Shown here piece by piece: positions 1 to 64,000 of a DNA stretch of 64,000 bases. This DNA is from Cohaesibacter haloalkalitolerans (GTDB lineage: Bacteria > Pseudomonadota > Alphaproteobacteria > Rhizobiales > Cohaesibacteraceae), in contig NZ_QNUM01000006.1 in NCBI RefSeq assembly GCF_003574655.1, positions 1 to 64,000 on the forward strand. The letters are read 5' to 3'. Made by a program: the position numbers and the translations under genes. A model generated the notes under the pieces. It had not been told where the DNA came from. It made no database searches and was given only the letters and a program-made list of their open reading frames with translations. Each line of letters starts with the position of its first letter. The first letter of the stretch is position 1.

Positions 1-2125
1 TGTGGGTGTCGGAGGTGTCCACATCGGTGGTGGAGAGAGTGCCGATGACGGCACCGGCGGCATTCTCGTCCACCGAGCTGGCGGACAGGTCAATGGCGGT
101 CGGCGCATCATTGGTGCCGGTCACCTCAATGGTGACGGTGCCCTGATCGGTGGAGCCATTGCCATCGTCGGCGGTGAAGCTGAAGGAGACGGTGCGGCTC
201 TCGCCCACGGCCAGGTCATCAAAGTCGGAGCCGGGGTTGAAGCTGTAGGAGCCATCGGCATTGAGGCTGACGGAACCTTCCGACGGCTGGCCGTCGAGGG
301 AATAGGTGATGGCATCGCCATCAAGGTCGGTTGCGGTGACCGTGCTGTCGAGGGTGACATTCTCTGACGTGGTCTCGGCGGCATCATCGGCGGTGACGGC
401 CTCATTGAGGTCGTTGACGGTGATGGTGAAGTCCTCGGCGACCGAGGCACCATTGGGGTCGGTGGAGGTAACGGTCACGGTGACCGTCGGTTCACTCTCG
501 TGATCAAGCGCCACGCCGTCCTTCAATTGCAGCACCATATTGCCGGAGCCATCCTCGACCACCTCGAAGCGATCATCGGAGACGGTGTAGCTGTGGGTGT
601 CGGAGGCATCCACATCGGTGGTGGAGAGGGTCCCGATGACGGCACCGGCGGCATTCTCGTCAACGGCGCTGGCCGACAGGTCAATGGCGGTCGGCGCATC
701 ATTGGTGCCGGTCACCTCAATGGTGACGGTGCCCTGATCGGTGGAGCCATTGCCGTCGTCGGCGGTGAAGCTGAAGGAGATGGTGCGGCTCTCGCCCACG
801 GCCAGGTCATCGAAGTCGGAGCCGGGGTTGAAGCTGTAGGAGCCATCGGCATTGAGGCTGACGGAACCTTCCGACGGCTGGCCGTCGAGGGAATAGGTGA
901 TGGCATCGCCATCAAGGTCGGTTGCGGTGACCGTGCTGTCGAGGGTGACATTCTCGGACGTGGTCTCGGCGGCATCATCGGCGGTGACGGCCTCATTGAG
1001 GTCGTTGACCGAGATGGTGAAGTCCTCGGCGACCGAGGCGCCATTGGGGTCGGTGGAGGTAACGGTCACGGTGACCGTAGCCTCTGCCTCATGATCGAGG
1101 GAGACGCCGTCCTTCAATTGCAGCACCATGTTGCCCGAGCCATCCTCGACGACCTCGAAGCGGCTGTCGGAGACGGTGTAGCTGTGGGTGTCGGAGGCAT
1201 CCACATCGGTGGTGGAGAGGGTCCCGATGACGGCACCGGCGGCATTCTCGTCCACCGAGCTGGCGGACAGGTCAATGGCGGTCGGCGCATCATTGGTGCC
1301 GGTCACCTCGATAGTGACGGTGCCCTGATCGGTGGAGCCATTGCCGTCGTCGGCGGTGAAGCTGAAGGAGACGGTGCGGCTCTCGCCGACGGCGAGGTCA
1401 TCGAAGTCGGAGCCGGGGTTGAAGCTGTAGGAGCCATCGGCATTGAGGCTGACGGAACCCCCGGACGGCTGGCCGTCGAGGGAATAGGTGATGGTGTCGC
1501 CATCAAGGTCGGTTGCGGTGACCGTGCTGTCGAGGGTGACATTCTCGGACGTGGTCTCGGAAGCATCATCGGCGGTGACGGCCTCGTTGAGGTCGTTGAC
1601 CGAGATGGTGAAGTCCTCTGCGACCGAGGCGCCATTATTGTCGGTTGAGGTGACGGTCACGGTGACCGTAGCCTCAGCCTCATGATCAAGCGCCACGCCG
1701 TCCTTCAGTTGCAGCACCATATTGCCGGAGCCATCCTCGACCACCTCGAAGCGGCTGTCGGAGACGGTGTAGCTGTGGGTGTCGGAGGCATCCACATCGG
1801 TGGTGGAGAGGGTCCCGATGACGGCACCGGCGGCATTCTCGTCCACGGAGCTGGCCGAGAGGTCAATGGCGGTCGGGGCATCATTGGTGCCGGTCACCTC
1901 GATGGTGACGGTGCCCTGATCGGTTGAGCCATTGCCATCGTCGGCGGTGAAGCTGAAGGAGACGGTGCGGCTCTCGCCCACGGCGAGGTCATCAAAGTCT
2001 GAGCCGGGGTTGAAGCTGTAGGAGCCATCGGCATTGAGGCTGACGGAACCCTGAGACGGCTGACCGTCGAGGGAATAGGTGATGGCATCGCCATCAAGGT
2101 CGGTTGCGGTGACGGAGCTGTCGAG
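1..2125 (-). repeat. Tandem 591-bp repeat array inside the adhesin gene
   Basis: The same sequence recurs with an exact period of 591 bp: the landmark TGTGGGTGTC falls at 1, 592, 1183 and 1774. About 3.6 copies are visible and they continue off the left edge. 591 is 197 codons, so the array keeps frame. Copies differ only at scattered bases; for example the segment just after the VCBS half reads PSEG, PSGG or PSQG. Homology stops at about 2125, where the unique N-terminal region begins. Confidence 0.95.
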
Positions 2126-2719
2126 GACCGATCCTTCGGCAACGCTTTCCGTGCTGTCAATGGCCTCGACATCATGGTTGACGTCTTGCGTTGCATCTGC
2201 CGCAGGGGGCATGGAACCGCCAGATGCCGAGCCGCCGTCGATGGGCTTGCTGGCTGCTGTCGCAATGGTTATGGGCTCTTCTCCGCCAAGATCCGGCTGG
2301 GAAAAGGATGTTCCGGTCGGGGCATTGTTGATGGAGAGGCGTGGGCTTTCCGGCTCGACGAAGGCGATCTCTTCCGGGGCTGACAGGCCGGAAGATGCGG
2401 AAGGCGAAGACAAGGCACCATCGCTGGTGCTCGGGAAGCTGGAGCCATCGCCCGTCGCGGCGGGTCCCGAGCCGGTATCGGCGACACCGGACTGAACGTC
2501 CCCTGACTGGGTAAGAGGCAGAAGCACCTCGTCTTCGTTGGCCAATCCGTAATGCAGGTTCGGGTTCAGGATATCCTGACGCAGGGCGAGATGGTCGCCG
2601 GTGTCATAATCGCTGGCACGCTGGGCTTCCGCTTTCTGCATATTCTGCTGAACACGGTTTGCTTCGAACTTCGATTGGGTTGCTTCTGCTTTCAAGTCTG
2701 GTGCTTTGGTGTCAGCCAT
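1..2719 (-). CDS. Giant VCBS/cadherin-like repeat adhesin, N-terminal part (partial)
   Basis: The frame opens at an ATG at 2719 on the minus strand, with AAGGA eight bases upstream, and stays open for 906 codons to the window edge. Only the N-terminal part is therefore present. Residues 1 to about 195 are hydrophilic and rich in Ala, Ser, Glu and Gln (start MADTKAPDLKAEA), with no Sec signal peptide. The rest consists of 197-residue units. Each holds a VCBS-type half ending in VTGTNDAP and a cadherin-like half beginning SVDENAAGAVIGTL. Proteins of this kind are known as very large type I-secreted biofilm adhesins. The divergently transcribed ABC/HlyD/TolC genes next door are its likely exporter (inference). 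The C-terminal secretion signal and any calcium-binding RTX part lie outside the window. An ATG-proximal retention module cannot be identified with certainty. Confidence 0.85.
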   Translation of the reverse strand, partial: MADTKAPDLKAEATQSKFEANRVQQNMQKAEAQRASDYDTGDHLALRQDILNPNLHYGLANEDEVLLPLTQSGDVQSGVADTGSGPAATGDGSSFPSTSDGALSSPSASSGLSAPEEIAFVEPESPRLSINNAPTGTSFSQPDLGGEEPITIATAASKPIDGGSASGGSMPPAADATQDVNHDVEAIDSTESVAEGSVLDSSVTATDLDGDAITYSLDGQPSQGSVSLNADGSYSFNPGSDFDDLAVGESRTVSFSFTADDGNGSTDQGTVTIEVTGTNDAPTAIDLSASSVDENAAGAVIGTLSTTDVDASDTHSYTVSDSRFEVVEDGSGNMVLQLKDGVALDHEAEATVTVTVTSTDNNGASVAEDFTISVNDLNEAVTADDASETTSENVTLDSTVTATDLDGDTITYSLDGQPSGGSVSLNADGSYSFNPGSDFDDLAVGESRTVSFSFTADDGNGSTDQGTVTIEVTGTNDAPTAIDLSASSVDENAAGAVIGTLSTTDVDASDTHSYTVSDSRFEVVEDGSGNMVLQLKDGVSLDHEAEATVTVTVTSTDPNGASVAEDFTISVNDLNEAVTADDAAETTSENVTLDSTVTATDLDGDAITYSLDGQPSEGSVSLNADGSYSFNPGSDFDDLAVGESRTISFSFTADDGNGSTDQGTVTIEVTGTNDAPTAIDLSASAVDENAAGAVIGTLSTTDVDASDTHSYTVSDDRFEVVEDGSGNMVLQLKDGVALDHESEPTVTVTVTSTDPNGASVAEDFTITVNDLNEAVTADDAAETTSENVTLDSTVTATDLDGDAITYSLDGQPSEGSVSLNADGSYSFNPGSDFDDLAVGESRTVSFSFTADDGNGSTDQGTVTIEVTGTNDAPTAIDLSASSVDENAAGAVIGTLSTTDVDTSDTH

Positions 2720-2996
2720 TGCCAGGATCCTTAACTTTACTTCGTCATCAACGAACGGACATTGGGCTCTGACGCTATAGTATGCGTGCTTAATCGGCCC
2801 TTTCCTGGAATGGTTAGCGAGGCGTAAAATGTTCAATTTCTTATTGGTTTGAATTTGAATTGTCCAAAAATTGCAAAGTTGGTTAAGAAAAGATCAAGAG
2901 AGTTGGCGTCATATGGGAGCTGTTTGGAAATTTCCGTTTACTCATTTGTCCTGCTGTCCGGATAAGAGCACGATGAATGATGCATGAGCCCATGAG
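2720..2996. promoter_or_regulatory. Divergent promoter region between adhesin and secretion genes
   Basis: This AT-rich intergenic stretch separates the minus-strand adhesin from the plus-strand ABC gene and must carry both promoters. I see no clear consensus -35/-10 pair or operator that I would defend. Confidence 0.4.
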
Positions 2997-4826
2997 ATGA
3001 TGAACCGTCGCAAGACCGAGAATAGACGAGGACTGCTCGCCACCTTCAAGGCTGGCCTTGCGCGGTTCCACGACGTTTTTCAGCCGCCAAATTCGATGCG
3101 GACGACTTGGTTCGCCGAGCAGGTGCGTGTGCCCAAACGCATCATGGCTGCGTCCTTCGTGATCAATATGCTGGGGCTTGGCATGCCGCTGGTGATTCTG
3201 CAGATCTATGACCGGATCATCCCGAACCAGTCCTATTCGACGCTGTTCTTTCTGATCATGGGGCTGGCCATCGTGCTGGTTATCGACACCATGCTCAAGA
3301 TCGTACGCTCCCATATTTCCGGCTGGTCCTCGTCCTACATCGACTATATTTCCGGTGTCGAAGCGATCCGCCGTGTGTTGCTGGCAACGCCTGAAGCACT
3401 CGAAAAGAACCCCGCCAGCACTCATATCGACCGCATGAATGCCCTGTCGATAACGGCCCGCATGTTTGCTGGCCCGGCGCGCATGGGGCTTGTCGACCTG
3501 CCGTTCATTTTCATCTTTCTGGGGGTGATGGCCATCGTCAGTCCGACTATTGCCGGCCTGCTGGTCTGCGTCTTTGCCGTCTTCGCCTGGCGTCTGCTGG
3601 TCCGGGCAAGGAACATTCAGGATCTGCAGGACGAACGGCAGCAACTGGACCGGCGCAAATATGATTTTGTCATCGAGGCCCTTTCCGGCATCGAGGCGAT
3701 CAAGACCATGGCCTGCGAGCCACAGATGATGCGGCGCTATGAACGTCTTCAGGAAGCGATCGCGGTTGCCTTCCACCGCTCGGTCAAGCTGGATGGTGCG
3801 ACCCAGTCGCTCAGTGCATCCTTTGCCTCGATCACCATGATCACCATTGTATCGAGCGGCGCCCTGCTGGTGATCGAAGGGTCACAGTCCATCGGTTCGC
3901 TTGCCTGCTGTCTGCTGCTGGGCGGTCGCGCGGTGGAGGTTCTGGTGCGATCGATCCGCTCGTGGAGCGAGTTGAGCAACTTCGATCTGGTCAAGCAGAA
4001 TGTTGACGAGTTGCTTTCGATCAACCCCGAACCGGACCGGCAAATCGTTTCGCTCGGCCTCGATACGGGCGAGATCACGCTGAAGGACGTTGTCATCCGG
4101 TCGCGGATGCGCGATGGGCAGGATGAATATCACATCTCGATGACCATTCCGCACGGCACCTTTATCGGCATCAAGGGCAACAGGGTCAGCGATGATCATC
4201 ACCTGCTGCGGATCCTGCGGGCGGTGACTCTGCCTGATCAGGGACAGATCCGTATGGGCGGGGAAGATCTTGAGGCTTTGATAGATGCGGATCTGTCCGG
4301 CTCCATTGCCTATGTTTCCAACAGTCCGGCCATTTTCAGCGGCACGATTCTGGAAAATCTCACGCTGTTCAACCCGCGCGAGGGGCTGCATGATGCGCGC
4401 TATGCGGCTCAGCTGATCGGGTTGGAGAGCGATATCCAGCAACTGCCCCATGGCTATGACATGCCGCTTGGAATGGGCGGCAACGAGACTCTGCCGCCAA
4501 GCTTCCGGCAGCGCATCTGTATTGCCCGGGCGATTGCCCGCAAGCCGAAAATTCTGGTACTGGAAGAAGCCAACGCATTGCTCGACCAGCGCTCGGACGC
4601 GCTTCTGCGCAAGGGGCTTGAGGACCTGCGCGGTTCCATGACGATTGTGTTCCTGTCCAACCGACCGTCCTTTCTGGCGCTCGCCGACAGGCAGTTTTGC
4701 CTGAGGGACGGGGGGCTGCAGCCAATTGAGCCGCAAAAGCCGGACGCTGGTAAACCTGCCGCTTCAGACGGTCAGGACTTGAGGGCGCCTGCGCCCAGAA
4801 CTGTTGCAGCCGGAGGATCGGTATGA
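2997..4826 (+). CDS. Type I secretion ABC permease/ATPase with degenerate ATPase motifs
   Basis: A 609-residue inner-membrane ABC exporter half-transporter: membrane domain about residues 35-300 and nucleotide-binding domain about 365-580. The fold resembles RtxB/LapB-type type I secretion permeases. The ATPase motifs are eroded. The Walker A position reads GIKGNRVS (391-398), without the GKS/T lysine-serine. The signature is LPPSF (499-503) instead of LSGGQ. Walker B is ILVLEEA (519-525), which keeps an acidic pair. This subunit probably does not hydrolyse ATP itself and works as the partner of the next gene (inference). Its stop overlaps the start of that gene by four bases (ATGA), so the two are translationally coupled. 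The ATG at 2997 is followed directly by a second ATG. Confidence 0.9.
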   Translation: MMNRRKTENRRGLLATFKAGLARFHDVFQPPNSMRTTWFAEQVRVPKRIMAASFVINMLGLGMPLVILQIYDRIIPNQSYSTLFFLIMGLAIVLVIDTMLKIVRSHISGWSSSYIDYISGVEAIRRVLLATPEALEKNPASTHIDRMNALSITARMFAGPARMGLVDLPFIFIFLGVMAIVSPTIAGLLVCVFAVFAWRLLVRARNIQDLQDERQQLDRRKYDFVIEALSGIEAIKTMACEPQMMRRYERLQEAIAVAFHRSVKLDGATQSLSASFASITMITIVSSGALLVIEGSQSIGSLACCLLLGGRAVEVLVRSIRSWSELSNFDLVKQNVDELLSINPEPDRQIVSLGLDTGEITLKDVVIRSRMRDGQDEYHISMTIPHGTFIGIKGNRVSDDHHLLRILRAVTLPDQGQIRMGGEDLEALIDADLSGSIAYVSNSPAIFSGTILENLTLFNPREGLHDARYAAQLIGLESDIQQLPHGYDMPLGMGGNETLPPSFRQRICIARAIARKPKILVLEEANALLDQRSDALLRKGLEDLRGSMTIVFLSNRPSFLALADRQFCLRDGGLQPIEPQKPDAGKPAASDGQDLRAPAPRTVAAGGSV

Positions 4827-7330
4827 TCGACAAGACATCCGGACCCGACCTCCCGCCATCTGCCACTACCGGCGTTTCTGACACCAGCCGCAAGATCGCT
4901 TTTCGGCCGATCCGGCCGGCCGAGCGCAGCAACAAGGGCAAGAAACGCAGCAATCCGGTTCTGCTCCGGCAGCCATCCGGGCGGCCACTTGAAGGCGCAT
5001 CCTTTGCCGAGGCTGCGCGGCAGCTGGACGAGGGGGACGTCGCGCTGTCCGATCTGGCGCAATATTCCAACGACCACCACCTTGCTGGCGACCCGCCCTT
5101 GCAGGCAGATGCATTGGATGAGGAAGACCCGTTTGCAGGCGATGCTGTCCTGCTGTCGCCTGAAGCGGAGCTTGAACCGGTTCCCTTCTCGGATCTTGAA
5201 GAGCGACTGGGGATCAGCGAGCGCTGGTCCGGTATCGACTATCACAGCTCGGCGGGGCGCTGCGTGCAGGTTCTGCTGGCGCTGATCGGCTGGGCTGGCG
5301 GTGGCCGCCATCTGGCGCAGGTTCTGCCGCATTTCAACACCGTGAACGACATGACCGGCCTCAGAGCCGTGTTGACGCGGCTCAACTATGTGGCCATCGC
5401 CGATGAAGCCAGACTGGAGCAGCTGTCGAACGAGAAGATGCCCTGCCTCTATGAGGATGAGGACGGTCTTGTCCGCATCGTGCTGGCCGTCGACTATGCG
5501 ACCCGCCGTTTAAGCTGCTTCAATGGCCTGACCGGGCAGGAAGAAGAGATCGCCTGTCCCGGACGTCCGGTGCTGGTCTATTATATCAAGCCGATCGATG
5601 TTGCCAGCCAGAACCGGTTTGTTCAGTCCTTCGGCTGGGTGACCCATGCCGCTGCTTCCTTCCGCAAGCTGTTCCTGTCGCTGTTCGTGATCAACTTCGG
5701 CATCAACATTGCTGCCATGGCGGTTCCGATCTTCATCATGACGGTCTATGGCTACGCCATTCCTTCCAAGGCACCGGGCAGTCTGATGATGTTTGTCATC
5801 GGGGTCGGTCTGGTCATTGCCGCCGACCACGCGCTGAGGGCGTTGCGGACCCGCATTCTGGCCTATGTCGGCGCCCGGTTTGACACAGCGCTTTCCGTTG
5901 AGGTCTTTCAGCGTCTGCTCTATCTGCCCTACACCATGGTGCAGAATGCCTCGATGGGGGCACAGCTGGCGCGCCTGAGGCAGTTTGAAAAGCTGCGCGA
6001 GATCTTTCTGGGCTCCTTTGGCACGGCGGTGCTCGATCTGCCCTTCGTGCTGGTGTTCATCACGGCCATCACCCTTATCGGCGGCTGGATCGCTGCGATC
6101 CCGTCGATGCTGGTCGTCTGCTACATTGTTCTGGCGCTGGTGACGGTCCCGATTGCCAAGCGCCAGACCATGCAGTCAGGCGATGCCAAATCAAGGAAAC
6201 AGAACATCATGATGGAGCTGTTTCTGATGCATCGGGAAATCAAGAGTGTCGGCGGCGAGGCCATCTGGCAGAAGCGCTATGAGGAAGCATCGGCCAATTT
6301 TGCCGCGCTCGATTTCCGGGCACAGCATTTTTCCCGTCAGGTGCAGACGATCAGTCAGGCCCTGTCCATGGCCGCAGGCATCGCCACGCTGGGCGCTGGC
6401 ACCATCATGGTCATGGAGGGCAACCTTGGTGTTGGCGGCCTGATCGCCATCATGGCCCTGATCTGGCGTGTTCTGGCGCCGCTGCAGAATGCTTTTCTCA
6501 GCCTGTCCCGTATCGGCAAGCTGATCGAAGCCGTCCGCATGGTGAACAACCTGATGCGCACCCAGACCGAGCGCATGCCCGGCGTCGTGCCCAGCATCTC
6601 GCGCAAGTTCAAGGGGCATATCTCGACCAAGAATCTGTCTTTCCGCTATCCGCAGGCTGCTGATGCTGCCATCAAGAGCGCCAATGTGGTCATCAACCCC
6701 GGCGAGATCGTCGCCATTACCGGCCCGAGTGGCGGTGGCAAATCGACCTTCTTGAAGCTACTGGCTGGTATCTACCGACCGGTCGCGGGCGCTGTGGGCT
6801 TTGATCATCTCGACATCCGGCAGATGGATCTGGGAGAGTTGCGCTTCGAAATCAGCTATCAGCCTGACAACGCGACTTTCTTCTACGGCACCGTGGCGCA
6901 GAATTTCCATCTCAACGATCCAGAAACGAACTGCAGCAAAATGCTTGATCTGATGGCGCAGTTCAACATCGAGGCCGATGATCCGAATCTGCCCGAAGGG
7001 CTGGACACCCGCCTCAAGGCCGAGACCATCCATCAGATGCCCGACGCCCTCAAGCAGAAACTGCTGCTCTGTCGCAGCTTCAGCAAGGCGGCAACCTACT
7101 ATTTCCTTGATGAACCGGCCAACTATCTGGATTTTGAAACCGACCGCAAGTTCATGGATCATCTGGAAACGATGCGTGGTACGTCGACCATTCTGTTCAC
7201 CACCCAGCGTCCGAGCCACATGAAGATGGCCGATCGCATTCTTTTGCTGCATGAGGGGCAGGTCATTCTGAACGGTCCGCCAGAAAAGGTCCTTCCGCAG
7301 TTGGATGCCTTCAACAAATCGGTTGCCTGA
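4823..7330 (+). CDS. Type I secretion ABC permease/ATPase with C39-like domain
   Basis: An 835-residue ABC exporter. A variable leader is followed by a C39-peptidase-like domain (about 130-260), membrane helices (about 285-560) and an ATPase domain. The C39-like part lacks the catalytic Cys-containing QxxxDCG motif, so it should bind substrate rather than cleave it, as in known CLD domains of RTX exporters. Walker A is intact (GPSGGGKS, 634-641) and Walker B is YYFLDEP (759-765). The signature is MPDAL (739-743) rather than LSGGQ. With the preceding ABC gene it probably forms a heterodimeric pump in the inner membrane for the adjacent adhesin. The separate HlyD and TolC genes downstream complete a type I system. 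Confidence 0.92.
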   Translation: MIDKTSGPDLPPSATTGVSDTSRKIAFRPIRPAERSNKGKKRSNPVLLRQPSGRPLEGASFAEAARQLDEGDVALSDLAQYSNDHHLAGDPPLQADALDEEDPFAGDAVLLSPEAELEPVPFSDLEERLGISERWSGIDYHSSAGRCVQVLLALIGWAGGGRHLAQVLPHFNTVNDMTGLRAVLTRLNYVAIADEARLEQLSNEKMPCLYEDEDGLVRIVLAVDYATRRLSCFNGLTGQEEEIACPGRPVLVYYIKPIDVASQNRFVQSFGWVTHAAASFRKLFLSLFVINFGINIAAMAVPIFIMTVYGYAIPSKAPGSLMMFVIGVGLVIAADHALRALRTRILAYVGARFDTALSVEVFQRLLYLPYTMVQNASMGAQLARLRQFEKLREIFLGSFGTAVLDLPFVLVFITAITLIGGWIAAIPSMLVVCYIVLALVTVPIAKRQTMQSGDAKSRKQNIMMELFLMHREIKSVGGEAIWQKRYEEASANFAALDFRAQHFSRQVQTISQALSMAAGIATLGAGTIMVMEGNLGVGGLIAIMALIWRVLAPLQNAFLSLSRIGKLIEAVRMVNNLMRTQTERMPGVVPSISRKFKGHISTKNLSFRYPQAADAAIKSANVVINPGEIVAITGPSGGGKSTFLKLLAGIYRPVAGAVGFDHLDIRQMDLGELRFEISYQPDNATFFYGTVAQNFHLNDPETNCSKMLDLMAQFNIEADDPNLPEGLDTRLKAETIHQMPDALKQKLLLCRSFSKAATYYFLDEPANYLDFETDRKFMDHLETMRGTSTILFTTQRPSHMKMADRILLLHEGQVILNGPPEKVLPQLDAFNKSVA

Positions 7331-7581
7331 TCTCAGCTCCCATTTCCGACAACCCCGGGCGGGAAACGGAAAAATCGAGATTTTTAGGCAAGGATGTATT
7401 AACCCTCCTCGCGCTATTCTGAGGCCGGGTGTGGCTAGGGTTGCATCATGCAATCACGTGCGGGTCATGCTTCAGTGCGAAAAGGGTTTGGCCTTTTTGT
7501 TCTTGAGTGTGAAGAGTAGAACGGGAAGGGTTTTGTGCGGTTGCTGGCAACGGCGCAAAAGGCATTTCCAGGATTGAATCT
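7331..7581. other. Gap between ABC pair and HlyD gene
   Basis: This 251-bp stretch has no convincing gene and no clear terminator. The adaptor gene may have its own promoter here, but I cannot point to one. Confidence 0.4.
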
Positions 7582-8916
7582 GTGAAATTGTTCGTGTCCA
7601 AAAACACTGGTCTTGATTCCAAGACGCTGACACTGCCGCTGGCGCTGGAGGCAGAACAGCCGCCGCAGCTGTTCGCCTATGTGGTGACCGGGTGTCTGGG
7701 GTTTTTGGCTGTCTTCATCATCTGGGCCTTTGTCACCTCGGTGCTTGAGGTGACCCATGCCGGTGGCCAGATCCAGCCGCTCGGCTCGGTGCAGACTGTC
7801 CAGCATCTGGAAGGCGGCTACATCGACAAGATCCTTGTTGCCGAGGGCGACCGGGTAACAGTCGGTCAGCCGCTTGTCAGGCTGCGCCCGACAGCAACGG
7901 AAAGCGAGCGCGACCAGCTGGCAATCCGTGCGGCCTCTCTCAGAATGTCCATCGCGACCATTGATGCCCTGACCCGGCAACAGGAGCTGTTGCTGTTTGA
8001 TAGCGGCGATCAGCGCTATGCCAACATTGCCCGATCCCAGCAGGATGTCTTTGCTTCCGAGAAGGAACGCATCAACCGCGAACTGGCCAAATATGCTTCC
8101 CAGCTTGCCCGCCGCGAAGCCGAGTATAGGGCCGCCGTTTCCGAGCACAAGAGCGCCGTCAAGCGGGTGGAAATTGCCCAAGAGCAATATGGCATGCTCG
8201 ACGGCCTGCTCAAGCAGCACTATGCCTCGCGCCGCTCGGTGCTGGAAGCGGAAGCGACACTGGAGGAATCCCGCTCGCGCCTTTACTCGCTGGATGGCAA
8301 GATCTCGACCACCCGGGAACAGGCCAAGGAAGCGCAGATCCAGCTTGATGAGGCCCGCGCCAAGATCTTCAGCGATCTTGCCAAGGAAAAATCAAAGAAT
8401 GCCAGTGAGCTGGCCGAGGTCACCCGCTTGCTGACCAAGCAGCAGGATCGCGTGGCTAGCCTTGATCTGGTGTCGCCGACCAATGGCATCGTGCAGGAGC
8501 TGCCAATCAATACGGTTGGCGCCGTGGTGCGCTCTGGCGAAATCGTGGCCCGCATCGTGCCCGATGATCGTAAGATCGTCGCCGACGTCCGCGTCAAGCC
8601 CAAGGATATTGGCCACATTCATCTGGACGCTGACGCCAAGGTGACGGTTTCCACCTTCGACCCCTATGTCTTCGGCTCGCTTGAGGGCAAGGTCAAGACG
8701 ATCTCTGCCACCTCGTTTGAAGATCAGGACGGCCAGCCCTATTTCAAGGTGCAGATTGCGCTCGACAAGAACGAGTTCAACCGCAAGGATATGTCCTACC
8801 CTGTGCTGCCGGGCATGGTCGTGACCGCAGACATCGTGACGGGCTCCAAGTCGCTGGCCCGCTATCTGCTCAAGCCAGTCTATCGCTCGATGGACGTTGC
8901 CTTCTCCGAACGCTAG
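7582..8916 (+). CDS. HlyD-family type I secretion periplasmic adaptor
   Basis: A 444-residue membrane fusion protein starting at GTG. A short cytoplasmic tail precedes one membrane helix (about residues 33-55). Next come a lipoyl/barrel-sandwich half (AGGQIQPLGSVQTVQHLEGG), a long Lys/Glu/Arg-rich coiled-coil hairpin (about 110-295), the second lipoyl half (LDLVSPTNGIVQELPINTVG) and a C-terminal beta-barrel. This is the standard HlyD/LapC layout and length. It bridges the inner-membrane ABC pair and the TolC-like channel encoded next. The order ABC-ABC-HlyD-TolC makes a complete export route for the adhesin transcribed the other way. Confidence 0.95.
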   Translation: MKLFVSKNTGLDSKTLTLPLALEAEQPPQLFAYVVTGCLGFLAVFIIWAFVTSVLEVTHAGGQIQPLGSVQTVQHLEGGYIDKILVAEGDRVTVGQPLVRLRPTATESERDQLAIRAASLRMSIATIDALTRQQELLLFDSGDQRYANIARSQQDVFASEKERINRELAKYASQLARREAEYRAAVSEHKSAVKRVEIAQEQYGMLDGLLKQHYASRRSVLEAEATLEESRSRLYSLDGKISTTREQAKEAQIQLDEARAKIFSDLAKEKSKNASELAEVTRLLTKQQDRVASLDLVSPTNGIVQELPINTVGAVVRSGEIVARIVPDDRKIVADVRVKPKDIGHIHLDADAKVTVSTFDPYVFGSLEGKVKTISATSFEDQDGQPYFKVQIALDKNEFNRKDMSYPVLPGMVVTADIVTGSKSLARYLLKPVYRSMDVAFSER

Positions 8917-9054
8917 CCATCAAGGCCTTCTCGAGCGGATTAAACGGCCGTCTTTTCGTTCCTTTCCGCTTTATTAACCATAAATACCTAAGACTGGAGG
9001 GGTGTAATACGCTCAAGGCGCGGTCGGTCGCGCCTCGCAGTGGAATGGGCAGGA

Positions 9055-10539
9055 ATGAGCAAGCAGAAGACAATGTTTGAGGCAAAAGACGCCATGGGCA
9101 GCAAAAGAGCTGCTGCAATAAAAGCAGGCACCAGAAAGCATCTGGTCGCAGCCCTGCTTGTTGCCGTCTCGGTCTTTTCCATAACGCCTGCCTGCGCCGA
9201 CAATCTGGCGCAGATGCTCTATGATGTCTATGACAACAACCCTGAAATTCAGGCCGAGGAGGCCGGACTTGACGTCAAGAAGGCGATGACAAAGAAGGCT
9301 ACGTCCGCATTCATGCCGCAAGTCAACGCCTATGCCTCCCATTCGATGGTAGAGGAAAACCTCAAGGCCGGTGGCACCGACCGGACGCGCACCAGCCAGT
9401 ATGGCATCGAGGCGAGCCAGCGTCTGTTCAATGGCTTCCGCAACCGCAACAATCTCATCAAGGCCAAATACGAAGAGAAGTCCGGTTACTATCAGGTGCG
9501 CAGCCGCGAGCGCGAAATCCTTCTTGAAGCGGTCAAGGCCTATATGGATGTCTACGCCGCTCGCAAGATGATCACCCTGCGGCGTGAGCATGTTGCCAAT
9601 CTGGAAAAACAGAAGCGCGCGACGCAAGCACGGATCAGAGCTGGCGAGCTGACGCGAACCGATCTGTCCAAGACCGAAGCGCTGCTCTATCGGGCCTATG
9701 CCTCGCTGGAAGGCGCGCAGGCGGACCTCGGTGGCGCCGCAGGTCGCTATGAAGCGCTGGTCGGCTACAGGCCGGGTGACCTCATCTATCCGCAGATGCC
9801 TGTCCGCTATCTGCCTGCCACGCCCGATGAAGCGGCGAAAAAGGCTTTGCAGATGCATCCCGATCTCAGGGCTTCAAGAGCCAGCGACAGGGCTGCAGAC
9901 TATGCAGTCAAGTCCGCTCAGGGAGCCTTTTTGCCAACGCTGGACCTGAGCGGCAACGTCTCGGAGAATTTTGCCTCAAGCGTCGCCGAGACCAACAAGT
10001 CTGACCGTAGCCTGTCCCTGCGGCTGAGCCTGCCGCTGTTTGATGGTGGTGCCCGCTCGGCAGAGGTTGAACGGGCGCGTGCGGCCAGAAGCCAGCAGGT
10101 CCATCAGACCAACGCCCTGACCGCAAAGATCAAGGCCAGCGCCCGGGAGCAGTTCCTGCGCTACAAGGCTGCTGAAGCCGCCACGCGGCAGGCCAAGGCC
10201 GAAGTCAACGCGGCAAGCAATCTTTTGCGCGGCATCAAGATCGAGGAAAAGGCCGGGCAGCGCTCTTACCTCGACATTCTCGACGCCGAAGTATCGCTTC
10301 TGGATGCCCGTGAGCTGGAAATCTATTCCCGGGCCGATTCCGTGATTGCCATCTACAGCTATCTGGCTGCAACCGGGCAATTGACCGTATCGGGCATGCG
10401 CAACGAATATGCCAGAAACGATCCCCAGACCGCCGCAGTCGTCGAGCGAGCCCGTCAGATGGCGTCGGCAGACAAGCCCCGGTCTGGAAGGGCTGTTGGT
10501 CGCGGGACTTCCGGTGACCCCTGGAGTGGCATGCGCTGA
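9055..10539 (+). CDS. TolC-family outer membrane efflux/secretion protein
   Basis: About 494 residues from the chosen ATG. Starts at GTG 9040 or at a later ATG are also possible, because several precede the hydrophobic signal segment HLVAALLVAVSVFSITPACA. The mature part opens with DNLAQMLYDVYDNNPEIQA, typical of TolC proteins. It carries two repeated helical-hairpin/strand halves, including YGIEASQRLFNGFRNRNN and LRLSLPLFDGGARSAEVERA. A Ser/Arg-rich tail follows. It forms the outer-membrane exit duct for the type I system whose other parts lie immediately upstream. Confidence 0.92.
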   Translation: MSKQKTMFEAKDAMGSKRAAAIKAGTRKHLVAALLVAVSVFSITPACADNLAQMLYDVYDNNPEIQAEEAGLDVKKAMTKKATSAFMPQVNAYASHSMVEENLKAGGTDRTRTSQYGIEASQRLFNGFRNRNNLIKAKYEEKSGYYQVRSREREILLEAVKAYMDVYAARKMITLRREHVANLEKQKRATQARIRAGELTRTDLSKTEALLYRAYASLEGAQADLGGAAGRYEALVGYRPGDLIYPQMPVRYLPATPDEAAKKALQMHPDLRASRASDRAADYAVKSAQGAFLPTLDLSGNVSENFASSVAETNKSDRSLSLRLSLPLFDGGARSAEVERARAARSQQVHQTNALTAKIKASAREQFLRYKAAEAATRQAKAEVNAASNLLRGIKIEEKAGQRSYLDILDAEVSLLDARELEIYSRADSVIAIYSYLAATGQLTVSGMRNEYARNDPQTAAVVERARQMASADKPRSGRAVGRGTSGDPWSGMR

Positions 10540-10837
10540 TCCGGGTATTCGCCCCGGCTATCCCATCTGCTTGTGAGTCGGCAGATTCGCACTGCCATCG
10601 TCTCTGGCAACGCTCCATTGAGGGCCTGCGACGGGTCTGTCTGTGCGGAACGAGTCCATAACAGCGGGTAAATAAACTCTCTATTTACGATAGCTGAAGC
10701 TTTTGGATACGCGGGCCTGTGGCGTAACACTTTTGACCTGTGTCATTAACATCTTTGCCCTAGGGTAGCTCCATTACGTCAAAAGCCATTCGTTCTTGGG
10801 GAAGGGCGAACAACGCAAGGGGACCGCGGGGCTCAAA
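10540..10837. other. Intergenic region upstream of the GGDEF/EAL gene
   Basis: Nearly 300 bp without a supported gene. A small GC-rich hairpin (CCGGG...CCCGG type) lies just after the tolC-like stop and could end the secretion transcript. The rest should hold the promoter of the signalling genes. No operator was recognised. Confidence 0.35.
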
Positions 10838-12979
10838 ATGGCACTCATCTTGATCGTTGATGATCAGAATACCAACAGACAGATCTATGCCCAGATTGCG
10901 CGGCGCATCGAGGCTGAAGTAGAGGTCGTGACCTGTTCTGGTCCGATTGATGCGCTTGCCTGGTTGAGGGGAAACACGCCCGATCTGATTCTCACGGATT
11001 TCAGCATGCCCGGCATGCGGGGCGACGACTTCATTGGCCAGATCCGCTCCGACAGGCGCCTGGCGGACATTCCGATCATCGTCGTTACCGTTTTCGAAGA
11101 CCGGCGCCTTCGTCTGCGCGCACTGGATGCGGGCGCGACGGACCTTCTCATCAGTCCGGTTGACCACCGCGAATTCATCGCCCGCGCCCGCAACCTCCTC
11201 AAGATGCATCGCCAGAGCAAGGTCCTGTCCAATCGGGCCAATTCCCTGCTCGAGTCCCTGAAAAAGAGCGAGAGCATTCTGGCCTGGACGCAGCGCGAGA
11301 GCGCTTCCCGCCTTGTCAACGTGATCAATACCCTTCCCGTCATGGTCAGCGCCACGGATCTTGATGGTTGCTACCTCTTCATGAATGTCAATCAGGCCAA
11401 CTATCTTGGCCTCCGGGTGGAACAGGTTGTTGGTCGGCACAGGGCCGAGATCTTCGGCTCGCAGATTGCCGAGCGCTATGATTCCATCGACCAGCTCGTC
11501 ATCACGTCAAAGCACGGCATTCGCTCGTTTGAAGAAGAGATCATCGGTGCCGACAGCAACAAGCGCATTTTCCTGACCACCAAGTCACCGCTCATTGAAG
11601 GCGACAAGGTGATCGGTGTGGTCACCTCTTCTCAGGACATTACCGACCGCAAGGCAGCCGAAACCCATCTGCATCATCTGGCCCATCATGACACGCTGAC
11701 CGGTCTTGCCAACCGGGCGCTGCTGAAGGACAGGGTCGAGCGCGAGATCGGCCGCTGCCGTCGTGGCGATGGCCGGTTTGCCCTGCATCTCATCGACCTT
11801 GATGGCTTCAAGCAGGTCAACGACATCCATGGCCATGCCACAGGTGACGAACTGCTCACCCGCGTGGCGGACGGCTTGCGCATGATCGCCGGGCCGGACG
11901 ATCTCGTGGCCCGTCTTGGCGGCGATGAATTCGCCATTCTGCAAGGCAACATCACATCTGATTCCCAGGTCGAGGACCTGTGCCGAGCCGCCATGGAGGC
12001 GATGCCAGGTGCGATTGCCGGCGTCAAGCTGTCAACGCCCGTGACCGCATCTGTGGGCATTTCGATCCACCCGGAAGACGGCAACAGCTATGAGCATCTG
12101 ATGCGCAACGCCGACCTGGCGATGTATCGCACCAAGGCCGCCAACGGCAATGGCTTCAGCTTCTTCGTTGCCAACATGGACGCCCGCGCCCGCGAGGAAC
12201 GACGGCTCGACAACACGCTGCGCGAGGCTCTGGAAAGCAACCGCTTCGAGCTGCTCTATCAGCGCCAGATCGACATTCGCAGTGGCCACATCACCGGCTG
12301 CGAAGCCTTGCTGCGCATGCGCGACATGGATGGCAATCTGGTTGCCCCAAGCGAGTTTCTGGCCCGCGCCGAACGCAACGGCCTCATCATGCCGATCAAC
12401 GAATGGGTGATCCGCGAAGCCTGCAAGCAGGGCGCAAGGTGGCTCGATATGGGGCTGCCGGAATTCACCATCGGGGTCAATCTGTCGCCTGTCCAGTTCC
12501 AGCGCCAGTCGGTGCCTCTGCTGGTCGCCCGCATCCTGTCCGAAACGGGACTGCCGCCGCATCTGCTCGATCTGGAACTGACCGAAAGCATCGTTCTGCA
12601 TGATCGCGAGCAGGTTGCCCTGCAGTTGCAGCAGCTCAGGGATCTCGGCGTCAAGATCTCCATCGATGATTTCGGAACCGGCTGCTCTTCGCTTTCCTAC
12701 GTCAAGCATTTCCCGGTCGACCGGCTCAAGATCGATCAGTCTTTCGTGCGCGATCTGCTCAACAATCCATCGGACGCCGCCATCGTGCGGGCCACCATCA
12801 CTCTTGGCCATTCCCTCGGCTTCGAGGTGATCGCCGAAGGGGTCGAATCCGAGGAGGTGGTCCGCCATCTCGAACTGGAGCATTGCGACAAGGCCCAGGG
12901 GTATTATTTTGGCAAACCGCAAACCGCCGAGGCGTTGCAGCTGGCGGTCCAGTCGCAAGTAACGCGCAAAACGGCCTGA
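10838..12979 (+). CDS. Response regulator with PAS, GGDEF and EAL domains (c-di-GMP turnover)
   Basis: 713 residues from ATG 10838; an upstream TTG would add 14 residues and is less likely because the receiver fold begins at MALILIVDDQ. Domain order: receiver (phosphoacceptor Asp54 in LTDFSMPG), PAS about 165-285, GGDEF about 290-455, EAL about 465-710. The cyclase site is intact (GGDEF, 361-365). The phosphodiesterase domain keeps EALL (from Glu489), ELTES, IDDFGTG and EGVES, so both activities are possible. The receiver suggests control by a histidine kinase, and the RpfC-like hybrid kinase 29 bp downstream is the natural candidate. Proximity to the adhesin export genes suggests control of attachment or biofilm formation (inference). 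Confidence 0.93.
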   Translation: MALILIVDDQNTNRQIYAQIARRIEAEVEVVTCSGPIDALAWLRGNTPDLILTDFSMPGMRGDDFIGQIRSDRRLADIPIIVVTVFEDRRLRLRALDAGATDLLISPVDHREFIARARNLLKMHRQSKVLSNRANSLLESLKKSESILAWTQRESASRLVNVINTLPVMVSATDLDGCYLFMNVNQANYLGLRVEQVVGRHRAEIFGSQIAERYDSIDQLVITSKHGIRSFEEEIIGADSNKRIFLTTKSPLIEGDKVIGVVTSSQDITDRKAAETHLHHLAHHDTLTGLANRALLKDRVEREIGRCRRGDGRFALHLIDLDGFKQVNDIHGHATGDELLTRVADGLRMIAGPDDLVARLGGDEFAILQGNITSDSQVEDLCRAAMEAMPGAIAGVKLSTPVTASVGISIHPEDGNSYEHLMRNADLAMYRTKAANGNGFSFFVANMDARAREERRLDNTLREALESNRFELLYQRQIDIRSGHITGCEALLRMRDMDGNLVAPSEFLARAERNGLIMPINEWVIREACKQGARWLDMGLPEFTIGVNLSPVQFQRQSVPLLVARILSETGLPPHLLDLELTESIVLHDREQVALQLQQLRDLGVKISIDDFGTGCSSLSYVKHFPVDRLKIDQSFVRDLLNNPSDAAIVRATITLGHSLGFEVIAEGVESEEVVRHLELEHCDKAQGYYFGKPQTAEALQLAVQSQVTRKTA

Positions 12980-13008
12980 TGCGGGCCTGATTTCAAGATT
13001 GGACCTCC

Positions 13009-15612
13009 ATGAAACTACGGCATGATCCCATAAGGCTCCTTGTTCAAAGCGTCATGCAGCTGCGTCACGTCCTTTCGCAGCGGCCTGAGTCCGAACAAGC
13101 TGCCCAGATCCTGCGGTATGGCCTCATTCTGGGCATCTGGTGCTTCATCGGCTTTGACATTCTTTTCTTTCACAAACTGTCCGCAGACACCTATGGAAAA
13201 GTGATGGGAGCAACCGGGCTCTATTGCCTTGGTCTGGCGCTGCAGTCGCAGCATCTGGCCTTTGCCCCAGAGATGCGGTGGGGACGCCTGACCGTCGGCC
13301 TTGTCTCAGACTTCTTGCTGCTGACCTATTTTGCCTTTGGTCTTGGCGAAACCGGCTCTGCTCTCTATCCCCTCTATCTCTGGCTCATGCTTGTCGCCGG
13401 GTTCCGCTATGGGACGCCCTATCTTCTGGCGTCGGCGATTGTGACGGTCATCGCCCTGTCCGGTCACTATCACTATTTCGGCCTGTGGGAGACCAGCTAT
13501 GTGGTCAGCTTCATTCAGGTTGCCTTCGTCTTCATTCTGGCATTGGTTATGTCGACCTTCCTCGGGACCATCCGGGAGGCGATCGCGACCGCCGAGAATG
13601 CCAGCATGGCCAAGTCTGCCTTTCTGGCAGGCGTCAGCCACGAGGTACGCACGCCACTGCAGGCCATCAAGGGATTGAGCGATCTGCTGGGTGACACAAG
13701 GCTGGACGCGGAACAGCGGCGCATGGTCGGGACGATTTCGGAATCGGGCCAGTCGCTCCTCAACCTCATCAATTATCTTCTGGACTATGCCCGAACGGAA
13801 AACGGCAAGATGCCGGTTCGTGAGGAAGACTTCGACCTGTTTGCCCTTTCCGGCAGGCTGAATCGTCTGTTTTCAGCCGAGGCGAACCGGAAATCACTGG
13901 CGTTCAACTTTCATGTCGACCCCGCCTTGAGGCGCCTCTATCACGGCAATCTGCGCTTTCTGGAAGATATCCTGCACAACCTGTTGGGCAATGCGATCAA
14001 GTTTACGTCGCAAGGCCGGATCACGCTGCGCATGCGGTTGCTGGAGGAAGGTCTGCGCGAGCACCGCATCTGTTTCGAAGTCATCGACACGGGCATAGGC
14101 ATCGAGAGCGACGCACAGAGCCGTATCTTTGATCGCTTCACCCAGTCCAGCGACGAGGTTCTGGACACATTCGGAGGTTCCGGTCTGGGGCTGGCGCTCT
14201 GTCGCCAATATGCCGAATTGATGGGCGGTCGCATTCATGTCAGCTCGACGTTGGGGCAGGGCAGCACCTTTGCCTTTGAGGTCTCCTTCGGGCTTGTGCT
14301 GAAGAACAGCCGTGCTCTGCTTGCCAGTCTGGAAGCCGAGAACGCAAGCGGGCACCCTATCGCGCTGGTCTCCGACGATCCTGCCGTGGAAGACCTCCTG
14401 CCGCATGGAACGATCCGCTCCACACGCTATGACAATCTGGGTCTTGCCCTTAGCAAGCTTGCCGCCTTGCCAGATGCCGACAGGTCGCCATTGATCCTGA
14501 TCGACCGAGCGGGTAGCGGCTATGATATCGCGCTGACTCAGAAGCAGGTGACGGCTTTCGGGGGCTGCACGCCGCCTCAGATTCTTTGGATTTGCCGCGA
14601 TGATGAAAAGCCGGCCAATCTGGCGCGGGTTCATCCGCAGCACGGACTGGCCTTCGTCAGCCGTCGGGATCTGCAATATCGCGTCTGCAAGCTGTTGCGT
14701 CTCGCCGAACAGCTGCGAGGCCAAACCGGTCGGCTCCCGGCGCATCAGATCGCTCAGGCCGATGGCGAGGCTCCCGGCCTGCACATCCTTGTTGCCGATG
14801 ACAACCGGACCAATCTGATGGTGCTGGAAAAGATGCTCGACAGCCTTGGTCACAAGGCGCATCTGGCGGTCAATGGCGAAGAGGCAATTGCCGCCATCAG
14901 GTCAGAGGCCTTCGATCTTGCGTTTCTTGATATCCGCATGCCCGAGCTGGATGGGCTGGAGACGGCGCGTCGTCTGGTGGCCATGAACAAGGAGGCGTTA
15001 CCACAAGGCTGCCCGCAGCTCTATGCGTTGACGGCAGATCCAACCATGGAAATGGAAGAAAGATGTCGACAGGCCGGAATGTCTGCCTGTCTGCTCAAAC
15101 CGATTGAACGCAATCGGATGAAGGAATTGCTCACGCATTTTGTCGAGCAAAAGCAGCTATCTGCTTATTCAAAAATGGATACTGATATTTCTGACAATTG
15201 GGGGTTAGAAGAAATGTTTTCATCTCAGGTTATTGAAGATTTGAGAGATCTTGGGGGCGATCAGTTCGTGGTCGATCTTGCGCATCAGTTCAGCGAGGAT
15301 GGTATCCTCGCCCTGCAGCGCCTGAAACGGGCCGTGAATGATCGCGACGACGAAGACTTCCGCAACGGCGCCCACGCTCTGCGTTCGGCTGCGGCCAATA
15401 TAGGGGCCCGGTCGGTGTTCGACCTGTGCCTTTCATGGCGCGACATGACGGCTGCAGAACTGGATCAGGAAGGGGCTGGCCACATGATGCAACTGACGGC
15501 CAACCTGTCCGAAGCCATCTGTGATCTGGAGCATATCCTGACGATAACCCTGCCCAAGCCGGAACCGGTTCAGCAGGGGCGGCTTCAAGGGGAAAAAATC
15601 GTCAATCACTGA
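13009..15612 (+). CDS. RpfC-like hybrid sensor histidine kinase (TM, HisKA, HATPase, REC, Hpt)
   Basis: 867 residues. About five membrane helices (35-190) carry no large periplasmic loop. They are followed by HisKA (His211 in GVSHEVRTPL), a HATPase with NAIKFT, DTGIGI and GGSGLGLAL, a degenerate spacer, a receiver (Asp641 in LDIRMPE) and an Hpt domain (His789 in GAHALRSAAANIGA). The N-terminal pattern, with RPESEQAAQI before the first helix and YPLYLWLMLVAGFRYG later, resembles RpfC, the diffusible signal factor sensor. The full phosphorelay architecture is the same. It directly follows the GGDEF/EAL response regulator, so the pair may convert a fatty-acid-type signal into a c-di-GMP change (inference). 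No RpfF synthase is present in the window. Confidence 0.88.
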   Translation: MKLRHDPIRLLVQSVMQLRHVLSQRPESEQAAQILRYGLILGIWCFIGFDILFFHKLSADTYGKVMGATGLYCLGLALQSQHLAFAPEMRWGRLTVGLVSDFLLLTYFAFGLGETGSALYPLYLWLMLVAGFRYGTPYLLASAIVTVIALSGHYHYFGLWETSYVVSFIQVAFVFILALVMSTFLGTIREAIATAENASMAKSAFLAGVSHEVRTPLQAIKGLSDLLGDTRLDAEQRRMVGTISESGQSLLNLINYLLDYARTENGKMPVREEDFDLFALSGRLNRLFSAEANRKSLAFNFHVDPALRRLYHGNLRFLEDILHNLLGNAIKFTSQGRITLRMRLLEEGLREHRICFEVIDTGIGIESDAQSRIFDRFTQSSDEVLDTFGGSGLGLALCRQYAELMGGRIHVSSTLGQGSTFAFEVSFGLVLKNSRALLASLEAENASGHPIALVSDDPAVEDLLPHGTIRSTRYDNLGLALSKLAALPDADRSPLILIDRAGSGYDIALTQKQVTAFGGCTPPQILWICRDDEKPANLARVHPQHGLAFVSRRDLQYRVCKLLRLAEQLRGQTGRLPAHQIAQADGEAPGLHILVADDNRTNLMVLEKMLDSLGHKAHLAVNGEEAIAAIRSEAFDLAFLDIRMPELDGLETARRLVAMNKEALPQGCPQLYALTADPTMEMEERCRQAGMSACLLKPIERNRMKELLTHFVEQKQLSAYSKMDTDISDNWGLEEMFSSQVIEDLRDLGGDQFVVDLAHQFSEDGILALQRLKRAVNDRDDEDFRNGAHALRSAAANIGARSVFDLCLSWRDMTAAELDQEGAGHMMQLTANLSEAICDLEHILTITLPKPEPVQQGRLQGEKIVNH

Positions 15613-15717
15613 CAATGGGCGGCGGATAATCCTTCTTGCTTGACCTCTTTGGGTGGGTCCACTATTGCCAGAAGGCCGAAAATGGCCTTTTGCGAGCGAT
15701 AGGGATGTTGCACCGAT

Positions 15718-16956
15718 ATGTCTGAAGACAAGTTGAACCGCCGCACAGATACGCTCGCCTTTGCCGAACGATCCTCCGGGGGCATCTGGGATGCCGTCAT
15801 TCTGGGGGCAGGGGCGGCCGGACTGATGGCTGGCATAGTTGCCGCGCGTCGGGGCAAACGCGTCCTGATCCTTGATCACGCCCGCACCGCAGGCGAGAAG
15901 ATCCGCATCTCGGGCGGCGGTCGCTGCAACTTCACCAACCTCAATGCCAGCGTCAAAAATTATCTATCCGGCAATCCCCGCTTCTGCATTTCGGCGCTGA
16001 AGGCCTACACGCCCGTCGATTTTCTCAAGCTGGTCGACAGCCACGGCATCGGCTGGCACGAGAAGACCGTCGGCCAGCTCTTCTGTGACGAAAGCGCAAG
16101 GGACATCGTCACCATGCTGCTCGCTGAGCTTGATGAGGCAGGCGGGCGGCTGCAGATGGGCACCGAGATCAAGGGTATCGAGCACCGGGACGGCTTGTTC
16201 CATGTGGCAACCGGTCGGGGCAGCGAAAAGGCCCGGGCGCTGGTGGTTGCGACGGGTGGCAAATCCATTCCCAAGATGGGGGCGACGGGGCTCGGCTATG
16301 ACATCGCGCGGCAGTTCGGACTTGAGGTGCTGCCGACGCGGGCGGGCCTTGTGCCTCTGACCTTCTCCGACAGCCAGAAGAGCTTTGCCGCCGGATTGGC
16401 GGGCCTCTCGGTGGACGCTGAAGTGCGCTTTGGCAAGGTGATGTTCCGTGAAGGCCTGTTGTTTACGCATCGCGGACTGTCCGGGCCATCGATCCTGCAG
16501 ATCTCCTCCTATTGGCAGGAAGGCAACCCGGTGACCATCAATCTGGCGCCCGGCACCAATTGCCTTGAGAGCCTGATGGCGGCACGCAAGAGCAACCCCA
16601 AACAGGATGTTGCCACCAGCCTGTCCGAGATCCTGCCCAAGCGACTGGCCAAGGCGATCATCGAGCGCGAGGGCATCAAGGGGCATATCGCCGAACAGGG
16701 CGACAAGCTGCTGCGCAAGCTGGACGAGGCTGTGCACCGATGGCAGGTCATCCCCGTCGGCACCGAAGGTTACCGCACTGCCGAGGTGACTTTGGGCGGC
16801 GTTGACACAAAGGCCCTGTCTTCCAAGACCATGCAGGCCAATGACGTGCCGGGGCTCTATTTCATCGGCGAAGTGGTGGATGTTACGGGCCAATTGGGCG
16901 GCTATAACTTTCAATGGGCCTGGGCGTCCGGTGCGGCGGCTGGCAGAGCGCTCTAG
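15718..16956 (+). CDS. HI0933/BaiN-family flavoprotein (NAD(P)/FAD-dependent oxidoreductase)
   Basis: 412 residues. The N-terminal dinucleotide-binding motif is VILGAGAAGLMAGIVAARRG, and the family hallmark GEKIRISGGGRCNFTN follows. A second FAD segment lies at the C-terminus (GLYFIGEVVDVTGQLGGYNF). This matches the HI0933-like aminoacetone-oxidase/BaiN flavoprotein family in length and motifs. The physiological substrate of most members is unknown. The start is an ATG at 15718 with a long hydrophilic leader. No operon partner is evident. Confidence 0.88.
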   Translation: MSEDKLNRRTDTLAFAERSSGGIWDAVILGAGAAGLMAGIVAARRGKRVLILDHARTAGEKIRISGGGRCNFTNLNASVKNYLSGNPRFCISALKAYTPVDFLKLVDSHGIGWHEKTVGQLFCDESARDIVTMLLAELDEAGGRLQMGTEIKGIEHRDGLFHVATGRGSEKARALVVATGGKSIPKMGATGLGYDIARQFGLEVLPTRAGLVPLTFSDSQKSFAAGLAGLSVDAEVRFGKVMFREGLLFTHRGLSGPSILQISSYWQEGNPVTINLAPGTNCLESLMAARKSNPKQDVATSLSEILPKRLAKAIIEREGIKGHIAEQGDKLLRKLDEAVHRWQVIPVGTEGYRTAEVTLGGVDTKALSSKTMQANDVPGLYFIGEVVDVTGQLGGYNFQWAWASGAAAGRAL

Positions 16957-17090
16957 TCCTTCCTGAACCGTAAGCGGGATCTTCGGAGAGGAGAGACGAG
17001 CAGGGTCAGGAAAGGCTTGCAGTGGGGCATGAATCGGCTTCAAATGGATCATCTATCCAGCCCAATTGAAGAGCAAAGCCGGACAAAAGC

Positions 17091-17588
17091 ATGAGCAAGA
17101 TGATCAAACCGGATCTCACTGCGCCCGTGGACGGGCGTCAGTCGGAACGGGCCCTTGAAATCCAGCGTGGAACCGGGCGGCTGTTGCGACGCCATGGCTT
17201 TGTCTGCCTGCCTGAGGTTACGCTGAAATCCGGGCGGCGCGCCGACCTGCTGGCCATCAACCCCAAGGGTGAGGTCTGGATTGTCGAAATCAAGTCGTCG
17301 GTGGCGGACTTTCGGGCCGACAGGAAATGGCCGGACTATTGGGACTATTGCGACCGGCTGTTCTTTGCCACCAATCAGGAAACTCCGGAGGAGATCTTCC
17401 CTGCCGAGGCGGGGCTGATCATCGCCGACGCCCACGGGGCCGAGATCATTCGCCATGTGGAAGAGCAGAAACTGGCGGCCGCCCGGCGCAAGGCGATCAC
17501 TCTGCATTTTGCCCAGATCGCAGCCTCGCGTCTGCATGCGATTCACGACCCCGGCGTGCCGATCGTTATCGAACCAACCAAATTGTAA
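17091..17588 (+). CDS. mmcB: MmcB-family DNA repair/nuclease-like protein
   Basis: 165 residues with a PD-(D/E)XK-like core: ADLLAINPKGEVWIVEIKSS gives the Asp...Glu-x-Lys residues. The sequence matches the alphaproteobacterial MmcB family (DUF of the EIKSSVADFRADRKWPDY type), linked in Caulobacter to mitomycin C resistance and damage repair. It stands alone between the flavoprotein and convergent actR, with no visible LexA box. The nuclease assignment is family knowledge and was not tested here. Confidence 0.85.
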   Translation: MSKMIKPDLTAPVDGRQSERALEIQRGTGRLLRRHGFVCLPEVTLKSGRRADLLAINPKGEVWIVEIKSSVADFRADRKWPDYWDYCDRLFFATNQETPEEIFPAEAGLIIADAHGAEIIRHVEEQKLAAARRKAITLHFAQIAASRLHAIHDPGVPIVIEPTKL

Positions 17589-17628
17589 GCCGGATTACAG
17601 GATGCTGTGCCCGGACGCGGCACAAAAA

Positions 17629-17650
17629 AGCCCCGCCGGTTGACGGGGCT
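17629..17650 (-). terminator. Rho-independent terminator of actR
   Basis: AGCCCCG and CGGGGCT form a GC stem with an 8-base loop. Read on the minus strand it is followed by TTTTTT, so it mainly ends actR transcription. It lies between the convergent mmcB and actR. Confidence 0.85.
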
Positions 17651-17686
17651 GCCCACCAGTGGGTGAGGCGGGATGAGGCTCAGGCC

Positions 17687-18241
17687 TTAGCGAGGGGCCC
17701 GTTTGGCCAGAATGCGTTGAAGGGTGCGGCGGTGCATGTTGAGACGCCGTGCCGTTTCGGAGACATTGCGGTCACAAAGCTCATAGACCCGCTGGATATG
17801 TTCCCAGCGCACGCGATCCGCCGACATCGGGTTTTCCGGCGGCTCGACTTTTGCTTCGCCGTCGCTGATCAGGGCAGCATAGATGTCGTCCGCATCGGCA
17901 GGCTTGGCCAGATAGTCGACAGCCCCCAGTTTGACGGCGGTCACGGCCGTGGTGATGTTGCCATAACCGGTGAGCATGATGGAACGGGCGTCGGGATTGG
18001 CATCCCGGATCGCTTCGACCACATCCAGCCCATTGCCGTCGCCAAGGCGCATGTCCACCACCGCATAGCGGGGAGGCTCGCTCTTGACCGCAGTCAGGGC
18101 ATCGGCGACGGTATCGGCAGACTGGACGGTGAAGCCGCGGCTTTCCATGGCGCGCGCCAGACGAATAAGAAACGGGCGGTCATCATCCACCAGCAGGAGA
18201 TAGCCGGGCTGAGTGCTTATTCCTTGGTCAATTGCTGTCAT
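17687..18241 (-). CDS. actR: ActR/RegA/PrrA redox response regulator
   Basis: 184 residues from the ATG at 18241, preceded by AGGA nine bases upstream; in-frame ATGs at 18259 and 18283 would extend it. The receiver domain begins LLLVDDDRPF and has its phosphoacceptor in VVDMRLGDG. A proline hinge (KVEPPENPMSADRVRWEHI) leads to a Fis-type HTH ending NVSETARRLNMHRRTLQRIL. This is the highly conserved ActR/RegA/PrrA layout. The family globally controls respiration, carbon fixation and anaerobic genes in response to redox state. It lies downstream of its sensor kinase on the same strand. Confidence 0.95.
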   Translation of the reverse strand: MTAIDQGISTQPGYLLLVDDDRPFLIRLARAMESRGFTVQSADTVADALTAVKSEPPRYAVVDMRLGDGNGLDVVEAIRDANPDARSIMLTGYGNITTAVTAVKLGAVDYLAKPADADDIYAALISDGEAKVEPPENPMSADRVRWEHIQRVYELCDRNVSETARRLNMHRRTLQRILAKRAPR

Positions 18242-18349
18242 TTCTGCTCGTCCTGTCATGATTGCGCGTCTTTCATGTCTCAAAATACGATATCAAAAGG
18301 GGTGTGGCAATCGGTCTCGTTTTTTAATCTAGCAACAAAATTGCTTCTT

Positions 18350-19738
18350 TTATTGATCTGTCTCAAGTAAAACCCGTGGCCATGTTATTTCAATTACTGC
18401 TCCACTGATTTCATTTATCTTTTCCGTAAAGTGTTCCTTTTGAGCTGTTCTATTTTTGCGGATGGAAACTTTCGCACCACTGCGCTCCAACAGGGTCTTG
18501 GCGATGAAGTAACCCAACCCGAGCCCCCCGCCCATATTGCCCGAATTCTGCCAGCCGACCAGATCTGGCCCGGAGGTTGCATCGCGGTCACGATGTGCCT
18601 TGTCCATGCGACTGGAGACGAAAGGGTCGCCCAACCGGGTCATGATCGCCTCCGAAAAGCCCGGCCCGTCGTCGGCAATGATCAGCCGGACACGGCTCTC
18701 GTCCCAGCTTGATTCCAGAATGACGCGGCTGTGCGCAAAGTCGACAGCATTCTCTACGAGGTTGCTGAGCCCGAACAGCACGCCCGGATTGCGCCTCAGC
18801 ACGGGCTGGCTATGTCTGTTCTCCGGGAATATCCGTTCGATCTCGATGTCCGGGTTTTCAAAAGGCTCGACAACCTCGTCGATAAGGGCCTCGAACTGCA
18901 TTGTGGTGAAATTGCTGTGGTCGTCCCCGGAAAGGGAGCGCAGCTTGCCCAGAATGTCCCGGCAGCGCTCGGCCTGCGAACGGATGAGGGCGACATCCTC
19001 GAAGATCGGGTCGTCGGGTATCAGCTCATGCTCCAGTTCCTTGGCGACAAGCTGGATCGTCGCCAGCGGCGTGCCCAGCTCATGAGCGGCAGCGGTGGCC
19101 AGTCCGTCGATGCTGGTCAGATGCTGTTCGTTGGCAAGGATGAGTTCGGTGGCCGACAGCGCATTGGCCAGTTGATGCCCCTCCTGCGCGATCCGCGAGG
19201 TATAGATGCTCAGGAACAGCATGGTCACGATCAGCGCCACCCACACGCCAAAGACATAGAGCTTGGGGAAGTCGGGCGGGGTCGCCTCGGCCCACGGCAG
19301 GGGCTGGTGGAAGAAAATCAGCGCCGTCGCAATGGCCGTGATGAGGATCGACAGGAAGCCGGTGAAACGGGCAGGCTGCATGGTTGCGGAAACCACCGCC
19401 GGTACCAGCAGCAACAGCGCGAACGGGTTCTGCAAACCGCCTGTGAGATAGAGCAGCGCGCCCAACTGGGCGGCATCATAGGAAAGCAGCCCCGTGACGG
19501 GCAGGGGCGACAACCGTACGCTTTTGCGAAAGCCCATCTGCAGAACCAGATTGAGCACCACCGAGAGGCCGATCAGCAGCAGGCAATAACGGGCATGAAA
19601 ATGATAGCCGAAGCCGAGGGCGACCAGAAGCACCGCAACCAACTGGCCGCCGATGGCCAGCCAGCGCAGCCGTACAAGTGTATCGAGTTTAATCTGACGA
19701 TTGGCGAAAATCGGATCCGCCAGGGAAGCAAAAAGCAT
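18350..19738 (-). CDS. actS: ActS/RegB/PrrB redox sensor histidine kinase
   Basis: 462 residues from the ATG at 19738; a longer frame to 19837 exists but adds an implausible leader. Six membrane helices are followed by the H-box AAAHELGTPLATIQ and an ATPase domain with GGGLGLGYFIAKTLLERSGA. Two redox-sensing features of the RegB family are present. GGLQNPF lies in the membrane part (ubiquinone-binding motif) and a cysteine lies in SQAERCRDILGKL beyond the H-box. It should autophosphorylate under reducing conditions and pass phosphate to ActR, encoded just downstream. Confidence 0.95.
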   Translation of the reverse strand: MLFASLADPIFANRQIKLDTLVRLRWLAIGGQLVAVLLVALGFGYHFHARYCLLLIGLSVVLNLVLQMGFRKSVRLSPLPVTGLLSYDAAQLGALLYLTGGLQNPFALLLLVPAVVSATMQPARFTGFLSILITAIATALIFFHQPLPWAEATPPDFPKLYVFGVWVALIVTMLFLSIYTSRIAQEGHQLANALSATELILANEQHLTSIDGLATAAAHELGTPLATIQLVAKELEHELIPDDPIFEDVALIRSQAERCRDILGKLRSLSGDDHSNFTTMQFEALIDEVVEPFENPDIEIERIFPENRHSQPVLRRNPGVLFGLSNLVENAVDFAHSRVILESSWDESRVRLIIADDGPGFSEAIMTRLGDPFVSSRMDKAHRDRDATSGPDLVGWQNSGNMGGGLGLGYFIAKTLLERSGAKVSIRKNRTAQKEHFTEKINEISGAVIEITWPRVLLETDQ

Positions 19739-20179
19739 GATATCCCACAAGCCAAGTGATCGTCGGCAGCCAATGCCGTCGCCGAAATACGATTGGTTCG
19801 GCGTCAATATCTTGCCAGTTCGGCAGAGTTTGACCAATTCTATTTCTGCAAAAGTTGCAGATACTTGATTGTTTCTATCGCAAATTACGCCGTTCTGAAA
19901 TGCCTTTTATGCACCAGTATGTTGATAAGCCGACACAATTGCGAAGGTCTTTCCTTTCAAAGTTTTGCCAGTGACTCCTCTTGACAGGCAGAAGGTAGCT
20001 TTTCTGCCATTTCAAGATCCGGAGGCAAAAATATATTTGGGACAAATTCCCTTGAAGTTCAAATTTTACTTTACCACCTTTTGTGTTGTGAGAGTGAGTT
20101 GAACTATTCGAAGATATTCTTGAGTGAATACTTCATGTTCAATGTAAAAATGAGACGTAAACCGAACGAAAGGGAGACG
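19739..20179. other. AT-rich intergenic region between actS and the DUF2852 gene
   Basis: 441 bp with no supported gene, containing the divergent promoters of actS and the DUF2852 gene. TTGACA at 19981-19986 is followed at once by a perfect 7-bp inverted repeat, GGCAGAA (19987-19993) and TTCTGCC (20002-20008), which could be an operator. A clear -10 box at the right distance was not found. Confidence 0.4.
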
Positions 20180-20638
20180 ATGTCACGCAGTGTAGCAGCC
20201 AAATCATCTTGGAAGGGTTCCCATGTGGCTCTGATGATACTTGGCTTTATTTTCTTCTGGCCGCTTGGTCTTGCAGTGTTGGCCTATATGATCTGGGGTG
20301 ATGAAATGCGTGAAATGTTCAAGGACTTCAAGACAAGAATCGATCGCGAGTTCAAAGGATCCGGATGCAGCCGACGCCATCGGTCATACGGTTACGAGAA
20401 AACCGGCAACATGGCCTTTGACGAATATCGCAAGGCAGAGCTGGAACGCCTGGAAGAAGAGCGCCGCAAGCTGGAAGCCGAAAAGGCCGAGTTCGAGGAG
20501 TTCCTTGCCGAGCTCAATCGCGCCAAGGACAAGGAGGAGTTCGACCGCTTCATGGCTGCCCGCCATAATGCCCGGTCGACCGCCCCTCAGGGTGGCCCCT
20601 CCAATGACGGCGGCTATCAGGCCCCCTATCAGGGCTGA
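20180..20638 (+). CDS. DUF2852 membrane protein
   Basis: 152 residues from the ATG at 20180, chosen for the AGGGAGA sequence just before it; an in-frame extension to 20081 is unlikely. One or two membrane helices lie at residues 12-38 (HVALMILGFIFFWPLGLAVL). They are followed by a charged cytoplasmic part with a strong coiled coil (LERLEEERRKLEAEKAEFEE, about 82-115). It matches DUF2852, a family of unknown function found in alphaproteobacteria. It stands alone and is followed by a terminator. Confidence 0.8.
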   Translation: MSRSVAAKSSWKGSHVALMILGFIFFWPLGLAVLAYMIWGDEMREMFKDFKTRIDREFKGSGCSRRHRSYGYEKTGNMAFDEYRKAELERLEEERRKLEAEKAEFEEFLAELNRAKDKEEFDRFMAARHNARSTAPQGGPSNDGGYQAPYQG

Positions 20639-20652
20639 CAGGCTCAGGGTCA

Positions 20653-20678
20653 GCGCCCCCACCTCGGGGGCGCTTTCT
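20653..20678 (+). terminator. Terminator after the DUF2852 gene
   Basis: GCGCCCCC (20653-20660) pairs perfectly with GGGGGCGC (20666-20673) across a 5-base loop and is followed by TTTCT. Confidence 0.8.
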
Positions 20679-20860
20679 CGAACCATATTGAAGAGACGAT
20701 CTGGAAGCGGGACCTCGTTCCCGCTTTTTCTTTGGCTTCAGGATCCGGGCCCGGCAATCGAATTGGCTCATGGATCCCATTAGCAAATGCATCCTTGCAA
20801 TTTCGGCATATTTCCCCCATTTTAGCCCGGCTTGGCCCGAAATACTTCTGGTTGAGCGTG

Positions 20861-21038
20861 TTCTCGGGGCGGGGTGAAAGTCCCCACCGGCGGTAACAGG
20901 ACGCGGGAGCCTCAAGGCTCTGCACCTGAAAGCCCGCGAGCGCATTCCCGACGCGCCTTTATCAGACTCAGCGGGAATGGTCAGCAGATCCGGTGCAACT
21001 CCGGAGCCGACGGTTACAGTCCGGATGAAAGAGAACGT
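20861..21038 (+). ncRNA. FMN riboswitch (RFN element)
   Basis: The conserved RFN landmarks appear in order: TTCTCGGGGCGGGGTGAAAG, CCCCACCGGCGGTAA, a variable P3 hairpin, AGCCCGCGAGCG, TCAGCAGATCCGGTG, CTCCGGAGCCGACGGTTACA and GTCCGGATGAAAGAGAACG. The element lies about 125 bp before the ribN start on the same strand. It should repress the riboflavin transporter when FMN is abundant. No obvious terminator follows the aptamer, so translational control is possible. Confidence 0.96.
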
Positions 21039-21163
21039 GACAGAGAGACATGTCGACAGGTCCCTCCCGACCGGACATGCGCGTGCTGTCCGTGCGTCCT
21101 GATTCTTTTGGCTTTGGTCTGCTCTTGCATTCGGCGGGGACGGATCCTTTCAAGGTATGCGAA

Positions 21164-22072
21164 ATGAATCAGATTTCCCAATCTTCCAATACGGTCTCCC
21201 TGCCGCTCATGCGGTCTGGCGCCCTGTGGGCTGCCATCTACATGATTCTGGCTGGTCTGGCCTTTGCGCTGGTCAATCTCTCGAGCCAGTTCCTCACCAT
21301 GAAACTGGGCGTCAGCTCGTTGATCGTGGCATTCGGGCAGTATTTCATCGCCTTCCTGTTCAGTCTGCCGTGGCTGTTCAAGATCGGTCTTGGCGCCGCC
21401 CGCACCCGGCAGGTCGGCAAGCATTTGCTGCGAGTGATCTTTGCGGTACTGGGCACTCAGGCCTGGACCGCCGGTCTGGCCTATGTGCCCATCTGGCAGG
21501 CCATCGCCCTGATCATGACATCTCCCTTTTTCGTCACCCTCGGAGCCTATCTGTTCCTGCATGAAAAGGTCGGCCCGCATCGTCTGATGGCAACGGTGAT
21601 CGGCTTCGTCGGTGGCATGATCATCCTGGCGCCATGGTCCGACGCCTTCTCCATTCATGTCCTCTGGCCGGTTGTCGCCGCCGCTTTCTGGGCGGCTACG
21701 TCCGTGATGACCAAGACCCTGACTGGCGACGAAGCTCCGGAAACCGTGACCATCTATCTCTTGCTGCTGATGACGCCGGTCAATGCCTTCATGCTGCTGG
21801 GCAGCGATCTGGCAATGCCATCAATGCTTGGGCTTGGGCTGATCATCCTGTCCGGCCTCATGGTCTATATCGCCCAGCTGCTCTGCGCACGGGCCTATTC
21901 CGTTGCCGATGCCGCCTATGTGCAGCCGTTCGACCATGTCAAGCTGGCCTTCAACGTGGCGCTCGGCTGGGCCGTCTTCGGCTTTGCGCCGGTCGGCCAG
22001 TTCTGGATCGGTGCCTTGCTCATTCTCGCCGCCTCTTTCTACATCCTGCATCGTGAGACTAGAGGCCGCTGA
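21164..22072 (+). CDS. ribN: RibN-type riboflavin transporter (EamA/DMT family)
   Basis: 302 residues with ten predicted membrane helices in two EamA halves. The ATG at 21164 is preferred over an upstream frame start at 21050, because that extension overlaps the riboswitch outlet and is hydrophilic. The FMN riboswitch upstream marks it as a riboflavin-responsive transporter, as known for RibN of Rhizobium and Ochrobactrum. A terminator follows. The assignment rests on the riboswitch as much as on the protein. Confidence 0.88.
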   Translation: MNQISQSSNTVSLPLMRSGALWAAIYMILAGLAFALVNLSSQFLTMKLGVSSLIVAFGQYFIAFLFSLPWLFKIGLGAARTRQVGKHLLRVIFAVLGTQAWTAGLAYVPIWQAIALIMTSPFFVTLGAYLFLHEKVGPHRLMATVIGFVGGMIILAPWSDAFSIHVLWPVVAAAFWAATSVMTKTLTGDEAPETVTIYLLLLMTPVNAFMLLGSDLAMPSMLGLGLIILSGLMVYIAQLLCARAYSVADAAYVQPFDHVKLAFNVALGWAVFGFAPVGQFWIGALLILAASFYILHRETRGR

Positions 22073-22113
22073 CTGGTTGCGGGCTGCGGCAGGGAGGAAA
22101 ACTAAATCTCAAA

Positions 22114-22136
22114 GAGGGGCCTTGCAGCCCCTTTTT
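22114..22136 (+). terminator. Terminator after ribN
   Basis: AGGGGC and GCCCCT form a stem around CTTGCA, followed by a T-run (CTTTTTCT). Confidence 0.85.
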
Positions 22137-22270
22137 CTGTCTGGCCCTTGGCTGGTTCACAGCAGCCCAGCACATCAGACGACGGTGATCTGTGCAGTGG
22201 TTTTCCTTTTCTTTGCAGTGATTTTTCACTAGAAATTGGAATGACCTATCCGCAGCCAAGGAGGTGCCGC

Positions 22271-24256
22271 ATGACACTTTGCGAGAAGAATATTCCTGAG
22301 CTGGTCCTGCATAGCAAGTGGCTGGATGATGGCAGCAAGACCGGCCGGATCGAGCTGCGGCTGACAGGAAAACCCCATGGTTTCTACCCGGCCCCGGTGC
22401 ACATGGCCTTTACCTCTCTGGTGCGCATTCCGCCCCAGACGCGCCTTGTCGGCGCTGACTATGTGGCCCGCACGGCCAACTATCACGAACTCGCTCCGCT
22501 CGGCCCGCTTGAGGCCGGTGCGGATGGCTTGCTCTGGCAGCTGACCATTCCAGAGCTGTCCCATCGTCCGCACCATTGCACCGATGGTCCGTCTTCGGCC
22601 TTTCTCATCCTTCCCGATCATGGCGTGGTCGATATCGCCTGCCTGCCGCTTGAAAGAGCCTCGGTAGATGAGCCGCCAGCCGCCAGCCCTTCAGTGGATG
22701 CCGAGCCTGCCTTGCCGGGCGAGATGGTCTCTCCCACCTTGGGGCTGCTGCCCATGGCCAATCGGGTCGATATTCGCCGCTGGCGGGGGCGTGCGCCTGA
22801 GCCTGAGCGTCTCATCCTCTCCGAGGCCCTGCGTCCAACCGGGGCGATCGTCAATGCGCTGTACGAGCGCCTGTTTGCCACGGAACCACCCTTTGGTGAT
22901 GGTGGGGCGGGCCTCTCGGTGAGCCATGCACCCCTTCAGCAGCCGACCGGTGGCGGAGAGGGCGCGAAGGGCTGCTTCCGCCTGCGCTTTTCGCCTCAGG
23001 GCATTGCGGTTGAAGCCGATGAGGAAGCCACGCTCAATGCGCTCATCGCCCTTGCCCAGATCTGGCATGCGAATCGTCAGGATCCGGGCCTCTGGGCCTT
23101 CCCCGAGGAGGGCATGATAGAGGATTGGCCGCTGCAGGACTGGCGCGGCATGCATCTGGATGTGTCCCGGCAATTCTACAAGGTCGGCACGGTCAAGGCC
23201 TTTCTCGATCGGCTCGCCTGGCACCGCTTCAACCGGTTCCACTGGCATCTGACCGACGATGAAGGATGGCGGCTCCAAAGCAGGACCTACCCTCACTTGA
23301 CAGAACTGGGCGCCTGGCGCGGCCATGGCCTGTTGCTCTATCCGCAGCATGGCTCCGGTGCGCATCGCTATGGTGGCTTCTATCATCTGGACGAGGTGAG
23401 GGACATTCTCCGCCACGCGGGAAGCCTTGGGGTCGACGTTGTGCCCGAAATCGACGTGCCGGGCCACTGTCATGCGGCCATGATGGCATTGCCGGAACTG
23501 GTTGACCCCAGCGCGCTCAGGGGCGGCGCCTCCGTGCAGGGCTATGTCAACAATGCGCTCAATCCCGGCCTCGGGGCGACATGGCTGTTTCTGGAAACCA
23601 TTTTCGGCGAGGTTGCTGACCTGTTTCCGGGCCCGTTTGTCCACATCGGTGGCGACGAGGTCGCTGATGGGGCATGGTCCGGTTCCCGGGCGGCCAACAG
23701 CTGGGCCCGCGCCAAGGGGCATCTGACCGCAGACGGCCAGCCCGACAGTATGAAGATGCAGGCCGCCATGTTGCGCTTCGTCTCCGACCGGCTGGTGGCT
23801 GCAGGCAAGGTGCCGCTTGCATGGGAGGAAGCCGCCAAGGGAGGCGGCCTTGATCCTGAGCAGGCGATCCTCATGGCCTGGACCAGCGCCCGCAGTGCCC
23901 ATCAGCTGACGCAGCTCGGCTACCGGGTCATCATGTGCCCCGGCGAGGCCTATTATCTCGACATGGCCCAATCGGACGACTGGCAGGAACCGGGCCTCAG
24001 CTGGGCGGGAACGTCAAGTCCGGCCACGACCTATGGCTTCGATCCGGTTGGCCCGGTTGTTGATTGCCCGGACAAGCTTGTTGGCATTGAAGGTTGCATC
24101 TGGAGTGAAAATCTCACCGGGCTGGCGCGGTTCAACCACATGGTCTTCCCGCGCCTCAGCGCCATCGCCGAAAGCGCCTGGACAAAGCCGGAAAACAAGG
24201 ACTGGGCGAGCTTTGAGCGTCGACAGGAGCTGATGCCCCGCATGCCACTCAGTTAG
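22271..24256 (+). CDS. Beta-N-acetylhexosaminidase, GH20
   Basis: 661 residues from the ATG at 22271, which has AAGGAGG seven bases upstream; the longer frame from 22148 is unlikely. An N-terminal domain precedes the GH20 barrel. The barrel contains WHLTDDEGWRLQ, VPEIDVPGHCHA and the catalytic pair Asp462-Glu463 in IGGDEVADGAW, then WEEAAKGG. It should remove terminal N-acetylglucosamine or galactosamine, for example from chitin-derived oligosaccharides. No signal peptide is visible, so it probably acts in the cytoplasm on imported oligomers (inference). It is not next to a transporter gene. Confidence 0.92.
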   Translation: MTLCEKNIPELVLHSKWLDDGSKTGRIELRLTGKPHGFYPAPVHMAFTSLVRIPPQTRLVGADYVARTANYHELAPLGPLEAGADGLLWQLTIPELSHRPHHCTDGPSSAFLILPDHGVVDIACLPLERASVDEPPAASPSVDAEPALPGEMVSPTLGLLPMANRVDIRRWRGRAPEPERLILSEALRPTGAIVNALYERLFATEPPFGDGGAGLSVSHAPLQQPTGGGEGAKGCFRLRFSPQGIAVEADEEATLNALIALAQIWHANRQDPGLWAFPEEGMIEDWPLQDWRGMHLDVSRQFYKVGTVKAFLDRLAWHRFNRFHWHLTDDEGWRLQSRTYPHLTELGAWRGHGLLLYPQHGSGAHRYGGFYHLDEVRDILRHAGSLGVDVVPEIDVPGHCHAAMMALPELVDPSALRGGASVQGYVNNALNPGLGATWLFLETIFGEVADLFPGPFVHIGGDEVADGAWSGSRAANSWARAKGHLTADGQPDSMKMQAAMLRFVSDRLVAAGKVPLAWEEAAKGGGLDPEQAILMAWTSARSAHQLTQLGYRVIMCPGEAYYLDMAQSDDWQEPGLSWAGTSSPATTYGFDPVGPVVDCPDKLVGIEGCIWSENLTGLARFNHMVFPRLSAIAESAWTKPENKDWASFERRQELMPRMPLS

Positions 24257-24278
24257 GGCAAATCATCAGGGCCGACTG

Positions 24279-25253
24279 CTAGCCTCGGCGGTTGGCCTCA
24301 TACTGGCCCGAGGGCCGATAGGACCACAGATAGGTCGGAATGACCGCTTCGACGGAAAGCGGCTCGATGCCGAGACCTTCGAAGGTCCGCCCTTCGGCCT
24401 TGGCGGCTTCTGAGACGACATTGTCCTTTTTCAGAAGGGTCACCTGATCGCGTGTCACTGCCGGTTTCGTCGGCAACATCTCAAACACCCGCCCCATGGT
24501 TGATGCCAGCCAGAAGGGAAGCGGCAGCAGCAGGCGCTTCTGATGGGTTTCCTTGAGCATCAGCTCCAGCAGTGCCTTGAAGCTTTTGGCTTCCGGCCCG
24601 CCAAGCTCATAGGTCATCCCCTCGACAAGCTCGCCCTTTACGCCGCGCGCAATCACCTCGGCCACATCGCCGACGAATGCTGGCTGGAATAGCGTTCTGC
24701 CCCCGCCAATCAGTGGCAGGAAGGGGGAAAGCCTTGCCATGGAGGCAAATTTGTTGAAGAAATCATCCTCACTGCCAATGAGCAGCGACGGACGGATAAT
24801 GATTGCCTGTGGCAGCGCCCCCAGAACTGCCGCCTCGCCCTGTGCTTTGCTTCGGGCATAGGCAGAAGGCGAAGTGGCATCCGCTCCGATCGCCGAAATC
24901 TGTACCAAACGGGAAATCCCGGCCTTGACTGTCTCTTCTGCAATCGTTTTGGCGCCAAGATGCTGGACCCGGTCGAAGGTTGCCTTGCCGGTTTCAAACA
25001 GGATGCCGACCAGATTGACCACAGCGTCGCTGCCTGCGAGCGCGCGCGCAACCGATTCCCTGTCCCGCAGGTTGGTCTGCACCGGCATGATCTGCCCTAC
25101 GGTGCCGAGGGGCTGCAGAAATCCGGCCAGATCCGGGCGGCGCACGGCGACGCGAATGCGATAGCCTTCCTTTGCCAATGCCCGCACCACATGGCGCCCC
25201 AGAAAGCCGGAGCCGCCGAAAACTGTCACGATCTGTCCCGTCGAACTCGCCAT
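24279..25253 (-). CDS. NDUFA9-like NAD(P)-binding protein (atypical SDR)
   Basis: 324 residues with the Rossmann motif TVFGGSGFLGRHVVRAL near the N-terminus. The body has the NDUFA9/atypical short-chain dehydrogenase pattern (VNLVGILFETGKATFDRVQ, IIIRPSLLIGSEDDFFNKFA, FQPAFVGDVAEVIARG). Bacterial members are usually annotated as complex I NDUFA9-family proteins. Some alphaproteobacterial complex I preparations carry such a subunit, but no nuo genes are nearby. It is a single gene transcribed away from the tRNA. Confidence 0.88.
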   Translation of the reverse strand: MASSTGQIVTVFGGSGFLGRHVVRALAKEGYRIRVAVRRPDLAGFLQPLGTVGQIMPVQTNLRDRESVARALAGSDAVVNLVGILFETGKATFDRVQHLGAKTIAEETVKAGISRLVQISAIGADATSPSAYARSKAQGEAAVLGALPQAIIIRPSLLIGSEDDFFNKFASMARLSPFLPLIGGGRTLFQPAFVGDVAEVIARGVKGELVEGMTYELGGPEAKSFKALLELMLKETHQKRLLLPLPFWLASTMGRVFEMLPTKPAVTRDQVTLLKKDNVVSEAAKAEGRTFEGLGIEPLSVEAVIPTYLWSYRPSGQYEANRRG

Positions 25254-25626
25254 TGCATTCTCCTGTCTTCGATTGGTGTGGACATTGCTTTCTGGATTGT
25301 CCGGGTCTTCTGGAGTGTCTGGACCGCAGGTCTGGCCACTTGTCTGTTTTGCCTCAGCTTCGGGGGCCTGTGGGTAAAACGCAAGGGCCTTCCTTCCAGA
25401 TGCAACCTACTGTGTTTTTATATGAAAATCCACGCATGTGCATATGGGCTTAAGTTGAGCGTCCTCATTTTTCATCCACAGCCGACAGGATCTGGCGGCC
25501 GCATTTTGAAGTTTTCAAGACGCTTTGAAGAATTTTTGTATGAATGATGTGAATTGTGCATTTTTTCAAAATCTATGCGTTGACAATAGCATGCCAGAGC
25601 CGTAAATACCGCCTCACACCTTAAGT
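25254..25626. other. Intergenic region before tRNA-Leu
   Basis: 373 bp with no supported protein gene. It contains the upstream region of the NDUFA9-like gene and, at its right end, the tRNA promoter. Confidence 0.5.
25580..25608 (+). promoter_or_regulatory. Promoter of tRNA-Leu
   Basis: A consensus-like sigma-70 promoter: TTGACA (25580-25585), a 17-bp spacer, and TAAATA (25603-25608). The tRNA starts 19 bases after the -10 box. Confidence 0.8.
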
Positions 25627-25713
25627 GCCCAGGTGGCGGAACTGGTAGACGCGCTAGCTTCAGGTGCTAGTGACCGTACGGTCGTGGAGGTTCGAGTCCT
25701 CTCCTGGGCACCA
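25627..25713 (+). tRNA. tRNA-Leu (anticodon CAG)
   Basis: 87 bases including the encoded CCA. The acceptor GCCCAGG pairs with CCTGGGC. The anticodon stem CTAGC/GCTAG encloses the loop TTCAGGT, with anticodon CAG at 25661-25663. The long variable arm (TGACCGTACGGTCGT) is the class II leucine type. The T arm reads GAGGTTCGAGTCCTC. A poorer-GC accessory segment starts directly after it. Confidence 0.97.
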
Positions 25714-26184
25714 TCCCCTCATAAAACGCAATAGATTCAACGCCCTTGAGGGGCGCCGGTGTACCCTTTTCCCTGCTCCGTGTATCTGTTTATGTACCTC
25801 CTCTTCTGTGGAAGACTGGTGGTATAGGCCATTCGGCAAAGCCTAGGTGCCCCAAGGGGGAAACTTGCTTTCTTCCTCTCCGATATATGGCTTCAGAAAT
25901 TTTTCTAAAAGTTCAGTGCTTGGGATTTTAGTAGCCGCTGAGGCAATTTCTTTCGGGCAGAAATTAAGGCGACTTCATAGCTCTCTCAAAACACGGGTAG
26001 CGTTATTAGACGCAGCTTTCTGCTATTTCTCGAGGTAGTCCCATTAGCCCAGATATCGCTCTAGACAATTAGCATAACGACATCAATGGTCCTCTGCTCC
26101 GAAAGTTGATGGCAATGTGTGACAGGCGCAGTGATGACATTAATCGGCGTGAATAGGACAGCGGCATTTAAGGATGAAATTCAT
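25714..26184. other. Accessory-type gap downstream of tRNA-Leu
   Basis: 471 bp, visibly lower in GC than the neighbours. Short frames occur on both strands but none has a credible start, codon use or recognisable product. No integrase fragment and no duplicated tRNA end were found here. Confidence 0.45.
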
Positions 26185-27381
26185 TCACTCACCTAACGTG
26201 TTGAGCATGGGGCGTACTACGCCGACCAGCCTGTTGGCAACATCCAACAGCCATTTGGTAAATTCGGGCTCATCTGACGCATCGTTTGCGTAATGCCAAG
26301 TAACTTCACCGCTAAAGGGTATGGATGTTCTTTGACTCTGGATAAAGCCCAACCCAATTTCGGCTTCTATCGTTTCCTTTGCAAGCTCGATATCATTGTA
26401 GAGCCGTTCTCCTTCGTCGCCTTTTAGGGTGAAGAAAATGCCTCCTTCTCCTGTTTTCGTGCGGTAGGCGGTGATCCAGCCAACAGGATCTGGCATAGGG
26501 ATACGAATATTGTTTTGGCCCCCATGTCTTGGTTTGATTTGATCGGGATGGTCGAAACGCATCTGATCAATGATTGTCTGCCAGAAAGCGCGATCAGCCT
26601 CTTTTTTTGCCGATGACTCAGTGGTTTGATCTGATAAAGGCGTGTCTGCAATTTCTTCGGCTGGATCGGACAAGAGAGGATAACCAGACTGATCGACGAC
26701 AACGCGATGCTGTAGGATTTCCGTTCTAACCGGGATAGCTGGAATGATAATGGTATGCCCATCTGTGCTGTGCCACAGTTGGAACTCTACAAGAGCGAGC
26801 TTTGAAGTCAGCCCACTGGAGCGATTGAGATGCTCTGCGATGGCCTGAACGTCTGTTCTTATTCCGTCTCCTGCGATAATCAGTGTGAAATCACCTCGCT
26901 TTAGGGTATCCGAGATGCGATCTACGAAGACGGCTTCATTTATGTTGGGTCTGCGTTTTGATGCTAAATCGTAGAGGGGATTAGGGTGCTGCGATCCTGT
27001 GGATTTCTTAACCTTCACGGTAAGATCGCCGTAGCTCCATTTTCGCAACAATGCTGCATATTCGAGTATCTGAGCGATAACCTCACGTCTAGCCTGAGGG
27101 TTTCGCCACAGCTTGCATTCGATCAGCACCAGCTGTCCTTCTGCTGTTACGCCCATCAGATCAAGGAAAACCGAACGTCCACCATTGGGGATCGACAGTT
27201 CGCGACAAATAGGGATCAAGCCAGAAGAGCCGGGATGCAAGTCATTCATGGGAACGAGATCAGGATTTTCAAACAGTAGCTGCTGTAGCCATTTCTCGCT
27301 TTTGCCAGAAACCGCATCACCAAGCGCTTGTCGTTCAAGCCATGAGGTTTGATGCTGATTGGAAATAACAAGTGACTTCAT
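26185..27381 (-). CDS. PD-(D/E)XK nuclease-like protein of unknown function
   Basis: 398 residues with a strong ribosome site (AAGGAGGAAGATC before the ATG). Residues about 20-125 hold a probable PD-(D/E)XK core. VFLDLMGVTAEGQLVLIECK supplies Asp and Glu-x-Lys, and ARREVIAQILEYAALLRKW supplies the following helix, as in NucS/Shedu-like restriction-fold domains. The C-terminal half (about 270-398; WITAYRTKTGEGGIFFTLKG, IEAEIGLGFIQS) resembles DUF4268-type domains. Its lower GC, its position beside a tRNA and the degraded neighbours suggest a horizontally acquired gene, possibly for defence against foreign DNA (inference). I cannot name a described system for it. Confidence 0.7.
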   Translation of the reverse strand: MKSLVISNQHQTSWLERQALGDAVSGKSEKWLQQLLFENPDLVPMNDLHPGSSGLIPICRELSIPNGGRSVFLDLMGVTAEGQLVLIECKLWRNPQARREVIAQILEYAALLRKWSYGDLTVKVKKSTGSQHPNPLYDLASKRRPNINEAVFVDRISDTLKRGDFTLIIAGDGIRTDVQAIAEHLNRSSGLTSKLALVEFQLWHSTDGHTIIIPAIPVRTEILQHRVVVDQSGYPLLSDPAEEIADTPLSDQTTESSAKKEADRAFWQTIIDQMRFDHPDQIKPRHGGQNNIRIPMPDPVGWITAYRTKTGEGGIFFTLKGDEGERLYNDIELAKETIEAEIGLGFIQSQRTSIPFSGEVTWHYANDASDEPEFTKWLLDVANRLVGVVRPMLNTLGE

Positions 27382-27547
27382 GATCTTCCTCCTTCAACTC
27401 AAGAAGGGAGACTAATTGGTCAAATCCCGCGTCGTCCAGCTTTGCCGATCTTCGTGCACTGATATCAGGATGGGATGCGGAGATCTGTTTCTCTGTGAAA
27501 AACGAGCACTTTCCGCTTTCAGACGCGATCGCTAAGAGATCTAGCAT
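27335..27547 (-). CDS. Small hypothetical protein overlapping the nuclease-like gene
   Basis: About 70 residues from the ATG at 27547; an in-frame TTG at 27592 would add 15. It ends 47 bp inside the nuclease-like gene, and the ribosome site of that gene lies within its coding sequence, so the two would be translationally coupled. The product (MLDLLAIASESGKCSF...) is soluble, mixed in charge and matches no family I know. It could be a real partner protein or a remnant. The start has only a weak ribosome site. Confidence 0.35.
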   Translation of the reverse strand: MLDLLAIASESGKCSFFTEKQISASHPDISARRSAKLDDAGFDQLVSLLELKEEDHEVTCYFQSASNLMA

Positions 27548-27788
27548 TTTTCTTTCAGAATTGACTGTCTTTAGTGAACAGATCGACAGCAAACGGTCGC
27601 TTGCAGCTTAGGTGCAAGGATGGTCATAGAAGATCTCTAGGAGACCTTCTGAGTAATACTCTGGCTATCCCTGGGGGCACCCCGCCCGAGAAACAAAAAA
27701 GGTGGGAGTAGACAGGGAGGCGGCCTACGCCACCTTCCCTCTGTTATCGATGTGATATTGTCCAAAATGGACGATCTAGCATGGACAC

Positions 27789-28082
27789 TCAATAGTCGGG
27801 ATCTGCGTCCCACGCAGCCAATTTTCTTTCCTCTTCATCCCAGTCCTCGATAAGTCTAACCGCATCAAGACCGTCCTGAAGTTCCCGAACTACGTCTTTG
27901 AATGGCAGCTCCCATTCGAATGAAGTCATGAGCCTTTTCGGAAGCCCCATCATGTCGAGGGCCATAGCGAATGCATCGATATCTTGATGGGGCCTGTCGC
28001 CAACCGCTCGGGCTATTGCCTTTGTGTACCTCTGTGCTCGCTTCCGGGTTTCTGCTTCAGTATTGACCTGCGCCCCACGTCT
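27789..28082 (-). pseudogene. Remnant of an unidentified gene, 5' end missing
   Basis: An open frame of 97 codons runs from just after a TAG (28083-28085) to a TGA (27789-27791). It has natural-looking amino-acid use (AIARAVGDRPHQDIDAFAMA, then a strongly acidic tail WDEEERKLAAWDADPDY). It lacks any ATG, GTG or TTG near its 5' end; the first ATG falls about 40 codons in. This looks like the C-terminal part of a gene cut at its 5' end, perhaps at an island boundary. The family is not recognised. Confidence 0.45.
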
Positions 28083-28261
28083 CTATCAGTTTTAAGGAGA
28101 AACGGAAGAACAGGCATTTAAAAGCGCAGTTTTCGATTTTGCAATTTCTGTTCATCATTTCCAAAATGTGGCGATCTCTACTTTGGTATGCCACAATTTG
28201 GATATAATCCGGGCCGAAAGCACTGTGGCGTTCGCTATGCGAACAGATTAAGGAGGTTACA

Positions 28262-28729
28262 GTGCCTTGCAAAGACGCAATGATCGATAAGGTGATCAGC
28301 CTGACCCCGGATCTTACGATCGAGGAAGCTCTCGCTATTCTCGAAGCCGAGCGGATCAGAACTGCTCCCGTCCTTTCCAAAGACAATACACTCCTGGGCA
28401 TGTTTGGCTTCATGTCCGTTATGAAGAAGGTGCTACCCGTTTCTGTCACGATGGCCGATGGTCTGGAACATCTTGACTTCGCCCGGGGCGCCAAACCTGA
28501 CATTGCCAACCGCCTCAAGGACCTCAAGGCCAAGACGGTGGACTGCGCGATGGACGAAAAGCCAATCGTTCTCAGCCCGGACCTGTCGGTGTGGGAGGGA
28601 ATCCTCAAGCTGACCAAACACGGCAGCCCTTTGCCGGTCGTCGAGAGCCAGACGAACACGTTCCTCGGCATTCTGACGGAACAATCCGCCATTACCGAAC
28701 TGGAACAGATCACGTCCGGTTCTTCCTGA
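28262..28729 (+). CDS. CBS-domain pair protein
   Basis: 155 residues from a GTG at 28262, with AGGAGG six bases upstream. Two CBS motifs are present: MIDKVISLTPDLTIEEALAI...RTAPVLSKDNTLLGMF (about 7-52) and AMDEKPIVLSPDLSVWEGIL...SPLPVVESQTNTFLGIL (about 98-142). Such stand-alone pairs bind adenine nucleotides and regulate partner proteins. The ArsB/NhaD-type transporter begins 90 bp downstream on the same strand and is the likely partner (inference). Confidence 0.85.
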   Translation: MPCKDAMIDKVISLTPDLTIEEALAILEAERIRTAPVLSKDNTLLGMFGFMSVMKKVLPVSVTMADGLEHLDFARGAKPDIANRLKDLKAKTVDCAMDEKPIVLSPDLSVWEGILKLTKHGSPLPVVESQTNTFLGILTEQSAITELEQITSGSS

Positions 28730-28819
28730 TCGACAGCTTAGCACTTTCAACAATCTCGACAGGGGGGGGGCAAGTCAATTGTGCCCCATCGGTCGGCAGA
28801 AAAAAGCGATAGTTGATCA

Positions 28820-30163
28820 ATGGAAAATGCCAGTGAGATAGCCTCAAGCGCTATTTTTGGATGGCCGCCCATGATTGTGGCGACTGTTATTCTCGTTGCA
28901 GCCTACTTCTTCATCATCACGGAAAAGATAAACCGGGCGATTGTCTCCCTGCTGGGCGCTGGTCTGCTCGTTCTGCTCGGTGTCCTGAATTTTGAACTTG
29001 TCGTTCAGGGCATCGACTTCAATACGATCTTCCTGCTGACGGGCATGATGGTCATTGTTGCCATCACCAAGGAATCCGGCGTCTTCCAGTTTGTGGCGAT
29101 CTACACCGCCAAACTGGTCAAGGCCAATCCACGGCTCCTGCTTATTGCCCTGGCCGTTGTGACTGCACTCTTCTCCGCCCTGCTTGATAACGTGACCACG
29201 GTGCTGCTTGTGGTTCCGGTAACCCTGCTGTTGACAGACCAGCTCAAGCTCCGGGCCTATCCCTTCCTCTTCTCGCAGATCTTTGCCTCCAACATCGGTG
29301 GCACGGCGACGCTCATCGGTGATCCGCCGAACATCCTGATCGGTTCTGCCGTCGGCCTGAGCTTCATGGACTTCGTCGAGTGGGTCAGCCCCATCGCAAT
29401 CCTTGTCCTCGTGGTCTGCCTGTTCATTTTCGACTTCATCTGGGGTCGCAAGATGACGGCGGCTGAGGAAGACAAGCAGGCGATGATGCAATACAACGCC
29501 TTCGAAGCGATCGAGGACAAGGTCCTGCTGACCAAGTCGCTGATCACTCTGGCCCTTGTGCTGTTTGGCTTCATCTATGGCCACGGTCAGGGCTGGGAGC
29601 CGGGCACCATCGCTCTCACCGGCGCCGCCTTCCTTTTGTTGCTGCATACCCTCGGCGGCAAGCCCGAAGAGCAGTCGCACGCAGTTCATTCCGCCTTCAA
29701 TCAGGTGGAATGGGAAACGATCTTCTTCTTCCTTGGCCTATTCGTGCTGGTTTCCGGCGTCGAGCATACCGGCCTTCTGAAGATCATCGCCGGCAAGCTT
29801 CTGGGCATTACGGGCACCAACGTCGAACTGGCTGGCATGATCGTGCTCTACGCTTCTGCCGTGCTGTCGTCCATCGTCGACAACATCCCGTTTGTTGCCA
29901 CCATGATCCCGCTGTTGAAGGCCATGCAGACCGACCTTGGCGGACCGCAGGCCATCGAGCCCTTGTGGTGGTGTCTGTCGCTGGGCGCCTGTCTTGGCGG
30001 TAACGGCACCCTCATCGGTGCCAGTGCCAACGTCATGGTTGCCAGCTTCTCCGAACGGGCCGGGCAGCGGATCTCCTTCATGCAGTTCCTCAAGCTGTCT
30101 TTCCCGCTGATGATGCTGACAACGGTCATTTCCTCGCTCTTTGCCTACATCGTCTATTTCTGA
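28820..30163 (+). CDS. ArsB/NhaD-family ion transporter
   Basis: 447 residues with about eleven membrane helices. The ArsB/NhaD superfamily hallmarks are present: FNTIFLLTGMMVIVAITKES, LSALLDNVTTVLLVVPVTLL-type text, and SNIGGTATLIGDPPNILIGS with its C-terminal counterpart GACLGGNGTLIGASANVMVA. Members exchange sodium/protons or move anions such as arsenite. No arsenic-resistance genes are nearby, so the substrate is open. It is preceded by the CBS-domain gene and followed by a terminator. Confidence 0.85.
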   Translation: MENASEIASSAIFGWPPMIVATVILVAAYFFIITEKINRAIVSLLGAGLLVLLGVLNFELVVQGIDFNTIFLLTGMMVIVAITKESGVFQFVAIYTAKLVKANPRLLLIALAVVTALFSALLDNVTTVLLVVPVTLLLTDQLKLRAYPFLFSQIFASNIGGTATLIGDPPNILIGSAVGLSFMDFVEWVSPIAILVLVVCLFIFDFIWGRKMTAAEEDKQAMMQYNAFEAIEDKVLLTKSLITLALVLFGFIYGHGQGWEPGTIALTGAAFLLLLHTLGGKPEEQSHAVHSAFNQVEWETIFFFLGLFVLVSGVEHTGLLKIIAGKLLGITGTNVELAGMIVLYASAVLSSIVDNIPFVATMIPLLKAMQTDLGGPQAIEPLWWCLSLGACLGGNGTLIGASANVMVASFSERAGQRISFMQFLKLSFPLMMLTTVISSLFAYIVYF

Positions 30164-30192
30164 TGTCTGCGCCGGGCGACCCGATCAAATAT

Positions 30193-30228
30193 AAAGCCGC
30201 CGCCGGAGCATCCGGTGGCGGCTTTGTC
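30193..30228 (+). terminator. Terminator after the ArsB/NhaD gene
   Basis: AAAGCCGCC (30193-30201) pairs with GGCGGCTTT (30217-30225). The inner CCGGA/TCCGG bases extend the stem. The symmetric A and T flanks let it serve convergent mprF as well. Confidence 0.8.
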
Positions 30229-30304
30229 ATTTTGGGTCGTGCAGAGCGGTGATGTTGGAAGGTCCTGCCGTTGTCAGCCCCTGCCTTGTCTGGCCATGGC
30301 GATG

Positions 30305-32953
30305 TCACTTCCAGAGCAATTTTCCTGCGCCGCCCGAGATCAGGAAGGTCACGTCCTTGAGGGCCGAAATCGGGGAAACACCCGGCGGCACGGCGACATA
30401 GCGCGGCTGCCATTCCGGGTGGAACTTCTGCTTGAAGGCCCGCAATCCCTCGAAATTGTAGAATGACCGACCGTGACGGTACATGATGGCGCCGAACCGG
30501 TTCCACAGGCGGCTTCCCTTGCGTGCCTCGATGCCCGAGAGCGGAGCGAGGCTGAGGCTGAATTCTTCTGCGCCAGCAGCACGGGATTGCTCGATCAGCT
30601 CGATGAAGAGGAATTCCATCAGGCCGCTTGCCACATCTGGTGGATAGCGCATCATGTCAATCGACACATGCGAACCGTCGCCCGGCCGGAGAATGTTGGC
30701 AAAGGCCAGAATCTGCCCCTCACGCCGGACGGTGGCAATGGCAAAATGCTGCAGATAATCTTCGCTGAACCGTCCGAGCGAAAAGCCTTTCTCGCCGCCA
30801 ACCTTGTCTTCCAGCCAGGCATCGGAAATCGACCGCAGCGCTTCGATGAAGGTCACGCTGTGTGGCGGCTGATTGATGACCAGTTCCACCCCGTCCTTCA
30901 GTGCCCTGTTATGGGCGGCCCGCATCGACTTGAAATGCCCCCCTGCAAGCGAAAAGTCCTGAAGCCGGATCACAGCTTCCTCGCCGATCTTGTGCAGGGA
31001 ATAGCCCATCTCGATCCAGAGCGGCAGATAGGTCTCGCTGACCTCGAACATCACCGGATGAGCGGCATTGTCATAGGCCTCTTCCCAGAAGGACCAGACC
31101 AGTGGTTCGATGGCCTCGCGCGGCCCGACCGGGTCTGAATAGGCGACCCACTTGTTGCCCTGCACCGCATACATCAGGAAGGCATCTTCACTGTCGTTGA
31201 AGAACAGCTCCTTGTCGCCGGTCAGCGCCAGACAGCTCTTGGGGTCATTCTGCCGGGCAATGATCGCCTCCGCCTTCTTGAGGCTGGCCCGATCCGGCAT
31301 CTTGGTGTGCGAGACGGCCGGCTGAATGGCCAGCCAGACCGTGGCAAAGAACAGGAAGGTCGACCCCGCAAGACCAGCGCGCAAAGCGCGTGAGGTGTTG
31401 GCCCCTTCGGAGAACTCAATCCACAGGCTGGTGCTGTAGGGCGTGGTCTCATGCATGAAGAAGAAGACAGCGGCAGCGCTGACCGCAATGGCCCCCGCAA
31501 GCGCGAACCAGCCGGGGCTGAGGACACTGCGCGTGAGCTTGGCAGAACGGTGGAAACTGCCCCGAAATGGCCAGAGCACGGCGGCTGTGCCGAGCAAAAG
31601 GGCCACGGTTTCCAGATCGAACTTGTTGAGCAGCGATACACCCGAGGCGACGGCCAGCGTGACAAGGGTCAGCCAGAAGGCACCGGAGATCCGTCGGACG
31701 AGCCCCTGACTGAGGATCAGCAGCAAAACACCGAGCACCGCCGACAGCAGCACGCCGCCTTCCAGCAGGATCGCGGCCAAAAGATCATCCGGGTCGATGT
31801 CCTCGGGCCGGACAGAAGGCATCAGTGCGATCAGCACCAGATAGGCACCGATGCCGAAGGCCGTAAGGCCGATAAGGGTAGGCGCGGCGCCACTTGCGGC
31901 CTTGAGGACCGGGCGCAGAGGGTCCGGCACATCGCCGAACAGGCGGGTGATGAAGCCACCGGCAAGGCGGGCTTCATTGACGGCCACGAAGATCAGCGCC
32001 AGCCCGAAGGGGATGAGATAATAGATCAGGCGATAGAGCAGCAGGGCCGCTGCCACCTGATCAAGCGGAACACCCTTGGGCAGGGCGGCGATGATCACCG
32101 TTTCAAAGACACCGACCCCGCCTGGTACATGGCTGAGCACGCCGGTCATCGAGGCGGCGGCAAAAACCGGCAAGAAGGTGAGAAAATCCGGCCTGAGGCC
32201 CGGCAGCAGCACATAAAGCGTCAGGGCCGCCATCGACGTGTCGATCAGCGTGAAGGCCAACTGCGAAAACAGAATGCCCGGTGTCGGTGCCGACAATTCG
32301 AAGCGACCGAGCCGCAGGCTCTTGCCACTGAGCGACAGCATGACAAGGAAGGCCGTAACCGCAATGGCGGCAATGCCCGCCCAGAGCCTGAGGCTGTCCG
32401 GCGCAAGCGGCACAATGTTGGCCAGCGCATGGGGATGAATGGCGAGGGACGCCAGACCGATGACCGTGATGCCGAAACCGAAGGCCAGCGCGGCAAAGGT
32501 TGATACGCTGGCGATCTCGAACAGGCTGAGGCCAAAGGCCGAATAGACCCGATAGCGCACCGCGCCGCCGGAAAGGACACTGACGCCAATCGTATTGCCG
32601 AAGCTGTAGCCAAGGAAGCCGCCCACGGCAATCGAGCGCAGCGGCACCTTCTTGTCGAGGGATTTGAGTGCTGCCCAGTCATAGCCGATGAGGGCGGCGT
32701 AGCTGGCTGCGGTGGCCACCAGCGCAGCAAGCAGGGTGCCCCATGGAGTGGCATGTACTTGCGCGATCACATCGGCAGCCTTGACTGGCTTGAGCAAATG
32801 ATAGAGCGCATATATGCCAAACGCGAAGAGCGCCAGAGTCAGCACGATGGGGGCGGCCTTTCGCCCCAATGCGAACAGATCGTGTTTCGTGCCCTCAGTG
32901 GGGTTATTGATGGTCACATGCGGCCTCTCGCTGAGAAAACGGGCAGTAAGCAT
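30305..32953 (-). CDS. mprF: MprF: bifunctional lysyl-phosphatidylglycerol flippase/synthetase
   Basis: 882 residues. An N-terminal membrane part with about thirteen helices (about 25-550) covers the flippase domain (YDWAALKSLDKKVPLRSIAV, LSHVPGGVGVFETVIIAALP). The soluble C-terminal DUF2156/GNAT-like synthetase (about 570-865) contains LALTGDKELFFNDSEDAFLM and SRLWNRFGAIMYRHGRSFYN. The enzyme moves an amino acid from tRNA to phosphatidylglycerol and flips the product, which lowers membrane charge and gives resistance to cationic peptides. The length is typical. It is a single gene convergent with the ArsB/NhaD unit. Confidence 0.95.
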   Translation of the reverse strand: MLTARFLSERPHVTINNPTEGTKHDLFALGRKAAPIVLTLALFAFGIYALYHLLKPVKAADVIAQVHATPWGTLLAALVATAASYAALIGYDWAALKSLDKKVPLRSIAVGGFLGYSFGNTIGVSVLSGGAVRYRVYSAFGLSLFEIASVSTFAALAFGFGITVIGLASLAIHPHALANIVPLAPDSLRLWAGIAAIAVTAFLVMLSLSGKSLRLGRFELSAPTPGILFSQLAFTLIDTSMAALTLYVLLPGLRPDFLTFLPVFAAASMTGVLSHVPGGVGVFETVIIAALPKGVPLDQVAAALLLYRLIYYLIPFGLALIFVAVNEARLAGGFITRLFGDVPDPLRPVLKAASGAAPTLIGLTAFGIGAYLVLIALMPSVRPEDIDPDDLLAAILLEGGVLLSAVLGVLLLILSQGLVRRISGAFWLTLVTLAVASGVSLLNKFDLETVALLLGTAAVLWPFRGSFHRSAKLTRSVLSPGWFALAGAIAVSAAAVFFFMHETTPYSTSLWIEFSEGANTSRALRAGLAGSTFLFFATVWLAIQPAVSHTKMPDRASLKKAEAIIARQNDPKSCLALTGDKELFFNDSEDAFLMYAVQGNKWVAYSDPVGPREAIEPLVWSFWEEAYDNAAHPVMFEVSETYLPLWIEMGYSLHKIGEEAVIRLQDFSLAGGHFKSMRAAHNRALKDGVELVINQPPHSVTFIEALRSISDAWLEDKVGGEKGFSLGRFSEDYLQHFAIATVRREGQILAFANILRPGDGSHVSIDMMRYPPDVASGLMEFLFIELIEQSRAAGAEEFSLSLAPLSGIEARKGSRLWNRFGAIMYRHGRSFYNFEGLRAFKQKFHPEWQPRYVAVPPGVSPISALKDVTFLISGGAGKLLWK

Positions 32954-33311
32954 GACAAACTGATGGGACGCTTCCCCGCATCTTTCCCACTCTGGATGGG
33001 CTTTCCTGAAACTTAGATAAGAAGACGTTCATGGAAAATCTTTGAGAAGATCTTAAAGTTTAGTAAGGGATGCCAGCGTTTGCCGGTTTCCTTGCTTTCT
33101 AGGACACAAATAGACTGTCGTGGGCGGTTGTTTCCACCTTTCCACTGCGATGTTTGGCTAGGTCTCTGGTTCAGTCTCTAGCCAAGGGACACAACGCCAT
33201 CTGCTGCCTGTCTGAAGGGCAGGCCTGCGTCTGATCTGTAACCGCAGGAGCCGACAGGCAAGCAGGACTGCCCGGGCGGCCTCTCGCCACACCGGCCAAC
33301 TGGCTCGAATC
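32954..33311. other. Intergenic region with nested inverted repeats
   Basis: 358 bp between the mprF start and the end of the DUF302 gene, with no supported protein gene. TGCCTGTC (33205-33212) pairs with GACAGGCA (33253-33260). Inside it CCTGCG (33224-33229) pairs with CGCAGG (33243-33248). The nested stems could be a structured RNA or a terminator relic. It matches no riboswitch class I know. Confidence 0.4.
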
Positions 33312-33698
33312 TTACAGATCCGCGATGACCGCCGTCAGAAGCTGTTGAACTTCGGTGGCGATGGGTTGGAGAGCCGGGTTCTCAATGGCGCTCATGGAAG
33401 CAATCGGGTCCACGGCGCTCACCTCGATACCCTCTGCCGTCTCCCGCAGGATGACGTTGCAGGGCAGCATGACGCCGATCTTGGGCTCTGCGGTCATCGC
33501 CTTGTGTGCCATCTGCGGCTTGCAGGCGCCGAGGATCTTGTAGGGCGCCACATCTGCATCAAGTTTCTTTTTCAGGGTTTCCTTGACATTGATTTCGGTG
33601 AGAACGCCGAAGCCCTTGTCCGCCAGAGCGGCGCGAACCTTGGCTTCCGCATCTTCAAAACTGACACCAGCAAGTGTCTTGTCGATCGTATAGGTCAT
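33312..33698 (-). CDS. DUF302-domain protein
   Basis: 128 residues from the ATG at 33698, chosen for AAAAGGAGAAGG just upstream; a 20-residue extension to 33758 lacks support. The family pattern is clear: SFEDAEAKVRAALADKGFGV near the start, then PYKILGACKPQMAHKAM and IGVMLPCNVILRE. DUF302 proteins are small alpha/beta proteins of unsettled function that often bind or respond to oxidants. No signal peptide is present. It has no operon partner. Confidence 0.88.
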   Translation of the reverse strand: MTYTIDKTLAGVSFEDAEAKVRAALADKGFGVLTEINVKETLKKKLDADVAPYKILGACKPQMAHKAMTAEPKIGVMLPCNVILRETAEGIEVSAVDPIASMSAIENPALQPIATEVQQLLTAVIADL

Positions 33699-34188
33699 GA
33701 CCTTCTCCTTTTCGTTGCCAGCCTCCGCGCAATGCGTGCCGGGCTTGCATCCAGACACGCAAATTGGTCAGGACTTGGGCGGGCAAGACAGTGCGTGCGT
33801 CAGTGGAGGACAGCCCGGCGGGCCTCCAGAACTCGCTCAGGGCGCAAGAATAGTCACTCGTCAGGAAAAGCGCCACACAACGAAGGGCGATAGGGAAAAT
33901 TGAACAGATCCGGATCCACACCAAACAACCGATATCCGATGTGCTGGCAATATTTTGAATGATGAAAGTATAATGGGGTTATAATTATAGACAATCAAAA
34001 ACAAAATAATGGTAAGAAAGTATAGAATTTACCGCAAACTGTAGTTTATGGGTCTGAGATGAAATAAAATCCATGGTTGCAGTGTAGAGATAAGATTTTG
34101 TTAACCATGGTTGTAGAGAGTTTGTTGTTGGATAATTCGAAATTCGGCCTTCGACCCACTTAACCTCCCTTTTCAGGATGTATTCATC
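33699..34188. other. Intergenic region upstream of the chemoreceptor gene
   Basis: 490 bp. The left 200 bp are GC-rich without a convincing gene. The right part (about 33900-34180) is strongly AT-rich and should contain the chemoreceptor promoter. No consensus pair or repeat stands out. Confidence 0.4.
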
Positions 34189-36267
34189 ATGGGCGACTAT
34201 CAGCTAGCACTACCAGACAATAATGGCGGACAGGCAGGCTCGCCAAGCGGGGCTGGGCTCTTGTCCCGGTTCAAGATCGGACAGCGGATTTATGGAGGAT
34301 TCCTTGTCCAGATCCTTCTGATGATTATCCTGTCGGCCATGTGTATTCTGGCTTTCCGCGATCAGGCCGAGAAATTTTCGCTCTATAGCGACATGGCCAC
34401 TGACGCCAGTCTGGTTGAAAGCCTCAATTCGGAAGTGGTCCGGACGAAGCTGGCTCAGAAGAGCTATTTCGAGACGTCGGCCGATGCCGAGAAGGTCGCA
34501 TTCGCCGGTCAATATCAGACCGTTTCTGACCTGATGAAGGAAGCCAAGGTCGCTATCCAGAATCCCGAACGGGTTTCCCATCTCAAGACCATCGATGAGG
34601 CTCTCACAGTCTACAAGTCCGGCGTCGACGAGGTGTCCACCCTGATTGATCGCCGCAATGTGCTTGTTTATGACCAGTTGGGGCCGATCGGCCTCAAGAT
34701 GCAGGAAAACCTGACGCTCATTCGCTCCGGGGCCTTCACTGCGGGCGACTTTGAAGCCGCCAGTTTTGCCGGCACGGCACAGGAGCACCTGCTGCTCGCC
34801 CGCCTCTATGTGATGAAGTTTCTTGATGACAACAGCCGCGAGTCGATGCAGCGAACCAATGACGAGTTGCTCGCATTCGACAAGGCGCTCGCCGAACTGA
34901 AGGCGTCCCTGTCCAATCCCGACCGCAGAAAGCTGCTCGTCACTACGGAAGGCTTGGCGAAAGACTATGAAACCTCAGCGGTTGAGCTTGAGGACGTGAT
35001 CACCAACCGGAACGCCATCCTCAAGGGCAAGTTGAACAAGAGCACCGACACCATCTTTTCTTCGGCAGAGGCAACGGCAGCCTCCGCAGAGAAAGACGAT
35101 CTGGCCATGCGTGAAGCTTTTCACGCCAACCTTGCCAAGGCTGAAACCAACCTGCTGATCGTCTCGTCCATCGCCCTTCTGGTCGGTGCCCTGTTTGCCT
35201 ATGTGATCACGCGTGGAATTACCCGGCCGGTGAATGACCTGACCGCTTCCATGGGGCGACTGGCTCAGGACGATGTGCAATCCGAGATCCCCGGTCGGGG
35301 CCGCAAGGATGAACTGGGCATGATGGCCGCAGCGGTCGAGTTTTTCCGGCAGAAAATCATCAGGGGCAAGGAGCTGGAGGCCGAGCAACTGGAAATGAAG
35401 CGCCGTTCCGAGGAGGATAAGCGCAAGATCATGATGCAGATGGCCGACGAGTTTGAACGGCAGGTCGGCTCTATCGTGCAGGCGGTTTCGTCCAACTCGG
35501 TTGAACTGAATGCCAGCGCCCAGTCAATGACCGACGTCAGCCGCCTGACACTGGAACAGGCAACGCAGGCCGCCTCCTCCTCGCAGCAGACCACCAGCAG
35601 TGTGCAGACGATTGCCACCGCGACCGAGGAAATGACCAGCACCATTGCCGAGATTTCCCATCAGGTCGCCATTGCCTCGCAGTCTGCAACCGAAGCCGTT
35701 ACCAAGGTCAGATCGACCAACGAACAGATGGCAACGCTGCTCGACAGTGCATCGCGGATCGGCAATGTCGTGGAAATGATCTCGACGATTGCCGAGCAAA
35801 CCAATCTGCTGGCGCTTAACGCCACCATCGAGTCGGCGCGGGCCGGAGAGGCGGGCAAGGGCTTTGCCGTCGTCGCTGGCGAGGTGAAGGCGCTGGCTGG
35901 TCAAACGGCCAGGGCAACCGATGAAATCGTCAAGCAGATCTCCGAGGTGCAGGCTGCAACCAGGCACTCATCTGACTCGATGAATGACGTCAGTCAGGTC
36001 ATCCAGCACCTCAATGAAATCTCGGCGGCGATTGCCGCGGCCATGGAAGAACAGAATGTGGCCATCAACGAGGTTGCATCCAACATCCATCAGGCCGCCC
36101 AAGGGTCCGAGCTCGTGAACCAGAATATCTTCGAGGTGAACAAGGCCTCACAGGAAGCGGGCAGTGCATCCAGTCAGGTTCTGGCCTCCTCGCAGGAGCT
36201 GTCCGAACAGGCCGAAATGCTCCGCGCCGAGGTCGACAAGTTCATCGATCAGGTGCGCGCAGGCTAG
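34189..36267 (+). CDS. Methyl-accepting chemotaxis protein
   Basis: 692 residues. A short N-terminal cytoplasmic part precedes the first membrane helix (about 37-58). A helical periplasmic sensor of about 260 residues follows, then a second helix (about 322-342) and HAMP ([20 protein letters not shown]). The C-terminal signalling domain carries the hairpin tip [21 protein letters not shown]. It reports ligand binding to CheA/CheW and so steers motility. The ligand is unknown. No che genes are nearby and no C-terminal CheR-tether pentapeptide is evident. Confidence 0.95.
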
Positions 36268-36277
36268 ACACTTGCAA

Positions 36278-36301
36278 CCGGGGCGAAGATTTGCGCCCCG
36301 G
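36278..36301 (+). terminator. Hairpin after the chemoreceptor gene
   Basis: CCGGGGCG and CGCCCCGG form a perfect 8-bp stem with an 8-base loop. There is no T-run, so it may be a weak or Rho-assisted terminator. Confidence 0.55.
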
Positions 36302-36345
36302 CCTCTCCCGGCCCTCGATGGTGACTGTGTCGGAAGACCCTTGTG

Positions 36346-37404
36346 TCAGCGGATGCGGGAGCCACTGTCTGCGTCGAAGAAGCGCAAGTCAGCCGCATTA
36401 AAGGCCAGCCCGACATGGTCGTGCTCCTGCAGTCGACTGCTCCCGCCTTCTTCGACGATCACACGCTCACCTTGTTGTCCCGTCAGATAGACATAGGATA
36501 CTCCGCCGAGGCGCTCGATGAGGTCGATCCTGAAATAGGAGCCATCTGCGTCAATTGACAGATGTTCCGGCCTGATGCCGACTTCCAGTCTCGTGCCGTC
36601 CGCTGGCTTGCCGGAGGGCAGATCGAGGCGCTGGTCGAGGGCAGGGGACTGGATTGCGCCCGTCCTCACGTCTGCGGCGAGGAAGTTCATCGACGGCGAG
36701 CCGATGAAGCCAGCCACGAACCGGTTGTCCGGATCGTTATAAAGATCCAAAGGTTTGCCGATCTGCTCGATCCGGCCATCGCGCAGCACGACAATCTTGT
36801 CGGCCAGTGTCATGGCCTCTACCTGATCGTGGGTTACATAGATCATTGTGGCGCCCAGCTCCTTGTGCAGCCTGGCAATCTCCACGCGCATCTCCACCCG
36901 CAACTCTGCATCGAGGTTGGACAGCGGCTCATCAAACAGGAAGACCTCTGGTCCCCGCACAATGGTGCGTCCGATCGCTACTCGCTGGCGCTGCCCGCCG
37001 GACAGCGCCTTTGGTTTGCGCTTGAGATAGTCGTCGAGCTTGAGAATGCGGCTGGCTTCTGACACCTTGCGGCGGATCTCGTCCTTGGGCACGCCATTCA
37101 TCCTGAGGCCGAAGCTCATGTTCTCCTCGACCGTCATGTGCGGGTAGAGCGCGTAGGTCTGGAACACCATGGCCACTCCGCGCAGCGCCGGGTCGAGCTT
37201 TGTGACATCGCGCTCGCCGATGCGGATCGTGCCGTCAGTGATGCTTTCAAGACCGGCGACAAGACGCATCAGGGTGGATTTGCCGCAGCCTGACGGGCCG
37301 ACAAAGACGCAGAATTCGCCGTCCTCGACCGTCAGGTCGACACCGTGAATGACCTCGATGTCCCCGAATGTCTTGACCACATTCTTCAACTCTACACCAG
37401 ACAT
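36346..37404 (-). CDS. Sugar ABC importer ATP-binding protein (UgpC/MalK type)
   Basis: 352 residues from the ATG at 37404 (MSGVELKNVVKTFGDIEVIH). Walker A is GPSGCGKSTLMRLVAG, the signature ALSGGQRQRVAIGRT and Walker B EVFLFDEPLSNLD. A C-terminal TOBE/MalK-type regulatory domain follows (about 235-352). It energises the importer formed by the two permeases and binding protein in the same operon. It is the last gene of that operon, 13 bp after the glycosidase stop. Confidence 0.95.
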   Translation of the reverse strand: MSGVELKNVVKTFGDIEVIHGVDLTVEDGEFCVFVGPSGCGKSTLMRLVAGLESITDGTIRIGERDVTKLDPALRGVAMVFQTYALYPHMTVEENMSFGLRMNGVPKDEIRRKVSEASRILKLDDYLKRKPKALSGGQRQRVAIGRTIVRGPEVFLFDEPLSNLDAELRVEMRVEIARLHKELGATMIYVTHDQVEAMTLADKIVVLRDGRIEQIGKPLDLYNDPDNRFVAGFIGSPSMNFLAADVRTGAIQSPALDQRLDLPSGKPADGTRLEVGIRPEHLSIDADGSYFRIDLIERLGGVSYVYLTGQQGERVIVEEGGSSRLQEHDHVGLAFNAADLRFFDADSGSRIR

Positions 37405-37417
37405 GCTGTTGCTCCTG

Positions 37418-38533
37418 TTACGCTGCGGTCTTGCCACAGAGGCGGCTGATCAGGGCCGTCTCGCTCTCGTCATACGGGGTGCCATCGGCATAGAGCACGT
37501 CATGAAACCATTCGGCGGTGGCGTCCGCAGTGTCATCAGCGCCATGGTGGCTGGTCAGGCTGTTCGGCCAGGGCAGATTGGTCTGGGTGCGTCCCTTGAT
37601 CATGCCCCAGTTATAGCAGCCGATTTTCGTGTCGTGGAAGTAGGGCAGCAGCGCATCGAAGCGGCTACCCACCGATCGTGCCATCCATTCGGTGCAGAGC
37701 AGCGGGCGCCCGTGGGGAGCAAGATTGGCCACATAGCGCTCAAGATGCTCAAGATCGCAATAGGCATGGAAGGTGATGACGTCGGACAGCGCCAGCGCCA
37801 GCTGGTCGGTCGAGTTCTCGTAAGGGGGAACCTGTTTGTCCGCCGCCGGTGTCCGCCAGGCGCCAACGGTCAGCGGCTGGGACGGAGCAACCGACCGCGC
37901 CCAGTCGAAGGAGGCCGCCATCAGGGCTTCGCTCCGAGGCCCCAGCGCCGGGTCATATTCGCTGAACGAGCCATCGGGGGAAAAGATCATGCGGTTGCCG
38001 GGCTCGTTGTAGAGATCCCACATCAGGATGCGGTCGTCATCGGCAAACTGGCTGATGATGTCCTTGACATAGGCCTCGAAGTCGGGCCAGAGGCTCCGAT
38101 CCATCACCGCTGCCCGCCCGGGACTGGCCACGGCGCGGCTGTTGTGGATGCCGGGAACCGGCTCGGGCTGTGGGCCATAGACCGGCTCGGCGCCGCCAAA
38201 GCCGCAATCATCGAACAGCACCGGCATCGTAGAGAGACCGCATTTGGCTGCAAGGCGAAGAAAGGTCTCAAGCCGGGCAAGCAGTCCATCGCGGTCATGC
38301 TTCCAGACCAGATAATGCAGGTTGGTGCGCACCGAATTGAAGCCGATGTCGGCAGCCCATTTCAGCTCGCGGGCAATCTCCTCCGCATCGAAGCGGTCGG
38401 CCATCCACATTTCGAGGAAATTGACGGCGCTGGAGGGCAGATAGTTGAAGCCGCAAGGCCAACCCTGACCCTGCCACCATGCCTGTGCCCTGTCTCTGGT
38501 CCAGGGAGAAAATAGATTGCTGTTCATGATCAT
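37418..38533 (-). CDS. Clan GH-A glycoside hydrolase (GH5-like) within the sugar ABC operon
   Basis: 371 residues from the ATG at 38533; a second ATG lies two codons later. The barrel pattern fits clan GH-A. FNSVRTNLHYLVW is an early strand, MWDLYNEPGN carries the likely acid/base Glu (Asn-Glu-Pro) and LLCTEWMARSVGS carries the likely nucleophile Glu. There is no signal peptide, so it should act in the cytoplasm on the oligosaccharide imported by the surrounding ABC proteins. Annotations of relatives vary (cellulase-like, beta-xylanase-like). The true bond specificity cannot be read from the sequence. Confidence 0.8.
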   Translation of the reverse strand: MIMNSNLFSPWTRDRAQAWWQGQGWPCGFNYLPSSAVNFLEMWMADRFDAEEIARELKWAADIGFNSVRTNLHYLVWKHDRDGLLARLETFLRLAAKCGLSTMPVLFDDCGFGGAEPVYGPQPEPVPGIHNSRAVASPGRAAVMDRSLWPDFEAYVKDIISQFADDDRILMWDLYNEPGNRMIFSPDGSFSEYDPALGPRSEALMAASFDWARSVAPSQPLTVGAWRTPAADKQVPPYENSTDQLALALSDVITFHAYCDLEHLERYVANLAPHGRPLLCTEWMARSVGSRFDALLPYFHDTKIGCYNWGMIKGRTQTNLPWPNSLTSHHGADDTADATAEWFHDVLYADGTPYDESETALISRLCGKTAA

Positions 38534-38594
38534 GTCCGCGTGTCTTGAGGGAACCTGCCCGAAGCTGCCGGGCAGGTCGTTCTTCGTGTCGGGC

Positions 38595-39875
38595 CTAGCG
38601 GTCCAGAAGGTCCTGAATGTCCAGCTCTGCGTCGGAGAGGGCCGCGTCAACATCCTTGTTGGTTAGCCAGATAGCCTGGAATTCCCGGTTGAGCGTGTCC
38701 TGAATGGCGCCATAGTGCTTGGACGGAGGCATCGTTCTGGCAAGACCGGCTGTGGTGGCATATTCGGTGCGATGCGGCAGGGCCTTGTAGGCGTCGCTGG
38801 CAAGGACCGACTTGCGAACGGCCATGTGGCCGGTGCGAGCCCAGTCGCCATCATGGTCGTTGATGAAGGCCAAAACCTTGAGGGCTGCGGCATATTTTGC
38901 TGGATCATTCTGCTTCAACATGGCAGGGATCGCCCACATGTGGCTGCCAGCCCAGGCTGCCTTGTCCTTGAACAGGATCGGGAAGGTGGCGGCATAGTAG
39001 TTCTTGAGGGCGACGGCCGGATCGGCTGCCTGCGAGTCATAATAGTCGACCACCCACGTGCCGTTGATCAGAATTGCCCCTTCACCATTGAGGAAGGCCT
39101 GCTGGCTGTCGGTGTAATTGTATTTCGGGTCGGCATAGCCAGCGGCGAACAGATCGGTCAGCACCTTGATGGCGGCCTTGGCTTCCGGTGTGTTGACCGT
39201 GGCTGTATCGCCATTGTAGAGGTCGGCACCCTGCTGCCAGATCAGGCTCATGACGACGCGGACGCCGGTTTCAAACTGCGAGAAATCGCCGATCAGATAT
39301 TCCTTGCCGGTCTTTTCCTTGACCAGTTTGGCCTGTGCCATCAACTCGTCCACGGAGGTCGGCAGCACCGGCTTGCCATCCTTGACCAGCCCGGCCTGCT
39401 GCATGATGTCCATGTTGACATGCCAGAGGTTGGCGTGGAAATCCATCGGCACGCCATAGATCTTGCCATTGTAGGTAACGCCAGCCTTGGCGGCGGCTTC
39501 CCAGTCGGAGACATCGATTCCGGCGCCAGCCAGATCGTCGGTCAGGTCGGCAAGCGCGCCGGTTCCGGCAAATTCGGCCACCCGGTAGCGGTGCATGACA
39601 TGAACATTCGGTGGCGTCTTGCCTGCGTAGGCCGCCTTGAGCTGGTCGTAATAGTTGCCCCAGTCGGTGGGCAGGGTGTTGACGGTCACGCCATCAATCT
39701 GCTCGCTGGCCGCGTTGATGATCGACTGGATGATGCAGGGCTCCCCGACCGATGTCTTGGTGTCGGAGCCAGCATTCTCGCAGGCACCAAAGAAACGGCC
39801 AAGGGAAATGTCCTCGGCCATGACTGGCGAGGCGAACCCGGCTGCCAGCATGGTGGCTAGAATGATCTGTTTCAT
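38595..39875 (-). CDS. Sugar ABC importer periplasmic binding protein
   Basis: 426 residues with a Sec signal peptide (MKQIILATMLAAGFASPVMA, cleavage after it). The mature part is a family 1 extracellular solute-binding protein (LPTDWGNYYDQLKAAYAG, GVTYNGKIYGVPMDFHANLW, GEGAILINGTWVVDYYD). It captures the carbohydrate for the permeases encoded upstream in the operon. The long length and aromatic-rich face favour an oligosaccharide, which agrees with the intracellular glycosidase gene next to it (inference). Confidence 0.93.
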   Translation of the reverse strand: MKQIILATMLAAGFASPVMAEDISLGRFFGACENAGSDTKTSVGEPCIIQSIINAASEQIDGVTVNTLPTDWGNYYDQLKAAYAGKTPPNVHVMHRYRVAEFAGTGALADLTDDLAGAGIDVSDWEAAAKAGVTYNGKIYGVPMDFHANLWHVNMDIMQQAGLVKDGKPVLPTSVDELMAQAKLVKEKTGKEYLIGDFSQFETGVRVVMSLIWQQGADLYNGDTATVNTPEAKAAIKVLTDLFAAGYADPKYNYTDSQQAFLNGEGAILINGTWVVDYYDSQAADPAVALKNYYAATFPILFKDKAAWAGSHMWAIPAMLKQNDPAKYAAALKVLAFINDHDGDWARTGHMAVRKSVLASDAYKALPHRTEYATTAGLARTMPPSKHYGAIQDTLNREFQAIWLTNKDVDAALSDAELDIQDLLDR

Positions 39876-39956
39876 GATAAACCTCCCGTTCTATCAAATA
39901 AGTGAAACAAGTCTCGAAACTGTATGGCCGGAGACGACCGCCTTACGTGGCGCCTC

Positions 39957-40796
39957 CTATCCCTTGGTGCCTCCCGCCGTCATCGCCTGAACCACATAGC
40001 GCTGGAACAAAAGGAACAGCACCACCACAGGTAACGTGGCGATGACGCCGGACGCCATGATCCGGCCAAGCCCTTCCGACTGGGCAAAGTTGGTCTGGAT
40101 TGAGGCAAGCCCGAGGGTGATGGTGAACATTTCCCGTTTCTGGGCCGAGACGAGCGGCCACAGATAGTCGTTCCAGGCGTAGAGGAACGTCAGAATGGCA
40201 AGGGTGGTCATGGCAGGGCGCGCCAGCGGCAGCATCACATGCCAGAAAATCTGCAACCAGCTGACCCCGTCCAGCCGTGCCGCCTCTTCGATGTCGCGCG
40301 GGATGGCCTTGAAGAATTGCATCATCAGGAACACCCCGATGGGCACGGCGACTCGCGGCAGGATGAGCGCGTGATAGCTGTTGTGCCAGCCGAAATCAGC
40401 GAACATCGTATAGAGCGGAATGAACACCGCCTGTTCCGGCACCATCAGTCCGATGAGGCAGAAGATGATAACAAAATTCTTGCCCGGAAAGGACAGCCGG
40501 GCCAGCGCATAGCCTGCCGTGGTCGAGACAAACAGCACCGCCAGCGTCATACCGACGGCGACAATGGTGGAATTGAGAAACCAGACAGGCGTCTGGCCAT
40601 AGGAAAACAGCGCGGCATAATTGTCGAGCGTGAAGGGAAGTGGGATGAGGCCGAAGAAGGTCGAGGACGTGGTCCGCGCCAATACGTCATTGGGCTGGAA
40701 CGACAGCGACAGCATCCACAGGGTGGGCACCAGCCAGAGAAAGGCAGGAAGGGAGATGAGCGTCACCAGCCAGTAGTAGGAGCGATTGGATTGCAT
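39957..40796 (-). CDS. Sugar ABC importer permease (MalG type)
   Basis: 279 residues with six membrane helices. The EAA loop reads EEAARLDGVSWLQIFWHVML, which contacts the ATPase. Its ATG shares one base with the stop of the preceding permease, so the two are coupled. The permease shows the usual MalG length and a C-terminal helix ending VQAMTAGGTKG. It forms the membrane channel with the MalF-type partner. Confidence 0.95.
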   Translation of the reverse strand: MQSNRSYYWLVTLISLPAFLWLVPTLWMLSLSFQPNDVLARTTSSTFFGLIPLPFTLDNYAALFSYGQTPVWFLNSTIVAVGMTLAVLFVSTTAGYALARLSFPGKNFVIIFCLIGLMVPEQAVFIPLYTMFADFGWHNSYHALILPRVAVPIGVFLMMQFFKAIPRDIEEAARLDGVSWLQIFWHVMLPLARPAMTTLAILTFLYAWNDYLWPLVSAQKREMFTITLGLASIQTNFAQSEGLGRIMASGVIATLPVVVLFLLFQRYVVQAMTAGGTKG

Positions 40797-41893
40797 CAGT
40801 CTTTGTCCTCCCGTCCGAGCAGGAACTGCACCAGCGAAAAGGCGCCCATGATGACGAACAGAAACACTGCCATGGTCGTCGCCCGACCCAGCTCGCTGTC
40901 TCTGAAACCGGTCTGGTAGATATAGCGCACGAGGGTCTGGGTGCTGTCGTTCGGGCCGCCTCCGGTCATCAGATGCGACTGGCCGAAGACCTGAAAATGC
41001 AGAATGATCTGCAACACCACCACCAGCGTGATCGTGCGCTTGAGATTCGGCAGCGTGATGTGGCGGAAGGCGCGCCAGCCCTTGGCATTGTCAAGGGCGG
41101 CAGCTTCATAGATGTCGCGGGAAATATCCTGCAGACCGGCCAGAAAAAGGATCATGGCGATGCCCAGCGACCACCACACGGTGGTGATGACGATGGCGGC
41201 CATGGCAAAGCGTTCGTCGGTCAGCCAGTGGATGGGCGATCCGCCGAACAGGGTGATGACATTGGCAATCAGCCCCTGCCGCGGCGAGAACAGCAATTGC
41301 CAGATCAGCGTGACCACCGTTACCGACAGCACCTGAGAGAGAAAGAAGATGGTGCGGAAGACGGCCATTGCCCGACTCTCGCGGTTGACCAACACCGCAA
41401 GACTGAGGGAGATGATGGTGATGGACGGCACGGTCAGGGCGACAAACAGGATGGTGTTGCCAACCGTTGGCCAGAACCGGCGATCATACCAGCGCCCACC
41501 GGCCCCCGGATGGAAGCCGCAGGCAACAAACAGGATGAGCGCAATCGAGCCGACCAGAACAGCCGTTCCACGGCTGATCTTGCCAAATGCTGTCAGCAAC
41601 AGGGTTGACAGGAGCACGAAAGCTGCGCTCCACTGGACAAGCGGGCTTGCGGCTGGCGACCAGACGATGTTTTTGCCCCAGAGGATTCGCTCGTAATTGC
41701 GTAGACCGACGAATTCCTTGGCATTGGGATCAAAGGCGACGGCCATCAGATTCCAGTTATGGAGACTGATCCAGATCCCGTTGAGAAACGGGATGACCAG
41801 AAACGCCAGGTAGGCCACGACAAAAGGCGTCAGCAACAGCGCCGCTGAGGATTTTTGCCCCAGCCGCTTGCCTGACCATCCATAAACCGCCAC
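40796..41893 (-). CDS. Sugar ABC importer permease (MalF type)
   Basis: 365 residues from a GTG at 41893 with GGGAGGAAC upstream; the longer frame to 42061 would run through the divergent promoter. It has extra N-terminal and periplasmic segments compared with the smallest permeases, as MalF proteins do. The EAA loop is YEAAALDNAKGWRAFRHITL. It is the first gene of the operon permease-permease-binding protein-glycosidase-ATPase, reading away from the LacI regulator gene. Confidence 0.93.
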   Translation of the reverse strand: MAVYGWSGKRLGQKSSAALLLTPFVVAYLAFLVIPFLNGIWISLHNWNLMAVAFDPNAKEFVGLRNYERILWGKNIVWSPAASPLVQWSAAFVLLSTLLLTAFGKISRGTAVLVGSIALILFVACGFHPGAGGRWYDRRFWPTVGNTILFVALTVPSITIISLSLAVLVNRESRAMAVFRTIFFLSQVLSVTVVTLIWQLLFSPRQGLIANVITLFGGSPIHWLTDERFAMAAIVITTVWWSLGIAMILFLAGLQDISRDIYEAAALDNAKGWRAFRHITLPNLKRTITLVVVLQIILHFQVFGQSHLMTGGGPNDSTQTLVRYIYQTGFRDSELGRATTMAVFLFVIMGAFSLVQFLLGREDKD

Positions 41894-41923
41894 TTTGTTC
41901 CTCCCATGGCAGAAAATGCTTGC

Positions 41924-41951
41924 GCTAATATTATTAGCAATATTTATTAGC
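41924..41951. promoter_or_regulatory. Likely LacI-family operator between importer operon and regulator
   Basis: GCTAATATTATTAGC (41924-41938) is a perfect 15-base palindrome. A second, imperfect copy, GCAATATTTATTAGC (41937-41951), overlaps it by two bases, so TATTAGC recurs 13 bp apart. It sits in the 93-bp divergent gap between the importer operon and the LacI gene, where autoregulation and substrate control would be expected. Confidence 0.65.
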
Positions 41952-41986
41952 ATTGAATACCCGGTCATGCAAGGGAGGAATCGGGC

Positions 41987-43018
41987 ATGGAGGAAAAGCC
42001 AGGTGCAAAAGCGGTGCGCGTGACGATGGGAGACGTGGCTCTGGCAGCCGGTGTCTCGCAATCGACGGTGTCCTTTGTGCTAAACGGTGTTGAGGATATG
42101 CGTATCAGCAGTGAGACGCGGGCCAAGGTTTTGCAGGCTGTTCGCGATCTGGGCTACCGTCCCAGAAGCGCCGGACGTCCACCCAAGGGGGTGGGGATGA
42201 CAGTGATCGGGCTCATCGTCGACGAAATTGTCACCAGCCCCTTTGCGGCCATCTCCATTGATGCCATTCAGGCCACGGCCTGGAAGGAAAATGTCATTGT
42301 CGAAACGGTGATGACCGGTGGCGACAAGGAATATGAACGGGCTATCCTGCGCAAGTGGGCCGCAGATCGGGTTCGGGGCGTCATCTACAGCTCTATCCTG
42401 ACGCATGTGGTTTCGCCGCCGGATCTGCTGCTCAATCACAAATGCATCCTGATGAACTGCTATGACAAGCAGGGGCGTTTCCCGGCCATTGTTCCGGCCG
42501 AGCGGCGCGGTGGCGAAGCTGCGGCCAAGGTGCTGATAGAGGCTGGCCACAAGCGCATTGCCTTCATCAAGGGGGAACCGTGGATGGATGCCTCCAAGAT
42601 GCGCGAGGAGGGATTCGAGCGGGCGATGCATGCCGCCGACGTGGCGATTGATCCGGATCTGATCATGGAGGGCAATCTGCTGCCATCGGGTGGCCGCACG
42701 GCGACGTTGGCACTGATGGCGTTGCCCAATCCGCCGGAGGCGATCTTCTGCGCCAATGACCTGACCGCCGTCGGCTGCTATGAGGCCCTCAAGGAGCTGG
42801 GGCTGAAGGTCGGGGTCGATGTTGCGGTGGTCGGCTATGACGATCAGGAAATTGCCCAGCATCTGCACCCCACCCTGACGACGGTGCTGTTGCCCCATGC
42901 CGAAATGGGCCAGCTCGCTGCCGAGATGATTCTGGCCGATGACGAGATTACCATGAAGGAAACGAGGGTTCCCTGCCCGTTGGTGCCGCGCCATTCCCAT
43001 ATGCGGACGCGCGCCTGA
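41987..43018 (+). CDS. LacI-family transcriptional regulator
   Basis: 343 residues with GGGAGGAA before the ATG. The N-terminal LacI HTH is clear (VTMGDVALAAGVSQSTVSFV, then hinge DLGYRPRSAGRP). It is followed by a periplasmic-binding-protein-like effector domain (IGLIVDEIVTSPFAAISIDA, PPEAIFCANDLTAVGCYEAL). It is divergent from the sugar importer operon and probably represses it until the imported sugar or a breakdown product binds. A palindrome lies in the shared promoter. Confidence 0.95.
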   Translation: MEEKPGAKAVRVTMGDVALAAGVSQSTVSFVLNGVEDMRISSETRAKVLQAVRDLGYRPRSAGRPPKGVGMTVIGLIVDEIVTSPFAAISIDAIQATAWKENVIVETVMTGGDKEYERAILRKWAADRVRGVIYSSILTHVVSPPDLLLNHKCILMNCYDKQGRFPAIVPAERRGGEAAAKVLIEAGHKRIAFIKGEPWMDASKMREEGFERAMHAADVAIDPDLIMEGNLLPSGGRTATLALMALPNPPEAIFCANDLTAVGCYEALKELGLKVGVDVAVVGYDDQEIAQHLHPTLTTVLLPHAEMGQLAAEMILADDEITMKETRVPCPLVPRHSHMRTRA

Positions 43019-43132
43019 GGCCAATTGAACAAGGATCGGTTGCTTGGGGGAAGGCCGTCGGATGCCGCTGAATGCACGTCCGGCGGCCTGAAAATCTGAA
43101 TAAGTACGAACACTTAGCCTTGCGACAAGCAA

Positions 43133-43187
43133 TTGACTTGCAAGCGGTGGTTTCCTAGAAATGCCTTGTACGTTATAACGCACAAGG
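43133..43187 (+). promoter_or_regulatory. Promoter and operator of the glycyl radical enzyme gene
   Basis: TTGACT (43133-43138), a 17-bp spacer and TAGAAA (43156-43161) form a good sigma-70 promoter. At the expected transcription start lies a near-perfect 24-base palindrome (43164-43187) with one mismatched pair: CCTTGT on the left, core CGTTATAACG at 43171-43180, ACAAGG on the right. The same core box precedes the XRE-cupin gene, which suggests repression by that regulator. Confidence 0.7.
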
Positions 43188-43229
43188 CCCGGTTCTTGCG
43201 CCTGTGCGATGGTGAATCGGAACAGGATC

Positions 43230-45617
43230 ATGTTGAAAACGGTGACTGGCGTCTCGGAACGCATCGAGCGGCTACGGCAAAACTACGTCAATACAAAGCC
43301 TTCCATCTGTTATGAGCGCGCCAGACTCTACACCGAGTCGCACAAGCGCACCGAGGGCAAGTCGGTCATCCTGCGCCGCGCTGAAGCCTTCCATGATTTC
43401 TGCGCCAAATTCGAGGTGCGTATCTTCGAGGATGAGTTGATCGTCGGAACCGCTGGCAGGTTTCGCCGCACGGGCATCCTGACGCCGGAATATTCCTGGA
43501 AATGGGTCGACAAGGAGATGGATACCTTCCCGACCCGCCCGCAGGACCCCTATCTGATCACGCCGGATCAATGCGCCACCATCCGCTCCGAGATCTTCCC
43601 CTACTGGCATGGCAAGTCACTGGAAGAACATTTCCTGGCGGCGCTGCCGGAAGAGACGGCCCGGATTGCGGTCGATACGGGCATCATCGACAATGATTCC
43701 AAATGGCGTCAGGCGGTGGGCGAGATCACGCCGGATTATGAGGGCCATCTGTTCGTCAAGGGCTATGGCGGCATCCTGAAAGATGCCGAGGAAAAGCTCG
43801 CCGCGCTCGACTATCTCAACGCCGAGGATATCGACAGGATCGATTTCTACAAGGCGACGATCCTGTCGGCGAAAGCCATCATCCTGTTGGCCAATCGCTA
43901 TGCCGATCTTGCCGAAGGCATGGCAGCCGAAGAGCAGGACGACGCCCGCAAGGCCGAATTGCTGGAGATCGCCCGCGTCTGCCGTCGGGTGCCGGAGTAT
44001 CCACCGCAAAGCTTCCACGAAGCCACACAATTCATCTGGTTTGTCCAGCTGGGTGGCATCATCACCGAAAACCCGCTGGCGCTCAATCCCGGCCGTTTTG
44101 ACCAGTTCATGTATCCTTACTATGCTGCGGACATGGACAGTGGCAAGCTCGACAAGGCCGGGGCCAAGGAACTGATCCATGCGCTTTGGCTGAAATATTC
44201 CGAATGGGTCTGGACCATCTCGGAGAACACCACCGGCTATTTCGCAGGCTACAACCAGTTCCAGAACCTGACCGTCGGTGGCAAGAAGCGCGACGGCAGT
44301 GACGCCACCAATGAGTTGACCTATCTCTGCCTTGAGGCAACCGACGAGGTGCGCACCCATCAGCCGGGGCTCAGCGTGCGCGTGCAGTCGGACTGTCCGC
44401 AGGAATTTCTTTACGCGGTGACCGATCTGGTCAGCAAGGGAACGGGCTTCCCGGCCATTCACAATGATCAGGCCGGAACCCAAATGCTGCTGCAGGCCGG
44501 ATACGAACCCGAAGACGCTCGCGACTGGAACAACTGCGGCTGCGTCGTGCCGCACTTCCGCCAGACCGGCCAATGGACCAGCGCTGTCAATGTCAACTTC
44601 GCTGCCGCAATGGAATATGCCCTCAATGAAGGCAAGAGCCGCCTGACAGGCGAGAAGATGGGGCTTGATGCCAAGCCGCTGGCCAGCTACGCAAGTTATC
44701 AGGAAATCGAGGATGCCACCTTCGAGCAGGTAGGCAACCTCATCCATCATTCCGTGGTTTCCACCGTCATCGCTCAGAAACTGCATGCGGAAATGGTGCC
44801 GCGACCGTTCCTGTCCACCTGTATCGGCCATTGTCTGGAAGAGGGTAGGGATCTTTCCCGCGGTGGCGCGAAATACAATGTCGGCCCCGTGCTGACCGGT
44901 ATCGGCCTTGCAGTGGTCGCCAACTCGCTGGCCGTCATCAAGAAGCTGGTGTTCGAGGACAAGGTCACCACGCTCGCCGAACTGGACGCGGCGATGAACG
45001 CTGACTGGGAAGGCCATGACGCCCTGCGCACGAAGGCGCTGGCGGTGGTCAAATATGGCAATGACGACGACTATGTCGACGCCATCGCCCGCGATCTGGC
45101 CAACTACTATTATCGCAAGACCCGGGCCTACAAGGACAATTTCGGCTCGCCCTTCAACTCGGCCTTCATGGGCATTTCCAACTACATCCCGACCGGCCGG
45201 ATCGTCGGCGCCACCCCCTGCGGACGCAAGGCGACCAAACCGATCACCGAGGGCGTTTCGCCCTATGCCGGTAGCGACGTGAAGAGCCCGCTGGCGGCGA
45301 TGCGCTCCAGCGCCAAGATGAACCACGATGTCCATACCGGCGGAACGCTGCTCAACCTGCGCCTGAGCGAAGATCTGGTCAGCACTCCGAAGGGCAAGCG
45401 CGATCTGGGCAGTATCATCCGGGCCTATTTCTCCCTTGGCGCCTTCCACGTGCAGTTCAACACCCTGTCGACAGACGTGTTGCGCAAGGCCCAGAAGAAC
45501 CCCGAAGATTACAAGGATCTGCTGGTGCGGGTTGCGGGGTACAGCACCCAGTTTGTCAACCTGTCACCGGAAATGCAGGAAGCGATCATCGCGCGCTCGG
45601 CCCATGGCAGCTACTGA
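43230..45617 (+). CDS. Glycyl radical enzyme of the PFL-like superfamily, specificity unknown
   Basis: 795 residues from the ATG at 43230, with GGAACAGGA just upstream; an ATG at 43209 adds seven. The whole length matches the PFL2/glycerol dehydratase-like group. The C-terminal glycyl radical motif RVAGYS places the radical at Gly770. The active-site loop is NNCGCVVPHF, with Cys438 as the expected thiyl residue. Characterised eliminases (choline lyase, glycerol, hydroxyproline and isethionate enzymes) have Glu two residues after this Cys, but here it is Val, which argues against that chemistry. It is oxygen-sensitive by family rule. The activase follows with an overlap. The substrate is unknown; no proC, microcompartment or sulfite genes accompany it. 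Confidence 0.93.
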   Translation: MLKTVTGVSERIERLRQNYVNTKPSICYERARLYTESHKRTEGKSVILRRAEAFHDFCAKFEVRIFEDELIVGTAGRFRRTGILTPEYSWKWVDKEMDTFPTRPQDPYLITPDQCATIRSEIFPYWHGKSLEEHFLAALPEETARIAVDTGIIDNDSKWRQAVGEITPDYEGHLFVKGYGGILKDAEEKLAALDYLNAEDIDRIDFYKATILSAKAIILLANRYADLAEGMAAEEQDDARKAELLEIARVCRRVPEYPPQSFHEATQFIWFVQLGGIITENPLALNPGRFDQFMYPYYAADMDSGKLDKAGAKELIHALWLKYSEWVWTISENTTGYFAGYNQFQNLTVGGKKRDGSDATNELTYLCLEATDEVRTHQPGLSVRVQSDCPQEFLYAVTDLVSKGTGFPAIHNDQAGTQMLLQAGYEPEDARDWNNCGCVVPHFRQTGQWTSAVNVNFAAAMEYALNEGKSRLTGEKMGLDAKPLASYASYQEIEDATFEQVGNLIHHSVVSTVIAQKLHAEMVPRPFLSTCIGHCLEEGRDLSRGGAKYNVGPVLTGIGLAVVANSLAVIKKLVFEDKVTTLAELDAAMNADWEGHDALRTKALAVVKYGNDDDYVDAIARDLANYYYRKTRAYKDNFGSPFNSAFMGISNYIPTGRIVGATPCGRKATKPITEGVSPYAGSDVKSPLAAMRSSAKMNHDVHTGGTLLNLRLSEDLVSTPKGKRDLGSIIRAYFSLGAFHVQFNTLSTDVLRKAQKNPEDYKDLLVRVAGYSTQFVNLSPEMQEAIIARSAHGSY

Positions 45618-46521
45618 CAAGGCAAAAGACGGCACAATGGGAACGGTCCTGCAGATGCAGGACTATTCCATTCATGATGGAGACGGGGTGCGCACCACCA
45701 TCTTTCTGGCCGGTTGCGGCCTCCGGTGCCAGTGGTGCGCCAACCCTGAAAGCTGGACCCAACACAGGAAACTGGCCTATCACGCCCACAAGTGCCGGGG
45801 GTGCCAAAGCTGCCGGACGGTCTGCCCTGAAGGCCTCGACCCGGCGGCGGGAGATTTTGATGCGACCCGCTGCACCTTCTGCGGGGACTGCGTGGCCGCC
45901 TGCCCTGAAAAGGCTCTGCAATTGGCTTGCGAGCAAATGGATGCCGACGCCATCATGGAGCAGATCCGCCGCGATGAGATCTTCTTTCGCCATTCCGGCG
46001 GCGGGGTGACCTTTTCGGGTGGAGAACCCTTTGTCCAGCACCAGTTCCTGCGCAGTCTGATGGCCGGGTGCGAGCGGCTGGGTGTTTCGGTCTGGGTAGA
46101 AACTTGCGGTTTCTTCAAATGGGAAGCCTGTCAGGACCTGATGGCAGGCATCGACCACATCTTCTTCGACATCAAGCATATGGATAGCGAGAGCCATCGC
46201 CGCTTCACCGGCCAGGGCAACGAGACTATCCTTGACAATGCCAAAAGGATTCATGCCTCGGGCGTTCCCATGACAATCCGCATTCCCCTGATTGCGGAAG
46301 TCAATCTGGAGGAAAACAATCTTGAGGCAACCGCCCGCTTCATGCGCGATCACCTGCCCGGCAGCCGCATCGAACTGCTGCCCTATCATGAGCTGGGCAA
46401 GGCCAAATACAGCGCCTTTCGCATGGCGGACAGCTTCCATTCCTTCACGACGCCGACAGAGGCGCAGACCGCCGTTGCCTACAGCATTTTCGACCGTTAT
46501 CAGATCGAGCGTTATCAGTAG
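45604..46521 (+). CDS. Glycyl radical enzyme activating protein (radical SAM)
   Basis: 305 residues from the ATG at 45604, which overlaps the end of the enzyme gene; ATG 45637 is an equally good start. The radical SAM cluster motif is GCGLRCQWCANP (CxxxCxxC). An inserted ferredoxin-like domain carries two further 4Fe-4S cysteine sets (KCRGCQSCRTVCP and CTFCGDCVAACP), as in activases of the non-PFL glycyl radical enzymes. It should use S-adenosylmethionine to place the radical on Gly770 of the upstream gene product. It ends seven bases inside the convergent regulator gene. Confidence 0.95.
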   Translation: MAATDKAKDGTMGTVLQMQDYSIHDGDGVRTTIFLAGCGLRCQWCANPESWTQHRKLAYHAHKCRGCQSCRTVCPEGLDPAAGDFDATRCTFCGDCVAACPEKALQLACEQMDADAIMEQIRRDEIFFRHSGGGVTFSGGEPFVQHQFLRSLMAGCERLGVSVWVETCGFFKWEACQDLMAGIDHIFFDIKHMDSESHRRFTGQGNETILDNAKRIHASGVPMTIRIPLIAEVNLEENNLEATARFMRDHLPGSRIELLPYHELGKAKYSAFRMADSFHSFTTPTEAQTAVAYSIFDRYQIERYQ

Positions 46522-47045
46522 CTGACAATATTCTGGAAGACGACCCGTTCGCTGGCGGCCCTGTAGCCATGGGGCTGGTCGGCAAAAAAGCGGAACGTGC
46601 CTCCTTCGTCGATGGCCTGCCAGTGCCCGTCCGACAGGATCTCAAGCTCTCCCAAAAGTACGATGACGCTTTCGATCACCCCGTGGGCGTGGGGCTCTGA
46701 CATCTGGCAGTGATGGTTGGAAAGGGTGATCTCGTGGATTTCGAAATTCACCGCTGAACTGTAGGGAAAGACCGACACCATTTTCATGCCGGGATCTTCA
46801 GGAACGCTCAGGCCCTCGTTGGGATCGGTCCCCAGATCGAGAAAGGCCGAGAAGGAGGTTTCCAGTCCTGATGCAATCTGCCAGAGCTTGGCGATGGTGG
46901 GGCTTGATTCTTCGCGCTCGATCTGGCCAAGCATGGCCTTGGAGACCCCGGTCAATTTGGCAACCTCATCAAGGCTGAGCTGGCGCTGGGCCCGGATGGT
47001 CTTGAGATGGGTCGCTACACTGTGCTTGAACTTGTTGGCCGACAA
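46515..47045 (-). CDS. XRE-family regulator with C-terminal cupin domain
   Basis: 176 residues from a TTG at 47045, preceded by GGAAAGAGG. An N-terminal HTH (SLDEVAKLTGVSKAMLGQIE, about 20-40) is joined to a cupin sensor domain (about 100-172; CQMSEPHAHGVIESVIVLLG and GGTFRFFADQPHGYRA). Such proteins repress catabolic genes and sense a small ligand in the cupin barrel. It is convergent with the activase, overlapping it by seven bases. Its promoter and the glycyl radical enzyme promoter share the box CGTTATAAC, so it is the likely regulator of that pair. Confidence 0.92.
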   Translation of the reverse strand: MSANKFKHSVATHLKTIRAQRQLSLDEVAKLTGVSKAMLGQIEREESSPTIAKLWQIASGLETSFSAFLDLGTDPNEGLSVPEDPGMKMVSVFPYSSAVNFEIHEITLSNHHCQMSEPHAHGVIESVIVLLGELEILSDGHWQAIDEGGTFRFFADQPHGYRAASERVVFQNIVSY

Positions 47046-47070
47046 CGCGAGTGCCTCTTTCCTGATCCTG

Positions 47071-47092
47071 CCTGTGCTCCCGTTATAACAGG
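47071..47092 (-). promoter_or_regulatory. Likely autoregulatory site of the XRE-cupin gene
   Basis: CCTGT (47071-47075) and ACAGG (47088-47092) flank the box CGTTATAACA at 47081-47090, whose centre GTTATAAC is self-complementary. The box would cover the -10 region of the regulator promoter. It matches the core of the operator at 43171-43180. Confidence 0.55.
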
Positions 47093-47164
47093 CGCGCGGG
47101 CGGGATCAATCCAACTCTTCATTGTTGACAGGTAAGGCGCGGTGTCTGGCCGCTTCGAGCATCT

Positions 47165-47875
47165 CTACAGACGACCGCCGAGGGCAAGATGCAGCGAATT
47201 GTCGATATGCTGCTTCAGCGCCTGTTCGGACGCTGCGACGTTGCGAGCCAGCATCGGCCTCAGAAAGGCCAGATGCTCGCCGATGATCCTCTCGGCGTTG
47301 AACGGTGTGACCTGAAGCCGAGACTGGACCACCATGTGGATCTTGATCGAATTGACGCGGTAGACATTGGCGATCAGCACATTCTGCATGCTGTCGATGA
47401 AGGCAGCGTGCATGTCCCAGTCAAGCTTCTGCATCTCGTCCGCAGCATCCTGATTGGAGTTGGCCTGGATATTGGCCAGAAAACGCTCGTGCCGTTCGAT
47501 CCAGCCGGAAAACCGCGCCGTCGGGATGGCATCAATCGCCGCCCGGACGGCGCTGAGTTCCAGAATGCTGCGCAACTCATAGGCGTCCCGCACGAAGGAG
47601 ACATCGAGGGTTGGCACCATCAGCCCGCGTTTGGGCAGGGTCTGGAGCAGACCGTCTGCTTCCAGCCGCGGAATGGCTTCCCGGATCGAACCCAGCGTCG
47701 CGCCGGTGGTCTCGACCAGTTCCCTTTGGGATACGATCTGTCCGGGCATCAAGCCCCCCTGATTGAGCAGTTCCACGATGCGGTCATAGGCGGCGCGCTT
47801 AAGCATTGTTTTTCCTGTGTCAGGCGCTGTGCGGCTGAGATTCGGCGTTGTGATCTGTTCTTCAATACTCGTCAT
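47165..47875 (-). CDS. GntR-family (FadR/FCD subgroup) transcriptional regulator
   Basis: 236 residues from the ATG at 47875; an ATG at 47920 would start inside the operator and is unlikely. The winged HTH is AAYDRIVELLNQGGLMPGQI...TTGATLGSIREAIPRLEADG. The FCD effector domain follows (LRSILELSAVRAAIDAIP, WDMHAAFIDSMQN, IIGEHLAFLRPMLARN) with the metal/ligand histidine positions. It is divergent from the TRAP importer operon, and two perfect operator copies lie between them. It probably represses the operon until a sugar-acid or dicarboxylate-like effector binds. Confidence 0.93.
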   Translation of the reverse strand: MTSIEEQITTPNLSRTAPDTGKTMLKRAAYDRIVELLNQGGLMPGQIVSQRELVETTGATLGSIREAIPRLEADGLLQTLPKRGLMVPTLDVSFVRDAYELRSILELSAVRAAIDAIPTARFSGWIERHERFLANIQANSNQDAADEMQKLDWDMHAAFIDSMQNVLIANVYRVNSIKIHMVVQSRLQVTPFNAERIIGEHLAFLRPMLARNVAASEQALKQHIDNSLHLALGGRL

Positions 47876-47916
47876 GGTGAGCCAGTTCAACCTCTTCGCG
47901 CGCGTGGAAAACACTG

Positions 47917-47996
47917 ACATGTAACTAACATGTTTAACGTGAAAATTCTAACTGGTCAAAAGGATCATTGCTAACATGTTAGTTACATGTTAATGA
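47917..47996. promoter_or_regulatory. Paired operators and divergent promoters of the GntR/TRAP modules
   Basis: AACATGTTAGTTACATGT occurs at 47973-47990, and its exact reverse complement at 47917-47934. For the TRAP operon, TTGCTA (47968-47973), a 17-bp spacer that is almost entirely the operator, and TAATGA (47991-47996) form the promoter. For gntR on the other strand, TTGACC with a 17-bp spacer and TAAACA can be read, with the second operator at the start site. Confidence 0.8.
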
Positions 47997-48053
47997 GGGG
48001 GCCTGCATCAGACGCGTGGAGGCGTTGATGCGACGGAGGAAATAGGAGGACTT

Positions 48054-49079
48054 ATGAAACGCTCAGTCAAACTGCTGGCCGGTGTCGCCGCCGTAGCCCT
48101 TTCCGCAATGGTTTCTTTTGCCGCCGAGGCTGAAACCCTGCGCTTTGCGACCACATTGCCGGAAGCAGACAATCCAGAAACCCATGCCATGAAGGCATTC
48201 GAGCAGTATGTCGAATTCCACACCAACGGCGAAATCGACGTGCAGCTGCTGCACGGTGGCGTTGGTGGTGACCGCGAAATTCTCGAAAGCGTGCGCAATG
48301 GCATTTTCCAGATGACCGCCACGACGGACGGAGCGCTTGCCTCCTTCTATCCCGGCGTGCAGGTTTTCTCGACGCCATATCTGTTCCGTTCCACCCGCCA
48401 TGCGGTTGAGTTCATGAACAACTCCCCGGTCATGGGTGAGTTCGTGGCTGATGTGGAGAAGCAGGCAGGCCTGCGCATCATAGGCTTCGCTGCAGACGGC
48501 TTCCGCAACTTCGTGAACAACAAGCATCCGATCAAGACCCCTGCCGACGTGGAAGGTCTCAAGCTGCGCTCCATGGAAAGCCCGGTCATGATCGCGCTGA
48601 TGAAGAGCCTCGGGGCTGCCCCGACGCCAATCCCGTTCCCGGAAAGCGCCATGGCCATCCGTCAGGGTGTTGTTGATGGGGGTGAAAACCCGCCGTCCAC
48701 CGTCATCAATGGCGGCTGGGGTGAAGTGATCAAATACATGTCGCTTGACGAGCATATCTTCTCGGCCGTGTTTGCCTATGCCAACCCGTCCTTCCTTGAC
48801 GGTCTGAGCGAACAGAACCGCGCCGCCGTGCTCGATGGGGTCAATCTCTACACCACCATCATGCTTGCAGGCAAAGGTCAGGGCTACCTCACCGATACCC
48901 AGCGCATTCGTGATCTGGGCGTGGAAGTCTATGTGAACTCGCCTGCCGAGAAAAAGGCATTTGGCGAGAAGGCCCAGAAGCCGGTCCGCGAATTCCTCGC
49001 CAAGGAGCTTGGCGCTGAATATGTAGACAAGTTTCTGGCCGCTGTTTCGGAAACCGAAACCCAACTCTACGGCAAATAA
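48054..49079 (+). CDS. TRAP transporter substrate-binding protein (DctP family)
   Basis: 341 residues with a Sec signal peptide (MKRSVKLLAGVAAVALSAMV...AEA). The mature protein is a DctP-type binding protein. ADVEGLKLRSMESPVMIALM contains the conserved Arg that forms a salt bridge with the carboxylate of the ligand, and PFPESAMAIRQGVVDGGENP is the second family block. The ligand is therefore probably a carboxylate, or less often a sulfonate. It is the first gene of a six-gene operon under the GntR-type promoter. Confidence 0.95.
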   Translation: MKRSVKLLAGVAAVALSAMVSFAAEAETLRFATTLPEADNPETHAMKAFEQYVEFHTNGEIDVQLLHGGVGGDREILESVRNGIFQMTATTDGALASFYPGVQVFSTPYLFRSTRHAVEFMNNSPVMGEFVADVEKQAGLRIIGFAADGFRNFVNNKHPIKTPADVEGLKLRSMESPVMIALMKSLGAAPTPIPFPESAMAIRQGVVDGGENPPSTVINGGWGEVIKYMSLDEHIFSAVFAYANPSFLDGLSEQNRAAVLDGVNLYTTIMLAGKGQGYLTDTQRIRDLGVEVYVNSPAEKKAFGEKAQKPVREFLAKELGAEYVDKFLAAVSETETQLYGK

Positions 49080-49174
49080 TCCCGTGTCGTAACGTCTGGC
49101 TCCGCCGGTTCCAAACCTCCCTTCAAACACTCCTTCGAGGGAACCGGCGGGCCTTACCCAAATGGACATTTCTC

Positions 49175-49678
49175 ATGGCATCTTCCCTGACGCAGACCTA
49201 TCTGCGCTGGACAGCAAAGCTGTCGAACGCCACGGAATATGTGGCGGTGGCGATATTCGCCGGGATCGTTCTGGTCAACTTCATGGCCGTTGGGGCCCGA
49301 TATGTGCTGGCCGACCCGATCGGCTGGAGCGAAGAAGCCCTTCGCTATGCAATCGTCTGGGCGGTCTATCTGGTCGCCGGAGCCACCTTCCGCCACGGTG
49401 AGCAGATGATGATCGATCTCATCGTCATCATTCCTTCCGACAGAATCCGGCGCATCGCCGCCTTCCTGTCGCTGCTGACGACACTGGTGCTGGCAGCAAT
49501 CGTGGTTGCCCTCGGCATTCCGTTCCTGATGGATACCGGGCAGGTTTCCCCATCCATGCGCCTGCCGATGTGGATCCCCTACGCCGCAGTGGTCGTGGGA
49601 TATCTGATGATCGCCATTCAGGCGATCGCCGGTTACATCGAGCAGCCCGTCCTTGGCAATAAGGAGACGGCACAATGA
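49175..49678 (+). CDS. TRAP transporter small permease (DctQ family)
   Basis: 167 residues with four membrane helices. The family pattern is present (NATEYVAVAIFAGIVLVNFM, VLADPIGWSEEALRYAIVWA, FRHGEQMMIDLIV). It forms the small membrane subunit with the DctM-type protein, whose ATG overlaps its stop by four bases. Confidence 0.93.
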   Translation: MASSLTQTYLRWTAKLSNATEYVAVAIFAGIVLVNFMAVGARYVLADPIGWSEEALRYAIVWAVYLVAGATFRHGEQMMIDLIVIIPSDRIRRIAAFLSLLTTLVLAAIVVALGIPFLMDTGQVSPSMRLPMWIPYAAVVVGYLMIAIQAIAGYIEQPVLGNKETAQ

Positions 49679-50952
49679 GCCCCGCAGCAATCTTCTCGGC
49701 CTTCTTCTTTCTGGTGCTGATCGGTTCCCCCATCGCGGTCGCACTGGGCCTCACTGGCGCATCGGCGGCCTGGTTCGCCCACCTGCCGATGGTCATCATC
49801 CCGACGCGCTTCTTCAGCTCGCTGGACAACTTCTCGCTTCTGGCCGCTCCCTTTTACATCTTTGCCGGCGAGGTCATGAACCGGGGCGGGATTACCGAAA
49901 CCCTCATCACCTTTGCTGCCAAGATCACCCGCTTCGTGGCCGGTGGTGCCGCCTATGCCAACATTCTGGCATCGGTGCTGTTTGCCGGTATCTCCGGGAC
50001 GGCGATTGCCGATACCGCAGCCCTTGGCAAGATCTTCATCAACGGCATGCCCAAACAGGGCTATACCAAGGAATTCTCTGCCGCCGTTACCGTTGCCAGT
50101 TCGATGATCGGGCCGATCATTCCCCCGTCGGTCATCATGATCGTCTATGCCTCCGTGGCTCAGGTCTCGATCATCAAGCTGTTCGTCGCCGGTATCGTGC
50201 CGGGGCTGATGCTCGGTGGGGCCTGCGCGGTCATCGTGCTGATCACGGCGCTGACCAAGGGGCTGCCCAAGGGCGAGATCAAGGCGGTCGACAAATCCGA
50301 CAAGCAGCTGGCTTTTGAAACGGCTCTGGTCTTCTCGATCCCGATGTTCATCGTCTTCGGCACACTCTCCGGTGTCTTCACGGCAACCGAGGCCGGTGGC
50401 ATTGCCTGCGTCTATGCGCTGGTGATTGGCCGGTTCGTGCTCAAGACCCTTTCGGGCCGCAGTGTGCTTGCCTGCATGAGGGCATCCATGCGCACCACCG
50501 CCAGCCTTTATCTGGTGATCGCCGGTGCATCGGTCCTGTCCTACATTCTGACTGTCACCGGTGCCATTTCGTCGGTTCGGTCGCTGACGGTGCTGTTCTC
50601 GGACAACCAGACCATCTTCCTGTTCTTCGTGCTGGGCATCCTGCTCATCGCCGGTTTCTTTCTTGAGCCGGGGGTTCAGGTGCTGCTGCTGGCGCCGATC
50701 TTCCTGCCCATCTCCCGCGGGCTCGGCATCGACGAAATGCAGTTTGCCATGGTCTTCCTGCTGTCTGGCACCATGAGCCTGATGACCCCGCCTGTCGGCA
50801 TCTGCCTCTTCGTGGCAGCGCAGATCGGCGAGATAAGCATCGGACGCATGTTCTGGGCCATCCTGCCATTTCTCGCCGCCCAGATCGCCGCAATTTCATT
50901 CCTCATCATATGGCCGGATCTCGTCACGTTCCTGCCCAACCTGGTCAACTAG
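49675..50952 (+). CDS. TRAP transporter large permease (DctM family)
   Basis: 425 residues with about twelve membrane helices. The sodium-coupled DctM core is visible: ILASVLFAGISGTAIADTAA, SSMIGPIIPPSVIMIVYAS and SLMTPPVGICLFVAAQIG. With the small permease and binding protein it makes a complete sodium-driven TRAP importer. The dehydrogenase gene begins two bases after its stop. Confidence 0.95.
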   Translation: MSPAAIFSAFFFLVLIGSPIAVALGLTGASAAWFAHLPMVIIPTRFFSSLDNFSLLAAPFYIFAGEVMNRGGITETLITFAAKITRFVAGGAAYANILASVLFAGISGTAIADTAALGKIFINGMPKQGYTKEFSAAVTVASSMIGPIIPPSVIMIVYASVAQVSIIKLFVAGIVPGLMLGGACAVIVLITALTKGLPKGEIKAVDKSDKQLAFETALVFSIPMFIVFGTLSGVFTATEAGGIACVYALVIGRFVLKTLSGRSVLACMRASMRTTASLYLVIAGASVLSYILTVTGAISSVRSLTVLFSDNQTIFLFFVLGILLIAGFFLEPGVQVLLLAPIFLPISRGLGIDEMQFAMVFLLSGTMSLMTPPVGICLFVAAQIGEISIGRMFWAILPFLAAQIAAISFLIIWPDLVTFLPNLVN

Positions 50953-50954
50953 CT

Positions 50955-51944
50955 ATGACAAAGCAAAAAATCCTTGTTCTGACAGAACAGTTTACAAACG
51001 AATGCCCGCTTTTCGATCCGTTGCGTGAAGCCGGATATGAGGTGGTGGTCAACGAAACCAGCCGTCTTCCCGACGAAGCCTCTCTCAAGGCCATGCTGGC
51101 AAGCGGCGTGGTGGCAACCATTGCCGGTGGCGAGCCCTACACCCCTGACGTGATCGCCAACGCCAGAGATCTCAAGATCATCGCCCGTTGGGGCGTTGGG
51201 TATGACAAGGTCAATGTCCCCGCAGCGACCGCCCATGACATCCCGCTTGCCATGGCCTTTGGCCAAAACCATGAGAGCGTCGCAGAATACGCCCATGCCA
51301 TGGCCCTGTCGCTCGCCTGTGGCATAGGCCGCCGCGATGCCATGGTTCATGGTGGCACCTGGATGTTCGACGGCTTCCACCCGGGCCTATGGGAACGCAC
51401 CGCCGGTCTCATCGGTCTTGGCCGCATCGGTGGCGCCATGGCGCGTCGCCTCAAGGGCCAGTCCATGCGCGTGCTGGTTTTCGATCCGTATGTGAGCGAA
51501 GAACAGGCAGAAGCGGCTGGCGTCGAGAAATGCGATCTCGATACGTTGCTGGCCGAGAGCGATCTGATCTCTGTGCATGCCCCTTCAACGCCCGAGACGC
51601 GCCACACGCTGAATGCGGAAACCTTCGCCAAGATGAAGGATGGCGTCATTGTCATCAATACTTCGCGCGGGCCGCTCATTGACGAGACGGCGCTGGTCGA
51701 TGCCCTCAAGTCCGGCAAGGTCTACGGCGCTGGTCTCGATGTGTTCGAAACCGAGCCGCTTCCGGCCGACAGCGCCCTGCGCAGCTGTGACAACGTCATT
51801 CTGAGCCCCCATGTCTCCGGCATGGACAAGATGGCCGAGAAGCGTGTGACCATGCGCTGCGTCAATAACATTCTGGCCTGGTTGCACGGCGATCCCAAGG
51901 AGCTGCTGCCCTATGTCGTCAACCCCGAAACCCTGAAACTCTGA
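50955..51944 (+). CDS. D-isomer-specific 2-hydroxyacid dehydrogenase
   Basis: 329 residues from the ATG at 50955; an upstream frame overlaps the permease. The NAD-binding motif is GLIGLGRIGGAMARRL, and INTSRGPLID, DVFETEPLPADSALRSCDNV and LSPHVSG carry the catalytic Arg, Glu and His regions. It resembles phosphoglycerate dehydrogenase-like enzymes but lacks the C-terminal ACT regulatory domain. It probably oxidises, or makes, a 2-hydroxyacid derived from the TRAP substrate. The substrate is not known. Confidence 0.9.
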   Translation: MTKQKILVLTEQFTNECPLFDPLREAGYEVVVNETSRLPDEASLKAMLASGVVATIAGGEPYTPDVIANARDLKIIARWGVGYDKVNVPAATAHDIPLAMAFGQNHESVAEYAHAMALSLACGIGRRDAMVHGGTWMFDGFHPGLWERTAGLIGLGRIGGAMARRLKGQSMRVLVFDPYVSEEQAEAAGVEKCDLDTLLAESDLISVHAPSTPETRHTLNAETFAKMKDGVIVINTSRGPLIDETALVDALKSGKVYGAGLDVFETEPLPADSALRSCDNVILSPHVSGMDKMAEKRVTMRCVNNILAWLHGDPKELLPYVVNPETLKL

Positions 51945-51982
51945 ACGGCAAGTCCAGTAAGTCTCATTGGAGGAATAAGAAA

Positions 51983-52918
51983 ATGACCAAAGAAATCTCC
52001 GGTATCATCCCGGTTGTGCTGACGCCGTTCACCGACGACAACAAGATCGACTGGGCAGGCTATGAACGCCTCATCGAATGGTATCTCGAAAACGGTGCCG
52101 AGGCCCTGTTTGCGGTTTGCCAGTCTTCCGAAATGCTGTTCCTCAGTGTCGAGGAACGGGTGGAGCTGGCCCGCTTCACGATGGAAAAGGTCGCCGGGCG
52201 CGTGCCGGTCATGGCTTCCGGCCACATTTCGGATTCGCTGGAAGACCAGAAGACCGAGCTTGGTGCCATGGTCGAAACCGGTGTGGACGCCATCGTTCTG
52301 GTGACCAACCGTCTCGATCCGGAAAAGAAGGGCGCCGAAGCCTTCCGCAGCAATCTCGATGCACTGCTCGACTTCCTGCCCGCCGACATGCCGCTTGGCC
52401 TCTATGAATGCCCGGCTCCCTATCGCCGTCTGATGAGCGACGAGGAAGTGACCTACTGCGCCCAGTCCGGCCGCTTCGTCATCGTCAAGGACGTCTCTTG
52501 CGATCTGGAAACCGTCACCCGTCGCGTCGGGCTGGTCAAGGGCACACCGATGAAGATCTGCAACGCCAACGCGGCCATTGCAACTCCGGCCATGTTTGCC
52601 GGATCTGCCGGTTTCTGCGGCGTCTTCAACAACATCCACCCCGACCTTTACCGCTGGGTTCAGGATCACGGCAAGGACCATCCCGAGCTGTGCGAAGAGC
52701 TTTCGGTCTTCCTCGTCCTCGCCGCTCAGGTCGAGCCGATGGGCTATCCCAAGATGGCCAAGCTCTATCACCAGCGCATGGGCACCTTCTCCAGCATCCA
52801 CAGCCGCGTGGTTCCCTTCGACATCGAAGAGAAATTCTGGGCGCTTGGGGCGGTCATCGATCGTATCGAGCAGGGCACTGAGTTCTATCGCAAGAAGATC
52901 AGCGCTCTTTCGGAATAG
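51983..52918 (+). CDS. Dihydrodipicolinate synthase/N-acetylneuraminate lyase family enzyme
   Basis: 311 residues, a class I aldolase barrel. The Schiff-base lysine is Lys169 in VIVKDVS and the catalytic tyrosine is Tyr141 in LYECPAPY. The GTTE substrate motif of the usual family appears as CQSSEML, so the keto-acid pocket differs from DapA. It is probably not lysine biosynthesis. With a transporter, dehydrogenase and sugar kinase it more likely splits or dehydrates a keto-deoxy sugar acid (inference). AGGAATAAG stands before the ATG. Confidence 0.9.
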   Translation: MTKEISGIIPVVLTPFTDDNKIDWAGYERLIEWYLENGAEALFAVCQSSEMLFLSVEERVELARFTMEKVAGRVPVMASGHISDSLEDQKTELGAMVETGVDAIVLVTNRLDPEKKGAEAFRSNLDALLDFLPADMPLGLYECPAPYRRLMSDEEVTYCAQSGRFVIVKDVSCDLETVTRRVGLVKGTPMKICNANAAIATPAMFAGSAGFCGVFNNIHPDLYRWVQDHGKDHPELCEELSVFLVLAAQVEPMGYPKMAKLYHQRMGTFSSIHSRVVPFDIEEKFWALGAVIDRIEQGTEFYRKKISALSE

Positions 52919-52929
52919 GAGGCAAGGGG

Positions 52930-53847
52930 ATGTCGATCACGGTATTCGGCTCGGTCAATCTGGACCTGACGGTTTCCGTCGACCTCATGCCCGAACCGGG
53001 CGTTACCAGCCATGCCACCGGGTTCCTCAAGGGGCTCGGTGGCAAGGGCGCCAATCAGGCTGTCGCGGCAACCCGATTGGCCCGCTGTCCGGTGCGGTTC
53101 GTGGCAGCCATCGGGGCGGATGCCTTCGGGGCAAGCCTCAGGGCCAGTCTTGAAGGGCTGGGCGTCGATACCGATCATCTCGTTACCATGCCGGATCATG
53201 ATTCCGGCATGGCTCTCATCCATGTCGATGCGACCTCCCAGAACACCATCACGGTTGTGGGAGGTGCCAATATGGCGTGGCCAGCCGACGGACCGGATGC
53301 CGAGTGCTTCGAAGGCTGCAAGGTGGCTTTGTTTCAGCTGGAAACGCCACAGAATGCAACCATCGCGGCCATGCGCAAGGCGCGAGCAGCCGGAGCCACG
53401 GTCATTCTCGACCCCGCTCCGATTGCTGCCACAGGCATGGATGCGCTTCTGGCAGAGGCTGACATCATCACCCCAAATGAAACCGAAGCGGCGGGCCTTT
53501 CTGGCAAAATGCCCGCCACCTTCGATGAGGCGCTGGATGTCGCACGCAGCCTCTGCGCGCGCGGACCGCAGACGGTCATCGTCAAGCTCGGAGCAAAGGG
53601 GCTGGCCTATGCCTGCAAGGATGGCCGGAGCGGCAAGTTGGAGCCCTTCAAGGTGAATGCAATCGATACAGTGGCCGCCGGTGACAGCTTCAATGGCGGG
53701 CTGGCTGCCGCGCTGGCCGAAGGCATGGAGCTGGACGCGGCCCTGCGCTTTGCCTCCGCTGCCGGAGCTCTGGCCACCACCAGAAAGGGCGCAAGCGAGG
53801 CCGTACCAGACCGCGCAGACGTCGATGCTCTGATCCTGAAAGGCTAG
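52930..53847 (+). CDS. PfkB/ribokinase-family sugar kinase
   Basis: 305 residues. The N-terminal PfkB signature is GFLKGLGGKGANQAVAATRL, and the ATP/anion-hole signature with the catalytic base Asp is DTVAAGDSFNGGLAAALAEG. The length and NVDL-type opening (GSVNLDLTVSV) resemble ribokinase. It phosphorylates a sugar or sugar acid, probably the product of the preceding enzymes. It is the last gene of the TRAP operon and is followed by a terminator. Confidence 0.92.
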   Translation: MSITVFGSVNLDLTVSVDLMPEPGVTSHATGFLKGLGGKGANQAVAATRLARCPVRFVAAIGADAFGASLRASLEGLGVDTDHLVTMPDHDSGMALIHVDATSQNTITVVGGANMAWPADGPDAECFEGCKVALFQLETPQNATIAAMRKARAAGATVILDPAPIAATGMDALLAEADIITPNETEAAGLSGKMPATFDEALDVARSLCARGPQTVIVKLGAKGLAYACKDGRSGKLEPFKVNAIDTVAAGDSFNGGLAAALAEGMELDAALRFASAAGALATTRKGASEAVPDRADVDALILKG

Positions 53848-54360
53848 CTTGCAACACGTTGCAAAGGAGCGTCAGGAAAGGAAGGGCGGGGATCCGGCAA
53901 GCGGGCCCCGCCTTTTTCATGCGGATATGACGCATAAAGGCGCATAAAAATGTCACCCGGCAAGAAGCCGCAACCGGAATGGATTGCGTGCTGGTCGGCG
54001 CCGATGACCTCGATGCCGAGTTCTTCAACCCGCGTCTTGCCGACTGCTTGCAACAGCCATGTTTGCAGCAACAATGCTGCCGTTCCCATTGTCTGCAGCC
54101 AAAAAAAATGGCATGACGTAGATGCTATAGTGGGCAAGGTTTGTCGGCTTTGGATGACGGCACCACTTCTGCTCTCTTTTCAAGGCAAGTTTTTTCTTGC
54201 TAGACAGGGTGTGTCTTCAGGTCGGCCGGTCGGTGCGGGTGAGGCGGCGTGATGTCTGGTTTCCCTTCGGCTTTCACGAAGGAACCGGTTCGATGTCCGG
54301 AAGCTCCCTGTTTCAGTTGCCTATATGAATATTCGAAAGCATACATAAGGGTCTCTTTTT
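53848..54360. other. Intergenic region before the phosphohexomutase gene
   Basis: 513 bp. It starts with the operon terminator. The remaining 440 bp hold overlapping short frames on both strands (for example 53950-54252 and 53844-54137), none with a credible start or family. The promoter of the mutase gene should lie near 54300. Confidence 0.45.
53885..53917 (+). terminator. Terminator of the TRAP/kinase operon
   Basis: GGCGGGG (53885-53891) pairs with CCCCGCC (53906-53912), followed by TTTTT. Confidence 0.88.
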
Positions 54361-55776
54361 ATGTCGATCAAGTTTGGAACCAGTGGATTGCGCGGCCTGT
54401 CAGTGGATCTCATGGGCGCACCGTCGATCATCTACACCAAGGCTTTCTGCCATCATCTTGAAGAGGCAGGCCTTGCCCGCAAGGGGGATCCCATTCTCGT
54501 TGGTCAGGATCTGCGGGAGTCCAGCCCGACCATTGCCCGCAACTGCATCAGGGCGATCCGGGCCTGCGGTTTCCAGCCGGTTGATTGCGGCGTTCTGCCG
54601 ACCCCGGCTCTGGCCTATCACGGCATGCTGAACAAGGCGGCCTCGGTGATGGTGACCGGTTCGCATATCCCCGGCGATCGCAACGGCATCAAATTCTATC
54701 TGCCTGATGGTGAAATCACCAAGGATGACGAGATTTCCATTTCCAACTGGGCCGAGCGGCTGGATAACAGCACTGGCGCGGATGGTGCCGAAGCCGAAGA
54801 CGCCCATCATCTGGCGTGCGAGAATTTCCTCAACCGCAAGAAGGCCGTGCTGCCCGAGGGGGCTCTCGCCGGGATGAAGATCGGCGTCTATCAGCATTCC
54901 ACCGTGGCGCGGGATCTGTTCATCGACATCCTCCGCCACTATGGCGCAGACGTGGTTGCTCTGGGACGGTCATCAACCTTCATTCCGGTGGACACCGAGG
55001 CCGTATCCGAGGAAACCGTTCGGTTTCTGAAAGACTGGGCCGGTCAGGGCTTTGATGCCATTGTGTCCGCCGACGGAGATGCCGACCGCCCGCTGGTTGC
55101 CGATGAAACGGGCAATCCGCTGCGCGGTGATCTGGTTGGATTGATGACGGCTGAATTTCTTGGTGCCGATGTGGTTGTTACTCCCGTGACGTCGAATTCC
55201 GGTATCGAGAAGAACGGTACCTTCGAAGTCATCCGTACCCGCGTCGGGTCGCCCTATGTCATCGCGGGCATGCTTGAAGCCCTGGCTGCCAACAAGGGCG
55301 GCGTGATCGGCTTTGAGGCCAATGGCGGATTTCTGACGGCCACGTCCTTCGCTCCGGCGGGCAAGGAATTCTCAGCCCTGCCGACCCGCGACTGTTTCCT
55401 GCCAATCCTGTCCGTGCTCTATCTGGCTGCCAAGAGCGGCAAGACGCTTTCGGGGCTCGCTGAGGCCTATCGTCTGCCAGTGGCCAATGCCGATCGCATT
55501 CAGGGCTATGCCCTTGAGCGCAGCGCGGCCCTGATGGAGCATCTCAGGGGCTCCGATGCAAATCTGTCTTCCTTCCTGGCCGAGGTGGGGCAGGTCACCA
55601 GCAAGACCGACATCGATGGTCTGCGGGTGTTTCTCGACAATGGCCGGACCATCCATTTTCGCCCCTCTGGCAATGCACCCGAAATGCGCTGCTATGTGGA
55701 AGCTGAAGATGAGGATGCCGCCCTCGCCATGCTCAGGAAGGGGCTCAGCCTGATTGAAGCCTTCACCATCGTCTGA
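54361..55776 (+). CDS. Phosphomannomutase/phosphoglucomutase family protein
   Basis: 471 residues of the alpha-D-phosphohexomutase family. The phosphoserine is Ser101 in MVTGSHIPGDRNGIKFY, the metal loop is DGDADRPLV, the sugar loop region is GFEANGGF and the phosphate-binding tail is RPSGNAPEMRCYVEAE. It interconverts hexose 1- and 6-phosphates and supplies GDP-mannose or UDP-glucose pathways. The UDP-glucose dehydrogenase gene follows on the same strand, which points to surface polysaccharide precursors. No strong ribosome site is visible (AAGGGTC). Confidence 0.92.
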   Translation: MSIKFGTSGLRGLSVDLMGAPSIIYTKAFCHHLEEAGLARKGDPILVGQDLRESSPTIARNCIRAIRACGFQPVDCGVLPTPALAYHGMLNKAASVMVTGSHIPGDRNGIKFYLPDGEITKDDEISISNWAERLDNSTGADGAEAEDAHHLACENFLNRKKAVLPEGALAGMKIGVYQHSTVARDLFIDILRHYGADVVALGRSSTFIPVDTEAVSEETVRFLKDWAGQGFDAIVSADGDADRPLVADETGNPLRGDLVGLMTAEFLGADVVVTPVTSNSGIEKNGTFEVIRTRVGSPYVIAGMLEALAANKGGVIGFEANGGFLTATSFAPAGKEFSALPTRDCFLPILSVLYLAAKSGKTLSGLAEAYRLPVANADRIQGYALERSAALMEHLRGSDANLSSFLAEVGQVTSKTDIDGLRVFLDNGRTIHFRPSGNAPEMRCYVEAEDEDAALAMLRKGLSLIEAFTIV

Positions 55777-55973
55777 AACGGTCTGGAAACATGATTTTTC
55801 GGGGGGCAATGGTCAGGCTGTCTCAGTTCCGAGACATTTCTGTGTTAGCCTTTTGCCATGTTTAACAAGGGCCTGTCGCAGCAGCATCCAGAAGAAGTTG
55901 GCTGCAACAGAGAGCGGGACGGATGCTGCGCCAGACGGGGTGCGTCAGGAGCCCGAACCAAACGGAAGAGTGA

Positions 55974-57143
55974 ATGATGAAAATTTCTGTCATCGGTCTT
56001 GGCTATGTGGGTTTGGCTATGGCGCTGTTGTTGGCACGGCGCCATTCGGTGCGGGTGCTCGATATTGATCCGGGCAAGGTCGCGGCCATCAGCGCTCGCG
56101 AGGCGCCCATTCAGGATGACGAGGCTTCCCGGATTCTCGCCGAGGAACCGCTGGATCTGATGGCAACTCTCGATCCCGAAGAGGCCCTTTCCGGTGCGGA
56201 CGTAGTCATCATCGCGACGCCAACCAACTACGATCCGCAGCAGAATTATTTCGATACCAGTTCGGTGGATGCTTCCATTGAGCGGGCTCTGAAACTCAGC
56301 CCCGACGCCACCATCGTCATCAAGTCGACCATTCCGGTGGGCTACACCCAGCGCATCCGGGAAGAGTTTGAAACCGACAGGGTCATTTTCTCGCCCGAAT
56401 TCCTGCGCGAAGGCAGGGCCATCTATGACAATCTCTACCCCTCCCGCATCATCGTGGGGGACCAGACGGCACGCGGCGAGAAAGTCGCCGACCTTCTGAA
56501 GTCCGCCGCCGCTATTGACGATTGCCCGGTGCTGCTGACGGATTCGACCGAGGCCGAAGCCATCAAGCTGTTTGCCAACACCTATCTGGCGATGCGCGTT
56601 TCCTTCTTCAACGAGCTTGATTCCTTCGCCATGCTCAAGGGGCTCAACCCCGAGCATATCGTCAAGGGCGTCTGCCTCGACCCGCGCATCCGGGATGGCT
56701 ACAACAACCCGTCCTTCGGCTATGGTGGCTATTGCCTGCCCAAGGATACCAAGCAGATGCTGGCCAACTATGCCGACATTCCGCAGAGCCTCATCAATGC
56801 CATTGTCGATGCCAACGGCACCCGCAAGGATGTCATTGCCGATGCCATTCTGGCGCGCAAACCCGGCAAGGTCGGTATCTATCGTCTGGTCATGAAACAG
56901 GGGTCGGACAATTTCCGCAGCTCCTCCATTCAGGGGGTGATGAAGCGCATCAAGGCCAAAGGCATCGAAGTGATCGTCTATGAACCGGCGCTCAAGGAAG
57001 ACAGCTTCTTTGGCTCCCGTGTCGAGCGGGATCTGGACAGCTTCAAGGCAGAGGTCGACCTCATCGTGTCCAACCGCTGGACCGAGCAGATCCGCGATGT
57101 CGCTGACAAGGTCTTCACTCGTGATCTTTTCATGAACGACTGA
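55974..57143 (+). CDS. ugd: UDP-glucose 6-dehydrogenase
   Basis: 389 residues of the short UDP-glucose/GDP-mannose dehydrogenase class. The N-terminal NAD motif is [18 protein letters not shown]. The substrate block [20 protein letters not shown] holds the catalytic Cys254. The length and motif match the bacterial Ugd that oxidises UDP-glucose to UDP-glucuronate. The UDP-glucuronate epimerase-like gene 4 kb downstream would use its product. The ATG is doubled (55974 and 55977). Confidence 0.93.
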
Positions 57144-57558
57144 TCTCCTGACAGTCCGGGCTCGTTCCGCCAGGCTGCCCTGCCTGCAGTCTGGCAGGGC
57201 CTTCCTGTCTGTGCGTCTACTGCCTTGCCCGGGTCCTCCGTCACGACAAAGTGACAGGGCAACGGAAACATTTGGCCCCCGAGTGCGTTACACTCAAACA
57301 GGCTTCAGGCCGAAACAAGGGAGCATGGGCTAGGCCGGATGTAGCATCATATGGCAGCAAGCTGAAATTTGTGTCATACTGGAAACCTACGGCAATGGAT
57401 TTGACGTGGGATCTACTCCGGTCAAGGCGCCACAGGGGGCCAAGCCCTCAATGGAATGCTGTAACAGGCCCCAAAACCATGATCCTTCGTGCAATTCCGG
57501 AAGTATTCGGCAAAGAAGTTTGGGTGTGGCAAACAACTTGGCAAACGGGGATAAGATC
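57144..57558. other. Intergenic region between ugd and the BA14K gene
   Basis: 415 bp. GCCCTGCC (57177-57184) and GGCAGGGC (57193-57200) form a hairpin that may end ugd transcription, although its T-run is poor (CTTCCTGTC). Nothing else could be supported. Confidence 0.5.
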
Positions 57559-57966
57559 ATGAAACTTAAACAGACAATTGTGGCTTCAGCTATAGCATTG
57601 TGCATGGGCGTGACCGGATTGCCATTCGGTGGCGTCAGCTCTTCTACAGGACTTCTGGGTGTTTCGGAAGCACAGGCTCAGCCTGCTCCGAGATGGCGCA
57701 GACCTTACGGTGGACGCCCCCCGGTTCGGCGTCCGATACGGCGCAACAACAACAATATCGGAGCGGGCGTTGCGGGCGCCATCATCGGCTTGACAGCGGG
57801 GGCTATCGCCGCGGATATCGCACGCAAGAACCGCGCACCAGCTTATGGCTATCGTGCGCCTAACTGGTGCAACGTGCCAGCCTGCGCTTCTCGCTACAGA
57901 AGCTTCCGTGCCTATGATTGCACCTATCAGCCTTACAACGGCCCGCGCACCTATTGCCGCATGTAG
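57559..57966 (+). CDS. BA14K-family small secreted protein
   Basis: 135 residues from the ATG at 57559; a longer frame from 57406 lacks support. A Sec signal peptide (MKLKQTIVASAIALCMGVTG...AQA) precedes an Arg/Pro-rich basic stretch, a glycine-zipper helix (IGAGVAGAIIGLTAGAIAAD) and a C-terminal BA14K motif (CASRYRSFRAYDCTYQPYNG...CR). The family is named after a Brucella immunoreactive 14-kDa protein with lectin-like properties. It is common in Hyphomicrobiales. Its precise role is unknown. Confidence 0.85.
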   Translation: MKLKQTIVASAIALCMGVTGLPFGGVSSSTGLLGVSEAQAQPAPRWRRPYGGRPPVRRPIRRNNNNIGAGVAGAIIGLTAGAIAADIARKNRAPAYGYRAPNWCNVPACASRYRSFRAYDCTYQPYNGPRTYCRM

Positions 57967-58491
57967 TTCGGCAATCGCGATCTCGCCGCGTCGGCTTCCG
58001 GATTTTCGGGAGAGATAACCCGGCCGGTATTGTGACCGCATGACAATGCGCCGTCCCCTATTGCCAGGGGGCGGCTTTCTTGTTTGCATCCGCTGCCAGC
58101 CCATAAAAGCAGGGGGCGATGCCCTTAATGGCGAGGGCAGCTTTGGCTCATGAGCGCCCGGATTGATCCTGTTCATTTCGCACGATTCCTGATAGTCTGG
58201 CATTCGAAGGTCTGATTTAAGTAATTGTACCTATTTGGAAATCTTTGAATTTATTTTTGATCTGCCTATTGATGTTCCATTAAAACATGGCAGATATGCA
58301 ATTAAATTCGACGTTGCGAAACCAGCACGTTAAAGCAACAATTGGAAGGATTCCAATTTTGATTGCACTGCACAAAAATGCTAATCTGGTATCAGATCTG
58401 CACTTTAGGAATAGGTCGTGATCTGGACGTGCGTTCCACGCAGATGCTATACCAACGTCTAAAATCGATAATGAAGTGATGTAGAGAGTTC
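57967..58491. other. Intergenic region before the MaoC-Pta gene
   Basis: 525 bp. It begins with the BA14K terminator. About 58200-58440 is clearly AT-rich and should contain the acetate-operon promoter. I looked for an FNR-type box (TTGAT-N4-ATCAA) and found none. Confidence 0.45.
58050..58079 (+). terminator. Terminator after the BA14K gene
   Basis: GCCGTCCCC (58050-58058) pairs with GGGGGCGGC (58067-58075), with one G-T pair, and is followed by TTTCTTG. Confidence 0.75.
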
Positions 58492-59904
58492 ATGACCGTC
58501 CTCCCCTCTGCACTCCATAAGCCGATCACCACGCTCACCAGTCTGACCTATGATGAGCTGGCGATTGGCCAATGTGCCAGCGTATCCCGGATTCTGACGC
58601 AGACAGATATCAATCTGTTTGCGACGATGTCTGGTAACGTTGATCCGCTTCATTTTCGTGAAGGGGCTGGCAACGCTATGGTTCAGCAGCCGGTTGGCTA
58701 TGGCATGTGGGCTGGCGCTCTGTTCTCGGGGTTGCTGGGCACGCGCCTTCCCGGTCCGGGGACCATCTACCACAAGCAGAATCTGAAGTTTCTGGCGCCG
58801 ATCCTGCTTGGCGCTCATGTGACGGCCTCCGTGACGGTGGCTGCCAAGAAGGTGACACCCGGGGGGTGTCATCTGGTGGAACTGGACTGTGCGCTGATCG
58901 ACCAGACGGGCAGTTTGCTGGTCGAAGGCTCGGCCACGGTCATTCCGCCACTGGAACATCTGGATCAGGATGCACAGAGCCTGCCGGACCTGCAGTTCAT
59001 CGCCCACGACCAACTCGACATATTGACGGCGAAATGCGCGGACCTTGATCCGCTGCCGACAGCCGTCATCTATCCCTGCGATCGCACCTCGCTGGAAGGA
59101 GCCTGCGATGGTGCTCGTCTCGGTCTGATCGAGCCGGTTCTGGTTGGTCCGCTGGATGTGATTACGGCTCTGGCGCGCGAAAACGGGCTCGATATTTCCG
59201 CTTTCCGCTTCATCAATGCACGGCATGAAAAGGACGCCGCGGCCAAAGGCGTGGCGCTGGCAAAAGCCGGAGACGTGGGAGCTGTCATGAAAGGTTCGCT
59301 GCACACCGACGAACTGATGGCGGCGGTTGTCCGACGTGACGGCGGCCTGCGCACCTATCGCCGTATCAGCCACGTTTTCGTGGTCAGCGTGCCGACCTAT
59401 CCAAAGCCCCTGTTGATCACCGATGGCGTCATAAATATCTTCCCGAATGCCGATGACAAGGCGCATATCATTCAGAATGCCGTTGGTCTTGCCAATGTGC
59501 TCGGGGTCAAAACGCCGAAGGTGGGCATTCTGTCCGCCATCGAGACGGTGAACCCCAAAATCATTTCCACCGTTGATGCGGCCGTTCTGTGCAAGATGGC
59601 AGAACGCGGCCAGATCAAGGGTGCAATTCTTGACGGACCTTTGGCTTTCGACATTGCAATTTCCAAGGAAGCTGCATTGACCAAAGGCATCAAATCCCAG
59701 GTGGCAGGTGATCCGGATATCCTTCTGGCTCCGGACCTTGCTTCCGCAAACATGCTGGTCAAGCAGCTCGCTTTTCTGTCCCATGCCGATGCCGCCGGTA
59801 TCGTGCTGGGGGCTGCTGTTCCGGTAATTCTGACCAGTCGTGCCGACAGTCTGTCGGCTCGCCTTGCTTCATGTGCCTTGGCTGTTTTGTTGTCCAATAA
59901 CTAG
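58492..59904 (+). CDS. Bifunctional MaoC-like enoyl-CoA hydratase/phosphate acetyltransferase
   Basis: 470 residues, a natural fusion. Residues about 15-150 are a MaoC/hotdog domain with the hydratase motif (DINLFATMSGNVDPLHF, then YGMWAGALFSGLLG). Residues about 160-465 are a phosphotransacetylase domain (VMKGSLHTDELMAAVV, SHVFVVSVPTYPKPLLITDG, ILDGPLAFDIAISKEA). It should convert acyl-CoA and phosphate to acyl phosphate, which the acetate kinase encoded 45 bp downstream turns into ATP. Such fusions occur in alphaproteobacteria. Whether the MaoC half is active on a particular enoyl-CoA is not known. Confidence 0.9.
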   Translation: MTVLPSALHKPITTLTSLTYDELAIGQCASVSRILTQTDINLFATMSGNVDPLHFREGAGNAMVQQPVGYGMWAGALFSGLLGTRLPGPGTIYHKQNLKFLAPILLGAHVTASVTVAAKKVTPGGCHLVELDCALIDQTGSLLVEGSATVIPPLEHLDQDAQSLPDLQFIAHDQLDILTAKCADLDPLPTAVIYPCDRTSLEGACDGARLGLIEPVLVGPLDVITALARENGLDISAFRFINARHEKDAAAKGVALAKAGDVGAVMKGSLHTDELMAAVVRRDGGLRTYRRISHVFVVSVPTYPKPLLITDGVINIFPNADDKAHIIQNAVGLANVLGVKTPKVGILSAIETVNPKIISTVDAAVLCKMAERGQIKGAILDGPLAFDIAISKEAALTKGIKSQVAGDPDILLAPDLASANMLVKQLAFLSHADAAGIVLGAAVPVILTSRADSLSARLASCALAVLLSNN

Positions 59905-59949
59905 ACGCGGACCATCCTGGCATTGCAGTTTGAATAGAAAGAAAAAACG

Positions 59950-61152
59950 ATGACAAACATTAAAAAAGGCGCTCTGCTGGTCCTGAACAGTGGATCCTCA
60001 AGCGTGAAATTCACGGTTTTCCAGATCGGTGATGGTGAGCAGAAGATTGCGCTCTTCTTTGGGGGGCAACTGGACGGTATCGGCTCTTCAGCCAAGCTGA
60101 AGGTCAAGACTGCCAAGAAGGAACTGCTGGCAGACGAGTCCTGGGCTCATCTGGATCAGGGCACCGTTCCTGCCATCCTGCCGCATCTGCTCGAGTGGAT
60201 CGAAAGCAAGCTGCCCGCCGACCTGCCGCTGATCGGTGCCGGTCACCGCGTTGTGCATGGTGGGGAAGCCTTCGACAAGCCGGTGCTTATCAATGACGAG
60301 ATCATCGAGAAGCTCGCAAACCTTGCTCCGCTGGCTCCGCTGCATCAGCCGCAGAATGTGGCCGCCATCAAGGCACTCGCTGCCAGCCGTCCGGATCTGC
60401 CGCAGGTTGCCTGCTTCGACACCGCCTTCCATCGCACCATTCCGGCCGTCAACAGCACCTTCGCCATTCCGAAGAAATATACCGACGCTGGCGTTCGTCG
60501 ATATGGCATGCATGGCCTGTCCTACGAGTATATCGCCTACAACCTGCGTCAGAACAAACCCGACCTTGCCAAGGGCAAAGTCGTTGTTGCACATCTGGGC
60601 AGCGGCGCCAGCCTTTCCGCTCTGAGTGATGGCGTCAGCATTGACACCTCCATGGGCTTCTCCGCCCTTGACGGCATTCCGATGGGCACCCGTCCGGGCA
60701 GCATGGATCCGGGTGTCCTAGTCTATCTGATGCGCGAATACAACATGGACGTCAACGATCTGGAAAAACTGCTCTACTACAAGTGCGGCATTCTGGGCAT
60801 TTCCGACATCTCCAACGACATGCGCGACATCGAGGAGAATCAGGAGCCGGGCGCCGTTCTGGCTCTGGACATCTTCTGCCAGCGCACCGCCAAGCAGATT
60901 GCCTCTCTGGCCGTTTCCCTCGGCGGGATTGACGCTCTGGTCTTTACCGCAGGTATCGGCGAAAACGGCCCGATCATCCGCGACAAGGTCTGTGCCGACC
61001 TGGCATTCATGGGCATCAAGCTTGATACCGCCAAGAATGACACCCGCGGTGTTGAACTGATTTCTGCCGAGGATTCCGTTCCGGTTCTGGTCATCCCGAC
61101 GGACGAAGAATTCATGATCGCCAAGCATGCGGTCAACATCCTGTCTGCATAA
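59950..61152 (+). CDS. ackA: Acetate kinase
   Basis: 400 residues with the standard family blocks: LVLNSGSSSVKFTVFQ at the N-terminus, GAGHRVVHGGEAF, FDTAFHRTIPAV, YGMHGLSYEYIAY, VVVAHLGSGASLSAL and FTAGIGENGPIIRD. It phosphorylates ADP from acetyl phosphate. It forms a two-gene operon with the MaoC-Pta fusion and ends at a strong terminator. Together they provide fermentative ATP or acetate assimilation. Confidence 0.97.
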   Translation: MTNIKKGALLVLNSGSSSVKFTVFQIGDGEQKIALFFGGQLDGIGSSAKLKVKTAKKELLADESWAHLDQGTVPAILPHLLEWIESKLPADLPLIGAGHRVVHGGEAFDKPVLINDEIIEKLANLAPLAPLHQPQNVAAIKALAASRPDLPQVACFDTAFHRTIPAVNSTFAIPKKYTDAGVRRYGMHGLSYEYIAYNLRQNKPDLAKGKVVVAHLGSGASLSALSDGVSIDTSMGFSALDGIPMGTRPGSMDPGVLVYLMREYNMDVNDLEKLLYYKCGILGISDISNDMRDIEENQEPGAVLALDIFCQRTAKQIASLAVSLGGIDALVFTAGIGENGPIIRDKVCADLAFMGIKLDTAKNDTRGVELISAEDSVPVLVIPTDEEFMIAKHAVNILSA

Positions 61153-61176
61153 GACAGCAGGCAGTCAACTGACAGG

Positions 61177-61213
61177 AAAACCGGCCCCGGGCAATTGGGG
61201 CCGGTTTTCTTTT
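61177..61213 (+). terminator. Terminator after ackA
   Basis: AAAACCGGCCCC (61177-61188) pairs perfectly with GGGGCCGGTTTT (61197-61208), followed by CTTTT. It is the strongest terminator in the window. Confidence 0.93.
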
Positions 61214-61367
61214 GCTGTCGTGATGACGGGACGAGGCCCTTTCGTCGCGTCGGCTGATAAAGGGTTGCATGCCACCGGATTGATGGGCTAAGCACGGGGC
61301 TGATCATCCGGATGGCTCTGGCGCGTCCAAGAGACTGCGCCCGTCCGACAGAAGAAAGAATCAGACC

Positions 61368-62378
61368 TTGAAACGCGTTTTCATTACGGGCACCGCCGGC
61401 TTCATCGGCTTTCATCTCGCAAAACGGCTCCTTGCCGAAGGCTTTGCAGTCCATGGCTATGATGCCATGACCGACTATTATGATGTGAGACTGAAAGAAC
61501 GCCGCCAGGCCATGCTGCTGCAGAATGAGCGCTTTCAGACCACTGTCGGCATGCTGGAAGATGCTGACTTGCTCAACCGGGTGATGACCGACTTTCAGCC
61601 TGATGTCATCGTGCATCTGGCCGGGCAGGCGGGCGTCCGCTACAGCATGGAAAATCCGCGCTCCTATCTGGAATCCAACATCGTGGGCAGTTTCAACATT
61701 CTGGAAGCGGCCAATGCGCTGAAGGTGGAACACCTGCTGATGGCCTCCACCTCGTCTGTCTATGGGGCCAACGAAGTCCAGCCTTTTCGCGAAACCGACA
61801 AGGTCGACCTGCAGGTCTCCTTCTATGCCGCCACCAAGAAATCCTGCGAGAGCATGGCCCATTCCTACGCCCATCTGTGGGGCCTGCCGGTGACCATGTT
61901 CCGCTTCTTCACGGTCTATGGCCCGTGGGGACGCCCCGACATGGCGCTGTTCAAATTCACCGACGCCATTCTGGATGGTCGGCCGATCGACATCTACAAC
62001 AATGGTGAGATGTATCGTGATTTCACCTATGTCGAGGATCTCGTCAACGCCATCCGCCTGCTGATTGATGCGGTGCCTGAGCGCCAGGAAGATGGCAAGG
62101 TGGCAGAGGGCGACAGCCTTTCGCCGGTTGCGCCCTATCGGGTGGTCAATATCGGCAACTCCAACAAGGTGCGTCTGCTCGATTTTGTCGATGCGATCGA
62201 AGCTGAACTGGGCCTCAAGGCAACACGCAACTATCTGCCGATGCAGAAGGGTGACGTCTATGAGACATGGGCCAATTGCGATCTGCTCAAGTCTCTGACC
62301 GGCTATGCCCCGCAGACGGATATCCGGCAGGGGGTGGGCAAGTTCATCAACTGGTTCCGCGACTATTACGACAAGTAG
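61368..62378 (+). CDS. NAD-dependent epimerase, UDP-glucuronate 4-epimerase-like
   Basis: 336 residues from a TTG at 61368 with GAAAGAAT upstream. It is an extended short-chain dehydrogenase: VFITGTAGFIGFHLAKRLL binds NAD, ASTSSVYGAN holds the catalytic Ser/Thr and FYAATKK gives the Tyr-x-x-x-Lys pair. TVYGPWGRPDMALFKFTDAI and GEMYRDFTYVEDLV are typical of UDP-glucuronate 4-epimerases such as LspL. It would act on the product of Ugd, making UDP-galacturonate for lipopolysaccharide or capsule. GalE-type activity cannot be excluded. Confidence 0.9.
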   Translation: MKRVFITGTAGFIGFHLAKRLLAEGFAVHGYDAMTDYYDVRLKERRQAMLLQNERFQTTVGMLEDADLLNRVMTDFQPDVIVHLAGQAGVRYSMENPRSYLESNIVGSFNILEAANALKVEHLLMASTSSVYGANEVQPFRETDKVDLQVSFYAATKKSCESMAHSYAHLWGLPVTMFRFFTVYGPWGRPDMALFKFTDAILDGRPIDIYNNGEMYRDFTYVEDLVNAIRLLIDAVPERQEDGKVAEGDSLSPVAPYRVVNIGNSNKVRLLDFVDAIEAELGLKATRNYLPMQKGDVYETWANCDLLKSLTGYAPQTDIRQGVGKFINWFRDYYDK

Positions 62379-62761
62379 CCAAGGCCCCGCTCATTCGCGC
62401 AAGCCCGGAACCACCGCTACGGCAAAGAGCTTCCCCTCATCCGCTGCCTGTTGATGCGCCAGAGCAGGCAGGCGCCTGATGCATGGCCAACATGCAGAAC
62501 GGCCTCACGGTAAAGTGTATGGCGGGGTGGTCGATGGTCTGTTTCCTCTGGAAAAGTTAATATAATTCAGTGGCTTGCTGGTCGAGTTCGCGCGCACGCC
62601 GTTCGTCGTGGACTGGTGTGATACGCCATGGTCATGGGACTGGTGCAAAGAGATAACTTGTTTCTCCCCCTTCACGCCCCCTATCTTTGGAAGGCAATTC
62701 AAAAAATTGACATCATTCATGGTGACAATTTCGCTTCCTGACCAGCAAGACAAAGAGGTTT
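62379..62761. other. Intergenic region before malonyl-CoA decarboxylase
   Basis: 383 bp without a supported gene. TTGACA at 62707-62712 could be a -35 box for the next gene, but no good -10 lies 16-18 bp after it. Confidence 0.4.
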
Positions 62762-64000
62762 ATGACCATGGCAGCAAAGAGTTTTCTGAGCGATATGCTT
62801 CAGCGCATTGCGAACGCAGGGCCCTTCCTGTCAACCAAGGCGGCGCTGTCGGCAGATCAGCTGATCCCGCTGTGCAAGGAGCTTGTTGGTGACAAGGGCG
62901 AAGCCTCCGGCCTGAAGAATGCCTTGAAGATTCTCGATATCTATGAAGCTGCCACACCGGAAGAGCGCCATGCCTTTTTCGTGAAAGTGTCCGAGGAATT
63001 TGGCGTCGACCACGAGATGCTCTCCAAGGCGGTTGCCGCCTGGGAGCCCGGCGATCAGGCATCTGCCCGCGATCTGTATTTTGCCGCCGAGCCGAAGAGC
63101 CAGGAGCTGATCCGGCGTCTCAACCGGGTGCCCGGCGCCACGGCCCGCATCGTCAACATGCGCGCCGACCTTCTGGCCCATGTCAAGGACGAGCCCGAAC
63201 TGAAGGGGCTTGATCATGACTTCCAGCATCTGTTCTCGTCCTGGTTCAACCGCGGTTTTCTTGAGATCGAACGGATCGACTGGTCCACGTCGGCAGCAAT
63301 TCTGGAAAAGATCATCGCCTATGAAGCCGTACACCGCATTCACGGCTGGGACGATCTGCGCCAGCGAGTGGCCGATCCGGACCGACGCCTGTTTGCCTTT
63401 TTCCATCCGGCCATGCCGAGCGATCCGCTGATCTTTGTCGAAGTGGCCTTGACCCGTGCCATTCCGAAATCCATCGCGTCCATTCTGGAGCAGGAGCGCG
63501 AGCGTGTCGATCCGCGCAGCGCGTCGGCTGCGATCTTCTATTCGATCTCCAACTGTCAGTTCGGCCTGCGGGGCATTTCCTTCGGCAACTTCCTCATCAA
63601 GCAGGTTGTCGCCGAATTGCAGAAGGAATTCCCGTCGCTGCATACCTTCGTGACCCTGTCGCCGGTGCCGGGCTTCCGCCGCTGGATCAAGAGTGCCATC
63701 GAAAGCGAAGATCCGCTCCTCAAGCCGGAAGAACGGACAGCCCTTGCCGCCCTTGGCGAGGACGAGGTTCCTGCCGACGAGTTTGTGGCTCCGCTTGCCG
63801 CCCGCTATTTGCTCAACGCGCGCAGCAAGAAGGGTACGGCTTTCGACCCGGTTGCCAATTTCCACCTCGGCAATGGCGCTATCCTGCACAAGGTTCACGC
63901 CAGCGCCGACCTGTCCGAACGCGGCAGGCGCATCAGCTGGGGTGTCATGGTCAATTATCTCTACGACGAGAACAAGATCGAGGAGCACCATCAGGCCTAC
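62762..64000 (+). CDS. Malonyl-CoA decarboxylase (partial, C-terminus cut by window end)
   Basis: 413 codons are visible from the ATG at 62762; a second ATG two codons later has AGAGG at a better distance. The N-terminal helical domain is followed by the GNAT-fold catalytic domain (DDLRQRVADPDRRLFAFFHP, PLIFVEVALTRAI, YSISNCQFGLRGISFGNFLI, VANFHLGNGAILHKVHASAD). The conserved Ser (SISNCQ) and His (NFHLGNG block) regions of known enzymes are present. It converts malonyl-CoA to acetyl-CoA. The gene appears intact up to the edge. Confidence 0.93.
   Translation, partial: MTMAAKSFLSDMLQRIANAGPFLSTKAALSADQLIPLCKELVGDKGEASGLKNALKILDIYEAATPEERHAFFVKVSEEFGVDHEMLSKAVAAWEPGDQASARDLYFAAEPKSQELIRRLNRVPGATARIVNMRADLLAHVKDEPELKGLDHDFQHLFSSWFNRGFLEIERIDWSTSAAILEKIIAYEAVHRIHGWDDLRQRVADPDRRLFAFFHPAMPSDPLIFVEVALTRAIPKSIASILEQERERVDPRSASAAIFYSISNCQFGLRGISFGNFLIKQVVAELQKEFPSLHTFVTLSPVPGFRRWIKSAIESEDPLLKPEERTALAALGEDEVPADEFVAPLAARYLLNARSKKGTAFDPVANFHLGNGAILHKVHASADLSERGRRISWGVMVNYLYDENKIEEHHQAY

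Follow-up and report, generated by a model that had tools for sequence, protein, structure and literature searches.

The assignment of new glycyl radical enzymes (GREs) has time and again brought a missing anaerobic pathway to light, as was the case for choline, hydroxyproline, isethionate, and skatole. The residues of the choline lyase (CutC) pocket have assigned roles, including an Asp near the ammonium group of bound choline. CutC is also the closest solved structure, at 40% identity, to the GRE described here. One report describes a Cys-x-Glu motif as conserved among GRE eliminases (PMC7077986). This motif is absent from the present enzyme, which reads Cys438-Val439-Val440, and the open-licence literature yielded no paper describing Val at the +2 position, relative to the thiyl Cys, of a GRE. 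The enzyme, which is oxygen-sensitive and comes from a marine bacterium, belongs to a branch of the glycyl radical family, termed here the CVVP clade, in which Val stands in for the acid that serves catalysis in most relatives; this branch is tightly conserved and so far without an assigned function.

The gene unit in the window

The GRE gene lies in a 64-kb window (the whole stretch of DNA that was analyzed) with genes for an activase and an XRE-cupin regulator (Table 1). A longer version of the GRE open reading frame starts from an upstream ATG at 43209; the ATG at 43230 corresponds to the Met at which the GRE of Cohaesibacter marisflavi begins, and gives the 795-residue protein with Cys438 and Gly770.

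Table 1 Features of the GRE locus, in window coordinates
Feature	Coordinates	Strand	Remarks
Glycyl radical enzyme (GRE) gene	43230..45617	+	795 aa; thiyl Cys438, Val440 at the usual Glu position, glycyl Gly770
Radical-SAM activating enzyme with ferredoxin-like dicluster insert	45604..46521 (start 45604 or 45637)	+	Radical_SAM and 4Fe-4S dicluster matches (Pfam)
XRE-cupin transcriptional regulator	46515..47045	-	HTH_3 and Cupin_2; convergent to the GRE-activase pair
Palindromic operator TTGTACGTTATAACGCACAA (putative regulatory role)	43166..43185	.	Upstream of GRE
GTTATAACG site (probable autoregulation)	47081..47089	-	Upstream of XRE-cupin gene

The first-pass annotation had described a full-length GRE with an intact glycyl motif and a dedicated two-cluster activase, and the domain matches agree on both counts. 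The GRE has the superfamily's PFL-like barrel (Pfam, 722 bits) and C-terminal Gly_radical domain (108 bits) with its RVxGY motif, here RVAGYS, as well as the thiyl loop NNCGCVVPHF. The activase scored 320.5 bits against the NCBIfam subfamily model for glycyl-radical enzyme activating proteins (cut-off 174.35), and fell under the cut-off of every substrate-specific NCBIfam activase model listed. Further along the window, and in C. marisflavi, there are TRAP transporter, GntR, 2-hydroxyacid dehydrogenase, and ribokinase-like genes; of these four kinds, only two clustered with genes of Bacillota loci, namely the dehydrogenase (L019, L023) and the ribokinase-like family (L061). The second GRE of the same genome is a pyruvate formate-lyase (PFL; C22:100194).

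Val440 and the placement of the CVVP clade

Relatives of the window GRE were found in Bacillota, Pseudomonadota, Actinomycetota, and one Synergistaceae MAG. The clade has an unusually uniform pocket and occurs in well-known anaerobes, its members including Peptoclostridium acidaminophilum, Sedimentibacter, Intestinibacter bartlettii, and Clostridium carboxidivorans. The window enzyme itself is uncommon in alphaproteobacteria, as had been annotated: at E<=1e-100 it was detected in 1 of 385 genomes, the window's own. The loop [N/S]NCGCVVPH and the glycyl motif were present in one frame in 84 of the 85 relatives fetched. Since the +2 residue is Val in all 84, its presence at the base position is not the product of chance or a sequencing slip. 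The CVVP loop is present in 41 (30 distinct sequences) of 90 aligned GRE rows from the window genome and the carrier genomes. The remainder comprises 28 other non-PFL rows (27 distinct), all with Glu at +2, and 21 PFL rows, whose Cys residues are adjacent. Five further GRE stretches outside this alignment comprise four with Cys-x-Glu and one PFL.

In a set of 83 rows, which includes 82 relatives with 55.5-94.5% identity, Cys438, Gly770, Ser157, Glu165, Phe338, Phe344, Thr450, Asn454, and Ile649 are invariant. Loss of a catalytic residue might be taken to mean that the protein is an inactive or regulatory pseudo-enzyme whose base has been lost. A dead enzyme would be expected to drift, yet Cys438 and Gly770 are unchanged in 83 of 83 rows, as are the pocket columns, and an activase accompanies the gene in 80 of 80 loci, making this reading extremely improbable. 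The CVVP enzymes very probably form a distinct isofunctional clade.

In a tree of GREs, the CVVP clade forms one group (support 100, stem 0.66), and its nearest neighbors are CutC and the N-methyl-4-hydroxyproline dehydratase-like rows, with no resolved branching order among them; VIA-align rows served for placement only, and a family missing from them is no evidence of its absence. The alphaproteobacterial copies are nested within those of Bacillota, which suggests their acquisition from Bacillota by transfer.

The window GRE fell below every substrate-specific NCBIfam cut-off, and its best equivalog was CutC, for which it scored 722.5 bits with TIGR04394 against a cut-off of 1050, or 327.5 bits short. 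Identity as HypD was rejected at 569 bits (NF043068, cut-off 1100) with differences in the His160, Asp278, and Glu436 columns. The scores for the sulfopropanediol enzymes HpsG and HpfG were 626.9 and 505.2 bits (NF048011 and NF048009, cut-offs 1000), and those for HPAD and IAD were 318.7 and 393.6 bits (NF033715, cut-off 1150, and NF033718, cut-off 1100). Identity as PFL was rejected because adjacent Cys residues are lacking; Gly precedes Cys438, and the other Cys of the loop is Cys436, two residues before. The window enzyme thus does not cluster at high identity with a characterized family having the same pocket. The suggestion in the first-pass annotation of an unassigned reaction is supported by these comparisons, and the enzyme probably performs a reaction that nobody has assigned.

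Neighboring genes, carriers, and a predicted operator

The first-pass annotation had raised the question of whether relatives keep the CGCVVP loop, the same XRE-cupin regulator, and the same neighbors. Beyond the loop, what is kept is the activase, which adjoins the GRE in 80 of 80 loci, and, in 47 of 80, an XRE-cupin homologue of the same kind no more than 3.5 kb from the GRE; the other neighboring genes differ between loci. GRE and activase are the unit of the clade, with the regulator present in about six of ten loci. An XRE gene was not seen within 3.5 kb in 33 of 80 loci, some of which are ended by contig borders, and in four of the 33, a GntR-FCD family gene directly precedes the GRE. 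A GntR gene also stands before the GRE of P. acidaminophilum.

Clustering of 1290 ORFs, drawn from the 80 loci and from a portion of the window, yielded, besides GRE, activase, and XRE-cupin, no family in more than 12 of 80 loci, and therefore no pathway emerges. The absence of pathway genes annotated in the window holds there and, as a rule, in the relatives. The choice of ORFs for clustering was crude, with an antisense ORF instead of the GRE in L005, L006, L041, L042, L056, and L067; neighbor counts were taken from tblastn. Sporadic neighbors included M20 hydrolases (9/80), D-serine or diaminopropionate ammonia-lyases (4/80), histidine-degradation genes (3/80), and MATE exporters, and 4-hydroxyphenylacetate decarboxylase (HPAD) genes lie beside two clade members.

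Genes of amino-acid fermentation are commoner in carrier genomes than in control Clostridia: Gly_reductase was found in 15 of 25 carriers versus 4 of 40 controls, and urocanase in 14 of 25 versus 4 of 40 (15/23 and 13/23 carriers, respectively, when the two alphaproteobacteria are left out). These counts are uncorrected for lifestyle, relatedness, and genome size, which is larger in the carriers. Because the neighbors vary and each kind occurs in few loci, the link to amino acids may reflect any of these three factors. MttB, which marks the use of methylamine and betaine, was not enriched (1/25 carriers versus 4/40 control Clostridia), which speaks against an N-methylamine or betaine substrate.

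A likely operator, TTGTRCGTTATAACGCACAA, is situated before the GRE gene. Matches to GTTATAACG in the 64-kb window number three, against 0.03 expected, and fall at two sites, one lying before the XRE-cupin gene and the other in the GRE operator. Across the loci, GTTATAAC occurred 27 times in 50.6 kb of DNA upstream of GRE and XRE genes versus 15 times in 1,423 kb elsewhere, and was found in 22 of 48 loci having an XRE gene and 0 of 32 lacking one. The operator was first spotted by eye in the upstream DNA of the window and 11 loci, all 11 of which are in the later test; seven of the 22 loci with GTTATAAC are among these 11, and 15 were unviewed when the motif was chosen. In a control over 64 palindromes with a single G-C pair in each half, GTTATAAC had the second-highest ratio (27 vs 15), after CTAATTAG (2 vs 1).

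A 16-base operator core was then searched in the window genome and 13 relatives. The GRE promoter is the only site in the window genome with fewer than two mismatches. Nine of 13 relatives have a site at a GRE or XRE gene, which is the best of the genome in seven and is tied with one other site in G395 and with two in G387. The single site in G391 is on a contig (C37) bearing none of its five GREs, and no operator-core site was found in G386, G394, or G396. In 12 of 14 genomes, hits to a reversed control pattern equaled or outnumbered those to the operator when up to two mismatches were allowed, and two-mismatch sites were therefore not trusted. As a separate lead, an operator-like site in Sedimentibacter hydroxybenzoicus (L173) lies 57 bases before a gene we take from its sequence to be sodium:alanine/glycine symporter-like. 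By a hand estimate, chance alone would place roughly one 12-base site of this kind in each genome, and the GTTATAAC core was absent from the 350 bases upstream of 29 other such symporter-like genes (L176-L204).

We consider it likely, from the sequences, that this element is an operator mediating local regulation by the XRE-cupin protein. The regulator would sit on the GTTATAAC operator, repress the GRE gene and its own gene, and release the DNA once its cupin domain binds the substrate. The predicted operator offers a practical route to the inducer, as whatever frees GTTATAAC of the XRE-cupin protein should be the substrate or a compound near to it.

Proposed reaction and comparison with characterized enzymes

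Pocket residues were mapped by alignment to CutC and HypD. In the proposed mechanism, the activase would generate the Gly770 radical, leading to a Cys438 thiyl radical that takes a hydrogen from a small amine-bearing compound of amino-acid catabolism, held by Glu165, Gln161, Thr450, and Asn454 beside Phe338 and Phe344. The group activating the abstracted hydrogen would be the amine (or a carboxylate leaving as CO2) rather than a hydroxyl, so that no Cys-x-Glu base would be needed, hence Val440. The product would enter existing metabolism directly or be excreted, so that no pathway genes would be needed. In the CutC and N-methyl-4-hydroxyproline dehydratase-like rows neighboring the clade in the tree, the Glu165 column is likewise acidic (Asp or Glu), and the substrates of both groups are ammonium compounds.

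We give this explanation as a whole, in which a self-regulated unit degrades a small amine or amino-acid derivative using radicals but no Cys-x-Glu base, a probability of roughly 0.45. A substrate of this kind is put at about even odds, and a small nitrogen-containing nutrient is most likely. Confidence in any exact reaction class is tentative at best; an amine-assisted elimination is tentatively ranked first and a decarboxylation, which seems unlikely, second. In broader terms, we think it somewhat more probable than not that the CVVP clade is a separate isofunctional GRE catalyzing a radical reaction without the Cys-x-Glu base, so far assigned to no GRE, on an amine or amino-acid derivative, encoded in a small self-regulated cassette that spread horizontally through amino-acid-fermenting anaerobes into marine alphaproteobacteria.

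A base-free isomerase, mutase, or epimerase, removing a hydrogen and returning it after rearrangement, would require neither base nor leaving group. Val440 and the pathway-free unit fit such an enzyme, and a B12-free counterpart could be useful to amino-acid fermenters, which use many B12 mutases. Positive sequence evidence is absent, however, and we know of no GRE with isomerase, mutase, or epimerase activity; we regard this alternative as improbable.

Compared with CutC, the window enzyme has Cys-x-Val for Cys-x-Glu, and the CutC pocket columns Tyr, Asp, Glu, and Tyr are Ser157, Glu165, Val440, and Asn454. The acid of the pocket is kept, with Glu165 at the column of the CutC Asp. A divergent lyase for choline or another quaternary amine, in which Glu165 or water replaces the base, is nonetheless quite improbable given the missed CutC cut-off, the substitution of the Tyr, Glu, and Tyr columns, and the CutC-type GRE already held by three carriers (G391, G392, and G396; row L086 at 1642.5 bits, over the CutC cut-off, and rows L106 and L109 by tree). 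The CVVP enzyme also resides in an XRE-cupin unit, and neither a microcompartment nor an aldehyde dehydrogenase was noticed among its neighbors, as judged by their names.

The N-methyl-cis-4-hydroxyproline dehydratases (8id1, 8iof), represented by row L130, with a 1154.6-bit match to 8id1, and by row L134, assigned to them by tree, fall in the same unresolved part of the tree as the clade. They have in common with it the CGC start of the loop and Glu at the Glu165 column, but keep Cys-x-Glu and carry Arg where the window enzyme has Ser157 and Gln161. The HypD residues His160, Asp278, Ser334, Asp339, Glu436, Tyr450, and Thr645 are replaced in the window enzyme by Glu, a gap, Phe, Gln, Val, Asn, and Ile, and the proC gene was not noticed among the named neighbors.

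Arylacetate decarboxylase (AAD, 7e7l) resembles the window enzyme in its hydrophobic +2 residue, Leu of Cys-Val-Leu, the sole such case among the solved GRE loops compared (the benzyl- and alkylsuccinate synthase loops lie outside this comparison), and AAD, HPAD, and IAD share with the clade amino-acid-fermenting hosts, such fermenters being frequent among the carriers. In a glycyl radical decarboxylase, the thiyl radical would take a hydrogen from, or oxidize, a small carboxylic or amino acid of Stickland fermentation, with loss of CO2 and excretion of the product as for p-cresol, skatole, and toluene. An excreted product requires no downstream genes, and HPAD genes adjoin two clade members. 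This reading remains unlikely: no Arg or Lys that could clamp a carboxylate is present, let alone conserved, at the mapped pocket columns, which weakens decarboxylation, and the clade groups with eliminases, apart from the HPAD and IAD rows (AAD is outside the tree), which retain Glu at +2. IAD depends on its Glu502 and HPAD, reportedly, on its Glu505 (PMC9248008). AAD, HPAD, and IAD are 25-33% identical to the window enzyme, and the benzyl- and alkylsuccinate synthases 28-30%. The pyruvate formate-lyase of the same genome has the superfamily and the glycyl domain in common with the window enzyme, but has the adjacent Cys-Cys loop, is 23% identical, and falls on a separate branch.

Relatives and distribution of the glycyl radical enzyme

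The glycyl radical enzyme (GRE) of the window belongs to a uniform clade with a changed catalytic loop and no assigned function in the libraries searched. Relatives were sought by a pattern scan of one genome per species (84,980 species) with six patterns, one containing NNCGCV and none containing the residue two positions after the thiyl cysteine. The best 80 of 206 relatives were kept, and three from Clostridia genomes and two from a plasmid collection (Peptoclostridium acidaminophilum, 61.5%; Acetoanaerobium noterae, 64.5%) brought the set to 85. The best 80 were mostly Clostridia with further Bacillota, the remainder being three alphaproteobacteria, a Tolumonas MAG, two Propionibacteriaceae MAGs, and a Synergistaceae MAG; the closest relative fetched was that of Cohaesibacter marisflavi (94%).

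The thiyl loop of the window GRE reads NNCGCVVPHF. Numbering from ATG 43230 gives thiyl Cys438 and glycyl Gly770, the latter as in the first-pass annotation; the two become 445 and 777 if ATG 43209 is the start. That annotation, correct on fact and mostly correct on meaning, had proposed checking whether relatives keep CGCVVP and the XRE-cupin regulator. Loop and glycyl motif share one frame in 84 of 85 relatives, and all 84 read [N/S]NCGCVVPH (N in 72, S in 12). Locus L022 has the loop without a glycyl motif in frame, and the GRE frame is interrupted in the L022 and L043 assemblies.

Features of the GRE unit in the window
Feature	Position	Strand	Remarks
Palindrome TTGTACGTTATAACGCACAA	43166-43185		Upstream of GRE
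GRE	43230-45617	+	One ORF, 795 aa; PFL-like and Gly_radical domains (Pfam)
Activase	45604 or 45637 to 46521	+	Radical-SAM and 4Fe-4S dicluster matches
XRE-cupin gene	46515-47045	Opposite to GRE/activase
Second site, GTTATAACG	47081-47089		Upstream of XRE-cupin gene

The 5.0 Mb source genome encodes only one other PF02901 protein, of the pyruvate formate-lyase type with adjacent cysteines. The enzyme was found at E<=1e-100 in 1 of 385 alphaproteobacterial genomes, the window's own, and at E<=1e-230 in 4 of 391 genomes of the class Clostridia, including the chosen centre. In the tree, the rows of the window, C. marisflavi, SZUA-538, and Oleispirillum cluster together next to Anaerotignum, within Bacillota. 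The simplest reading is gene transfer into the alphaproteobacteria.

Three GRE-like stretches (L144, L145, and L142, from genomes G390 and G389) have Cys-Gln-Glu or Cys-Trp-Glu loops, and their listed motifs do not include the usual RVxGY glycyl motif; they may be related to the non-glycyl radical enzymes described in PMC11528403.

Activase, regulator, and neighboring genes

An activase lies within 1 kb downstream of the GRE in 80 of 80 loci (best 80 of 206). Among 77 clustered activase ORFs, a set taking in a few activases of adjoining GREs and some trimmed starts, 42 have at least two CxxCxxC motifs, one has one, and 34 have none. These 34 accompany similar GREs, which suggests that the enzyme can do without the dicluster insert or that one activase was exchanged for another.

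An XRE-cupin regulator is encoded within 3.5 kb of the GRE, in varied position, in 47 of these 80 loci. In the 64-kb window, GTTATAACG has three matches at two sites versus 0.03 expected. Across the 80 loci, GRE/XRE upstream DNA (50.6 kb) contains 27 copies of GTTATAAC, versus 15 in 1,423 kb of other sequence. It lies upstream of GRE or XRE genes in 22 of the 80 loci; all 22 are among the 48 that have an XRE gene, and none is among the 32 that lack one. The palindromic site probably serves as operator for the XRE-cupin regulator, which we infer binds it. In the window's own genome, the 16-base core has a single match below two mismatches, at the GRE promoter, and one two-mismatch site lies on contig C13. 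Nine of 13 relatives' genomes have a core site at the GRE or XRE gene (the genome's best in seven), G391 has a single site away from both, and none was found in G386, G394, or G396; when up to two mismatches were allowed, a reversed control matched at least as often as the core in 12 of the 14 genomes. With core sites mostly at GRE/XRE genes, the regulon looks local to this unit. In Sedimentibacter hydroxybenzoicus (L173:3640), a core match lies 57 bases 5' of a sodium:alanine/glycine symporter-like gene, which may be chance since 29 related genes in carriers, the genomes with a GRE of this clade, lack the core.

Neighboring genes hint weakly at amino-acid and amide catabolism. Among the 80 loci, the GRE has nearby M20 hydrolases in nine, D-serine ammonia-lyase in two (L031, L082), diaminopropionate ammonia-lyase in two (L057, L065), and histidine-degradation genes in three (L083; L071 and L061, with HutG); 4-hydroxyphenylacetate decarboxylase adjoins it in two (L020, L058). 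In L083:3770-8930, the histidine genes lie immediately 5' of the XRE-GRE-activase unit; HutH was confirmed by NCBIfam, and three further genes, judged from their sequences, are urocanase, formimidoyltransferase, and cyclodeaminase. An amino acid racemase is nearby in P. acidaminophilum. Gly_reductase was found in 15 of 25 carriers versus 4 of 40 control Clostridia picked by handle number (Fisher P 4e-5), and urocanase in 14 of 25 versus 4 of 40 (P 1e-4), an excess reflecting lifestyle at best, because carrier genomes are bigger and related to each other. MttB, a marker of methylamine/betaine use, was not enriched (1 of 25 versus 4 of 40).

In L031, which also holds the D-serine ammonia-lyase, and L040, a DUF5058 small membrane protein and a partner without Pfam match adjoin M20 or amidohydrolase genes, as does the same partner in L149; the pair may serve to import N-acyl or D-amino acids. 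The window's GRE unit is followed, at 48054-53847, by genes for a TRAP transporter, a 2-hydroxyacid dehydrogenase, and DapA-like and ribokinase-like proteins, which probably make up a catabolic operon of their own; C. marisflavi (L004) has a similar arrangement. Adjacent ORFs at 58492-61152 we take, from reading them, to be phosphate acetyltransferase-like and acetate kinase-like.

The active-site pocket compared with known enzymes

Pocket positions were mapped using CutC rows and the HypD residue numbers in PMC7077986, which gives the Glu of Cys-x-Glu as the usual base in GRE eliminases; this residue is missing in the window GRE, with Val440 in its place. By this mapping, the CutC Tyr, Asp, Phe, and Phe columns correspond to Ser157, Glu165, Phe338, and Phe344, and its Glu, Thr, and Tyr columns to Val440, Thr450, and Asn454.

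Conservation was assessed over 83 rows, comprising the window protein (numbered from ATG 43230) and 82 relatives at 55.5 to 94.5% identity, with three incomplete relatives left out. Invariant in 83 of 83 rows were the pocket-mapped Ser157, Glu165, Phe338, Phe344, Thr450, Asn454, and Ile649, and also His377, Asn435, Cys436, Cys438, Val440, His442, Met647, and Gly770; position 161 varied (73 Gln, 7 Asn, 2 Ser, 1 Gly). A pocket so uniform over this range suggests that the clade acts on a single substrate.

In CutC, the pocket Asp faces the ammonium side of choline. This acid is retained in the window GRE as Glu165. Because the base Glu is lost and the ammonium-side acid kept, we infer that the substrate would carry an amine and lack a hydroxyl needing deprotonation. 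Amine-assisted elimination would be our first guess at the reaction, and decarboxylation our second. Like the window GRE, the N-methyl-4-hydroxyproline dehydratase-like rows also have Glu in the Glu165 column.
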